A stretch of 46,571 nt of DNA from a virus. The translations under genes and the position numbers were made by a program. Each line of letters begins with the position of its first letter. The first letter of the stretch is position 1. Below the pieces are notes generated by a model that was not told where the DNA came from, did no database searches, and saw only the letters and a list, made by a program, of their open reading frames with translations. Shown here in pieces: positions 1 to 46,571 of the stretch. The stretch lies in the IMG/VR virus record IMGVR_UViG_3300027302_000009, positions 1 through 46,571 of that record. The stretch is one strand, 5' to 3'.

Positions 1-17
1 ATACTCAACTTCCTGAA

Positions 18-2255
18 ATGCAGGAAACTAGAAACTACGGTGCGGGCAATCAGTCCCAAGAAAAATACAAAAACTGGTTTACCAACGGATCTCCCATCGG
101 CACGAAGGGGATAAGTCAAAACGAAGCAAATGGTACTTCCAAGGGAATGAGTAAGGCTCAGAGAAAGGCCATGGCTAACATTAGTTATGACATTTTCTCT
201 CCAATGCGAAAACTATCGAATGTTCTTCTATCAATTCTTTCAGATAACGATTATAAACTTGATTGTGTTTCTCTTGATAAAAACATCATCAATAAAAAGA
301 AGCGTAAAAAATACGATTTGTACGCTAAGGCGAATTATACAAACCCTTTAGCACGAGAGCTTGGTCTTCCTGAGTTCAAGTTGCCTTTTGTACCCAAAGA
401 CGAGACCATGCTTGAAATGGCGGATCGTTTAGGTTTTTTCAAAAGCAAGTATGAGGTAGCCTTGGAAAAACTTGCTGAATCAGGCTTCAGGGCCTCTAAC
501 TGGGCTGGAGAGCGAATGGAGTTCAATCGCGATGCAATTGACTTCCATTTCCGTGCAGCAAAGATTTACAACGACCCTATTACCGGTCAAGTTAAGTTTC
601 AATATGTTGACCCTGCTCGAATGGTTATGCTTTGGAATGAAGACAACCAAGAGGAGCCTGTTGCTATTGGTCATATTGAGGCGGAAACTATACAGTCTAT
701 TTTTGATAAACTTATAGATGCTGGATTTAATGAGGCGCAGATTCAAGCTATGGCTAAATCATATGTGCCTTATCAAACGAACGTATCAACCATCCCTCAG
801 TGGGCCTTTGAACGCAAGGACTCCACTACAAATCGTTGGGTGTGGATGGATTTCAAGGTTTATGTTTTGAAGTTTGAGTATTTGTCTACCGACTACAAGC
901 AGTATGTAGAGCGTGTAAATAAGCAGGGTTATGGAAGTTACATCCGTAATAATAAGCCGGTAGAAGAAAAGAAGAAGAACCCAAACGATACCTACGACGA
1001 AGTTTCTTGTAATTATTGGTATGAGGGTTCTTATATCATCTCAGGAACCGGTCAAGATCGCATTTACGAGTGGAAGAAGAAGCCTAACCAAATGCAGAAG
1101 GGCCTTTCTCCAATGAGTTCATATGTAATTCATCGAATCAACGGACAATCTCCTACACGCAGCGTGAAGGGATTGCTTGATGATTTGATGTTTGCGGTAT
1201 TGAAATTACGTGCGGCGGTATGGGCTGCTGCTCCAAAAGGATATAGAATTGATGTGGGCGAAGCCGCCAACATCAAGATTGGAGGTGTAGAGTACGACTT
1301 GTTCGACCTCATGCACATCCACCGTCAGAACGGTATTCAGATTGTTGCTACTAAGTTTAATGCGGCAACAGGTAAGTACGTATCTCAACCCCTTGTTGAG
1401 ATGGATAATGGTCTTGGTCCACAGGGTCAAGAATGGCTTGCTCAAATAGCAAACATTCAAATGATGATTAAGGATCTTATGGGTATTCCGGATGCGATGG
1501 CCGCAAGCCCAGATCAATCGGCGGAACGATTAGTTGGAGTAATGGAGGCAGATTACGTTGCCGGAAATCATGCCAACTGGCCTCTTCGCGAGTCTGAGCG
1601 TCAATTCAAACAGAAACTTGGTGAGAGAATCATTCACCAGGCTCGAATAGATATTGAATATGACCCTAAGATTCGAGAGTTTTATGAAAGCGTTATTGGT
1701 GAAACTATGGTTAATGCACTTGATGAACTTGAGGGCTTATCATTAGATCAATTAGCTATTACTTGCAAGGTCCTTCCAAACGAAAAAGAAAAGAGCGCTA
1801 TTCTTCAACGTGCCATACAGATGTCTCAAATGCCAACTAAGGATGGAGCCGTTTTATTAAGTCCTTCAAGCGTAGAGCGTGTAGCCCAGCTTTTGAAGAA
1901 TGGAGATGTTGATGAAGCGCTTTGGTTCATGGCTACTGAAGAGACGGAAGCCCGTCAGCGCGAGGAACAACACGCACAAATGATGTTGCAGCAGACAATT
2001 CAAGGTCAGCAACAGTCTGCACTTATGACTGAGGAGGCTAAACGTCAAACTGCAATGCAGCTTGCTCAGATTGAAATCATGAAACAGCGTGAGATGGCTA
2101 ACATGGAACTTATGAAGGAACAGGAGATGGCCAAGATTAAAGCTGATTCAAACTATCAGGTTCAGTTATTGAAAGGAAAACAAGTATTGGAACAAATACA
2201 GCTTGAGGCAACCCTCGAAGCTCAAATGGGAAATGAAATAACAGGTAGAGTATAA
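18..2255 (+). CDS. Portal protein (probable)
   Basis: Probable portal protein, the dodecameric ring at the capsid vertex through which DNA is packaged and ejected. The 745-residue length, the position just before a scaffold-like gene and the major capsid gene, and the C-terminal Gln/Met/Glu-rich coiled coil (about residues 645-735) fit large podovirus portals. The middle is mixed alpha/beta with many Trp and Tyr, as in portal wing and stem domains. The frame is open to the left edge of the window (codons for TQLPE precede this Met), so the true start may lie upstream. A different frame carries a TGA at 14-16 that could end the preceding gene, possibly terminase, in which case the ATG at 18 would be the start. 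Assigned by context and composition, not by a diagnostic motif. Confidence 0.75.
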   Translation: MQETRNYGAGNQSQEKYKNWFTNGSPIGTKGISQNEANGTSKGMSKAQRKAMANISYDIFSPMRKLSNVLLSILSDNDYKLDCVSLDKNIINKKKRKKYDLYAKANYTNPLARELGLPEFKLPFVPKDETMLEMADRLGFFKSKYEVALEKLAESGFRASNWAGERMEFNRDAIDFHFRAAKIYNDPITGQVKFQYVDPARMVMLWNEDNQEEPVAIGHIEAETIQSIFDKLIDAGFNEAQIQAMAKSYVPYQTNVSTIPQWAFERKDSTTNRWVWMDFKVYVLKFEYLSTDYKQYVERVNKQGYGSYIRNNKPVEEKKKNPNDTYDEVSCNYWYEGSYIISGTGQDRIYEWKKKPNQMQKGLSPMSSYVIHRINGQSPTRSVKGLLDDLMFAVLKLRAAVWAAAPKGYRIDVGEAANIKIGGVEYDLFDLMHIHRQNGIQIVATKFNAATGKYVSQPLVEMDNGLGPQGQEWLAQIANIQMMIKDLMGIPDAMAASPDQSAERLVGVMEADYVAGNHANWPLRESERQFKQKLGERIIHQARIDIEYDPKIREFYESVIGETMVNALDELEGLSLDQLAITCKVLPNEKEKSAILQRAIQMSQMPTKDGAVLLSPSSVERVAQLLKNGDVDEALWFMATEETEARQREEQHAQMMLQQTIQGQQQSALMTEEAKRQTAMQLAQIEIMKQREMANMELMKEQEMAKIKADSNYQVQLLKGKQVLEQIQLEATLEAQMGNEITGRV

Positions 2256-2260
2256 AACAT

Positions 2261-3322
2261 ATGGAAAACAACGAATTGAACAATCAAGAAGAATTGGTTA
2301 ACGAACAAGTAACCAATCAGGTAAACGAACAGGTTAATGAAGAAGTAGCGCCACAGGAAAGTCCTTGGTTTGCTGCTTATGGTTACGACAATGAGGACTC
2401 CTTTAAGAGTGAGTTTGAACAGCTTCGTTCATACAAGAACCTTTCAGATGAGTTAAATCATAAGCAACGCGAAATAGAAGAAGGTCTTGCTTTGTTGCAA
2501 GATGCTGATGATCCATTTGGCGGAATCGAGGAAGCTAAGACGATTGTGGCCTTTGGTAAAAAGGGTATTAACTCGTCTATAGCGAATCAAATCGTTTCCT
2601 CTAACCCGGACAGTTTGATGGAAGATCCGCTCAAGGCATTGGTGCTTGCGGAGGCAGTAAAGAATCCAGATAAATTCAAGCGACTTGGCCAGTCAACTAT
2701 TGAGGAGGCCATTCGTGAAAAATATAACTTAGGAGAAGGTGAGTATTATGCTACAGCCCTTTTAAAGTCTGATGCAATCGACGCAATCGAAATGATTGAA
2801 AAGACTAAAAAAGATGTTGAAACAGTGAAAAATCCTTATACCTTTGCGAAAGAGCTAAAGAGCCAAACAGAAAAACAGATTGCGGAAAGACAGTCTATAG
2901 CACTTGCCGAGGCAGAGACCTACGCCAAGCAGCTAAAGGAGGTCCCATACAAATTCGGCGATACGGAAGTTTCGTTACAAGTTTCAAACGAAGAGGTCGA
3001 ATCGATTTTGAAGTCGCAGTATGCAGGTTACTTAGGTCAAGCCTTTGATACTACCACAAAGGAAGGTAAACAAGCGGTACGTGAATGGTTAACGAACCAA
3101 GTCCTCATTCATAAGGTTCAGTCTGGGGATCTCGGAGTTCAAATAGCTAAATCACTTACGGCTCAAACCGAAAAAAAGGTGGTAAAAGAAGTTTACAACG
3201 GTCAGCCTAAAACGCCAAACCGTGTAGGCAAAACAGCTGTTGATCAAAAAGGATTGACTGCCGCTCAAAGAGATCTCATGGAGCGAGGCATTCCTTTCCC
3301 GTCACAGGCGCTAAAATCATAA
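2261..3322 (+). CDS. Head scaffolding-like protein
   Basis: This 353-aa protein has a highly charged Asn/Glu/Gln-rich N-terminus (first 35 residues), a largely helical body with heptad-like stretches and a basic Pro/Lys C-terminal tail. It lies between portal and major capsid genes, the usual place of a scaffolding protein that guides procapsid assembly. No protease or catalytic motif is visible. It starts 5 nt after the portal stop, so it is in the same operon. The function comes from position and composition; it could instead be another minor head protein. Confidence 0.6.
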   Translation: MENNELNNQEELVNEQVTNQVNEQVNEEVAPQESPWFAAYGYDNEDSFKSEFEQLRSYKNLSDELNHKQREIEEGLALLQDADDPFGGIEEAKTIVAFGKKGINSSIANQIVSSNPDSLMEDPLKALVLAEAVKNPDKFKRLGQSTIEEAIREKYNLGEGEYYATALLKSDAIDAIEMIEKTKKDVETVKNPYTFAKELKSQTEKQIAERQSIALAEAETYAKQLKEVPYKFGDTEVSLQVSNEEVESILKSQYAGYLGQAFDTTTKEGKQAVREWLTNQVLIHKVQSGDLGVQIAKSLTAQTEKKVVKEVYNGQPKTPNRVGKTAVDQKGLTAAQRDLMERGIPFPSQALKS

Positions 3323-3347
3323 TTAACCATTAAAAAAATTTAATAAA

Positions 3348-4787
3348 ATGGCATTTGTACAGAGTCCCACCATCAATCCGTTAAGTACGGGTGCGATGAC
3401 CTTTGGGGGCATCCAGAACAACTGGGATGCAATCATGGAAGATTTCGATGCGGTAGCATATCTTCCTTTTGGTGATGAATATTTTGATGCGATGAACCAA
3501 ATCATGAACGCTGTGGGTAACCGCGAAATCGCGAAGAACCCTAAAGTTCGTTGGTTTGAGTTGACTCGTATGGAAGCTCCAATTACTGTAACAGCTACCG
3601 GCGCAGGCCCGTACACAGTAACTTTGGATGCTGCAAACGTTCAAACTGTTGGTGGTGTTGACTATTCTTGGCCAGCAATTGGTGACATTTGGAGAGACGC
3701 AAGCACTGGTGCTTTGTACCAGATCACAGCTAAGTCTGCTGCCAACACGGTTACCATGGCTGCGTTGATCACAACAGGCGCTGCTGCTCCTGCTGGATTG
3801 ATGTTCTACGTAGGTAACTCAGCTCCTGAGAACGGTGGTGCTTACGCTTCTAAGTTCACATTCGATACGGTTAAGACTTCTCCTTTGCAGACTTTCCGTA
3901 ACGATACTACTTCTAGTTCAGAAGCTCTTTACAACCAACTTTGGTATTCACAGTTGGAGAACGGAGTTCAAACTCCATACTCTAACTCACGCGACATCAT
4001 CTATTTGCAGCGTGAACACCAGGTTGCCTTGGTAAACACTTTCTTCACTGGCGTTCCATCTACTGCTACCGGTTACAACACTGGTTTGTCTGCTACTTCG
4101 TTCCAAACTACTCAAGGTTTGGAGAATGCGATTCGTAACAGCGGATCTAACACTAACGGTGGTGGTTTGAACACTGTGGTTCCAACTGGTGGTACTCCTG
4201 ATGTTACTGACTTCTATGCAATGGAGCAGGCTTTGACCTCACAAGATGGTTCTGTAAAGAACTACATGGTTTGGGCTAGTGGATTCATGCAGCAATTGAT
4301 GGAGACAAATATGTTTGGAACAGGTCAAACACAAACAACCAACAACCCATTGAACTTGAACGTAACCGTTAACAAGGTTCAGATGGAGAAGACCTTCTGG
4401 GGTGAAGGTGCTTATGCTGATTTGATGAGCAAGACTTTCTCATTCAACAACCTCGTGTTCAATAACAAGAACTTTGGATTTGTTCGTATGGGTATCTTCG
4501 ACAACCCAACCATGCTTGGTGTTGGATCTACTGCTGCTGATAACGCTTGGAAAAACTATGCGTTCTTCATTCCATTGAGTACCAATGGAGGTGTTGACGA
4601 TGGTATTGGTAACATGGGTAAGTATGTTCGTCTGTGCCACAAGCCAGGTGCATTCATGAATATGTGGCAAACAGGTGGTCGTGCAGCAGCTAACAAGACT
4701 GATGTATGGCAACTCGGTGTTCACATCGTATCTGAAGTAGCTTACAAGTTTGTAAACGCTAACAAGTACGGTTTGTTCACAGCATAA
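3348..4787 (+). CDS. Major capsid protein
   Basis: Probable major capsid protein of 479 aa. It follows the scaffold-like gene, has an N-terminal arm rich in small and polar residues, a long acidic helix (about residues 25-60) and beta-rich Gly/Ala/Thr segments, as expected for an HK97-fold shell protein. Codon choice is strongly biased (AAC, TTC, GGT, GCT and GTT dominate) compared with the genes on either side, which suggests very high expression. The leader is A/T-rich (TTAAAAAAATTTAATAAA before ATG) with no Shine-Dalgarno site, typical of well-translated Bacteroidota genes. A GC-rich hairpin with a T run follows the stop, so capsid mRNA can end here. Identification rests on gene order, length and expression signature. 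Confidence 0.82.
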   Translation: MAFVQSPTINPLSTGAMTFGGIQNNWDAIMEDFDAVAYLPFGDEYFDAMNQIMNAVGNREIAKNPKVRWFELTRMEAPITVTATGAGPYTVTLDAANVQTVGGVDYSWPAIGDIWRDASTGALYQITAKSAANTVTMAALITTGAAAPAGLMFYVGNSAPENGGAYASKFTFDTVKTSPLQTFRNDTTSSSEALYNQLWYSQLENGVQTPYSNSRDIIYLQREHQVALVNTFFTGVPSTATGYNTGLSATSFQTTQGLENAIRNSGSNTNGGGLNTVVPTGGTPDVTDFYAMEQALTSQDGSVKNYMVWASGFMQQLMETNMFGTGQTQTTNNPLNLNVTVNKVQMEKTFWGEGAYADLMSKTFSFNNLVFNNKNFGFVRMGIFDNPTMLGVGSTAADNAWKNYAFFIPLSTNGGVDDGIGNMGKYVRLCHKPGAFMNMWQTGGRAAANKTDVWQLGVHIVSEVAYKFVNANKYGLFTA

Positions 4788-4806
4788 TCTTAGTAAATTC
4801 AAAATG

Positions 4807-4834
4807 GGGAGGGGGAAACCTCTCCCTATTTTTC
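4807..4834 (+). terminator. Rho-independent terminator after capsid gene
   Basis: An 8-bp stem, GGGAGGGG (4807-4814) with CCTCTCCC (4819-4826), is closed by a GAAA tetraloop and followed by TATTTTTC. It should lower transcription of the genes downstream of the capsid gene and give it more message than its neighbours. Confidence 0.85.
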
Positions 4835-4856
4835 ACAAACAAAAAAATAAAACGAT

Positions 4857-5786
4857 ATGTTATTTGATCTAAGCAACAACTCTCCTGTAGATATTCCGGA
4901 ATGGGCAGAACAGGAATTAAGAACTGAGTTTCCGTATTTTTTCAATGAAAAACGCCCAGTAGTTCTTCGTGTTAAAGATGAGTATAAAGTAAAATCATAC
5001 AAAGTACCAACCCACAACACTGAGGCAGACCCTATATTAATGATTCAGGCTCCTGGGGCTGTTTCTATAAAGTCTAGAGGAAATTTTTACGACAAAGAAA
5101 CAGAATCAGAATACACTTTGCTATACACAACTTCTGCTCCTAGCAATATTGGTGGTGTTTTTACTTATCAAAACATGAGGGTACAAATAGGGGATGGATT
5201 TACCATTCAACCTCACCAAAAAGACTTGTTATTTTACGTACATTATATATGCCCAATTGTAGAAAACAATAAATCCTTATATAAGTCTCCGGGCGTAAAA
5301 TACCATTACGAGAAGAAAGACATTGAGGCTAAGAGCAAAATCAGCCTAGCCAAGGCTGCTCGCGAACTCGAAGACCTTATTTACTTCAACTTGGATTACA
5401 AAACCATTCTAAAGACTGTAGAGGGCCTAGGAATGGCTCCACTTCATACTGAGGAAGAAACCCGCGTTGCTCTTCATGACGCACTCAAGAACGGAAGTGA
5501 GACATTTAAAAAGAACGCGTTCGAAATTATCGGCTCATCTAAACCTCAACAGACAACATCTTTAGAGGGAGAGTCTGTTCACGAGTTAGTTAACAGACTG
5601 ATAAGTGAGAATTTTATCAAAAATGAAGACGGAATGTGGTATATTCGCGACCGTAGAGGCGATGGAACAAAGTGGTTGAAATCACCATTCTTTGAGTCAG
5701 CGCAGACGGGTAGCGAGGCTGCATTTGCTCTGATTGATCACCTCAAGGTAAATGAAGAATTATTAGGTAAATTAAGAAAACTATAA
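4857..5786 (+). CDS. Structural-module protein of unknown function
   Basis: A 309-aa soluble protein with no recognised domain. The N-terminal 170 residues look beta-rich (alternating Thr, Val and Tyr). Residues about 170-235 form charged helices, and the C-terminus carries a short WYIRDRRGDGTKWLK segment that is rich in aromatic and basic residues. It sits between the capsid terminator and a fibre-like gene, and its stop is 4 nt before the next start. Head completion or head decoration is possible from position alone. Confidence 0.6.
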   Translation: MLFDLSNNSPVDIPEWAEQELRTEFPYFFNEKRPVVLRVKDEYKVKSYKVPTHNTEADPILMIQAPGAVSIKSRGNFYDKETESEYTLLYTTSAPSNIGGVFTYQNMRVQIGDGFTIQPHQKDLLFYVHYICPIVENNKSLYKSPGVKYHYEKKDIEAKSKISLAKAARELEDLIYFNLDYKTILKTVEGLGMAPLHTEEETRVALHDALKNGSETFKKNAFEIIGSSKPQQTTSLEGESVHELVNRLISENFIKNEDGMWYIRDRRGDGTKWLKSPFFESAQTGSEAAFALIDHLKVNEELLGKLRKL

Positions 5787-5790
5787 AAAG

Positions 5791-8139
5791 ATGATTAGCA
5801 CCGTAACCCTTACGTTTGATCTAACATACGTTGATCCACTTACAAACACAGTGGTTCCGCGAGGCATAGTAACAGATTCAACAAATTACTCAGGACCTGG
5901 TGGTATCGGAATTGACCTTAATATCAATCAGGCAAAGGGGGTAGGTGTAATTACTTTTAATGGAGATGTAATTGTTGACTTGAATGATCCTTCAAGCAAT
6001 GATACAACCATGATAAATCTGCAAGATTGGGAGTCTCAGCATTCAGGCGAGACTCCTTATTTTGCTTTTAATTTACCATTAGACGTAAACGGAAACGTAG
6101 CTAATGGCGTGTACACTTTGCTATATAGACTTCGCTTGACAGGTCTTTGTGATTTTCAGTCGATTACACTGCCAAGTACTGCTGTTTCTGATAGTTTCCA
6201 ATTTGCCGGATTTTTAGAAGCTGGAAATAGTTTAACTATGGATCCTAGCGGTGATCCGGTAGTAATCGTATCTGTAGGAGAAGTTTCTGTAGGCGAGTTT
6301 CCAATTACTCTTTCTGGACTACAGAATGATACGGACAGCTCTTCTTCATTTGATATAACCAACGTACAATTAAATGGCGTTTACACTTATTCAGGATGTG
6401 TTCAATCGGCAGCTGATGTAACATTCTCATATGACTGCGAGGTAGGGACAAATGGCACATGGGCGGTAGCAAATTCCACTGTATTAAACGGCCAGACAAT
6501 TACAAGTCTAAGCGCTGCAATTAACTACCCTGCTTGGACAAGTTTAACCCCGACGTTTAACTCTCAGATTATAACGAACACGCTTCCGTATAGCAACAAT
6601 GTGCTTGCTACTGGAACATTTAGTGTTTCATTGAGTCAAACAATTCAAAAGGTACAGACCGATGGATTGATTCTTCAGTATATATCATCTGGAAGCCAAG
6701 AGTTTGTAGTTAGTTGCGCGGGTTCTCTTTGTGGGCTTATTCCTTGTATTGAAAGTCTTCGTAATGCTCACGCCACAGAACTTCAGCGTAATCGAATTTC
6801 TAAGTACCAGGTATTTGTAGATAACGTATTGCTCTACTACACTGAGGCTCAGAATTACCGCTCTTGTGGTGATATTGAGAACTATCGCAAAACATTAGCC
6901 CTTATTGAAGGTCAACTAGACGCTTCTGGATGCGAATGTGGATGCTGCGATCCAGATACTTATCAGTGGGTAAACAATAACGCTGCGTCTACAATTGATA
7001 CACTTATCAATGCAATTCAGTTTAGACTCTTTAACGCCGATCCTGTAGGTCCGGGATCTCCATTGTCAACTAATGACGTAACACAAGGAGTCCAGGTAGG
7101 AGCATTGTGGGAAAATGTAGAGACTCAAGTAATATACATCTGCTTGACTAATGGTCAGGGTACTGCTACTTGGGAAGAATATTATGGCCCAGGTCAAATT
7201 CCAACGGCTTCTGAAATTCCGGCAACTCCAAGTGCTATTTTAACATCTGGGTTTGTTCAGGGACAATTAGACCAAGTGGACGCCCTTGCTGTGTTTGATG
7301 GTATTAATGGACTGAACAAGGTTGGCAATGACGTTAGACTGGGCGGTACACTTGATGGTGTTACTTTAATAGATGTTGACGGAAATGATTTTATTATACA
7401 GAGCGATGACACTTCATTAGAAGTTATTGCTACAGCTGGAGTTCCGCTACTTTGTAATGTAAATCAAAACTCGTCAGCCTTGGGGACTAATCTTGTTCTT
7501 CAAACGCTAAACAGCTCTGGCGCAGGAGCCAATGGAATAGGTTCTTCAATACAATTCTCAGCAGCAACAGCATCGGGATCAGCGGCCCCAACGTCTAATA
7601 TTAAAAGTACGTGGGTTAACGCAACCACACAAAGTTCTAATTTACAAATAACCACAAAAAATTCTGGAGTAGAAAATCCAGCGATTACCTTAAACTTTGA
7701 TGGTTCTGTAACACTGAATGAATATGGCCAAACTCCAGCAGCTTTCTCTGGCGCCCCACAATATCTTCTTGGTGTAGATAATAACGGGTTAGTTACGGAA
7801 ACCGTTTCTGCTATTTATAGTATGGCGGTAATTCGAATTACTCAATCCGGATCAGGCGCTCCAACCCTTGTTCAGACTGTCTATAATAACACTGGAGCTA
7901 CGTTTTCATTCCAATATGGAGGCGTTGGTCAGTATAGATTGTCGTTGGGGTCTTTGATTAATGATTTAAAGACATCAGTTGTAATCAACAATGGTAATGC
8001 TGGGTCGCGAGTTGGTTTTGTTTATGCTGAACCTGTTTCCGCCGGATATGTCGCCATAAGAACTTATGACTACGACACAGCCACATTGCAAGATGGTATT
8101 TTGAATAATGCTACTGTTGAAATCAAGATATTTGCATAA
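5791..8139 (+). CDS. Fibre-like virion protein (head or tail fibre)
   Basis: A 782-aa, Ser/Thr/Asn/Gly-rich protein that looks beta-structured through most of its length, as in fibres or appendages. Residues about 300-395 are different: a helical, Cys-rich section ending in a cluster of five Cys (CECGCC and the Cys before it), which may be a metal or disulphide knot. The C-terminal third contains LGG and TLNEYG...VDNNGLV segments that also occur in the 1733-aa fibre encoded at 29057-34258, so the two share modules. The stop overlaps the next start (TAATG), implying translational coupling with the connector genes. Head fibre and short tail fibre are both reasonable. Confidence 0.65.
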   Translation: MISTVTLTFDLTYVDPLTNTVVPRGIVTDSTNYSGPGGIGIDLNINQAKGVGVITFNGDVIVDLNDPSSNDTTMINLQDWESQHSGETPYFAFNLPLDVNGNVANGVYTLLYRLRLTGLCDFQSITLPSTAVSDSFQFAGFLEAGNSLTMDPSGDPVVIVSVGEVSVGEFPITLSGLQNDTDSSSSFDITNVQLNGVYTYSGCVQSAADVTFSYDCEVGTNGTWAVANSTVLNGQTITSLSAAINYPAWTSLTPTFNSQIITNTLPYSNNVLATGTFSVSLSQTIQKVQTDGLILQYISSGSQEFVVSCAGSLCGLIPCIESLRNAHATELQRNRISKYQVFVDNVLLYYTEAQNYRSCGDIENYRKTLALIEGQLDASGCECGCCDPDTYQWVNNNAASTIDTLINAIQFRLFNADPVGPGSPLSTNDVTQGVQVGALWENVETQVIYICLTNGQGTATWEEYYGPGQIPTASEIPATPSAILTSGFVQGQLDQVDALAVFDGINGLNKVGNDVRLGGTLDGVTLIDVDGNDFIIQSDDTSLEVIATAGVPLLCNVNQNSSALGTNLVLQTLNSSGAGANGIGSSIQFSAATASGSAAPTSNIKSTWVNATTQSSNLQITTKNSGVENPAITLNFDGSVTLNEYGQTPAAFSGAPQYLLGVDNNGLVTETVSAIYSMAVIRITQSGSGAPTLVQTVYNNTGATFSFQYGGVGQYRLSLGSLINDLKTSVVINNGNAGSRVGFVYAEPVSAGYVAIRTYDYDTATLQDGILNNATVEIKIFA

Positions 8140-8888
8140 TGACCACTAACCTTGGCCAAATATATAGCGACCTCCTCTTCAGGGCCGGAAAGGACCTGAG
8201 GGGTGGCTATATTACGCCCGATACTTTTAACAAGGCTATTAACGCGGTGAATCAGAGATATCTGAACACGCTTGTAGATAACTTTGAAAAGAATCGCGAG
8301 GTTACAAGTGACTTGCAGACGTTCATTAAGACATTGGGTTCACCTCAATATCCAGCCCTTGCATTCACTCCTGTGCTGCAAGGACGCCCCGAACGTGGTG
8401 GTTACGCTACAATCCCTGCTGATCTTTGGTATCAAGCAAATTCAAGTTATCTTGAAGTTTTGAACGTAAACTGCGGATACGAAACTAATTATCGTAGTGT
8501 AGAGTTTGTTAGTCAACATGAGTTTGACGCTAAAATGCGTAACTCAATTACAAGTCCCGTAGACAATCCTCAGGAAAATGATCCTGTAATTGTTACAAGA
8601 AACGACAAATATTACATCTACCCGTACATCACGCGGATTACGTTTACATACATAAGAACTCCTGAAGTTCCTTACTTTGACTACGATATTATTAACGGAA
8701 TTCCCGTATATTTACCACCGGGAGAAGTTCATACAACGGGACCAAATACTGGAGACCCAAGTTTGAGCGTTGAATTTGAATACCCCGAAAGCTGTGTTGA
8801 CCATTTGATTGAGATGATCAAGACCTATGTTGGAATTGGAAACCAAGATCAGTGGGATATTCAGACTCAAATGCCAAGTAAAGTATGA
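8139..8888 (+). CDS. Head-tail connector/neck protein
   Basis: A 249-aa protein that is the first of three similar-sized genes in overlapping frames between a fibre-like gene and the very large tail protein. The helical N-terminus (LGQIYSDLLFRAGKDLRGG..TPDTFNKAINAVNQRY) followed by a beta-rich body suits a connector subunit that docks on the portal. The start overlaps the preceding stop (TAATG), and the end overlaps the next start by 4 nt. Assignment is by context. Confidence 0.55.
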   Translation: MTTNLGQIYSDLLFRAGKDLRGGYITPDTFNKAINAVNQRYLNTLVDNFEKNREVTSDLQTFIKTLGSPQYPALAFTPVLQGRPERGGYATIPADLWYQANSSYLEVLNVNCGYETNYRSVEFVSQHEFDAKMRNSITSPVDNPQENDPVIVTRNDKYYIYPYITRITFTYIRTPEVPYFDYDIINGIPVYLPPGEVHTTGPNTGDPSLSVEFEYPESCVDHLIEMIKTYVGIGNQDQWDIQTQMPSKV

Positions 8889-9484
8889 TCACGAAACGTC
8901 AAGCCATTGAATTAATACAACACAGGTTGACCGGGGGCGATGTCCCAGAAGATTTGCGCCGTTTGTATCCTCGTTCGATTATTTCTCGTGTACTTAACTT
9001 AGCCCTTGCCGACATTGTATCACGCAATCCCTATGAGGCAAGTGACATGGCTGTTCCGTACACTTTCACTCCTGCTACTGACGCCAATGGTTACTATGTA
9101 ACTCTCAGTCCACAGCCAATTGCGGGGACTATGGCGATCTTTAGCGTAGAAGACCAGTCAACTGGGGATAATGGTTACATCGTTCAAAGCAAGGCAGAAG
9201 CCACGGCCATAAACATATTGCGCGGAGGAAACAACTCGGCGGCCATCCTTTTTAAGGATAAGTTGCGTTTCAACAGGAAGCCAGAGGGTGACGTTACAGT
9301 TACAATGGTTCCTAACGTATATCAAATGGCTGATGACGACGTTTTGATTATCCCTAGCGACGAAACGGGGAAGGGGGAAACAATGCTGTTCCAGGCGTGT
9401 ATGCAATTGCTTTCAACCCAAGGGTTCCAAGACGACTTGAATAACGATGGTATTGATGCTCAATCACAAAGGACTCAAGGATGA
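8885..9484 (+). CDS. Neck/adaptor-like virion protein
   Basis: A 199-aa protein with an N-terminal helical segment (AIELIQHRLTGGDVPEDLRR) followed by beta strands. Gene order places it in the neck or head-completion group. It is coupled to both neighbours by ATGA stop/start overlaps, so the three connector genes are probably made in fixed proportion. No signature motif is visible. Confidence 0.5.
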   Translation: MITKRQAIELIQHRLTGGDVPEDLRRLYPRSIISRVLNLALADIVSRNPYEASDMAVPYTFTPATDANGYYVTLSPQPIAGTMAIFSVEDQSTGDNGYIVQSKAEATAINILRGGNNSAAILFKDKLRFNRKPEGDVTVTMVPNVYQMADDDVLIIPSDETGKGETMLFQACMQLLSTQGFQDDLNNDGIDAQSQRTQG

Positions 9485-10212
9485 CAATAAAGAATATAAA
9501 ATATATCGCAACGTCCGCGTTGTACCGTTTGGGCAAGAACCCAGTTGGTCGCGAGCTTACTTGGATGACTCAGGTGGCCATTGACTATTTAAGTGAGAAG
9601 AGTCCGCTTGATGGGAATGTAAGTCTACGGACGATTTACGGGAAGATTGATACCGGCGCACGGGTATTTACAATGCCAGGAGACTGTATGAGGATTTCCA
9701 AGATTGGATTGAAGTCAGGCCGTCGCATTTGGACTCTAACTCCAGACACATCCTTGACCTATCCCGAAGAATTTTTTCAATGTGAAAGTGATCAAAATGA
9801 TGATGTTATTTTAGATGGATTCTTTCCTACTGGTTATTTTGGATATTTCTACAATTACCCAAACTATACTGTGGGAGGCGGACGAAACGAAAATTACTAT
9901 CGAGTAGATGGTAACAACATTATTTTCAGTCATAATATTCCTGATGGCCAGTTAGTAATCGAGTATTTCTCAAATGGGGCAGACGTTAATGAGAATACAT
10001 TGATTGATACGGCTTATGCCGAGCCTTTCCGTTTGTATTTGATGAGCGAATACTGCTTGCATAAAGGCGGAAGCGAAGACAAGGCTAAGTATAAAGAATT
10101 GCAGATGCAGTACGAGGCTGCACAGTGGAGCGCCAACCTTTTGGTTAAGGCTCCTCGCTTGAGTGAAATGATTGACGCACTTGCACAAAGTTCAGAATTT
10201 AACTTAGGATAA
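9481..10212 (+). CDS. Tail-tube/adaptor-like protein
   Basis: A 243-aa protein whose N-terminal helix (IKYIATSALYRLGKNPVGRELTWMTQVAIDYL), central beta-rich region and C-terminal helices resemble podovirus tail-tube or adaptor proteins (gp4/gp11 type). It directly precedes the 1447-aa tail protein, the usual order in P22-, T7- and crAss-like phages. The last base of its stop is the first base of the next start codon (TAATGG). The assignment is inferred. Confidence 0.55.
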   Translation: MTIKNIKYIATSALYRLGKNPVGRELTWMTQVAIDYLSEKSPLDGNVSLRTIYGKIDTGARVFTMPGDCMRISKIGLKSGRRIWTLTPDTSLTYPEEFFQCESDQNDDVILDGFFPTGYFGYFYNYPNYTVGGGRNENYYRVDGNNIIFSHNIPDGQLVIEYFSNGADVNENTLIDTAYAEPFRLYLMSEYCLHKGGSEDKAKYKELQMQYEAAQWSANLLVKAPRLSEMIDALAQSSEFNLG

Positions 10213-13200
10213 TGGAGTTTAACGAGGTCATAGTTTTTGAAGGCGGAATAAACACCGACGACACGCCACAGGCAGTCCCCAAGGGGGATTACCGCGATTT
10301 CTCGTATTGCCGATTAGGATACAATGCGGGTAATGCCATGGCGGTTACGACTTCAAGTGGAACTATCGTTATTCCCAATCTTGACATAGCTATCCAAGAT
10401 CAAATACTTGGGGCTACTCAGTGGCAAAAGGAAAATTCTATAGTTTACTTTGTTTATAAGGCTGACTTAAGCCACGAGATTTGGGTGTATGACATTACAA
10501 GTCAAACCCATATTCTTGCCGTACAAGATAACAGTCTTAATTTTAGTCGCGATTGGCCGATTTATCATGCTAATGTCGTAGATGATGTTTTAAAGTGGAC
10601 CGATGGCCGTTGGGATAATCAGATGTATGAGGCAGATGGAACTCGTTTATTTAACCCACCCTACCAAATTAATCTTCGCAAAGCGCTTGATGGTTACTAT
10701 ACAATAGTTGACCTTCAAACGATCGATGCTATAAAATGGCCACTAGACCCGCCAAGGATTAGTTATTTTACCGATCCCACAAGGAATGACAATAAGCTGC
10801 GGAATAAACTTTTTAAGTTTATTATTCAACCTATTTATGAAAATGGGGAGCTTGGTGTTTGGTCAATGTATTCTAATCTTGATCTTCCTCAACAGTCAGA
10901 GCTTGTAAGTGGAACCAATTGGATATTCCTAAACAACAGTAATGGAATAAAAATTCAGTTCAATACCGGTCCAGAAATAATTCGCAAGTTCAATTTGGCT
11001 GTTCAGCAATTTGACAAAGATGCCTTTGGGACGGAGCCGCCATTTGCTGTTTTTTTACAATTGGATAAAGATCAAGACAATATTCCAAGCAATTCTTTTT
11101 ATACTGTTGATTTTTATGGAGGAGTTGCAACCACTCCGGCCATAGATGTTTTTAAAAATTATGACCGATTACCCATAGTTGCCGATTGTCAAGAGTATCT
11201 TCCTACGAACCAATTAACTTATGTAAATTTTAGAGAGGGATACGACAAACCAACTGAAGCCCCATTCATATTGGATGTTGCTGTCGACTATGAGATAAAT
11301 GAGATTTTTTGGAATCCAACAAATGTCCAAGGACTATTTTATTTTCAATATAGTTTTATAGGTGGTCTTAATGTTTATACGTTGGACAACATATTGGCTG
11401 CAACTAATGCGGCTACTTTCAACCCTAATGCAGTATTCGCATTTTCTGAAGGCATGACATTAAGTTTTACGGATGGTAATAATGCTCCGATAAATTATAC
11501 CGTAACTCATGAGGACATTCAAAATGCAACGGCTTTATTCCCGTCTATTATTAATGCAAATTTGAGTGTATTACAAGTAATAGGAGATTCTTTTACAAAT
11601 CAATTAGGTATACCAAATGGTGTTGCGGGACCTGGGCTGCAACCCGATAGCATATATTACTCTACGACTGTTGGTGGACCATCTGGATTTGAATATCGTA
11701 GAGTAGTTTCTGCGTTGAAACCAACTCTTGCCACTCCATCTTTAAAATCTGGAGCAACTCATGAGTTTGGGATAGTATATGGAGATCGCGCGTATAGGGA
11801 TAGTACGGTTTATACGGTTGACTCAATGAATCTTTTTGTTCCTTGGTTTTACGATATAGATCGTTCAGGATTGACAAATGCCGAAGATCCTTTTACTATA
11901 AACCCAAAATTTACAATAGATCACATACCCCCAGTATGGGCTACTAAATACTGGATAGTTGCAAAACCCGCTACTGAAATTTTAAGTTTTGGGCAGTACA
12001 CAACAAATGCAAATCCTGTTCAAGGCGATGGTGGATATTACATTAGCTCTGTAACTCTTGATGTCGTTACAAATAATAGATATAAAATAGCAATAGACAA
12101 ATATTATGTGACTCAAAACTTAGGCGCTACTATTAATCATGAAATAAAAATTGGTGATAAAATAAGATTTATTAGAAGAAGACCTGGAGGTCCTGGGCCT
12201 ATAAGCATACAATATTTGCCGTATTTAGAGTTAGATGTAATAGGCTACGAATCTTCAGGCGCAGGCGTTGATGGAAGACAGGTTGTTTATACCAACTTAT
12301 TTGATACAACATTGATTGATGATGATCCTGGAGCTGTTGGTGGATTTTTATTTGGTCAATTGATAGAAATATATACTCCTCGACCATCTGTTGATAGCAC
12401 TGGAAATGTTTTTGTGAGTACCTGGAAAGACATAACTGAATCTATAGAAATAATCAATCCACATACAGAGAATAGATCTCACGGGAGTCCGTGTGAATAC
12501 ATTCTATATGTAGAAACAAATGCGATAGGTACACCTCAATTTTATATACAAGGCGATTATACCAATTTAAACAATACATCGTTCAATGTATTTGTTTACT
12601 ATGACGATAATACCTCAGATTCATTTTCAAATGTTACAATAACCACATCTTACAATCAAGTAAACAATTTAACTGCCGTCACTATACCCGGCGTGGTTGC
12701 TGATGCCAGGATATGGTATGTGTGCTTGACTAACAATGTGAATCAAGTTGTAACTGCGTTAAATTCGACTACGGCTGCTGAGTTTTCGTTGTCGTATGGA
12801 GATGTTTACGTAAGGCAACGTAATTATCAAACAGGATTAGTAGGTACTGGTGCTGTGATGTATTATTTTATCGAAGACCCTCATTACTCTGATTATTGGT
12901 CAAGTAATATCCACAATACAGGTAGAACAAGGGTTGAAGACCAAAACGCAAAGATGACTCATCGCCAGGCGACGGCTATTCACTCTGATTCTTTTATTTT
13001 TGGAACCCAGGTAAACGGCTTGTCTTCATTTGCACTTGACAACACCAATATTGAGGACATGAATCCAACGTTTGGAGGTGTTGTTAGAGCTTATATGTCG
13101 GGGCGTGAGGGTAAGACTCTTAAATGTATTCAACCAAAAAAGGAGAACTCAATTTACATTCAATTCTACCCCAATGAAGTTGGATCAGACTCAACGGTTC

Positions 13201-14555
13201 GTGTATCGAATAAGACGTTTGCCTCGTGGTTTGATTACAAGAGTCTTTTGGGCTGTTCTAATTCTGGCGCTACAGCTATTTTGCCTAATGGCTCTACGAT
13301 GTATTTTGACAATAACACAGGAGTGTTTGTATATTCGGGATCAAATGGCCAAATTCAAGTAAGTGAAGTAGATCCAGATAGCGGAAAGGACTATAAGTTC
13401 AGAACCAAAACAAAGGCTTTGGCAAAGGCTTACAACGAAAGTTCCAATCCAATGGTTCGAACATACGTGAATGAATCCGTTGGAGAAGTAGGTTTTGCTT
13501 TTAGATTTGACGTCCCCTATACCGGCGCGGCCTATGGAGCGTTTAATCCTCCAATAGTTGATACTGAATATTTCAGAATCAATGGAGACGTAGAATATCT
13601 GTATGACTATAGCATAGTGATCACTTTTTCTCCAGCAAATGGAGGGAGCGGAAATGTTTATCAAGGAACGATTAACTATGTTCAGTATAATCCTGCATTT
13701 GATTATACTTTGATAGGTATTGAGGGAGTATTGCCAAGCCCGGATGATTTTGATGTAGAAGGATATTATTTTACTACAAGCGGTTTGAGTTATGACCACG
13801 TAGTATTTGACTACGTTAACATGAGATGGAGATCAACCTATGACTATAACTTCAAACAGTTCTGCAACCTTGGGCAAACACTTGTGGGATGGGGTTTAAA
13901 CAATCAAATGTATCTCCACAATCAGCCTGGAAGCTGGGAGTTTCATGGTCAGCCATTCATTCAGAAGATTTCTTTTGTATCAAATGAAAATCCATTGATG
14001 CTCAAAAGGTATCAGGATATAACTTTGGTTTCTGATGATACATTTTCAATTGAGGCTTATTCAGAGCCAAACAGAAGTTATCCACTTGGAATGAAGACGT
14101 CAATGCCAACAAATATTGTAAACATATACGAAGGATACGGCAAGACGTACTATAGGAAAAACTTATATGACCCTAGATTTTTTAATACAGGAACATCAAC
14201 CGTAAGTAATTACGACCCAATGACTTACCCTGTTAATGGATGGCTTGTTCCTGGTGATCAACAGTTTTTGAATAATGAAAATATAACCATAATTCAAAGC
14301 GATGGCAGCATATTTTCCGCTAGAGTTGTGTCTGCGGTATACGATACAGTAAATGACAATACTTTGATTGAGCTTTTCAATCAAGGGCCTGGCACTTATG
14401 GTGTAACTGGATACTGGTACAACAGCGATAGAGCGATGTTGAACGGTGAAGATATCAGGGCAAATGCTTTGACTCATGATCTTTACTTTGACCCGTCACT
14501 AGCGGATCAGTCATCTGTTCTTTTCTCAGTTGGAATAAAGGGTGTTTTATCTTAA
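10212..14555 (+). CDS. Large tail stabilisation/tail-hub protein
   Basis: A 1447-aa protein, almost entirely beta-structured with many Tyr, Asn and Asp. The opening FEGGINTDDTPQAVPKGDYRDF resembles the start of the long 'stabilisation' (P22 gp10-like/tail tubular B-like) proteins of podoviruses and crAss-like phages, which form the tail hub below the connectors. No enzyme motif was seen. Its last codons contain the -7 box of a promoter for the next gene, so the internal-virion block can be transcribed separately. Confidence 0.65.
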   Translation: MEFNEVIVFEGGINTDDTPQAVPKGDYRDFSYCRLGYNAGNAMAVTTSSGTIVIPNLDIAIQDQILGATQWQKENSIVYFVYKADLSHEIWVYDITSQTHILAVQDNSLNFSRDWPIYHANVVDDVLKWTDGRWDNQMYEADGTRLFNPPYQINLRKALDGYYTIVDLQTIDAIKWPLDPPRISYFTDPTRNDNKLRNKLFKFIIQPIYENGELGVWSMYSNLDLPQQSELVSGTNWIFLNNSNGIKIQFNTGPEIIRKFNLAVQQFDKDAFGTEPPFAVFLQLDKDQDNIPSNSFYTVDFYGGVATTPAIDVFKNYDRLPIVADCQEYLPTNQLTYVNFREGYDKPTEAPFILDVAVDYEINEIFWNPTNVQGLFYFQYSFIGGLNVYTLDNILAATNAATFNPNAVFAFSEGMTLSFTDGNNAPINYTVTHEDIQNATALFPSIINANLSVLQVIGDSFTNQLGIPNGVAGPGLQPDSIYYSTTVGGPSGFEYRRVVSALKPTLATPSLKSGATHEFGIVYGDRAYRDSTVYTVDSMNLFVPWFYDIDRSGLTNAEDPFTINPKFTIDHIPPVWATKYWIVAKPATEILSFGQYTTNANPVQGDGGYYISSVTLDVVTNNRYKIAIDKYYVTQNLGATINHEIKIGDKIRFIRRRPGGPGPISIQYLPYLELDVIGYESSGAGVDGRQVVYTNLFDTTLIDDDPGAVGGFLFGQLIEIYTPRPSVDSTGNVFVSTWKDITESIEIINPHTENRSHGSPCEYILYVETNAIGTPQFYIQGDYTNLNNTSFNVFVYYDDNTSDSFSNVTITTSYNQVNNLTAVTIPGVVADARIWYVCLTNNVNQVVTALNSTTAAEFSLSYGDVYVRQRNYQTGLVGTGAVMYYFIEDPHYSDYWSSNIHNTGRTRVEDQNAKMTHRQATAIHSDSFIFGTQVNGLSSFALDNTNIEDMNPTFGGVVRAYMSGREGKTLKCIQPKKENSIYIQFYPNEVGSDSTVRVSNKTFASWFDYKSLLGCSNSGATAILPNGSTMYFDNNTGVFVYSGSNGQIQVSEVDPDSGKDYKFRTKTKALAKAYNESSNPMVRTYVNESVGEVGFAFRFDVPYTGAAYGAFNPPIVDTEYFRINGDVEYLYDYSIVITFSPANGGSGNVYQGTINYVQYNPAFDYTLIGIEGVLPSPDDFDVEGYYFTTSGLSYDHVVFDYVNMRWRSTYDYNFKQFCNLGQTLVGWGLNNQMYLHNQPGSWEFHGQPFIQKISFVSNENPLMLKRYQDITLVSDDTFSIEAYSEPNRSYPLGMKTSMPTNIVNIYEGYGKTYYRKNLYDPRFFNTGTSTVSNYDPMTYPVNGWLVPGDQQFLNNENITIIQSDGSIFSARVVSAVYDTVNDNTLIELFNQGPGTYGVTGYWYNSDRAMLNGEDIRANALTHDLYFDPSLADQSSVLFSVGIKGVLS

Positions 14556-14560
14556 ATTTG
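14530..14560 (+). promoter_or_regulatory. Bacteroidota-type promoter for the internal-virion block
   Basis: TTG at 14530-14532, a 20-nt spacer and TAAATTTG at 14553-14560 match the Bacteroidota TTG-N19..21-TAnnTTTG promoter. It spans the end of the large tail gene. The ATG at 14567 is only 6 nt beyond the -7 box, so the transcript would be leaderless or nearly so. Confidence 0.65.
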
Positions 14561-14566
14561 CGAACT

Positions 14567-15493
14567 ATGGACCCAATTACATTAGCATTAATAGCGGCTG
14601 GAGGATCAGCACTCTTTCAGGGGATTAAAGGGGTGCAGCAAACACGTGAGGCCAAGGAGATGCAAAAAAACCTTGGCGCAAGGGTTAATTATCAAATACC
14701 CGAAGAAGCTAAAAAGGCCCTTGCTCTTTATCAGAACATGGCGGCATCTCAGACCATGCCCGGTCAGCAATTGATGCAAAACATGATTGATATGCAACAA
14801 GCAAAGACCTTGGGAGGTGCAAGCCGTGCGGCTACATCATCACAAGATTTGCTTGGTGTTGCTACACAACTTGGAGAGAAAGGCATGGAACAGCAACAAG
14901 AACTTGGTTTGGCTGCTGCTCAAAATTATATGCAACGTCAACAGAATTTAGCTGGGGCATTAGGCACTATGGCTGGATATCAAGAAAAGGTGACTGCCGA
15001 CAAGCAACAAGATTGGTATGAAAGGGCGGCAGCGGCAAGAGAGATGAGAGAGGCGGGACTTCAGAATACGATGGGAGCTGTTCAAGGCATAGGCCAGATG
15101 GGGATGATGGCAGCTATGGGTGGCTTTGGCGGAGGGGGAGGTACAGGTACAGGCGCAGGCTCTATGGCCGACTCGTTTACCAAGGCTTCAGACTTACCTT
15201 CTTCTATTGGAGGGTCAGGTCTTTTTGCAAACGCTCCCAGATTTGCGGGATCTACGTCAAGCGCACTTAATTTTTCAAGCCCGTCATACGGCAGTTACAG
15301 AGATAAACTAGGACTTGATGGTTCTTATCTTTACCCCGATACTCCAACACAACAGCAGCCTGGTTTTTACAACGGGACAGATATGAACGACTGGAGGAAT
15401 CAGAGCGGCTTGTATAATTTTAAAACGTCGCCAAATAAGTCAATGTTGAACCCTGATGATTGGCGTTCTGGTTTCTTTAATAATATACATTAA
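14567..15493 (+). CDS. Internal virion protein, Ala/Gln/Met-rich
   Basis: A 308-aa protein with a short hydrophobic N-terminus (ITLALIAAGGSALFQGI), a long Ala/Gln/Met-rich helical middle and a Gly-rich hinge near residues 180-200 before a polar C-terminus. This matches the general look of ejected internal virion proteins such as T7 gp14, which enter or bridge the host membrane. ATG at 14567 is chosen over an in-frame TTG at 14558 because that TTG lies inside the -7 promoter box. It is first in a run of internal-protein candidates. Confidence 0.55.
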   Translation: MDPITLALIAAGGSALFQGIKGVQQTREAKEMQKNLGARVNYQIPEEAKKALALYQNMAASQTMPGQQLMQNMIDMQQAKTLGGASRAATSSQDLLGVATQLGEKGMEQQQELGLAAAQNYMQRQQNLAGALGTMAGYQEKVTADKQQDWYERAAAAREMREAGLQNTMGAVQGIGQMGMMAAMGGFGGGGGTGTGAGSMADSFTKASDLPSSIGGSGLFANAPRFAGSTSSALNFSSPSYGSYRDKLGLDGSYLYPDTPTQQQPGFYNGTDMNDWRNQSGLYNFKTSPNKSMLNPDDWRSGFFNNIH

Positions 15494-15496
15494 AAA

Positions 15497-16729
15497 ATGG
15501 CACAGATAGCAAGTCAAGGAAGGGTGGGAGAACAAGGCGGTGGTGAAGCTGTCGTATTCGACACGTCTGCATTTTTCCAGAATGTATACAACATGCAAAA
15601 GGATTTGTATGCACGTCAGGAAAAGAAGAAACAAGATATAAAACGCCAGCAAGCCACATGGAACGCCTATCTCGACGATATGCCGGATGTTTGGCAATCT
15701 GACTACGAATACGTAAACAAGGCTCTTAACGAATACAACGACTACATAGTTGATTTGAAGACTCAGGGCTTGGATCCAGAAGCTCTAGATCCTATGATTA
15801 TGAAAAAAATCAAGGAGCTTCAGAACAAGGTGGCAAAGGAGACTTCAAGGGCTAAGGATAACGAGACTTACTCTAACCAGTCGTTTCAAATTTTGAACAA
15901 CGACAAGACGAATAAGTATAATAAAGATCATGCTACTCAATGGCTCAGGGATTATAGCGATCCTACCAAGAGTCCAGAGCAAAGAGCCAAGATGCGTATT
16001 GAGTCTAATCCGTTTAAGTTAAACTACGATATAAACGAGTTTGTTAAAGAAACGATGCCGGAAGATTCTCTTAAAGATAACGGGAGAGTAGAAACTATTT
16101 TTGTCGATAAAGATGCTCACAAGGCGGTAATATTTGAAAATATAACTCAGACAGAAACGGGCGCCGAGATATACGAGAGTTTAAAAAAACCAAATGAAAC
16201 CCCTGATGAATTCGCTGAACGAATGTCGGAACTTGGTCAAAAAATAAACCCGCCAAGAACAAAGGTGCAACCTGCTCCTGTTGGGGGCGGCGGAAGAGGT
16301 TCTGGAGGTGGAGGAGGTTCACAAAAGGAACCTGACGTTCTTATTACAGGACAAAGCAAAGAAACCGATCCTGAATGGGATCAATCTTATGGCGTCAACA
16401 AAATCGCTCTTGGTAAAACAAAGCCGGTATACGTTTATGGTGACGATGGAAAGCCGGTTATGAATTTTGTTCCTGCTGATGGATTTTATCTAAAGCCCGG
16501 TGGATCTGTAGCCGCAAAAGGGTATGGAACTATTGAAGAAGTTCAACCAGACGGCACCAAACTCGCTAAACAGATTGCCATTACAGTTGACTACGATAAA
16601 AACAAAGGAAACTTTGATGCTCAAGGATACCCCAATATCTTTGACGAGTTTAGAACAAGGACGGGAATAACCAGTCCTACAGGAGTAACATACACAGGTG
16701 TACCAACAGGAGGATTTAATGGACAGTAA
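15497..16729 (+). CDS. Internal virion protein candidate
   Basis: A 410-aa protein with a charged, helical N-terminal half (residues about 20-140, rich in Lys, Asp and Gln). A Gly-rich linker (GGGGRGSGGGGGS, about residues 262-274) leads to a compact beta-rich C-terminal part. It begins 3 nt after the preceding stop and overlaps the giant gene by 11 nt. Its position with an Ala-rich protein before and a giant protein after suggests it is packaged in or ejected from the virion. No known domain was recognised. Confidence 0.5.
   Translation: MAQIASQGRVGEQGGGEAVVFDTSAFFQNVYNMQKDLYARQEKKKQDIKRQQATWNAYLDDMPDVWQSDYEYVNKALNEYNDYIVDLKTQGLDPEALDPMIMKKIKELQNKVAKETSRAKDNETYSNQSFQILNNDKTNKYNKDHATQWLRDYSDPTKSPEQRAKMRIESNPFKLNYDINEFVKETMPEDSLKDNGRVETIFVDKDAHKAVIFENITQTETGAEIYESLKKPNETPDEFAERMSELGQKINPPRTKVQPAPVGGGGRGSGGGGGSQKEPDVLITGQSKETDPEWDQSYGVNKIALGKTKPVYVYGDDGKPVMNFVPADGFYLKPGGSVAAKGYGTIEEVQPDGTKLAKQIAITVDYDKNKGNFDAQGYPNIFDEFRTRTGITSPTGVTYTGVPTGGFNGQ
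16708..16713 (+). promoter_or_regulatory. Strong Shine-Dalgarno site before giant gene
   Basis: AGGAGG lies 5 nt before the ATG at 16719, inside the last codons of the preceding gene. It decides this start over an in-frame GTG at 16698. A perfect Shine-Dalgarno site is unusual here, where most starts have none. Confidence 0.6.
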
Positions 16730-19700
16730 CCCTATCTATAAGTTCATGAAAGAAAATAACCTCACCCAAATGGATGAGGCTTCTTTCATTAAGGCGTATT
16801 CAGACCCACAAAAGTCTGCTGAAATTCACAAATTTATGGTTGACAATAAGTTAACCAATTTGGACGCAAACGCATTTCATTCGGCATATTTTGATACTTC
16901 AAAAAAAAAAGTATCTACAGATTCTTCAGAGCCTGCCGGGCAGCCTGGCAAGCCTTCTGCGCCGAGTTTTGGGCAAAAAGTAATTAACGAGGCCCTCGTT
17001 AGTGGGAACCCTGTGATGAAGGGTGTTAAAAAACAGCCCACAGAAAAGAAGCCGTACCAAGATATTACATATCGACGTGAGGAGATGCCATCTGAAACAA
17101 CACAGATGCCCGAAACTCCCATCATCAAGGCTGCAAAAAAGGATTTCAAGCAAACAGTTGTAAAGCCTCAAGTAAAGTTACCATCCACACCGGAGGAACT
17201 TGAAGAAATTCAGAAGAAGACTGAAACCTTTGACAAGGACAACTTAACTCTGAACAACTACCAATCAAGTGCTGATATAGTAAATGATTTGGAGGATCTT
17301 TATGACGAAGATGTGAACGTCGTTTACAACAGGATACAAAGACGTCCTGACCTGTATCAAAAATATTCTGGTAGAAGCATAAATGAAATGCCTTCAACTG
17401 ACCCTGCAAGCGAACAGGCTTGGCAGGAAAGAAACAAGGACCGTGATGTTGTATACCAAAACTACTTGGCTGACTTAGAGAGCCAAAGAAACAAGCACTC
17501 TGTCGCAACTAAGCAGGCCAATGATTTGTCGGATAGTATCTTGATGAAAAAGATAACTCCCGAAACATACAAGAACTACACCTCTGAAAAGACGGAAACT
17601 GCTAATTTTGGCGAGATTTCAGCAGGTACTGTGATTGACATGGATAAGGTTGACGAGGAGGCTATAGCAATAGCCGAGAAGTACAACCTTCCAACCGATG
17701 GAGAGGCGTGGAGACTATTGAAGAACAAGATAAAGAATCAGGTAGCCTTTGAAATACGCAGACCAGCAGCGCTAGAAAAACTCAAAGCAACCGAGCCTGA
17801 ACTATACAAAAAAAGACAGGAACTTTTTGAGTCAGGATTTACGTTCGACGATTCCACTTATGCAAGGGTTGAGTCTGAATTAATAGGTCTGCAATCGCAG
17901 TACGAGCAGGATGCTAAGAACGAATTCAACATTATAGATGCGGAATACAAGTCGAAGGCAGAGGCTCTTAATTCGCAGTACGCTCAATTCAATGCAGCCA
18001 CTGAGGCAAAGCAAGGTGAGCTAACCAAGTTGTATCAGTCTGGTCAGATAGACAGGCTTGCATACGAATCTGCTTGGGGACAATTGGAGGAAGAGAAAAA
18101 GGCGAACCATGAAAACTACACCAAGGAGTTCCCAAGCCCGGAGGAGTACGTTCGCAAGTCGAATGAGATAAACTCCAAATACAACAGGAAGTTTGATCTT
18201 CAGAAGAAATCCCTTGTAGACAAGGCTGATGCCGAAATAAAGGCCGCGTATCAAAAGTACGCATCTGAATACAAGGAAGACCCTGAGTTGCTAAGACAAA
18301 TGAACGAAGCATACTCAAAGGCATTTGAAGATGCTGAAAAGGAAGCCCTTGATAAAATGGGCGAAGCAGCGGACTTGTCTGTAATCCCATTGAGTAGGTT
18401 TTATCAATCAACCCTAAGTTCTCTTGGCGGTGTATTCAAGGGGTGGGGAGGTTCGTTGGACAGTAAGGCATTTGAGGTGCTTGGAGAATCAATGGAGCAG
18501 AATTTCATGATGCCTGCCGCAAAGACAGAGGGCTTTAAAGATTGGTTGAACCCACAGAACCTGCAATTATTGAGCGGTCAGTTAGCCGGGTCGATGATTC
18601 CTTCTGTAACGGTTACAGCCACGGCCACCGCATTGACGGGTGGTATGGGTATAGTTCCGTTGGTTGCAGGAGGTCTTGTTGGATGGGGGTCTGAAACCGT
18701 AGATATAGTTGGTAGATCATACCTTGACACTTTCGATAGAACAAATGGAAACGTAGTCGAGGCAAACAAGGCTGCTGAGCGTTCACTTCAATCTCAGTAC
18801 GATTTGATGTGGACATATTCACTTGATGCGTTACCATTCTTAAAAGGTTCATGGTTGACTAAAATACCGAGAGCCGGCGCTAGAATGGCTGCTGGAGGTG
18901 CTATTGAATTGGGTACTGAATTTATTCAGGAATACCCTCAGAACATCGCCGAGGAGAACATATCAAGAGGTCAAGACCCTTGGACTAACTTGGGGCAGGC
19001 ATTACAAGACACGGACAAGATGAAGCAGACGCTTATATCGATAGGTCCTGTTGCTGCATTGGGTGCTGTTGGTCAGGTGGGTTCAAACTCAAGGAAGCAA
19101 CAAGCGATTGATAGGTACGTGGCTTTGCAACAAAAATCAGAGTTAAGCAGTGCGCTTCCTGATCAGAGAAGACAATACATCCAATCGATGGTATTCGATA
19201 GAGGATCAAAGTTTGCCAGTGGGGTAGTTGGTGCGCTTTACGCCAATGGGAACATAGATCAGGACATGGCAGCCGATATGTTGATGCAGGTTGCCAAGGC
19301 AGACAGGATAAGAGAGTCCGGAAAGGAAGCGGGTCTCAAGGGAGATAAGTTGAACATCTACGGATTTTATACCGCTAGGGCTGAAGAAGCTGAGCGGAAC
19401 GCGGCTAAGTTTGGTAATGACCCGATTCTATCTGAGTCATACAAACAGATGGCAAAGCAGTATCGGGATGCGGGTCTTGACTTCATGAAAGGCGGAAAGC
19501 CCGACCTATTGACTATTACTTACGCTGATAAATCTCAGGAGTTTTTGATGCCCGAAGACGTGAACGCGCTCTTCGCAAATCCTGCGGCGCTTGCATCTTT
19601 AAATAAGAAGAAGATTTCCATAGAGGCTTACAACGACAAGGGTGAATCAATCAAGGTTCTTGATGAACTCAAGAGTCGTGCTGAAACATATGCAAGCGAG

Positions 19701-22700
19701 AAGCGATACATCGCTCCCGTTACCCGCACAAGCCCATTGCAGGCTCAAAGAGATGCTATCCAACAAAGAATACAGGAACTCGACAAGCAGGGTCCTGAGA
19801 TGACTGCTAAGGAAAGAGCGAAGGCAATAAAGGATATAGAAGATCAGGCGGCTCAAGAGGAGAAGACATCAGACCAACGAGATTTAGAGATAGAAGCACT
19901 TCAAGCCAAGCGTGAGGCTCTTGGGGTTAGCGAGGTTGATGCGTTCTTCAGCGACATGAAGCCACTAGTGGGAACCACGGTTCAACGATTGGAGCAAGGT
20001 CAGAACGCACCTCAGAGCGCCATAAAGGTCGCTTCTGATTATCTGTATGCCAAGTACAAGGAATTGACAGCAATGAAGTCTGACCCTAACCGGATGATGA
20101 CCATCGCTCAAATTGATTCTATACAGGCCCAATTAGAACAGGATTTACAAACCTTGGAGGGTAATCCTCCGTCACAACAAACTCAAACCAATGATCAAGA
20201 AAACATCCAAGGGCTACCAAGTGAAATCGGAGTCGGGCAAGAATCTATCACAACCCAACCTGTCGAAGGCACAAGCGAAGAAGCGCCTGCAACAGGTGGA
20301 GTTCTTCAAGCACAAGAAGAAGTAGTAACTCCACAGGTAACAGAAGAACCCGCGCCAAAAGCTCCCCGCAAGACTCGACTTGCCAAACTGTTTGAAACAT
20401 CTGAAGGGGAAGAGGCCGTTCCTTTAATTGAGCAATCTCTTTCTGAAAGCGGCATAAAAGTAGAGGTTAAAGATGATGCCGACTACAATAATGACGATCG
20501 TATAAAGCGTAGTCAAGGTCGTGGTTCAGAAGGTATGTTTGTGGCTGATGATGGGACGATTATCTTAAACCGAGACAAGATCAAGGGCGAGTGGGGTAAA
20601 ACTATCGTGTTCCACGAAGGTATTCATCCGGTCGTAAACATCATTCGCAATACTGATCCAAAACGATATAAGGCAATCGTGGAAGGACTCAAGGCGGAGG
20701 CTGCGAGGAACACTGAAGTTGCTAAAGCCGCTGCCGACATTGCCGCTTCTGAAGAGTATCAAAGAAGAGGTCCTGAGAGCATTGAAGACGAGACGGTTGT
20801 TGAAACCATGGCTCGCGTGGCTACAGGGGATGTCAATATAGATAAATTCAATCCTACCTTCCGCGAGAAGTTCATTGAATTCATGAACGACATAGCTAAG
20901 GCACTTGGATTGAAACCTATACTCACGAACTCTCCTCGAATGGAGGTTCAGCGTTTAGCTGGTCAGATCAACAAAATGTTGAATGAGGGCGGTAAGATCA
21001 GCGATGTTGTAGGGAAAAAGAATGTAAAAGAATTCCAATATACTGAAGCTGCTCAAAAAAGAGCTGTTAGCATTGCTAAGGGTAAGGAAAGTCTTCTCAA
21101 ATATGGTTTGAAGAAAGGTGTAAATACAACCAGAAAAATTGGAGAGGCGCTTGAGAAAAGATCAAGGGAGCTGTATGGTATTATAGCTAGGGATGATAGA
21201 TCCGAAAAAGCATTAAAGGCCATATCTTCATTCATGGCTGATGAGGTTAGATTCTTTGTAGAAGAGTTTGGTGAAAACAGTGGTAAGGGATGGTATGGAG
21301 AGAAGTTTCAGAAAGGACTTGATGCTATGGCAGCAGTCTTTCCGGAAATGAAAGATGATCAAAATGCAAGGGATTTGTTTACCATGTTGGTAGCTATAAC
21401 TTCAGATGGAACTGAGGTTATGCAAAATTTCCAACAGGCAAGTTTGGCTTATAAAAATTATAAGGAAACTGGTAAAATGCCTACCACAGCAAAGGCTCAA
21501 CGTGCTGAGTCTTACATCGTCAATTTCAGAAACATACAAGAATTGCTTGATAAATACGATGGAGACATTCAAGCAATTAAAAAAGAACTGTTGACCGTAG
21601 GATCTATATCAGATTTGAATCAACAAAGAAAGGCTCAGGGGCTTGAGAAACTTGATACACAATGGCCTGCTTCGTTTAAGGTTCCTTTGGCCGCTTCAAT
21701 TTTCGGACCTAAGCTCGGAATGTTCTACGCCAATTTAAGTGGCATGGAGCAGTATCCAACTCTTGACAGATGGTGGTCTAGAACATTCAACAGATACCGA
21801 GGTACTCTTATCCCTCAGATAACAAGAGGTTATAATAAAAAAGGAGAAGCTCTTGGTATAGATAGATATCGCGAAATTGCTGGATTGAAAGATGCTTCAG
21901 AAGAAGAAGTATTGGCTAGGATTGTTCAGGATCACGATACCTATGAAGACAGGGGATATAAGAAAGGTACTCCGGCAGAAAAAGCTGCGAACACACTGTA
22001 TAAAAAGTTGTATGTAGAATTGAATGACGCTCCATTCGGAGCCAAGGATCGTCAATTTATGTATGATGCATTTATTGAGACTCAAAAGAAATTAAAGAGG
22101 TCTGGAGTAAATGTTACAATAGCTGACATTCAAGCTATTTTGTGGTACTTTGAGAAAAATCTATACAAAAAACTTGGTGTCACCAAGCCTATTCAAGGTA
22201 TAAGTTATGAGGATGCTGCTAACAAAACCTTCGAAAAGTGGAAGAATGCAGGCAATTCATTCAACTATGCAATTAAAGAATCTGAACAGGGAGAAACCAT
22301 AGATGAGGTAGATATAGATGAAGAATCTAAACCTACAGTTCAACCATCCAAAGACATCAAGCGCGGCAGCAACCTGGTCAAGGATACGTACTACGAAAGC
22401 GGCTTGACCGAAGACAAGAATGACTATGTATTCTTCCACGTATCGTCAGCCCCAAAAGAATCTATACAAAAAGGAATAGATAGCACAAGATATTTTTCAC
22501 TCAGAACTTCAAGAAAAGAAAAGGGTCTTCAATATGGTGTAGCATCTTACTATACTCGTCCAGAAGATGGAGAAACAATGGTTGGAGGAGAAAAATACGC
22601 AATTCGTGTTCCTAAAGACAAAGTTTACCCTATCGATTCTGATCCAAATGGGTATAGTGAAAAAGCGGAATCAAACATTCCTCAAAACACACCATTCCGT

Positions 22701-24449
22701 AGTTATGCTGTAAAACGAGAAATCGCAGACATGGCCAAGAATGATGGATACCAGATGATTGTTGGAGAGTGGTCATATAGTAGAACCGGCGCCCCAGCAG
22801 GAGAAGTCCCTGAGTTCCGTGCAGACGCCCTTGTTCCACTCAAGCCAACAAAGGAGAAACCAGAGTCATTCACATCGAACGCCGAGAAGGGCATGGAGCG
22901 TATTCCGTTCCCAAGCCAACAGAGTGAACAGGCCAAGCAAGAGCTTGAGTCTATCGCCTCCGAGGTGCGTGATATCATGTCTTCTAAGAAGAAGTTCTCA
23001 AGCAAGGAATACCAGCTTGCTGACAGCGTTTACATGAATGGTCAGGTTACTGAAAACAAGTACGAAGACAACGAATTCAAGCGCGACATCACTCCGGAAG
23101 AGTACGACATGATGGTCAAGGTTCTTCCTAAGAATATGCAAGAAGACGCGGCCCGTGTGCGCGTACTGTTGTTCGGTGGCAAGAAAAAAGGACAGGCTTC
23201 TAAGGGCATTCCAAGAACATCTAAAGAGTTCGCAGGTAACGTAGGAGAGACGATTGACCGTATCAAGGCTGCAACATCGGAGGATGGGGCAACGCTCAAC
23301 CTCGATGGTACAACCTACGAAGATGGAGGTCTTGTGGTTCCTGCCGGTTCATTGAACGTGGCCCAGGATGAGGTTACTGCCGAGGGCTTGTTTGAGTTTT
23401 TAAAGGATAATGAGGAGAATATTTCCAGCGACATATTCAAGATTGGACTTTACAAGTTCCCCGATCGTCCAGAGGTTTCTTACGACTTGAACATCGTGAT
23501 CCCAAGGGAGTACCGTGATGTGGCCTTGAAGTTTGGTGAATTGTCTGGACAGGAATCATTGTTTGACCTTGATACATTCGAGAACATCAAGACCGGATCA
23601 GACGGTAAGAACCCACGCAAATTCACAGCCCAAGAGCTTGCTGAGATTGCCAAGGATTTGTCTGAGGGTAGACTTCCAAAGATTGTTTCAAAAGAAGAGA
23701 TTGATAGAAAGTGGGGAGAGAAAAAAATGATCGCTTTAACTAAGCGAGAGGACTTTGGAACAAAGAATGACAGGGAAATTGCTGCCTATGCTTCTAAATT
23801 CCTGAATAAATTCGGACCATACACCAAGGCCAATGTTGTTCAGATTATGAATATGTCTGCTGAAGAGAAAATCAAACTCATCAATGACACATTTGAAGCT
23901 AGGGTCAAAAAAATGAATCCCGCCTTTAGAGAGCCTGGAAATGATTTTTATGATCAATCAGTTAAGCGTAGGGACGAGGTATTAGCTCTGGTTACAAAGC
24001 CAACCGGCCAGCCATCAATGATGAAGCGCACTCCTGCCCAAATCAGACAGGCTGTAGAAGATGGGGTAGACGCAGTTGAAGCAGCGATTGCAGAGGGCAT
24101 GGATCCACAGCAGGCCGTTGACGAGAACATCTCAAACCAGGACTGGTACGGTGATTTGAGTCCTGCCCAGAAGCAGCAGCTGAATGAAATCCTTCAAGAC
24201 GAGTTTGGTGCTACGGCAAGTGAGCCAAAGGCGACTACACCGGTTGGAGAACAGATTGCAAGCATCGTTGATAACTACTATAAGCTCAAAGACGGAGACC
24301 GCGCTGAACGTGCAACTGCCCGTGCTGCTATAGACGAAATTTTGGATCGCGACCCAAAACTGAAGTATATTTACAAAAATATTAGCGACATTAATAAGCA
24401 ACTGCAAAACGCAGGTGTGATAACAGATAAAACCGACGGTTGCCCGTAA
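16719..24449 (+). CDS. Giant polyvalent internal virion protein with metallopeptidase-like motif
   Basis: A 2576-aa protein. The N-terminus has two tandem 22-residue units spaced 30 residues apart (6-27 and 36-57, pattern I-x-KFM-x-x-N-x-LT). Coiled coils follow (about 150-560), then Gly/Ala-rich, membrane-like segments (about 620-720). Residues 1299-1303 are HEGIH, in VFHEGIHPV, an HExxH zinc-protease-type motif. Residues about 1900-1985 (FFHVS...YYTRPEDGE...VP..KVYPID) resemble ADP-ribosyltransferase-like domains of phage polyvalent proteins, with low certainty. Such giants are usually packaged and injected with DNA, carrying enzymes that blunt host defences. Codon and base composition vary along the gene (about 21000-22340 is more AT-rich), which suggests mosaic assembly. 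The HExxH peptidase call is moderate, the transferase call weak. Confidence 0.65.
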   Translation: MDSNPIYKFMKENNLTQMDEASFIKAYSDPQKSAEIHKFMVDNKLTNLDANAFHSAYFDTSKKKVSTDSSEPAGQPGKPSAPSFGQKVINEALVSGNPVMKGVKKQPTEKKPYQDITYRREEMPSETTQMPETPIIKAAKKDFKQTVVKPQVKLPSTPEELEEIQKKTETFDKDNLTLNNYQSSADIVNDLEDLYDEDVNVVYNRIQRRPDLYQKYSGRSINEMPSTDPASEQAWQERNKDRDVVYQNYLADLESQRNKHSVATKQANDLSDSILMKKITPETYKNYTSEKTETANFGEISAGTVIDMDKVDEEAIAIAEKYNLPTDGEAWRLLKNKIKNQVAFEIRRPAALEKLKATEPELYKKRQELFESGFTFDDSTYARVESELIGLQSQYEQDAKNEFNIIDAEYKSKAEALNSQYAQFNAATEAKQGELTKLYQSGQIDRLAYESAWGQLEEEKKANHENYTKEFPSPEEYVRKSNEINSKYNRKFDLQKKSLVDKADAEIKAAYQKYASEYKEDPELLRQMNEAYSKAFEDAEKEALDKMGEAADLSVIPLSRFYQSTLSSLGGVFKGWGGSLDSKAFEVLGESMEQNFMMPAAKTEGFKDWLNPQNLQLLSGQLAGSMIPSVTVTATATALTGGMGIVPLVAGGLVGWGSETVDIVGRSYLDTFDRTNGNVVEANKAAERSLQSQYDLMWTYSLDALPFLKGSWLTKIPRAGARMAAGGAIELGTEFIQEYPQNIAEENISRGQDPWTNLGQALQDTDKMKQTLISIGPVAALGAVGQVGSNSRKQQAIDRYVALQQKSELSSALPDQRRQYIQSMVFDRGSKFASGVVGALYANGNIDQDMAADMLMQVAKADRIRESGKEAGLKGDKLNIYGFYTARAEEAERNAAKFGNDPILSESYKQMAKQYRDAGLDFMKGGKPDLLTITYADKSQEFLMPEDVNALFANPAALASLNKKKISIEAYNDKGESIKVLDELKSRAETYASEKRYIAPVTRTSPLQAQRDAIQQRIQELDKQGPEMTAKERAKAIKDIEDQAAQEEKTSDQRDLEIEALQAKREALGVSEVDAFFSDMKPLVGTTVQRLEQGQNAPQSAIKVASDYLYAKYKELTAMKSDPNRMMTIAQIDSIQAQLEQDLQTLEGNPPSQQTQTNDQENIQGLPSEIGVGQESITTQPVEGTSEEAPATGGVLQAQEEVVTPQVTEEPAPKAPRKTRLAKLFETSEGEEAVPLIEQSLSESGIKVEVKDDADYNNDDRIKRSQGRGSEGMFVADDGTIILNRDKIKGEWGKTIVFHEGIHPVVNIIRNTDPKRYKAIVEGLKAEAARNTEVAKAAADIAASEEYQRRGPESIEDETVVETMARVATGDVNIDKFNPTFREKFIEFMNDIAKALGLKPILTNSPRMEVQRLAGQINKMLNEGGKISDVVGKKNVKEFQYTEAAQKRAVSIAKGKESLLKYGLKKGVNTTRKIGEALEKRSRELYGIIARDDRSEKALKAISSFMADEVRFFVEEFGENSGKGWYGEKFQKGLDAMAAVFPEMKDDQNARDLFTMLVAITSDGTEVMQNFQQASLAYKNYKETGKMPTTAKAQRAESYIVNFRNIQELLDKYDGDIQAIKKELLTVGSISDLNQQRKAQGLEKLDTQWPASFKVPLAASIFGPKLGMFYANLSGMEQYPTLDRWWSRTFNRYRGTLIPQITRGYNKKGEALGIDRYREIAGLKDASEEEVLARIVQDHDTYEDRGYKKGTPAEKAANTLYKKLYVELNDAPFGAKDRQFMYDAFIETQKKLKRSGVNVTIADIQAILWYFEKNLYKKLGVTKPIQGISYEDAANKTFEKWKNAGNSFNYAIKESEQGETIDEVDIDEESKPTVQPSKDIKRGSNLVKDTYYESGLTEDKNDYVFFHVSSAPKESIQKGIDSTRYFSLRTSRKEKGLQYGVASYYTRPEDGETMVGGEKYAIRVPKDKVYPIDSDPNGYSEKAESNIPQNTPFRSYAVKREIADMAKNDGYQMIVGEWSYSRTGAPAGEVPEFRADALVPLKPTKEKPESFTSNAEKGMERIPFPSQQSEQAKQELESIASEVRDIMSSKKKFSSKEYQLADSVYMNGQVTENKYEDNEFKRDITPEEYDMMVKVLPKNMQEDAARVRVLLFGGKKKGQASKGIPRTSKEFAGNVGETIDRIKAATSEDGATLNLDGTTYEDGGLVVPAGSLNVAQDEVTAEGLFEFLKDNEENISSDIFKIGLYKFPDRPEVSYDLNIVIPREYRDVALKFGELSGQESLFDLDTFENIKTGSDGKNPRKFTAQELAEIAKDLSEGRLPKIVSKEEIDRKWGEKKMIALTKREDFGTKNDREIAAYASKFLNKFGPYTKANVVQIMNMSAEEKIKLINDTFEARVKKMNPAFREPGNDFYDQSVKRRDEVLALVTKPTGQPSMMKRTPAQIRQAVEDGVDAVEAAIAEGMDPQQAVDENISNQDWYGDLSPAQKQQLNEILQDEFGATASEPKATTPVGEQIASIVDNYYKLKDGDRAERATARAAIDEILDRDPKLKYIYKNISDINKQLQNAGVITDKTDGCP

Positions 24450-24455
24450 TAAGAC

Positions 24456-24947
24456 ATGAAACCCAATAAGTTAGAAAAGAACATTGTAGACCTCTTGGTT
24501 CCGCGTCATCTCGATGAGATGGATGCCTTTTACTTCTATCGTGCCGCTAGCAACTGGTGTCAGAACGTAGGCTACTTCAAGGCTGCTGAGTTTTTTGCGG
24601 CTGAGTCTGCCGACGAACTCGTTCACGCTGGTAAGATTGAAAAGTACTTGGTAGATTGGAACATAAGCGTACCACTTCCTTCTATTCCTAAGCCACAGAT
24701 TGAGTTCTCAGGATTGTTGGAAGTGATTGAAGAGGCGTACAAAATTGAGTACGAGTTGTACGAGAAGTACGAGGATACGTCGAGGAAAATTTTTGAAGCA
24801 AAGGATGTATGCACATTTGACTTCTTGCAGGAGTTCCGTGGTATTCAAACCAAGTCGGTTGCAGAATACAGCGACAAACTCAATATGCTTGAGGGCGTGA
24901 AAGGTGACAAATTCGAAATGTTATTGCTTGAGAAAAAACTGTTCTAA
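24456..24947 (+). CDS. Ferritin family protein (non-haem, ferroxidase-competent)
   Basis: A 163-aa ferritin by length and motif order. Aligned by eye with E. coli FtnA and H-ferritin, the ferroxidase ligands are all present: E21 (first-helix Glu), Y28 seven residues on and W34 thirteen on, E54 and H57 (ExxH, second helix), E98 (third helix) and Q131 (fourth helix). These correspond to H-ferritin E27, Y34, E62, H65, E107 and Q141. The extra third-site acids of bacterial FtnA are missing (I130 and S134 in their place). Ferritins oxidise Fe(II) and store Fe(III) in 24-mer shells. The gene lies 6 nt after the giant internal protein and overlaps the start of the next virion gene (TAATG), so it is co-translated with virion proteins. 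Its role in the particle or the infected cell is unknown. Confidence 0.88.
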   Translation: MKPNKLEKNIVDLLVPRHLDEMDAFYFYRAASNWCQNVGYFKAAEFFAAESADELVHAGKIEKYLVDWNISVPLPSIPKPQIEFSGLLEVIEEAYKIEYELYEKYEDTSRKIFEAKDVCTFDFLQEFRGIQTKSVAEYSDKLNMLEGVKGDKFEMLLLEKKLF

Positions 24948-27907
24948 TGGCCAACCCTTGTAAGGTAACAATCAAAACTTCTAAGAATGCTACTCCAAAG
25001 GAGATGACCTTTGAGGAGTACATGGAGATGCTCTATGACGGGGCGTTGGAGAATTTCATTGCCGATGGCATGTTGAACGCCAATGCTCTCAAAGGCGAAA
25101 TTGCCGGGGCAAAAGAAGCCGAAGAGGAAAAACCAAAGACACGCCGCAAGGCTTTGTTTGGTAGGGCTGTGAAGGGATTGGATGTGGAGGCTGCTAAGAA
25201 GGCCATTGAGAAGTACGGATTGACCTACGATGTAGAAAACAGAACAGATGCAAGGGTAGCTGCTCAGAAGTTTATCGATGATGTTGGCTTTGATGCCGCG
25301 CTGCAATCGGTGAGAATTAATTTGATGGACGACGGTGCTGGAGCGTATGTATTCGCAGAGCTTATTGATCAGTTGGAAACGGACATGGAGTTTGCCGAGA
25401 CCGATCAGGAAATGGCTGACTTGGTTGAGTTGCAGCAGCAGTTGTTCAATGAGTTTGACCGGAAGGCAAGAAGTGCTGGTCGATTCATATCTTCATTGGA
25501 TGACATCTATCGCAACTCTAAGTTTGGTTACTCTGCTGAGAAGAAGATACAAGAGTATAAGGATAAAAACTCAGGATTTATACCTGAGGAAGTTGAGAAA
25601 AAGTTCCGCAGCCTTGATGAGAAAATCAAGGAACTGAACAAGAAGATTAAGGAGGCAGAGGCTCGTGCTAAAAAAGCAGAAGAAGACGGCATTATTGCCG
25701 AGATTGTAACGAGCGTCAAGCAAAAACAGACGGCCAAAACCACATATACAAAGAAAGCCAAGGCTGTAGCCGATGACTTTCGCAAGAAGTTAAAGACAAA
25801 GCCCATCCAATTCAAGGATGCCAACGGTAACGTAATTGAGGTAAAGACTCAGGGATTATCGTGGAATGACCTTGTTGAGGTGGGTGCAAAGGCTATTGAG
25901 GCAACCGGTAAGATCGCTGATGGTATTGCAGCCATGATGAATGCCGTTGAGCAGGAGGACTGGTACAAGAAACTCAATAGCGCAGACAAGGATGCCGTTC
26001 GCGCACAGGTGGAGGGCGTGTTCTCTGAGGAAACTCCGGGAGAAATCCAGATCCCATCGGGCATGATCCGCAGCTTTGTGGAGTCGGGTATCGATAACAT
26101 GGACGACCTTGTGGCTGCTGTAAAGACCATGCTGTCTGACAAGTATCCCAACGCCACGGACCGCGAAATCCGTGATGCTATTACTGGTTACGGCAAGGAA
26201 GTCACCAAGACTTCGGATGACATTCAAGCCGAAATCAATGCCCTAAAGCGTATTGGTAAACTCACATCAAAGATCGAGGACCTACAGGCTGGCATCGCAT
26301 CCGAGACTGATCCTAAGAAAAAGGCTAAGAAGACGCAGGAGGAAAAGGATTTGATTAAGCAGGTTGAAAATCTGTTAGAGTCTAGCGGCATCAAGAACGC
26401 CAAGAGATTGGATCAGGCCAAGCAACGTGCGGCCAAGAGAATCGAGGAACTTCAAGAAAGACTTAATACTGGTAACTTCTCCAAGAAGAAACCAACTCCA
26501 CTGATTGAAGATGAGGAACTCGCCAAGCTGCGTGTACAAAAGCAGAACTTGCAGGACGAGTTTGATACCGAGATGTACAAGATGGAGCTTGAGAACAGAA
26601 CCAAGTTCGAGAAATTCCGAGATGCATTGCTTGAGATATGGAACATCCCACGCGCACTTATGGCGACGGGTGAAATTTCGTTCTTGCTTATCCAAGGTGG
26701 TATCCAAACGTTGTCTCATCCTATCAACGCCGCTAGAGCATTCTACAAGGCGATACAACACTTTGCTAGCGAGAAGAAGGCGAAAGAATGGGGTGACTTC
26801 ATTAAGACTCAGCCATACTACGAGCAAATGAAGAAGTCAAAACTTGCTTTGTCTGAGTTCGATGCTAGGTTGAATGCACAGGAAGAACAGTTCTTGGGTG
26901 GATGGGTAAACTTCATGTGGGACTACGCCGGATGGCCAGTCAAGTTGATGGGTGGTCAGGCTTATGAAAAGTGGAAACAGCTCAATGTATTCAAGGCACT
27001 GGAAAGGGCTACGGTTGGTTACATGAATACCATTCGTATCCTCCGTTACTTGGACGGAATGAAGAAGTTGGAGATGGAGGGAAAGAATTTCAATGACAAC
27101 ACAGAGGAGTACAAGAATGTTGCTGACGTAATCAACACCCTTACTGGTAGGGCGTCTCTAGGTCCACTTGAGGGCAAGGCTTCAAAGGTGCTTTCTACCG
27201 TGTTCTTCTCTCCTCGCAACTGGGCGTCTGTCCTCAAGACCATGACTCCATTTGCTTTTTATCACTTCGGTAAGATGGGACAGAAGGGAACTTACAAGCC
27301 ATCGGTAGCCCAGAAGATGGCCATGGCCGACTTCATGACCTATATGGCCGTTACAGGTTCCATGGTTGCACTCATGGCTGCTAAGTTTAATGACGATGAC
27401 GATGAAGAGACAGAGGTTTCTTTGGATCCGTACAGCTCAGACTTCATGAAGATTCGCCTTGGCAATACCCGTATAGACCCATGGGCGGGTAAACAACAGA
27501 TGGTCGTATTCCAGGCTCGCATGATTATGAATGCGATTACCAAGGGGGGTGAAACTAAGAAACTCGGTCAGGGAATGTTTACTCCTACCAGGTCTGAGTT
27601 AGCGGCTCAGTTAGTTCAAAACAAACTTGCACCTACTGCCGCACTTGCTGTTAAGTGGGCGCAACAGAAAGTCGATAAAGAGGGTAAAGGAACGTTGTAT
27701 GGCGAAGAGTTTTTGTTATCGGAAGAGCTTGCTGGTAGCCTTTATCCTATGTACATAGGCACTGTTAATGAGCTTTGGGAAGATCAACCTGAAACGGTTT
27801 CTGGTTTCTTGACAGCATACGCATTCCTCGGAGGAGGCGTGTCTACCTACAAGACCAAAGAACAGAAAGAAAAAGAGAAAAAAGCTAAGATAGAAGAATC
27901 AAAATAA
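24947..27907 (+). CDS. Large internal virion/polyvalent protein
   Basis: A 986-aa protein that is mostly helical. It has a coiled coil (about residues 195-240), a section with two WY/helix motifs related to the C-terminus of the preceding giant protein (QDWYGDL...LNEIL versus EDWYKKL...), hydrophobic stretches near 570-590 and 795-815, and a conserved-looking C-terminal block RLGNTRIDPWAGKQQ followed by a Lys/Glu tail. The C-terminal block resembles that of other phage polyvalent or ejection proteins. Membrane-like segments suggest it contributes to the DNA-ejection channel. The start overlaps the ferritin stop. Confidence 0.55.
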   Translation: MANPCKVTIKTSKNATPKEMTFEEYMEMLYDGALENFIADGMLNANALKGEIAGAKEAEEEKPKTRRKALFGRAVKGLDVEAAKKAIEKYGLTYDVENRTDARVAAQKFIDDVGFDAALQSVRINLMDDGAGAYVFAELIDQLETDMEFAETDQEMADLVELQQQLFNEFDRKARSAGRFISSLDDIYRNSKFGYSAEKKIQEYKDKNSGFIPEEVEKKFRSLDEKIKELNKKIKEAEARAKKAEEDGIIAEIVTSVKQKQTAKTTYTKKAKAVADDFRKKLKTKPIQFKDANGNVIEVKTQGLSWNDLVEVGAKAIEATGKIADGIAAMMNAVEQEDWYKKLNSADKDAVRAQVEGVFSEETPGEIQIPSGMIRSFVESGIDNMDDLVAAVKTMLSDKYPNATDREIRDAITGYGKEVTKTSDDIQAEINALKRIGKLTSKIEDLQAGIASETDPKKKAKKTQEEKDLIKQVENLLESSGIKNAKRLDQAKQRAAKRIEELQERLNTGNFSKKKPTPLIEDEELAKLRVQKQNLQDEFDTEMYKMELENRTKFEKFRDALLEIWNIPRALMATGEISFLLIQGGIQTLSHPINAARAFYKAIQHFASEKKAKEWGDFIKTQPYYEQMKKSKLALSEFDARLNAQEEQFLGGWVNFMWDYAGWPVKLMGGQAYEKWKQLNVFKALERATVGYMNTIRILRYLDGMKKLEMEGKNFNDNTEEYKNVADVINTLTGRASLGPLEGKASKVLSTVFFSPRNWASVLKTMTPFAFYHFGKMGQKGTYKPSVAQKMAMADFMTYMAVTGSMVALMAAKFNDDDDEETEVSLDPYSSDFMKIRLGNTRIDPWAGKQQMVVFQARMIMNAITKGGETKKLGQGMFTPTRSELAAQLVQNKLAPTAALAVKWAQQKVDKEGKGTLYGEEFLLSEELAGSLYPMYIGTVNELWEDQPETVSGFLTAYAFLGGGVSTYKTKEQKEKEKKAKIEESK

Positions 27908-27909
27908 CA

Positions 27910-27917
27910 TATATTTG
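27910..27917 (+). promoter_or_regulatory. Possible -7 promoter box
   Basis: TATATTTG matches the Bacteroidota -7 box and lies 8 nt before the ATG at 27926. No TTG sits at the right distance upstream, so this is weaker than the other promoters. Confidence 0.4.
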
Positions 27918-27925
27918 TAAGCGCA

Positions 27926-28141
27926 ATGCATCATGATATCAATCACACGGATATGACAGGACACGGATATGTAGATGGAATAGGTTCAGTTTTATTAACA
28001 ACCTTTGCCGCTGTCTTATCATGGCAAGAGCAGGCCGAATGGGCCTTCCGAATATCGTCCCTTATTCTTGCGTGTACTGTCTCTGTCGTTGTTCTTTACG
28101 GCCACTACAAGAAGGCCAAGAACAAGCGCTACCAAAAGTAA
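27926..28141 (+). CDS. Small membrane protein, holin-like
   Basis: A 71-aa protein with a His/Asp-rich N-terminus, two hydrophobic segments (about residues 19-33 and 43-59) and a basic C-terminal tail (GHYKKAKNKRYQK). Size, two membrane spans and a charged tail fit a class II holin or antiholin. A second, larger holin candidate lies next to the endolysin at 34488, so this could instead be an antiholin or an ejection-related membrane protein. It is the last gene before the regulatory gap. Confidence 0.5.
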   Translation: MHHDINHTDMTGHGYVDGIGSVLLTTFAAVLSWQEQAEWAFRISSLILACTVSVVVLYGHYKKAKNKRYQK

Positions 28142-28170
28142 TTTCTCCCTTCTGTAATTGTATACCTTCT

Positions 28171-28203
28171 GAAAACACAGAGGGCGGTGATCAGCCCGCC
28201 CTC
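28171..28203 (-). terminator. Terminator of the left-arm short RNA
   Basis: On the - strand, GAGGGCGG and CCGCCCTC (28196-28203 with 28180-28187) form an 8-bp GC-rich stem with an 8-nt loop, followed by TGTGTTTTC. The T-rich side is on the - strand; the + side has no T run. Confidence 0.6.
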
Positions 28204-28245
28204 AAAGTTCTCGTCTCCCGACTGCACTGATGTGCGCGAACTTGC
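28171..28245 (-). ncRNA. Predicted short RNA, left arm of the divergent promoter
   Basis: A - strand transcript starting about 28243-28246 would run about 75 nt to a hairpin terminator. It can fold into a three-way junction: stem AAGTTC/GAACTT (28238-28243 with 28205-28210) holding GCAC-ATCA-GTGC and GTC-GGGA-GAC, the latter closed by a GNRA loop. The terminator follows directly. No ORF of note is inside. Predicted from promoter, fold and terminator only. Confidence 0.5.
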
Positions 28246-28247
28246 AG

Positions 28248-28318
28248 GGCAAATATATGACATTTATTAATTAATGCAAAATAATTTTGCATAAAGGCAT
28301 CTTGAGTATATATTTGCC
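28248..28318. promoter_or_regulatory. Exactly symmetric bidirectional promoter
   Basis: To the right: TTG (28287-28289), 19 nt, TATATTTG (28309-28316). To the left on the - strand: TTG (28279-28277), 19 nt, TATATTTG (28257-28250). All four elements are mirror images about base 28283, and the -7 boxes extend to an 11-bp inverted match (28248-28258 with 28308-28318). The two -33 elements lie within one palindrome, so one bound protein could control both directions. Confidence 0.75.
28274..28292. repeat. Operator-like palindrome
   Basis: ATGCAAAAT-A-ATTTTGCAT is a perfect 9-bp inverted repeat around base 28283. It contains the -33 TTG of both divergent promoters, as an operator for a dimeric regulator would. 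It may equally serve sigma-factor binding on both strands. Confidence 0.65.
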
Positions 28319-28321
28319 TCG

Positions 28322-28387
28322 GTTTTGGTGATATAATAATGTTTAAGTATTAGGGTTCCCCAGGCAACGGTCTGGGGATTTCTTTTA
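28322..28387 (+). ncRNA. Predicted short leader RNA/attenuator, right arm
   Basis: The rightward promoter would start at about 28321-28324 and reach the terminator at 28358-28387 after about 65 nt. The product could be a small RNA or an attenuated leader of the gene at 28410. A four-codon ORF (ATG TTT AAG TAT TAG, starting 28339) precedes the terminator hairpin, the layout of a leader-peptide attenuator, but so short an ORF can occur by chance. Confidence 0.45.
28358..28387 (+). terminator. Rho-independent terminator or attenuator
   Basis: CCCCAG (28358-28363) pairs with CTGGGG (28372-28377) over an 8-nt loop, followed by ATTTCTTTTA. It lies between the symmetric promoter and the gene at 28410, so full-length transcripts must read through or start after it. 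Confidence 0.8.
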
Positions 28388-28393
28388 TATTTG
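28386..28393 (+). promoter_or_regulatory. Possible -7 box before the gene at 28410
   Basis: TATATTTG overlaps the T tract of the terminator, 16 nt before ATG 28410. No TTG is found 17-23 nt upstream, so it would need an activator or is fortuitous. Confidence 0.4.
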
Positions 28394-28409
28394 CACAACA
28401 AACGAAGTT

Positions 28410-29057
28410 ATGATAGAATTGAAATTAGCGGATCCCACCCCGCATGAATTAGGTGAATATAGAGTACTAATTAACCAGCTAATGTATAATTTCCCAAGCG
28501 CAAGCATTATGGTTGAGCGCGGCCTTGGGGATTATGCAATTAGTACCACATCAATATGGATAGATGACAACAAACGCACAGACTCCCATTCCGCAATTTA
28601 CCCCTCGGTTCCCAACCGGGGAACGGCGCAAATCAAGGCCGACATTCTCTCCCTTACCTTCGCTATGCGTGAACTTGGGTTTGATATCAAATTTCTTGAC
28701 AGCGATCCGATCGTTCGCGAAAAAGTTTCGATAACGCGTGGTAAGCTCGATTCTTGCATATCTCTTCGTCAGATGGTGGAACTCCTGGAGGAAGCGAACC
28801 ACGAAAAGCTCGATGAAGTAAAAGTGATGATAGAGAACAAACGCAAGAACGGCGGGCGTCCTAGCAAGAAGTCTGTGATCGATTTTATCTTTTTAGGCGC
28901 TAAGCAAGAAAAGCGGGCGCTGCCTGTACGAACCGGTCCAGAGTGGGCGCGGGTCAAGATGGAGTGGCGTGATAAGTTCTCCTCTTCTAAGTATGCGAAA
29001 ATGTACAAAAGTCTCGACGAATTTTGTACCTTCGCGACTGAAGAAGAATGTAAATAA
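28410..29057 (+). CDS. Unknown protein with AT-hook-like motif
   Basis: A 215-aa soluble protein of unknown family. The N-terminal 90 residues look alpha/beta, and residues about 120-140 are helical and charged. KRKNGGRPSKK (about residues 144-154) resembles an AT-hook, a minor-groove DNA-binding motif. It is the first gene after the divergent promoter and attenuator and overlaps the tail fibre start by one base (TAATGG). A regulator of the adjacent AT-rich operator or a fibre-related accessory protein are both possible. The DNA-binding idea is inference from one short motif. Confidence 0.55.
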   Translation: MIELKLADPTPHELGEYRVLINQLMYNFPSASIMVERGLGDYAISTTSIWIDDNKRTDSHSAIYPSVPNRGTAQIKADILSLTFAMRELGFDIKFLDSDPIVREKVSITRGKLDSCISLRQMVELLEEANHEKLDEVKVMIENKRKNGGRPSKKSVIDFIFLGAKQEKRALPVRTGPEWARVKMEWRDKFSSSKYAKMYKSLDEFCTFATEEECK

Positions 29058-32000
29058 TGGCTACAGCATCGACATCAATTAGACAGCGGATTGACAGCAC
29101 TAGCAATCCCATAATTACCAAAATACAGGTAGAGGGTAACGATGTAGTGTCGTTCCTGAATGGGACTGACTATATCCGTGCAATGAGTCAGATTCTCCCG
29201 CAGAGTCCGACTTACATTTCCTATCGATACGATTCTATAACTATTTCGCAAGTAGCCGGCGAAGCGTTTACATTCACCGTTTACACTGTTACCGAGGTAG
29301 GAGGCAATGCATTTACGGCATTGAACTTCAATGACCCAGCGGACGTAGTACAGGCCAAGACTATTGAGATTTACAGGCTACTTGTAACGTCGGTGTTTAA
29401 GGGGTGTTGCGAATGTGGAGACGCCATGCCTGAGTGTTCTATTCAGTACACCTATGGTGGAGAAGGCGGAAGTGGGATTGTTGGTGAATTTGATTACACT
29501 TCTGGAAGCCCCGGACTAATTCGATTTAACAATATAACTGGTAACAACCAAGATTTCACGAGTTTCTTTCCCATCGTTCAGGATGGGTCTTGGGTTTTTA
29601 TATTCAGCAAAACAGATCCCACGATATACGCGGTACTTCAACTTTCGGGATATACTGACTTGGGGGGAGCTGCGGGATTTACAGCCATCGAGTTGAATGC
29701 TCAGGGCGTTCCATTTGTTGAGGGTACAGAGTTTTGTATAGACTTTACGAGTGTTGGTGGATCGCTGGTTCAGGGATGGCAGGACACCTTGGATATAAGT
29801 TCTGTCCTTGACAAGGATAACACGGTAGATGGGGCGGGATACAACTTTGTGTTTGATAACAACGCGTCGTTTCTCATCGATGCACCGGGCGGTAACATAC
29901 TTGCCAATTCGACGGGGACATCACTTAACGCTGGATCGCAGCAGATCCTTGTTACAAATGGATACATCGACATCATAACCCCTAACTACGCCACCGCTGG
30001 CACGGGGTGGGTGCTTGCCAAGACGTCCGCAGGACACGTCGAGTACGTGGAGGCGGGAACAGGTACAATAAGTTCTATTGAACTCATAATGCCTCCTGCG
30101 TTCACCGTAAGCGATCCAAATCCATTGACTGAAAATGGAACATTCACAGTGACTGTTGAAGGTTTGGCTACGGAATACATCAACGGTCTTGGTGAACTTG
30201 CTACATTGCCTGTATACACAGTAGAGAATGGCCTTCATACAAAGGAAAGCCCTGCCGATCCAAATGTGTTCCACCTTGGTGGAGTTTTAATTGAAAACAC
30301 AACAATTACTACAACCAACGGAGCAAATGAGTATGCTCTTGGCGTGTCGGGTTCGGCTAGTCAAGACACACAGCAGCCCTTTGGTGTTGCCAACTTGGGT
30401 AACGGGGGTGTTGCCACGTTTCAAGACTACGGATCAGGCACAAGGCCCAACCCATCTGTAGAGATTGTAGCCGACCAGGACCTTATTCAACCCACGCTTC
30501 AGCTGACCTTGGAGGGTGATTATTCATCGGCCAACGATACACTGCTTCGTTTGAACTACACGGGCGATCCGGCCCTGGCCAAGTCAACCATCGACTATCA
30601 GTTCAGGAACAATGACCCGACTGTGGCGAACTCTTCGTTTGTTGCCAGCCGACTGACGACCGAGATAACAAACTTTACCAACAATACTGAGCAGTCCAAG
30701 TTTCAACTCCAACTGATAAACACTGGCACTCTTGCTAATAAGTTGGAGGTGAGCGGCACTGGTCAGTTGACCTTGAACGAGTATGGCAGCGGCACGTTTG
30801 TTAACAGCGCCCCCACTTACGCACTTGTTGTAGACAACACAGGTCTTGTGTGGAAGAAGACCATAGTCGGAGGCGGAACCGTTACAGAGGTAACCGCAAC
30901 GGGACTTTTGACTACGTCTCCAAACCCGATTGAAACCACAGGAACTGTCACATCTATAATGGACAGTGGGTTCCTCGTGGGAAGATATTCTCCTAATGAA
31001 GGGGAGTTCCAGCAGATTACCATTGGTGATGGACTTACCTTGAGTGCAACTGGTGAGTTGACGGCGGAAGGCGGCCCAGGAGAAACATACACCGTAAACA
31101 ACGGTCTTGAGCCGCAAACCGTCCCTACGTCTGATCCAAATAATTTCCAATTGGGCGGACCGCTTGTTCGTAATACTGAAATTAATCTTAATACAGCATA
31201 CACTTTAGATGTCCTTGCCACAACGGGTAAGAAAATGTTGCATCTTGAATCCGGTCTTGTTAGAATTGGAGATATTGACGATACATCTGGTTTTTTTCTT
31301 ACTAATTATTTAGAGATAAACAATTCTCAATCAAAGATCTTATGGAATGGTAATAGAAATTTTTATATTGACCATTCAGGTTCGGCATCATGGGGATTCG
31401 GAGACATTGATAATTACAATTTAGGAACTAAGTTTGTCATAAACAATATAGGTCAAAAGGCTGAAATATTGGGGCAATTAACATCAGCCAGCGCTGGTTT
31501 TGATAAGCCATTTTTTAGAGTTGAATTTGGGGATCCTAGTGGTGCGGTTTCTTTGGGTGACATTACTTCTTATGCCAACGGAACAACATATATACTGGAC
31601 GATATTAATTCACTACATAGTTTTTCAAAAAGAGTAAGGCTTAATGACTATAACAGTTCAACTGCATATCAGTCGTGGGTTATTAATGGGACGACATACA
31701 ATGCGGGTGCATCTGTAGGTGTTCTTAATGTAGATAATTTGGGTAACGTTTTTGTTGGAGAAGGCGGCAGCGGAAATACTTACACCGTCAACAACGGTCT
31801 CACAGAAAACCCAACGGACAACTTCCAATTGGGCGGGCCGCTTGTTAACAGCACAACTGTTGATGGCGCATCAAATTTGCACAGTATGACGTTTGCTGAA
31901 ATGAATAATTTCACTGTCGGCGCAAACTCTAAAATTAGCTTAACGTCAGAAAGCACATCCACTCCGGGTCTATTATCTCAATTATACGCTGCTAATGGAT

Positions 32001-34258
32001 CAGCTTTAATTAAACACGAGGAGCCAAATGGCGATAAGGCGGATGTAATAGTACAAACATTAAGTGCTGGTCTTGGATTTTCCAATTCATCGGGCTTTGG
32101 TAGCGGCATTGAGGCGACGGTATCGTCTATAACCTTGTCATATAGCAATGTGTCCATATCCCCTGAGACTTACAATATAAGCATAGATACAGACGGAATA
32201 AAAACTGTTACTCCTAATGTTCAGACAGGTGCAGCAACAGCTGGACAAGTCTTAACATTGATGGACGCCGCAACAGGTGAGGTTGAGTTTCAAGATGCAG
32301 GCGGCACATCCCCCCTCACAACCAAGGGCGACCTTTACACATACGACACGGCAGACGCAAGGCTTCCTGTAGGTCTAGATACCCAGGTGTTGCTTGCGGA
32401 TAGCTCAACTCCTACCGGATTGAGATGGGGGACTAATACAACACCTCCTGCAAGTGGATACTATGCAATGTATCAAGATGTATTAACTCAGACTATTGCC
32501 GTAATCAATACTGGTTATCCTATTAAATTCCGTACAATGGATTTAAGCAACGGGGTAACCGTTGTAAGCGATTCCCGTATCACGTTTGCAAACACAGGGA
32601 TATATAACTTGCAGTTTAGTGTTCAGCTTGAAAACAGTGACACTCAAGAGCATGACGTAACAATATGGCTTAGAAAGAATGGAGTTGATGTAGTAGGATC
32701 AGCAGGATTTGTGGCAGTAGTAGCAAAGCACGGGGGTGTTAACGGACACGTGTTGCCATCTTGGAATTACTTGCTTGATGTTGTTGGGGGTGATTATTAT
32801 GAGTTAGTGTGGAGTGCAACAAGCACTCAGATAACGATGCCATTTATCGCCGCAGGTAGTCCTCCACCATCAACAGCTTCTGCAATATTTACTGTAACTC
32901 AACAAGCAGGCATCTTAGCGGGGACAGGCATTACAGGGTTAGGCAAATCAGGAAATATTCAAACAGGAGCAGTACAAACACTTGCCGTAGGAACGAGTGG
33001 AACTGATTTTGATATAACATCAAGTGGAAACACACAAACATTTAACTTACCAACTGCAAGTGCCTCTAATCGCGGTGCATTGAGTAGTTCGGACTGGACC
33101 AACTTCAATACGGCGTATACAAATAGGATTACGTCGTTGACAGTCACTGGGACATCAAGCGATGCTACATTGAGCGGTAATACATTAAACATTCCTAACT
33201 ATGCGCTTAATGATTTAGGTCAAATATCCGTATCTACAAGCAACGCAAGGGAAGATAATTATGCGCCAACAGGATGGCCCGGCACATCTGATCGCGTTAA
33301 AGTAATTCGTATAGATTCTACGAATACAAACTACATGATGAGTCTTGGTGGACTCGCAAGTCCAAGCGCTGGAAGGATTGTAACTATTGTAAACGCTTCC
33401 ACGGCAAACAACCTCATCATCATAGAGAACTTGTCGCCTTCATCAACAGTAGCAAATAGGTTCCGAACGTACAATAGCATGGCGTATATGCTCATGCCAA
33501 CAAGAAGTGTGACCTTTATTTATGATGGAACATATTGGAATCAAATGGCATTGAGTACTCCAATGGGATTGGATTTCTTTGATGATTGCACCTCTGCATC
33601 ATCAACGGGTACGGGAGGTAATGCTGTAGGTATAGGAGCAGCAGGTGTAGTGAGTTCAGGTACTGGCTCACTTACAAGGGCAGAAGGAGATGCGTTTGGA
33701 TCATATAGCCTTCAAACAGGGACTTCAGCAGCAGGATTTGTGTTCATGGGAACACAGACTAGAAGACTAGGGGGAAATAACTCATTTGCAGTTAACTCTA
33801 CTTTCCCATACTTAGTTGTTGGAAGATTTCAATTGTTTCAACTTGGAACAGGCGCTCAAGATTTTCAGGCTATGTTTGGAATGCACGGTGGTGGAACAGT
33901 GTTGAATACAACACAAACTACTGTTGGATATACATGGTACTATAATGGAAGTGCTAATGCCAATTGGGATAATAGAACTTCAAATGTAGCCGGAACAGTA
34001 TCTACGGTCTCAAGTCCATTGGTTGCGGGAACTTCATTTGTTATACTTGGAATATATAAACCTGGTGGAGCAAACATTAGAGATGCTGTTTATTTTTACT
34101 CTACCGATGGAATAACTTACCAAGTTTCATCAAAGTTTGTTGGAACAGCAAGTGCTTATGGGGGTAACCTTTCATTTGGTATAGCCTCCACTGTTGGGAC
34201 AACAGCCAAAGATTTTAGAGCGGATTATTACGGAGCGGCATTTAACTTAGTAAGATGA
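29057..34258 (+). CDS. Long modular tail fibre/receptor-binding protein
   Basis: A 1733-aa, beta-rich fibre. The N-terminus (to about 130) carries a CCEC...C cluster like that in the 782-aa virion protein. The shaft contains three copies of a YTV-N-NGL ... F-LGG-L module (starting about residues 385, 678 and 909). It then has the phage-fibre segment LTTKGDLYTYDTADARLPVG (about 1090), a compact beta domain (IKFRTMDLSNGV...), and an RGALSSSDWTNFN segment typical of Bacteroidota phage fibres. The last 200 residues (FFDDCTSASSTGTGG...) look like a lectin-type jelly roll and may be the receptor-binding tip. Base composition changes along the gene, with AT-rich shaft inserts near 31170-31780. The start is coupled to the previous gene and the stop overlaps the next (ATGA). 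Confidence 0.85.
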   Translation: MATASTSIRQRIDSTSNPIITKIQVEGNDVVSFLNGTDYIRAMSQILPQSPTYISYRYDSITISQVAGEAFTFTVYTVTEVGGNAFTALNFNDPADVVQAKTIEIYRLLVTSVFKGCCECGDAMPECSIQYTYGGEGGSGIVGEFDYTSGSPGLIRFNNITGNNQDFTSFFPIVQDGSWVFIFSKTDPTIYAVLQLSGYTDLGGAAGFTAIELNAQGVPFVEGTEFCIDFTSVGGSLVQGWQDTLDISSVLDKDNTVDGAGYNFVFDNNASFLIDAPGGNILANSTGTSLNAGSQQILVTNGYIDIITPNYATAGTGWVLAKTSAGHVEYVEAGTGTISSIELIMPPAFTVSDPNPLTENGTFTVTVEGLATEYINGLGELATLPVYTVENGLHTKESPADPNVFHLGGVLIENTTITTTNGANEYALGVSGSASQDTQQPFGVANLGNGGVATFQDYGSGTRPNPSVEIVADQDLIQPTLQLTLEGDYSSANDTLLRLNYTGDPALAKSTIDYQFRNNDPTVANSSFVASRLTTEITNFTNNTEQSKFQLQLINTGTLANKLEVSGTGQLTLNEYGSGTFVNSAPTYALVVDNTGLVWKKTIVGGGTVTEVTATGLLTTSPNPIETTGTVTSIMDSGFLVGRYSPNEGEFQQITIGDGLTLSATGELTAEGGPGETYTVNNGLEPQTVPTSDPNNFQLGGPLVRNTEINLNTAYTLDVLATTGKKMLHLESGLVRIGDIDDTSGFFLTNYLEINNSQSKILWNGNRNFYIDHSGSASWGFGDIDNYNLGTKFVINNIGQKAEILGQLTSASAGFDKPFFRVEFGDPSGAVSLGDITSYANGTTYILDDINSLHSFSKRVRLNDYNSSTAYQSWVINGTTYNAGASVGVLNVDNLGNVFVGEGGSGNTYTVNNGLTENPTDNFQLGGPLVNSTTVDGASNLHSMTFAEMNNFTVGANSKISLTSESTSTPGLLSQLYAANGSALIKHEEPNGDKADVIVQTLSAGLGFSNSSGFGSGIEATVSSITLSYSNVSISPETYNISIDTDGIKTVTPNVQTGAATAGQVLTLMDAATGEVEFQDAGGTSPLTTKGDLYTYDTADARLPVGLDTQVLLADSSTPTGLRWGTNTTPPASGYYAMYQDVLTQTIAVINTGYPIKFRTMDLSNGVTVVSDSRITFANTGIYNLQFSVQLENSDTQEHDVTIWLRKNGVDVVGSAGFVAVVAKHGGVNGHVLPSWNYLLDVVGGDYYELVWSATSTQITMPFIAAGSPPPSTASAIFTVTQQAGILAGTGITGLGKSGNIQTGAVQTLAVGTSGTDFDITSSGNTQTFNLPTASASNRGALSSSDWTNFNTAYTNRITSLTVTGTSSDATLSGNTLNIPNYALNDLGQISVSTSNAREDNYAPTGWPGTSDRVKVIRIDSTNTNYMMSLGGLASPSAGRIVTIVNASTANNLIIIENLSPSSTVANRFRTYNSMAYMLMPTRSVTFIYDGTYWNQMALSTPMGLDFFDDCTSASSTGTGGNAVGIGAAGVVSSGTGSLTRAEGDAFGSYSLQTGTSAAGFVFMGTQTRRLGGNNSFAVNSTFPYLVVGRFQLFQLGTGAQDFQAMFGMHGGGTVLNTTQTTVGYTWYYNGSANANWDNRTSNVAGTVSTVSSPLVAGTSFVILGIYKPGGANIRDAVYFYSTDGITYQVSSKFVGTASAYGGNLSFGIASTVGTTAKDFRADYYGAAFNLVR
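31088..31168 (+). repeat. Tail fibre direct repeat, copy 1
   Basis: The copy contains two well-conserved blocks: 31088-31107 (19 of 20 bases match copy 2) and 31145-31168 (23 of 24 match). It encodes the YTVNNGL and FQLGGPLV motifs. It pairs with 31781-31846. Confidence 0.8.
31781..31846 (+). repeat. Tail fibre direct repeat, copy 2
   Basis: Blocks 31781-31800 and 31823-31846 repeat copy 1. The DNA between the copies (about 31170-31780) is visibly more AT-rich than the flanks. Recombination between copies could swap or delete this shaft segment. Confidence 0.8.
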
Positions 34259-34488
34259 GATACTATATTTATCAAATACAATTTAATGATTTCGCGGGTA
34301 AAACCTGTTTGGTATCTGCCCCAAACTCTTGCGACCCATTGCTTTTTGATGACAATCTTATTGAAACAAAGGCAATTGTTTTTGAACAAGCAAAAGCAAT
34401 TAATAATGATCAGGATGTAACCGTCTTTACTGATTCAATTATTGATATTCCCCAAATAGAATATGCTGAAATAACAAATCTAGAATAA
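34255..34488 (+). CDS. Small protein after the tail fibre, unknown
   Basis: A 77-aa acidic protein, overlapping the fibre stop by 4 nt (ATGA) and the next start by 1 nt (TAATG). It has no membrane span or motif. Small genes in this position can be fibre-assembly chaperones, but nothing in the sequence proves it. Confidence 0.5.
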   Translation: MRYYIYQIQFNDFAGKTCLVSAPNSCDPLLFDDNLIETKAIVFEQAKAINNDQDVTVFTDSIIDIPQIEYAEITNLE

Positions 34489-34886
34489 TGAAAAAGATAC
34501 TACGCAAACTCCAACTCTTCGACGGCCTGTGGTCTATCCCAGTCGCGTTCTTCCTTTTCCTTCTCGCCGGATCCTACAGCGCTGAGTATTTCGGCGACGG
34601 ACTCATCTCAATCGAGTACATTCAGCAGGTAATTCTTGCCGCACTTATCATGATTTTTGGTAACTTTGTGGTGTTCCTTGGTGGGTTCTTTAACTTTAGA
34701 ACGCTACAGAACTACTTCTACTCGAAGTACGCCAAGGGAGAAATAGAATACGCTTCCACGCCATGGCAAAGAATAACTTTATACGTCTGTGTTTACTTTG
34801 GGTTGTTCTTATGCTTCCTGTTTATACTGTGGCTGATAATGACGGTTACTGTGTCCGCGCCACTGCCGCCTCATTTGTCGGAGTAA
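34488..34886 (+). CDS. Holin-like membrane protein
   Basis: A 132-aa protein with three strongly hydrophobic segments (about residues 16-32, 46-66 and 100-122) and a basic N-terminus. Directly upstream of, and overlapping, a secreted peptidoglycan hydrolase, it fits a holin that permeabilises the inner membrane. Its last 124 nt also encode the signal peptide of the endolysin in another frame. An antiholin role is possible if the protein at 27926 is the holin. Confidence 0.65.
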   Translation: MKKILRKLQLFDGLWSIPVAFFLFLLAGSYSAEYFGDGLISIEYIQQVILAALIMIFGNFVVFLGGFFNFRTLQNYFYSKYAKGEIEYASTPWQRITLYVCVYFGLFLCFLFILWLIMTVTVSAPLPPHLSE

Positions 34887-35347
34887 AAGAGAAGGGGGGC
34901 AACAACCAAGGCTTTACTGATAAAGAACTACAAGTATTACTATATAAGCAAGGATGGCGTGCTGGCTCGGCTTGGTGCGCTTTTTTCGTTAAGGCCATGC
35001 TGTTCGAGTGCGGAATCGAGAACACCATAACAGGCTGGTCTCCTACCGCATACAACAAGAAAGACGTAATCTTCACCGATGGAAAGTTTTATAAGAGCTT
35101 TAATGATGGCGATGTCCTTGTTGCCACATACACATACCAAAACTTTAGAAACTCAAGGTTCAAAGGAATCGGACACACCGGCATCGTAGACCGCATAGGA
35201 GAGCATTCAATCCGCACGATAGAGGGTAACACCAACGAGCAAGGGATGCGCGATTCTCGGTCACGGGACGGGGTCTACGTGAAGATCCGGCCCTTATCCA
35301 AGAACACCCACATCACAAGGTGGAAGAAGTCTGAGAGGTTCAGATAA
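34763..35347 (+). CDS. CHAP-like secreted endolysin
   Basis: A 194-aa hydrolase candidate. Residues 1-24 are a signal peptide: basic/polar start, hydrophobic core LCLLWVVLMLPV, then TVA before Asp25. The catalytic Cys is C72 in SAWCAFFVK, the His is H138 in GHTGIV, and E154/N156 in IEGN complete a CHAP/NlpC-type Cys-His-acid set. It would cleave peptidoglycan amide bonds after Sec export. The long overlap (124 nt) with the holin-like gene is unusual. A start at Met17 (34811) would destroy the signal peptide, so 34763 is preferred. A - strand terminator lies just beyond the stop. Confidence 0.8.
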   Translation: MAKNNFIRLCLLWVVLMLPVYTVADNDGYCVRATAASFVGVKEKGGNNQGFTDKELQVLLYKQGWRAGSAWCAFFVKAMLFECGIENTITGWSPTAYNKKDVIFTDGKFYKSFNDGDVLVATYTYQNFRNSRFKGIGHTGIVDRIGEHSIRTIEGNTNEQGMRDSRSRDGVYVKIRPLSKNTHITRWKKSERFR

Positions 35348-35348
35348 C

Positions 35349-35370
35349 AAAAAGGGGGCGCAAGGCCCCC
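35349..35370 (-). terminator. Terminator between converging transcription units
   Basis: GGGGGC (35354-35359) pairs with GCCCCC (35365-35370) over a GCAAG loop. The - strand reads TTTTT directly after the hairpin, so it ends the gene at 35397. The + side has only TTT, so rightward termination would be weaker. Confidence 0.8.
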
Positions 35371-35396
35371 AGTTTGCAATCTATACATCAAAAACA

Positions 35397-36464
35397 CTAG
35401 AACAAAGTCTCTTCGTGCGTTTCGAGGCTGTAGGTACGGCCCACGTTTTCGTTCTTGCCCTGTGCAGGGAGGAACTCAGCGTAAGCGATAACCTGAGCAT
35501 CGTAAGTTAGGTCAGGATTATACGTCAGAGTCTTTGTGTTATTATCCCAAGTATTCACCGCGCCTGAGGCAACCTTGATGGTTGAGTCAGCCTGAGGATT
35601 AATTGCAATGTTCAGTGTGCTTCCGTACACGTTGTCGGTCGTAATCGCACCGGGGCCATTGTTGAGACGGTACATCCACATATATCCATCGTAGGTCTTA
35701 TCAAACGAGTTTATAAGGGTCTTGTAGTTGAACGTCTGAGCGTCCACTCCGTTGATGTAGAACACGCTCTTGATTTGATCGTTTCCAATCTGCTCGATGT
35801 CCATTGAGATGTTGTTGATGTGGGTCTCTGGATTGGTAGCAACGCGGCTCCAAGACCAACGAGTCTTGTGCATGAACTCTTCCAAGGTGATTCCAATCAT
35901 CTGAAGGAACTCAGCACGGCGGATGCGGCGCTTAGGGTTGATGGCGTACTTGGATGTCCAAGCAACGTATGGCTTGCCATCTGCTCCCTTCTTCACAAGA
36001 CGGGCCTTATATCCTATGCGGATCATTGGGTCCTTCATGTCGTCTGCTACGCCCTGCCATGTGGTCTCGTATGGCTCGAACATATAGTCGACACCCTGTT
36101 CACTGGCCTTGATTTGAGTCCACACGTAGTACACGTTCTGTCCGGCAAGTCCGCTTGGTGCTTCGTGCTTAACGAATTTACCGGGCTTGGTTAGGGTAGC
36201 TACTCCCTGCTCGTCTGTCCCTTCGTAAACAAATCCCATGTGGTGGATTGAGTTAGCGAGGTAGTTGAGTGGGTACATACCGAACGCGTCGGTCTTGTCG
36301 TTGTCGTATCCAATCGTGTAGTACACACGGGTTGGCGACGATGAGATGTCTGTTACCTCGTAGATCCAAGCCTGACGCTGGGTACGAGTCTTGATTTGTC
36401 CGTCATACTGAGCGAACTCCTCTGGTAAGTCTAGAATTTCTAGTGCCTTTTGTACGTTTGACAT
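35397..36464 (-). CDS. Stand-alone, codon-biased protein of unknown function
   Basis: A 355-aa soluble protein without recognised motif. It has many Tyr, Trp and Asn, looks beta-rich in the first 200 and last 130 residues, and has a basic helix near 185-215. Codons strongly prefer C-ending forms (TAC, GAC, AAC, ATC, TTC) and CGT, as in the major capsid gene, which suggests high expression. It is flanked on both sides by terminators that read on the - strand, so it is a monocistronic unit. The leader is A/T-rich (AATCTAATAAAA before ATG). Opposite to the structural operon in strand but like it in codon use, it could be an abundant virion protein or an abundant early protein. Confidence 0.75.
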   Translation of the reverse strand: MSNVQKALEILDLPEEFAQYDGQIKTRTQRQAWIYEVTDISSSPTRVYYTIGYDNDKTDAFGMYPLNYLANSIHHMGFVYEGTDEQGVATLTKPGKFVKHEAPSGLAGQNVYYVWTQIKASEQGVDYMFEPYETTWQGVADDMKDPMIRIGYKARLVKKGADGKPYVAWTSKYAINPKRRIRRAEFLQMIGITLEEFMHKTRWSWSRVATNPETHINNISMDIEQIGNDQIKSVFYINGVDAQTFNYKTLINSFDKTYDGYMWMYRLNNGPGAITTDNVYGSTLNIAINPQADSTIKVASGAVNTWDNNTKTLTYNPDLTYDAQVIAYAEFLPAQGKNENVGRTYSLETHEETLF

Positions 36465-36521
36465 TTTTATTAGATTTGATTTATTAACTTGATATGCGTG
36501 GCGAATTTACGCAATTTTTTT

Positions 36522-36554
36522 CAAAAAGAAAAGGGCAACCACGTTTGATTGCCC
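36522..36554 (-). terminator. Terminator after the spanin pair
   Basis: GGGCAA (36533-36538) pairs with TTGCCC (36549-36554). The - strand continues into TTTTCTTTTT (36532-36522 region). It separates the spanin genes from the gene at 35397. A near-match to the -7 box (CGAATTTA on +, 36502-36509) downstream may be the promoter of that gene. Confidence 0.75.
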
Positions 36555-36571
36555 TTAACCAACAATAACAA

Positions 36572-36988
36572 CTATAACAACAATGAATACACCGAAAAAC
36601 CAAGAAGGGCTATCGATGTACATTTCCAAAATATTTTTCTTCTACGCTCCTTCTTCATCTCCTTCTTCATGTCCGTGTACTGAGTTTTCAGGAAGCGAAT
36701 CTCTGCCAACTGGTTCTGACGAACCTCCTCGCATAGGTCGCCATTTTTGATGGCCAAATCAAGGGCTATCTGTGCGGCTTCGATTTGATCCTTCATCATT
36801 TGAATACGCTGTGAGCGTGATTCGATGGTCATCTTATCTTGCCTGATAGTCTCCGCAGCGGCAGAGATCACTTCCTGAGCCTCACGAGGCATCTGAGGGG
36901 CGTTAGTTGGCTGGGCGCAAGCGTCCAGTACGATACTCATTGAGAAGATAATTCCAAGAGTTAACGTATAAAGTTTTGAGCGAGTCAT
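36572..36988 (-). CDS. Lipoprotein spanin-like protein with C-terminal membrane anchor
   Basis: A 138-aa protein. Residues 1-23 are a lipoprotein signal (basic start, TLTLGIIFSMSIV, lipobox L-D-A-C with C24). Residues about 45-115 are a charged coiled coil, and the last 20 (FWKCTSIALLGFSVYSLLL) are a membrane span. A lipidated N-terminus plus C-terminal transmembrane segment is the layout of a unimolecular spanin, which links and fuses outer and inner membranes at lysis. It also overlaps an N-terminally anchored coiled-coil protein by 86 nt, like Rz/Rz1 pairs. ATG 36988 is chosen over 37015 because it gives the clean lipoprotein signal. The Asp at lipobox -2 is atypical. Confidence 0.65.
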   Translation of the reverse strand: MTRSKLYTLTLGIIFSMSIVLDACAQPTNAPQMPREAQEVISAAAETIRQDKMTIESRSQRIQMMKDQIEAAQIALDLAIKNGDLCEEVRQNQLAEIRFLKTQYTDMKKEMKKERRRKIFWKCTSIALLGFSVYSLLL

Positions 36989-37301
36989 TTGACATACGGG
37001 GTATTCGTGAAACAATTTTTTGTGCTTTCTCTATGCGCTCCTGTTCAATCAGAAACTGCTGCTCGTCCTGCACCATGAACGAGTCAAGGGCTGCCTTGGT
37101 TTGCGTTACGATGATGAGGTTAGAGTCCATCTGCGCGATGTACTTCTCGTTGATTTCATGCAGCCTTTCTATGGCCACGGTTTCATTCTCTGAACTCGTG
37201 TGAAGGATTCCCATCCGGAATACCATGAAGAATACTCCGAACAGGATCACAACACTCAGTGCAAGGATGATTAAGGTATATATGTTCTTGGTCTTGTCCA
37301 T
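36903..37301 (-). CDS. Inner-membrane spanin-like protein
   Basis: A 132-aa protein with an N-terminal membrane anchor (residues about 9-29, YTLIILALSVVILFGVFFMVF) and a long periplasmic coiled coil (about 40-95), the Rz (i-spanin) layout. Its 3' end overlaps the downstream lipoprotein gene by 86 nt. It has its own promoter only 4 nt upstream. Rz-like function is inferred from topology and pairing, as spanins share little sequence. Confidence 0.6.
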   Translation of the reverse strand: MDKTKNIYTLIILALSVVILFGVFFMVFRMGILHTSSENETVAIERLHEINEKYIAQMDSNLIIVTQTKAALDSFMVQDEQQFLIEQERIEKAQKIVSRIPRMSNDSLKTLYVNSWNYLLNEYRTGRLRPAN

Positions 37302-37305
37302 TATT

Positions 37306-37334
37306 CAAAATTAGCGTAACCTAGGTCTTCCCAA
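37306..37334 (-). promoter_or_regulatory. Promoter for the spanin pair
   Basis: On the - strand: TTG (37334-37332), 18 nt, TAATTTTG (37313-37306), then AATA and the ATG at 37301. The start codon is 4 nt from the -7 box, so the mRNA would begin at or next to the ATG. Confidence 0.65.
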
Positions 37335-37347
37335 GTTGGTGGATCTA

Positions 37348-37887
37348 TCATTTTTTTATCTCTTTTACTTTGTCCTTGTAGTGGTATATCAACTCTTTTA
37401 TCTTATCAAGAGGAAGGCTCAGGCGGTCATTCCTCAGGGAGTGTAATTCCTCTAATGCGTTCTTGCCTATTCGCCTTTCAATCCGGATGCCGTACTCGAT
37501 CAGGTTACCGTGCTTGTGTTGGTTACACTCTACACACTGGCCGTGTACGTTGTCCTCATGAAACCTCAGGTTGGGGTACGAGCCGACACTAAAATAGTGG
37601 CCGGCATCGTACTTCCCCTGTAGCTTCTTCCCGCAGGATATACACCCCCTCCCTTGGTCTCGAAGCCTAATGAATTGGTTAAACACCTGCTGGAGTTCTT
37701 TCCTCCACTGAGACACGGACTTGTTACGTTCCTTGATCTCTTTCAGTTCTCGTTTAACCTTCCTATCCTTCTGCTTGGAGGAGTAAGCAATCATGCATTC
37801 GATGTTCTCACACGTTGCCTGCATCGTGCTGTATTTGGGGATAAACTCCTGTCTACAGATTCTGCACTTCTTATTCCTCGCCTTCAT
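37348..37887 (-). CDS. ninG: NinG/Rap-like recombination endonuclease
   Basis: A 179-aa protein. It has an N-terminal CRIC zinc ribbon (C8, C11, then C26 and C31), a charged helix, and a second Cys/His core CISCGKK...DAGHYFSVGSYPNLRFHEDNVHGQCVECN...GN. The DAGHYFS...P.LRF...N.H.QC..CN string is the hallmark of the lambda NinG family, structure-specific nucleases that cut recombination intermediates. It is last of the ATGA-linked ladder, 46 nt before the spanin unit. Confidence 0.88.
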   Translation of the reverse strand: MKARNKKCRICRQEFIPKYSTMQATCENIECMIAYSSKQKDRKVKRELKEIKERNKSVSQWRKELQQVFNQFIRLRDQGRGCISCGKKLQGKYDAGHYFSVGSYPNLRFHEDNVHGQCVECNQHKHGNLIEYGIRIERRIGKNALEELHSLRNDRLSLPLDKIKELIYHYKDKVKEIKK

Positions 37888-37895
37888 AAGCTATC

Positions 37896-38171
37896 TTATT
37901 TTTCGGTAGGCTTCCACTCTGCCTGTTCTTTAGCCAAGTTTGCCTTGACGGTCTCTTCGAGTATCGAAGCAAAGTAATCAATTGCCTCATCCTCTTCGAC
38001 GTATTGTTTGAATTGCTCATAGTCTGCCTGTACAGCAAAAGTAGTTGATCCATTCGTTGTACGCAACACCGTAAAGTTCCAAATCTTGTTTTCGAACCCC
38101 GGAAAGGCCATTGTTATCGTTCCGGTAAAGTGTTCCACCTTCTTGGATGGCTTGTCTGAAATCTTTATCAT
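37896..38171 (-). CDS. Small hypothetical early protein
   Basis: A 91-aa protein, beta-rich first half (VEHFTGTITMAFPGFENKIW) and acidic helical second half. No motif recognised. Its start overlaps the previous stop by 4 nt and it precedes ninG by 8 nt. Confidence 0.6.
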   Translation of the reverse strand: MIKISDKPSKKVEHFTGTITMAFPGFENKIWNFTVLRTTNGSTTFAVQADYEQFKQYVEEDEAIDYFASILEETVKANLAKEQAEWKPTEK

Positions 38172-38383
38172 AGCTTTATATTATTTTGTTCAAGTAATCT
38201 GAAAAACTCTTGGTAAATCTCATCGCAGGTCTCCCACTTTTCAGCAGGCATCTCTTCGTACTTTACCCTACCCCTGAGGTAGTTTCTGATGTCGTTGAGC
38301 GCGTAGGCCATCTCGCGGGATTTGACTGCCATGTCCCAGTATTCCTGATCGTCAGGAAGGTTGAATTCAAGTATTGCTTTCAT
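38168..38383 (-). CDS. Small hypothetical phage protein (LEFNLPDD type)
   Basis: A 71-aa protein opening MKAILEFNLPDDQEYW, with helical remainder. This opening and size are familiar from many phage early regions, where it has no known function. It overlaps the preceding gene by 17 nt. Confidence 0.65.
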   Translation of the reverse strand: MKAILEFNLPDDQEYWDMAVKSREMAYALNDIRNYLRGRVKYEEMPAEKWETCDEIYQEFFRLLEQNNIKL

Positions 38384-38597
38384 GTGTTTCTATTATTTCG
38401 TCAATTGGTTTAATTTCTTGTACATACCATAAGTGTTCTTCTGCTTCTTCTAATGTATGGAACAGGTCTCTTGTATTATACCATGCGTCGTAATAGTCAG
38501 CCCACCAACGCTTCCATAGGAACTTCTTTTCTATTTGGTAGAAGTAGTAGACCCTTCCGTCTGGCATTGTTCGTTTAACTATGCGTACATTTTTCAT
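38367..38597 (-). CDS. Small hypothetical early protein
   Basis: A 76-aa protein with an unusually high aromatic content (Trp and Tyr in YYFYQIEKKFLWKRWW) and an acidic C-terminus. Coupled upstream by ATGA. Function unknown. Confidence 0.55.
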   Translation of the reverse strand: MKNVRIVKRTMPDGRVYYFYQIEKKFLWKRWWADYYDAWYNTRDLFHTLEEAEEHLWYVQEIKPIDEIIETHESNT

Positions 38598-38836
38598 TTG
38601 TCACCTTCTTTAATTACTCGGTTAATCCTATCCAATAATTCTTGTAAGTCATTAACATTGTCTATGCTCCATCCTGTTTCAGTTTTTAAGACATAGTAGC
38701 ACCCGTTATCATTGTCAATTCCAAGTGATGATTCACACTCTATTGTTAGTTCTTCATACTTATCTGTTGTCCCGTTACAGTTCCCTTCTTGAACGAATGT
38801 AAATGAACAATTTTCTAATGTTGGTTTATCGCTCAT
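38594..38836 (-). CDS. Small acidic hypothetical protein
   Basis: An 80-aa acidic protein with four Cys (C9, C19, C34, C47) in its first half and a C-terminal helix. Four-nt overlaps at both ends. The Cys spacing is not that of a recognised zinc finger. Confidence 0.55.
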   Translation of the reverse strand: MSDKPTLENCSFTFVQEGNCNGTTDKYEELTIECESSLGIDNDNGCYYVLKTETGWSIDNVNDLQELLDRINRVIKEGDK

Positions 38837-39105
38837 TTGTCACTTCCTTCATTTTTTGTAGTTAACGTCCATCTGTCATCTTGTGAAGTTGTTGTATTAA
38901 GCATCTCAAGCTGATCCACAGAAGTAGCAAGGGTTACAGGCTTATGCTGGTCATCATGTGGGATGTGCTTGTTGTCTCTAATTCTTTCAAGAATACCCAG
39001 TTGTTTTTTAAAGGCATCAAGTTCCGCATTTAGAATCATCTTTTCGTTTTGCAGGTTCTTGATATGCTCTTCACAATCTCTAATTGCAAATTCTATCTTG
39101 TTCAT
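38833..39105 (-). CDS. Small coiled-coil protein
   Basis: A 90-aa protein whose first 50 residues form a heptad-like coiled coil (FAIRDCEEHIKNLQNEKMIL...), followed by a polar tail. Coupled by ATGA to both neighbours. Function unknown. Confidence 0.55.
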   Translation of the reverse strand: MNKIEFAIRDCEEHIKNLQNEKMILNAELDAFKKQLGILERIRDNKHIPHDDQHKPVTLATSVDQLEMLNTTTSQDDRWTLTTKNEGSDK

Positions 39106-39710
39106 TGTTTAGATTGTTTAAGTGATTGAATAACTCTTTCTTTTGCTTTAGCTGATAAAACAGTACAATTCATAGCTTCCCTAACTTGTTCTTCTGTATA
39201 TAGAGTTTCTTTGGCTATTTCATTTACCCATTTAGCACCTCTTGTAAATCCATCGGCAAATGCACTTTGATAATCCTCTGGATAACAAGCCTTCTTGTTA
39301 AACTCATCCCAATCATCCCATCTTCTTTTACCTATCTCAGAATTAGACACCATCTTCCCGACATCAGGAACATGGTTAACCATTTCGTTGACGTCACCAA
39401 TATGCTCCATCATTTTGTTGGTGTCAACGGGATGATGGATTAGTTTGGCGTAAGAAACTTCCTCATATCCACAATCTAATGTGCATACAGAGCTTTTAGA
39501 TGGGTCTGAATTGTGTTTTTTGCAATACCTCACTATCTCAAACTCTATCTCATGTGTAAACTTGGATGTAAAGCAAGTATCCATCATTTCAATAAAGTCG
39601 GGATGTAGTGGAAGTGTTTCTCTCCAAAACTTATGTCCTACTGGTGTCTTTTCATCTACCAAGTATTCTACCACCCAACCATCGTCTGTTTTCATTAATG
39701 TTCCTTTCAT
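39102..39710 (-). CDS. Hypothetical protein with three decapeptide repeats
   Basis: A 202-aa protein. A central section carries three consecutive 10-residue units, DTNKMMEHIG, DVNEMVNHVP and DVGKMVSNSE. The C-terminal part (FADGFTRGAKWVNEIA...) is helical and resembles small phage proteins of Flavobacteriia phages. ATG 39710 is preferred over the longer frame because it makes an ATGA overlap with the upstream stop, as at neighbouring junctions. No function known. Confidence 0.6.
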   Translation of the reverse strand: MKGTLMKTDDGWVVEYLVDEKTPVGHKFWRETLPLHPDFIEMMDTCFTSKFTHEIEFEIVRYCKKHNSDPSKSSVCTLDCGYEEVSYAKLIHHPVDTNKMMEHIGDVNEMVNHVPDVGKMVSNSEIGKRRWDDWDEFNKKACYPEDYQSAFADGFTRGAKWVNEIAKETLYTEEQVREAMNCTVLSAKAKERVIQSLKQSKQ

Positions 39711-39904
39711 AGCTTTTGTATTTCTTGTTTTACTTCTTGCCAGAAATTTACTTCTGTCCAATCTGTATGTTCAATTAATTCATCTACTGTTACCAAAGCA
39801 CATTGTTTAGCTGACTCATAAGAGCTTATTCTCATGTCTATATCCATGAAAGAATGTGATTCAAACTTATCTATAAGCTGCTTTGCTTTTTGTTTTGGAC
39901 TCAT
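39707..39904 (-). CDS. Small hypothetical early protein
   Basis: A 65-aa mostly helical protein (KQKAKQLIDKFESHSF...). ATGA-coupled at both ends. The first helix followed by a Cys-Ala helix resembles short proteins common in Flavobacteriia phages. Function unknown. Confidence 0.55.
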   Translation of the reverse strand: MSPKQKAKQLIDKFESHSFMDIDMRISSYESAKQCALVTVDELIEHTDWTEVNFWQEVKQEIQKL

Positions 39905-40116
39905 TTGTCACCTCCGTATGTTTCGTTGTAGTATTCATAAGTGTATTTTTCATCCTCTTTATAATACCCATCATAACAAGCCTTGTTAATCTGCTCCTTC
40001 TCCATTGCTTCGGCTTGTCGAAATATATGATTCCATTCTTTAGTGCTTTTGCTATGCACAAATACATCATTTTTTATTTCTTGAATTAAGTATTCTACTG
40101 CTGTTTGCTTTTTCAT
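39901..40116 (-). CDS. Small hypothetical protein (TAVEYL type)
   Basis: A 71-aa protein opening MKKQTAVEYLIQEI and containing QAEAMEKEQINKA and a Tyr-rich end YYNETYG. I recognise this pattern from short proteins of many Flavobacteriia phages; the function is unknown. ATGA-coupled at both ends. Confidence 0.65.
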   Translation of the reverse strand: MKKQTAVEYLIQEIKNDVFVHSKSTKEWNHIFRQAEAMEKEQINKACYDGYYKEDEKYTYEYYNETYGGDK

Positions 40117-40490
40117 ATTGCGTCCTCCAATATTGGTTTAAGGTTTGGCTTCTCGTATCCCTCCGGCTTAAGTATCTTCCCATCGTCTCGTCTGATTACC
40201 TTGCCATCCACGACCTTGGTCATGTTGCTGCGGTGTATCTCATCGAAGATGGCCTCTATTTTATCCTGAAGGCCATGCTCCACGATCGTACCCACAAGGA
40301 CGTATAGCATATCACCCAAAGCGTCAGCTATGTCCGAATAACTTCTTGCCCTGATGTATTCAAGGTTTTCTTCCTCCATCAGAGCGAATCTGAGGGTTAT
40401 ACGTTCGTCATCAAGCGCAGTAATTTTGTTTGGAATTGGGGTGTCAGTGGCTTTGTGCCACTCGATTAGTTGTTGGATTTGTTGTTTCAT
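40113..40490 (-). CDS. MazG/PRA-PH-like nucleotide pyrophosphohydrolase
   Basis: A 125-aa all-helical NTP pyrophosphohydrolase-like protein. EEE at 39-41 and E44, followed by D56 and D60 in DIADALGD, form the metal-binding EExxE...xxxD set of the PRA-PH/MazG superfamily. The conserved tail RRDDGKILKPEGYEKPNL is typical of the phage subgroup. It may cleave a nucleotide or alarmone (dUTP- or ppGpp-type substrates are known in the superfamily). Start ATG 40490 is preferred over 40559 because a strong promoter sits 4 nt upstream of it. First gene of the leftward early operon. Confidence 0.8.
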   Translation of the reverse strand: MKQQIQQLIEWHKATDTPIPNKITALDDERITLRFALMEEENLEYIRARSYSDIADALGDMLYVLVGTIVEHGLQDKIEAIFDEIHRSNMTKVVDGKVIRRDDGKILKPEGYEKPNLKPILEDAI

Positions 40491-40494
40491 GTTA

Positions 40495-40525
40495 CAAAGA
40501 TAACTTACGTGTGTAGTTAATGCAA
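40495..40525 (-). promoter_or_regulatory. Promoter of the leftward early operon
   Basis: On the - strand: TTG (40525-40523), 20 nt, TATCTTTG (40502-40495), then TAAC and ATG 40490. A consensus Bacteroidota promoter 4 nt from the start codon, predicting a leaderless mRNA. Confidence 0.75.
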
Positions 40526-40534
40526 TTATTTCTT

Positions 40535-40566
40535 TTGACTTCCGTGTTGCAGTCGCCATACATTTG
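40535..40566 (+). promoter_or_regulatory. Promoter of the + strand structured RNA
   Basis: TTG (40535-40537), 21 nt, TACATTTG (40559-40566). The expected start, about 40571-40574, coincides with the 5' base of a 13-bp hairpin. It is divergent from the promoter at 40495-40525, with 9 bp between the two -33 elements. Confidence 0.7.
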
Positions 40567-40571
40567 TTGCG

Positions 40572-40673
40572 TTCTCACATTTCAGTGTCTGGCTGGCAGT
40601 GAAATGTGGGAATTGAGAAATCAAAATCTCAAATCAAAATGCCCTCGGTCCAGCCAGACGAGGGCTTTTTTTT
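40572..40673 (+). ncRNA. Structured small RNA with loop-loop pseudoknot
   Basis: About 100 nt on the otherwise silent strand. Hairpin 1: 13 bp (40572-40584 with 40600-40612, one G-U) with a 15-nt loop. Hairpin 2 abuts it at 40613: TTGAGA/TCTCAA (40613-40618 with 40627-40632). Hairpin 3 is the terminator (40641-40647 with 40659-40665). Loop 1 bases 40588-40596 (TCTGGCTGG) are perfectly complementary to loop 3 bases 40650-40658 (CCAGCCAGA), allowing a kissing interaction. Own promoter and 8-T terminator. No family recognised. Confidence 0.72.
40641..40673 (+). terminator. Strong terminator, 3' end of the small RNA
   Basis: GCCCTCG / CGAGGGC 7-bp stem, 11-nt loop, then eight T. On the - strand the same hairpin is followed by ATTTTGATTT and might also stop leftward transcripts. 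Confidence 0.9.
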
Positions 40674-40790
40674 ACCCGTTCCCCACCATCCGAATCAGCC
40701 CTGTCGGTGCAAGAGGCAAACTTCATACGCGAGTATGTTGGATCGGGTAGCTGCCCCTTTGTGGGGCGGGGTAGTTTGTTTTTCACGGGG
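40674..40790 (+). other. Non-coding region with a second possible RNA fold
   Basis: ACCCG (40674-40678) and ATCC (40688-40691) pair with the contiguous GGATCGGGT (40740-40748). Inside is CATAC-GCGA-GTATG (40724-40737), a GNRA-capped stem on the + strand only. A GCCCC-TTTGT-GGGGC hairpin (40754-40767 area) and TAGTTTGTTTTTC follow. No promoter is seen for it. A spurious ORF crosses it. The remaining stretch to 40864 is pyrimidine-rich on + with nothing recognised. Confidence 0.45.
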
Positions 40791-40864
40791 GGAGGCTTTT
40801 TCTTTTCTTCTCTTTAGGTTTCTTCTTGACTTGTTTCTTTTCTCTGTCTTTTCTTTTGAATGAG

Positions 40865-42001
40865 TTAAAAAAGAGTGAGATTGTTTTTGTTTCTCATTTC
40901 GGATATAGGCAATAATAAATCTTCATATCCACTTATACTTGCTCCAATGTATTCATGACAATAGGATAATCTTGTTTTCCTATTTTTGGCATTATCATCA
41001 TTAGTGTTACCTACTTTTCCATTTTTTAATGTAGGCCTCCAATTTTTGCTTTTGTTAAAATACTCGCCTAGCGCAGGGTTTACGGTTTTAATAAAACATA
41101 ATCCGCTCATATTTCTAATCAGTCCTCCGCAAAACTCTGATAATTTAACACCCAATCCCATTCCTTGAAAGTCTGGCATGATTACAATTCTGCTTATTGC
41201 AAATCCATTTGGGCATCCCTTTCTTGGTTGATTTATTATTGCCACTATTCCAATAGGCTTGTCATTCCATTCAAACAATAAAAACTTGCAACTTTTATTT
41301 ACTTCTTCGGTTAGATAATGATGCTTTTTGAAGAGGTCCCAAGTTTCAACCTCGACTCTACTAACTTGTAATGTGATTTGTGGTCTGCCTTGCCGAAGAT
41401 AGTCGCACCTTTCGAGTGCGCCTCCTTTTTGTGGTGAGCAAGTCCAGTCCGGCATTAACCATTCCAATATATCATAATGGCAAGATGCAAGTATGATTCT
41501 TTTGTTTTCTCTACGAATATATTTCTGCAAAGCAAAGCTCATGGCCTTTGCAACATCCCTATCAACCACGGATGTATATTCGTCAACAAGTATTACTTCG
41601 CCATCTTTAGCAGAAGCCACCAAATAAGCTAAGGTGGCTCGGTATTGTTCACCATTGCTAAGTGTATGGAACGAACGAAGCCATGTAGGCACAGAAGACA
41701 AGCCCATAGATGTCAACACCAATGTTGCGTCTTTTGGTTCAAGCCAATCAAAGTTGCTTATTAAAGGCTTGTATTGATCGAACTCAACCTTCTTTAGTTG
41801 GCCGCATTTTTTAAGTATGGTAGTTTTTCCAGATCCACTTCCGCCTAATATCAAACCTATATTCCAATCAAATGTTTTGGCACTACCTAAATCCATTGGT
41901 ATGGAAACGGATGTCTCTTCTTGATTTTGAATGTCAAAAGTGTCGTATACATATTGGGTATACTTATCGTTTATTATTTTTGATTTTAGTTCTATTGTCA
42001 T
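40865..42001 (-). CDS. ABC-type ATPase fused to GNAT acetyltransferase-like domain
   Basis: A 378-aa fusion. The ABC ATPase has Walker A GGSGSGKTT (53-61), signature LSNGE (114-118), Walker B VILVDE (136-141), D-loop SVVD and switch H175. The GNAT part (about 207-345) has RIVIMPDFQGMGLG (271-284), the acetyl-CoA loop, an HHY...N segment (227-235), and NPALGEYFNKSKNW. This is the COG2401 type. Family relatives include Mom-like GNATs that modify DNA adenine, so base modification for evasion of host nucleases is a possible role, though unproven. ATG 42001 is chosen over 42109 because the longer frame would overlap the NinB-like gene by 104 nt. Its 3' end is followed by the non-coding region. Confidence 0.8.
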   Translation of the reverse strand: MTIELKSKIINDKYTQYVYDTFDIQNQEETSVSIPMDLGSAKTFDWNIGLILGGSGSGKTTILKKCGQLKKVEFDQYKPLISNFDWLEPKDATLVLTSMGLSSVPTWLRSFHTLSNGEQYRATLAYLVASAKDGEVILVDEYTSVVDRDVAKAMSFALQKYIRRENKRIILASCHYDILEWLMPDWTCSPQKGGALERCDYLRQGRPQITLQVSRVEVETWDLFKKHHYLTEEVNKSCKFLLFEWNDKPIGIVAIINQPRKGCPNGFAISRIVIMPDFQGMGLGVKLSEFCGGLIRNMSGLCFIKTVNPALGEYFNKSKNWRPTLKNGKVGNTNDDNAKNRKTRLSYCHEYIGASISGYEDLLLPISEMRNKNNLTLF

Positions 42002-42005
42002 GATT

Positions 42006-42437
42006 TTATATTTCAAGTTGCTCATTTGGGTCGGGAATGTAGATGTCCAACGTCTCGGCAGCAAACTGCTTGACGTGTTCAATGTATTCCATAAATTCCT
42101 CCGTTGCAAGTTCCGACGTTTTGCGTGGGATTTTCATCACTTCACCGGTGGTCGGGTCGGTCAGCTCGGAGTAGAGAAACCTTCCCTTCAAAAACTCATG
42201 CGTGAGGTCGCGGTCAACGTCATGGCCAAGCTCCCTGAGCCTTTCCACTATCATCGCCACGACGACTCCCCAGTAGTATGCGTTCTGTACGTCAGAACGG
42301 AATCGCTTCTTCAGTTTGACTTCGATGGTCACAGCCAAGTCCTTTTCACGGGACATGGCTCTGACTTCTTCATCGAAGAGGGGGCGATTGTAGATTCGCA
42401 ATGCCCCCTGTGGTGTGATTACTCCGTTGTGTTTCAT
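42006..42437 (-). CDS. NinB-like recombination protein
   Basis: A 143-aa protein with KKRFRSDVQNAYYWGVVVAMIVERL and a following HEFLKGRFL helix. RS-x-x-QN followed by an aromatic helix is the core of the NinB (lambda Orf-like) family, single-strand-DNA-binding recombination mediators. A NinG-like nuclease and a PD-(D/E)XK nuclease are in the same operon, which supports this. Coupled by ATGA upstream. Confidence 0.7.
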   Translation of the reverse strand: MKHNGVITPQGALRIYNRPLFDEEVRAMSREKDLAVTIEVKLKKRFRSDVQNAYYWGVVVAMIVERLRELGHDVDRDLTHEFLKGRFLYSELTDPTTGEVMKIPRKTSELATEEFMEYIEHVKQFAAETLDIYIPDPNEQLEI

Positions 42438-42670
42438 TTTACCCTCCAGATTCTAAAACCATCGGGATATGTGCGTGACTTAAACTTCTTGCCGCTGCTT
42501 TTGCCGTAGTACACGGATGAGGACAGGACTGTCGATCGTTTGCTCGTCATGGTTTCTGCATCGCACCTGATGAAGAATGAGTCGCCAATTTCCATTTCAT
42601 GGAATGGGTACTTGCTTTTGGTCTCCCGTGTTGTTTCTATCGGGATGTTCTTTTGGACTAGGATTTTCAT
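42434..42670 (-). CDS. Small hypothetical phage protein (GDSFF type)
   Basis: A 78-aa basic protein with YPFHEMEIGDSFFI and a C-terminal GFRIWRVK. This pattern recurs in small phage early proteins without known function. ATGA-coupled both sides. Confidence 0.65.
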   Translation of the reverse strand: MKILVQKNIPIETTRETKSKYPFHEMEIGDSFFIRCDAETMTSKRSTVLSSSVYYGKSSGKKFKSRTYPDGFRIWRVK

Positions 42671-42888
42671 GCTGCTTGTGGTTTTGATTGGATTACTTCT
42701 TCTAGTGTTGGGTACACATTGTCTTGATGCTTGACGATGATTTCGTCTCCGCTCCTGAAGATAAGGTATGTGTTGATGTGGCCTTCGTACACACCGATGT
42801 CTAACTTGTAGATGTTATGGTAAACTACCATGTTGTTGTGTAGGAAATATACCATATCCCCTACGTTGTAAAGTGTTTCGATAATCAT
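42667..42888 (-). CDS. Small hypothetical early protein
   Basis: A 73-aa beta-rich protein (VGDMVYFLHNNMVVYHNIYKLDIG...), perhaps a small SH3-like barrel. ATGA-coupled both sides. Function unknown. Confidence 0.55.
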   Translation of the reverse strand: MIIETLYNVGDMVYFLHNNMVVYHNIYKLDIGVYEGHINTYLIFRSGDEIIVKHQDNVYPTLEEVIQSKPQAA

Positions 42889-43205
42889 TTGGTTGGTGTA
42901 TTAAAATAATTGTTGGTTACTAAATAATCGTACAGACCATCGAGGTCTTTGCATATCTCGTTCTTATGCTCGTCATGTGCTTTCATGTCTTCTCTGAGTT
43001 CGTACAGGTACGCCTTCTCATACATGAACCATGATAACCAATCGTATCCTTCCTTAGTCAGGATGGCGTTCCAAAGGTGTTGCACCACCCAATGCTCGTC
43101 GTCCATGAACTCATGCAGGTCGATGTTGAGTTTGTATGCTGCGTCTATGTTGTTGGATGATATCTTCATCCGTTTACAACAACTCATGAATGTTTCTCGT
43201 TTCAT
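42885..43205 (-). CDS. Hypothetical helical protein
   Basis: A 106-aa, mostly helical, acidic protein with two Trp-rich clusters (HWVVQHLW and WLSWFMY). ATGA-coupled to the nuclease gene. Unknown. Confidence 0.55.
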   Translation of the reverse strand: MKRETFMSCCKRMKISSNNIDAAYKLNIDLHEFMDDEHWVVQHLWNAILTKEGYDWLSWFMYEKAYLYELREDMKAHDEHKNEICKDLDGLYDYLVTNNYFNTPTK

Positions 43206-44197
43206 GCTTCCTCCTCCTCTTCTGTTACGCCAAACTTCTTGGCTTGTTCTACAATCTGATTGAAGTTGTATCCGGCGGCCTCAATCTCGGCACGTACCTC
43301 TTCGTTCTTGGCGGTTATCTTTTCACCCTTGGCATAGCGTGCGATGACGCGAGTCCAACGTGCAACCTGAGACTTGACTGAGTCAGCATAGTCACGCGGC
43401 TCATCGAAGTCGTACAGGAACTTGAGGTAGTTTGAATACTCGATGCCGAAGTTCTTCTTGAACTTGCCATCCTCAACCACGATGTGGTTCTCAAGAGGCG
43501 GTCGAGTATCTGATGTGAAGTACTGGGTGATACCCGCAAGGTCTGCAAGGTATTCCTGTTCGAGTTCAGCGGTAGGCTCATACTGAAAGCACATCATACG
43601 CAGGTCATCCTTGCAGATGTACACGAGTTCGCCATTGAGGTTAAGCCCCTTCATGTAGTGGAAGAGTTGCAGGCGGTGGTGCTTGATAGGCTTCTCAGTC
43701 TTCTCCATCATGTCCATGACGAACGATGAGCAGGACTTGATTTCAAGAACCTTTGTCTCTAGTTCCTTGTCACCGAACTTCTCATACAATCTCTCTGCAA
43801 TGTACAGGGAGGATGCTTGGATAGATTCCGGCAGGTGAGACGATGTGATGTCCTCCTTGGCACGCTCGATGTTGATGCGGCCACCGGCTAGGAAGTCAAT
43901 ACGTCCTGATACGCGAAGCATATTGGGGTATTCGACCATGACACGTTCCTGTGTGTTGAAGATGATTCCTGCACGCTCTAGAACGTAGCGCACTACCCAC
44001 TCCACTAGGTTACCTGCCTCGAACTTACGCAGGCTTCTCATGTTGGGTGGATTGGTCGGGGTCACCGCCTTCATCTTCAGGTAGCGGTCAACTAGTGGCT
44101 GACCGATTTCTGATGCATAGCAATAATCGCGTGGCTCAAGCGCACGCTGTTGGGAATAAACGCATTCATTCCATAGTTGTTGGAGATTCCAATTCAT
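43202..44197 (-). CDS. PD-(D/E)XK nuclease (Cas4/RecB-like)
   Basis: A 331-aa nuclease candidate. Catalytic residues are visible in order: E60 (FEAGNLVEW), D101 in GRIDFL, E152-x-K154 in VLEIKSC and Q177 in HRLQLFHY, the standard PD-(D/E)XK/Cas4-RecB exonuclease arrangement. It probably resects phage DNA for recombination together with the NinB-like protein. The C-terminus is acidic (TEEEEEA). Four-nt overlaps at both ends. Confidence 0.8.
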   Translation of the reverse strand: MNWNLQQLWNECVYSQQRALEPRDYCYASEIGQPLVDRYLKMKAVTPTNPPNMRSLRKFEAGNLVEWVVRYVLERAGIIFNTQERVMVEYPNMLRVSGRIDFLAGGRINIERAKEDITSSHLPESIQASSLYIAERLYEKFGDKELETKVLEIKSCSSFVMDMMEKTEKPIKHHRLQLFHYMKGLNLNGELVYICKDDLRMMCFQYEPTAELEQEYLADLAGITQYFTSDTRPPLENHIVVEDGKFKKNFGIEYSNYLKFLYDFDEPRDYADSVKSQVARWTRVIARYAKGEKITAKNEEVRAEIEAAGYNFNQIVEQAKKFGVTEEEEEA

Positions 44198-44412
44198 GAT
44201 TGTTGTGTTACTTGGTTTATAAATTGTAAGTTGTGTTCATTGCAGAACTGCTCGGCCACGTCAGGATTCTCGATGAGCATATACATCATCCCATTAGGCG
44301 TCAGGTTCATGTTGCGCCAATAGTTCCATGCGTCAGGATATGTATAAAACGTGTCGATGTTGCCGGTAAGGTCAGGATTAATCGAGATAACCCAATAGGT
44401 TCGTTCAGTCAT
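44194..44412 (-). CDS. Small hypothetical early protein
   Basis: A 72-aa protein (TYWVISINPDLTG...YPDAWNYWRNM), aromatic-rich alpha/beta. It overlaps the upstream gene by 8 nt and the nuclease start by 4 nt. Function unknown. Confidence 0.55.
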   Translation of the reverse strand: MTERTYWVISINPDLTGNIDTFYTYPDAWNYWRNMNLTPNGMMYMLIENPDVAEQFCNEHNLQFINQVTQQS

Positions 44413-44596
44413 TGCGTTGGATGTTAAAGAAGATTGTTTTGATTTCGTTTGGTATACTCTTGAGCAGTTGCCCGCTCGATTTGTAGTTGGGTGAAACCTT
44501 GCCGATGTACTTCACGTGCTTGCCTATGATTGCATAAACGTCACGCGAATGTTTGATAATTTCATACCCGTCTTTGGTTTTGAATAATCTTGTCAT
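44405..44596 (-). CDS. Small basic hypothetical protein
   Basis: A 63-aa basic protein (pattern FKTKDGYEIIKHSRDVYAI). A -7 promoter box lies 8 nt before its start, so it probably begins a transcript that covers the nuclease operon. Function unknown. Confidence 0.55.
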   Translation of the reverse strand: MTRLFKTKDGYEIIKHSRDVYAIIGKHVKYIGKVSPNYKSSGQLLKSIPNEIKTIFFNIQRND

Positions 44597-44604
44597 GTAG
44601 TTTG

Positions 44605-44633
44605 CAAATATAGTAAAACGTCCATGATATCAG
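44605..44633 (-). promoter_or_regulatory. Probable promoter of the nuclease operon
   Basis: On the - strand: CTG (44633-44631) in place of TTG, 18 nt, TATATTTG (44612-44605), 8 nt, ATG 44596. Good -7 box, imperfect -33. Confidence 0.5.
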
Positions 44634-44644
44634 CTATTCCCATG

Positions 44645-44965
44645 TTAATTAAGACTAATTAACTCCTCTGCGAATACCTCCGCGAGGACATCTGCGAGGT
44701 CAGCCTCCTCAGATCGGGTGAGTAGTCTCCGGAATAAACGGGCATCGACCCACCATACATTGTCGGTCTTTTCGTCGTTCATTCCACAGGCAGGACACTT
44801 GGTGAACGGCCTGTCAGATGTATATCCAACGTCAACAAGGAGTACACACCCGCACCCGTTGCGTTTCAACTCGTGCGCGGTGTATACTTCTCCCTTCTTG
44901 ACGACTCCTTGAGAGTGGTCTCGGATGCAGATGATTTCATCACCTGCGCGATAATCTATAATCAT
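44645..44965 (-). CDS. Small zinc-ribbon-like hypothetical protein
   Basis: A 106-aa protein. C38 and C40 (GCGCV) and a later C-P-A-C (CPACG) could bind one zinc, and the N-terminus looks like a small beta barrel (GDEIICIRDHSQGVVKKGEVY). The C-terminal 30 residues are an acidic helix. Separated from neighbours by about 48 nt on each side. Function unknown. Confidence 0.55.
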   Translation of the reverse strand: MIIDYRAGDEIICIRDHSQGVVKKGEVYTAHELKRNGCGCVLLVDVGYTSDRPFTKCPACGMNDEKTDNVWWVDARLFRRLLTRSEEADLADVLAEVFAEELISLN

Positions 44966-45013
44966 TTGTCAATATCTTTTAAGAGCCACATCATCAGGGT
45001 AAATACGATGTAA

Positions 45014-45376
45014 TCAATTACCCGTCTCATCGGCCATCAGTTTATCTAGAAGATTACGAGCCGTGTTGTACCGCTCCATGAACTCACCCTGCTCGATGTA
45101 GACGAACTGAGTGTAGTTCATACGCACCCTGTACAGCGTGTCATCGAACTCACTTTGCGTAGGTTCAAACTCATCGATGTCAATCGTTGGTATTCTGTGG
45201 TAGCTGTGTATGCGGATGTCCCAACCATTTTTGGTTAGCATCCCGTACACCCAACGCCTGCCGTCTGAATACTTGAAGTAGGCATTCTCTCCAATCACAT
45301 TCGTTTCTTCGGTGTAGTGTCCGTCGTCGTCAGGGTTGGATAGTTTCCAATCGTCATAGCTGTTGTAGTAAATCAT
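45014..45376 (-). CDS. Hypothetical acidic protein
   Basis: A 120-aa acidic, Tyr-rich protein opening YYNSYDDWKLSNPDDDG, a start seen in small early proteins of several phages. No enzymatic motif. ATGA-coupled upstream. Confidence 0.6.
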   Translation of the reverse strand: MIYYNSYDDWKLSNPDDDGHYTEETNVIGENAYFKYSDGRRWVYGMLTKNGWDIRIHSYHRIPTIDIDEFEPTQSEFDDTLYRVRMNYTQFVYIEQGEFMERYNTARNLLDKLMADETGN

Positions 45377-45561
45377 TGTTCAAACTTGTTAAGGATTATT
45401 GTCAATATTTCGATGCGGTCCTTGGAGTTGGCCACGTAAGCCGATATGATTTCGTCACCCTCCCATTCCGGCTTTTTAAGTTGGGCTTCATAGTTCATGA
45501 CCATCCGCCATTCATCCATGATTTGCTCTTGGATGAAGTTGATTACTTTTTCTTCGTTCAT
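45373..45561 (-). CDS. Small helical hypothetical protein
   Basis: A 62-aa helical protein (KVINFIQEQIMDEWRMVMNYEAQL). One base separates it from the upstream stop. Function unknown. Confidence 0.5.
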   Translation of the reverse strand: MNEEKVINFIQEQIMDEWRMVMNYEAQLKKPEWEGDEIISAYVANSKDRIEILTIILNKFEQ

Positions 45562-45562
45562 G

Positions 45563-45811
45563 TTACTTAGTTGTTTCGATGTCTAGTTGATACTCGTTAA
45601 TTGCCTCGCTCGCGTCGTCGTCTACCTCGAACCTGTCCATGTAGGAGAAAGCGTTGAGATAGTCTCCGAATTGGTTGTATGCGTACACGGAAACGAATCC
45701 GTCCTCGTCATCCTCCACCACCCGAAGGACAACCTTCGAGTGTGGAGTATCTTTGGCAAGTCCCTTCATGAAGGAACCGAAGCTAGTGTTGTGGAAGTTT
45801 GAATTAAGCAT
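45563..45811 (-). CDS. Small acidic hypothetical protein
   Basis: An 82-aa acidic protein with a central beta section (KVVLRVVEDDEDGFVSVYAY). It overlaps the preceding gene by 8 nt. Function unknown. Confidence 0.5.
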   Translation of the reverse strand: MLNSNFHNTSFGSFMKGLAKDTPHSKVVLRVVEDDEDGFVSVYAYNQFGDYLNAFSYMDRFEVDDDASEAINEYQLDIETTK

Positions 45812-46280
45812 TGGTCAGAATTTTATGGGTTAATGCTGTAGCCGTCATCTTCGCGTAGTTCATTATCTGAGTCATCGTGCCGTGCGTTTGGCCCTGTGGC
45901 AGTTCAATGGATTCTCCTCGGTTGAAATCGTAGATGGCCCGCTGCTCGTTGAGTATACCAAACAGGACTGCATCGTACATCTCATCGAACACACGGGTCA
46001 CGTCGAAGTATATCTTGCCATCGTCCGTCCACGCTCCCATGTAGTCCCACTCGGTTTCTAGTTTAAGGCCGTTGATTGCTATGAAATCGAGGACATGCAT
46101 GCTGATGAACGTTTCGCGTTCTCCGCTCGTATACGAGTCCCATTCCGATGGAATCTCTACTACCTTCTCATGGCCCTTGGTCGATGCTGCATAGCCCGAT
46201 GTAGGCACGTCACCTGTTACGATGTTGTAGGTTGCGCCACCCGTGGTCGCAATCTGCTTGCTGAATTGTTTTAAGTTCAT
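45804..46280 (-). CDS. Conserved-looking phage hypothetical protein
   Basis: A 158-aa protein with TTGGATYN...PTSGYAAS near the start, then YMGAWTDDGKIYFDVTRVF and QRAIYDFNRGE. I recognise this string of motifs from a widespread phage protein family without known function. Six nt separate it from the upstream stop. Confidence 0.65.
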   Translation of the reverse strand: MNLKQFSKQIATTGGATYNIVTGDVPTSGYAASTKGHEKVVEIPSEWDSYTSGERETFISMHVLDFIAINGLKLETEWDYMGAWTDDGKIYFDVTRVFDEMYDAVLFGILNEQRAIYDFNRGESIELPQGQTHGTMTQIMNYAKMTATALTHKILTNA

Positions 46281-46286
46281 AATGTA

Positions 46287-46532
46287 TTATTTTGAAAAAT
46301 TAAGGGTTATAAGTTTTAAGGTCTTTGCATCCATGGAGTGTATGTTCTTCCATGCATCACACTCGGTGTCCTCTAGGTTGGATGCGATTTGGATGTTGGA
46401 CAGGTGCGTGTACCCATCGTCAGCAAAGCCTGTGAATTCGCTCATGTCTCTGCCTAACTCTAGGTGGTGAAGTAAACGGCTCGCGTCATCGATGATGAAC
46501 AGGAGCCTGCGTTTGATTTGTTCGTTGCTCAT
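46287..46532 (-). CDS. Small hypothetical early protein
   Basis: An 81-aa helical protein (SNEQIKRRLLFIIDDASRLLHHLEL). A degenerate -7 element (TACCTTG on the - strand, near 46551-46557) lies upstream, but its -33 partner would be at or beyond the window edge. Function unknown. Confidence 0.5.
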   Translation of the reverse strand: MSNEQIKRRLLFIIDDASRLLHHLELGRDMSEFTGFADDGYTHLSNIQIASNLEDTECDAWKNIHSMDAKTLKLITLNFSK

Positions 46533-46571
46533 TTGAAGTGAAGTTTAAATTATGGGCGCAAGGTAGTTTTA

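Follow-up and report, generated by a model that had tools for sequence, protein, structure and literature searches.

We analyzed a 46,571-nt stretch of viral DNA (IMG/VR record IMGVR_UViG_3300027302_000009, referred to as the window) and found that a ferritin gene lying between two giant cargo genes is a core gene of the phage lineage to which the window belongs. Profile searches, ligand positions and a structural model confirmed that this ORF encodes a genuine classical ferritin which, as judged by its ligands, is H-type and ferroxidase-competent. Ferritin-superfamily genes of phages have so far been treated as scattered accessory genes, whereas here a classical ferritin belongs to the core. 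That a classical ferritin is fixed in a virion cassette as a core gene appears to be new, within a known kind. Since the gene is fixed lineage-wide in the virion operon and its signatures occurred in none of the cellular genomes searched, iron or oxygen handling appears to be an integral part of how these particles are made. The features of the window and the related sites are listed in Table 1.

Table 1. Features of the window (first ten lines) and sites in related loci. L numbers are our labels for loci.
Feature	Position	Strand	Basis or remarks
Portal protein, truncated 5' at the window edge	3..2255	+	phrog_6547 1e-45; 22% to Pachyviridae/Elemovirus portals
243-aa tail/adaptor protein	9481..10212	+	phrog_394 tail 7e-5; SU10_adaptor 5e-4, below Pfam cut-off
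1447-aa tail/muzzle-like structural protein	10212..14555	+	L025/L024 homologues lead to phi46:3 gp111 'structural protein'; position of crAss001 gp44
311-aa protein, 0 Cys, putative ejected cargo	14558..15493	+	Position of crAss001 gp45 / T7 gp14; putative role
410-aa protein, 0 Cys, putative ejected cargo	15497..16729	+	Position of crAss001 gp46; putative role
Giant upstream virion/cargo protein, 2583 aa	16698..24449	+	Homology to Elemovirus 'structural protein'
Lone Cys codon, residue 2582/2583 of upstream giant	24441..24443	+	Penultimate (...TDGCP)
Phage ferritin, 163 aa + stop	24456..24947	+	Complete di-iron ferroxidase site, helix E, no third-site acids
Giant downstream protein, 986 aa	24947..27907	+	N-terminal MANPC...; predicted mostly alpha-helical
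Lone Cys codon, residue 5/986 of downstream giant	24959..24961	+	
N-terminal motif of downstream chains	window 24947-25070; L106; L118; L126 11998		
Loci with terminal-Cys cargo pattern	window; L002-L125; L126 7338-20244; L130 9120-27724; L150-L155		
GCHEC (CxxC) proteins at another chain junction	L021 6249-6440; L049 1419-2120; L055 992-1945		

The predicted protein matched the Pfam Ferritin profile (PF00210) with an E value of 2e-20 (73.6 bits against a cut-off of 24.5) and matched solved bacterial ferritins with E values down to 3e-16. An AlphaFold2 model, for which 37 family members served as input, had a pLDDT of 94 and a pTM of 0.88 and consisted of four long helices followed by a C-terminal helix E at residues 152-162. 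For this model, Foldseek returned the ferritins of V. cholerae and H. pylori (TM 0.90-0.91, with 0.91 for H. pylori); sequence identity to bacterial non-heme ferritins was ~27-28%. The initial annotation, made from the sequence alone, had named six di-iron ligands (E21, Y28, E54, H57, E98 and Q131), and all were found at these positions; in a gap-free alignment they correspond to E17, Y24, E50, H53, E94 and Q127 of H. pylori Pfr. These residues were invariant in 14/14 relatives in one alignment and in 37/37 diverse relatives in a wider one. The same annotation was also correct about the loss of the third (C) site acids, since Pfr E126 is replaced by I130 and Pfr E130 by S134; the equivalent of Pfr E49 is D53, a position held by D, E or N among relatives. 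The bacterial third iron site is not required for all ferritins. H. pylori Pfr and the FtnA proteins of V. cholerae and E. coli resemble the window ferritin in fold, A/B iron-site ligands, the Tyr and helix E, but the latter lacks the C-site acids, falls in a phage-only clade and is encoded in a virion operon. Within this clade C35 and C119 were near-invariant.

The H-type set characteristic of a classical PF00210 ferritin (E, Y, E, ExxH, E, Q) was present. Dps proteins have an inter-subunit ferroxidase site, lack a C-terminal helix E and form 12-mers; identity as a Dps was ruled out by the intra-subunit E/E-x-x-H/E/Q set together with helix E. Bacterioferritin was likewise ruled out, as Q131 was invariant (not His) and residue 52 is Ala instead of the heme-ligand Met. 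Helix E was predicted in the model, and the window ferritin may assemble into a 24-mer cage; the diameter of a folded ferritin 24-mer is about 12 nm. No signal or tail peptide was detected on the protein.

The uncultured lineage of the window likely infects Bacteroidota. This assignment is based on the portal, which was ~22% identical to its counterparts in Cellulophaga Pachyviridae and Flavobacterium Elemovirus, on a stretch common to the upstream giant and an Elemovirus 'structural protein', and on a BT4734-like primase encoded by a near relative (G003, 66 kb). The length of the upstream giant was counted from a GTG, and a nearby ATG may be its true start. Pfam and PHROG searches of the giants returned nothing useful, and no RNA polymerase was recognized in the two giants of the window. 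The AlphaFold2 model of the 986-aa downstream giant was of low confidence (pLDDT 63) and had no match in the PDB. We also noted that Limnohabitans phage DC33 (L031, PQ492659) is recorded as Inoviridae; its record is 39 kb long and encodes a 3125-aa homologue of the upstream giant, and the label looks wrong.

Searching IMG/VR with the window ferritin itself identified 26 loci, and a profile scan identified at least 97 that encode the ferritin clade. From the latter we kept 80 loci, whose ferritins were 50-100% identical to the window protein. Two peptide patterns, EKYLVDWN and EYxLYExYE, are signatures of the clade and retrieved no relative from 84,980 cellular genomes, a pattern search that distant cellular cousins could escape. 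The clade had no match in a 50,697-record phage collection, and the protein search returned no named phage. These searches support the placement of the window ferritin in a phage-specific clade of its own. The initial annotation had suggested that the protein diverged for a phage-specific use; of this, a phage-specific clade was supported. Pairwise dN/dS values of 0.01-0.09 indicated that the gene is under strong purifying selection. In an independent test of core status, relatives were collected by their portal and the ferritin was sought in the 20 longest records; 16 carried it, while the remaining four were fragments ending 9-19 kb past the portal. Since the portal-to-ferritin distance in the window is 22 kb, these fragments stop short of the position of the gene, and every informative relative (16/16) has it.

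The ferritin ATG lies 6 nt past the stop codon of the upstream giant, and the gene overlaps the ATG of the downstream giant by 1 nt (TAATG), which agrees with the translational coupling on both sides claimed by the initial annotation. In the survey of neighbors that it had called for, a large ORF was located directly upstream of the ferritin in nearly all of the 80 loci, usually with an overlap or a gap below ~35 nt, and in most loci another large ORF followed directly downstream. When loci were collected with the N-terminus of the downstream chain, a query built mainly from ferritin-phage sequences, the ferritin directly preceded that chain in 19/19. A second group of loci (L022, L059, L060, L063-L065, L073-L074 and others) had no downstream giant and kept the ferritin, suggesting that the gene is tied to the cargo cassette or operon and not to one partner. 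At L059, L060, L063-L065, L074 and L078, a conserved 184-196-aa protein with the motif LPFQLVNIRSxADKPNxFDDLLG stood right after the ferritin in place of the giant. Other genes occupied gaps between cargo genes sporadically, namely an apparent homing endonuclease (L114), a 445-aa ORF (L024) and gp37 of phi17:2. Their presence would allow the ferritin to be a passenger with no virion-linked role, trapped in an insertion-tolerant gap, but these insertions are sporadic while the ferritin is universal in the lineage and strongly selected, and we consider this reading very improbable.

The order of the window genes (adaptor, muzzle, the 311- and 410-aa proteins and two giants) parallels that of crAss001 gp43-gp50. 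In crAss001, mass spectrometry identified gp45, gp46, gp47, gp49 and gp50 as cargo of the virion, and their ejection is believed to take place in a partly unfolded state (PMC10172136). The crassvirus cassette (gp45-gp50) shares with the window a Cys-depleted cargo and terminal Cys residues on the giants, but has no ferritin. In the 87-kb ferritin phage L096, a chain homologous to crAss001 gp50 (2e-55) was found immediately after the ferritin, which ties the ferritin-phage and crassvirus cassettes together.

What does the ferritin do? The best reading, to which we give somewhat better than even credence, is that of a ferroxidase made late, which acts inside the infected cell while particles are being produced. 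The protein would be co-translated with the giant internal cargo proteins on both sides and, as virions are produced, would bind Fe(II), use the intact di-iron site to oxidize it and store it as a ferric mineral. This activity may reduce Fenton damage, both to the phage DNA and to the cargo proteins, which would be vulnerable at their lone terminal cysteines; it may also hold iron for the phage program. Working ferroxidase chemistry is suggested by the intact ligands and the selection on the gene. Of the two roles proposed initially, Fe(II)/peroxide buffering in the infected cell is the better supported, whereas packaging in or ejection from the particle has so far found no support, nor has a use of siderophore receptors.

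Related genes in other viruses have been interpreted in a similar way. Gut Bacteroides phages of the 'Gratiaviridae' and 'Flandersviridae' carry Dps and Mn-catalase genes that were read as serving in oxidative-stress or iron protection (PMC8008677), which supports action in the cell. These Dps proteins, like the window protein, belong to the ferritin superfamily and come from phages of related hosts; the window protein differs in having classical-ferritin ligands and helix E. The crAss001 protein gp7, annotated as DpsA, is encoded among tRNA genes and not in the cargo cassette as the window ferritin is, and the PF00210 search did not detect it (L127 4551-5000). Ferritins of giant algal viruses (NCLDV) are virus-encoded like that of the window, and control of iron within the host cell during infection has been proposed for them; their viruses infect eukaryotes, however, and no link to virion genes is described in the passages on them (PMC7136201). 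Some points count against a role in the cell. An ordinary stress gene need not hold one exact cassette position across divergent phages, and crassviruses with similar cassettes but without a Pfam ferritin show that other phages manage without this function.

The constant position of the gene, flanked by those of two giant virion proteins, also raises the question of whether the ferritin is itself a virion component, kept alongside the cargo as an iron-loaded or empty cage (or as dissociated subunits) until it is delivered or shed when the phage infects. Translational coupling favors co-assembly, and crassvirus capsids contain a large protein cargo zone (PMC10172136). However, the ferritin has the cassette location of an ejected protein without the Cys-free interior: it keeps C35 and C119, whereas the putative ejected proteins here and the known ones of T7 and N4 avoid internal Cys, the neighbors in the window being Cys-free except at their ends. 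This difference suggests, indirectly, that the ferritin is not ejected, and it is the reason why we favor action in the cell over packaging. Moreover, the protein has neither a signal nor a tail peptide, and a folded 24-mer would be wider than the tail constrictions, which are below 50 A in crAss001 (PMC10172136). We therefore regard a place in the virion as unlikely.

The flanking giants showed a pattern that was missing from the initial annotation, in that each carries a lone cysteine at the end facing the ferritin. This arrangement was repeated in ~60 loci, although away from the ends the giants of these loci showed hardly any alignment (18-19% mean column identity). After near-identical ferritins had been removed, a C-terminal Cys upstream and an N-terminal Cys downstream occurred together in 30 loci, neither occurred in 14, and a single locus was discordant (Fisher p 9e-11); this was L114, where an endonuclease-like gene is inserted between the giant and the ferritin. 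Several three-chain loci (e.g. L093, L095 and L109) had Cys at both ends of the middle chain. Sequenced genomes behaved similarly. In Leptolyngbya phage Lbo-JY46, a 1552-aa chain whose sole Cys is its last residue precedes a 2748-aa chain whose sole Cys is residue 4. In crAss001, Cys is found at residue 2339 of 2341 in gp47, at 5 and 2404 plus one internal position in gp50, and at 5 in gp49. In phi14:2, gp78 ends in Cys (C-terminal 1502 aa covered), gp77 has Cys at 3 and 2179 of 2180, and gp76 at 3; the record annotates all three as structural by experimental MS/MS. A ferritin-profile match inside gp78 (E 0.002, below cut-off) was taken as chance. Phages phi17:2, DAC15, cr111_1 and cr50_1 also fit, some with extra internal Cys, so that the pattern spans Crassvirales, Cellulophaga phages and a cyanophage. 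Multiplying the chance probabilities for eleven single-Cys chains of sequenced genomes gave ~10^-28, a rough value uncorrected for kinship and for the choice of chains. There were exceptions: in phi46:3, neither of the consecutive chains gp120 and gp121 contains Cys; crAss002 gp32 ends in ..VCS, whereas the first 34 residues of gp33 are free of Cys; and in L021 and L049 a middle chain with a terminal Cys follows a chain that does not end in Cys.

As controls, T7 gp15 and gp16, the N4 vRNAP (3500 aa), N4 gp51 and N4 gp52 contained no Cys, and neither did the unsplit Elemovirus giant (3667 aa). We read Cys depletion as a mark of ejected proteins, an empirical rule derived here, which most crassvirus cargo also follows. 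The downstream chains begin with a common motif (approximately MAxPCxIxxxGKxYxxxxFAxMLHDGxL) that is modeled as beta-beta-alpha, and the upstream chains end in a helix terminating in N/D-G-x-C-P; together they resemble a docking pair. The idea that a single ancestral giant, such as the 3667-aa Elemovirus protein, was simply broken in two at the ferritin site was not supported, because homologous blocks are reordered and lie in different chains. There is about an even chance that the paired cysteines couple consecutive giant chains, most simply through disulfides; metal binding and non-covalent docking are alternatives. Disulfides are present in the tail of crAss001 virions, and reduced as well as non-reduced samples were run in the crAss001 study. 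No mention of terminal cysteines on cargo proteins turned up in the open-licence papers searched, and the string 'cystein' is absent from the main text of the crassvirus structure paper (PMC10172136). If the chain ends are joined, this would explain how the order of large ejected proteins is kept, a question that the same paper left open.

Fe(II)/O2 chemistry at the ferritin could supply an oxidant (peroxide) or iron that joins the lone terminal cysteines of the giants. In nearly all loci with two Cys-capped chains, the gene marks the precise point where they meet, and the 19/19 placement before the downstream chain, with its mainly ferritin-phage query, points the same way. However, phages whose giant lacks a terminal Cys still carry the ferritin, and Cys-capped junctions occur in crAss001, phi14:2, phi17:2, DAC15 and Lbo-JY46, in none of which a Pfam ferritin was detected; these five isolates led us to reject the ferritin as a requirement for such junctions. 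C119 was also rejected as the partner of the terminal cysteines, since it does not co-vary with them and remains present in phages with a giant that lacks one. A role in chain joining is possible but not needed, because each feature occurs without the other, and we think it quite improbable that the ferritin is such a redox partner. Equally doubtful is the broader proposal that crass-like and related phages use a covalent head-to-tail cargo train, linked through single terminal cysteines, which exits the capsid in order, while the window's lineage adds a dedicated ferritin, encoded where the chains couple, that controls or provides the iron/oxygen chemistry for making or protecting the link. 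At another chain junction of some relatives, we observed a small GCHEC (CxxC) protein of 63 to 317 aa placed before a MAKGC chain whose upstream partner has no terminal Cys.
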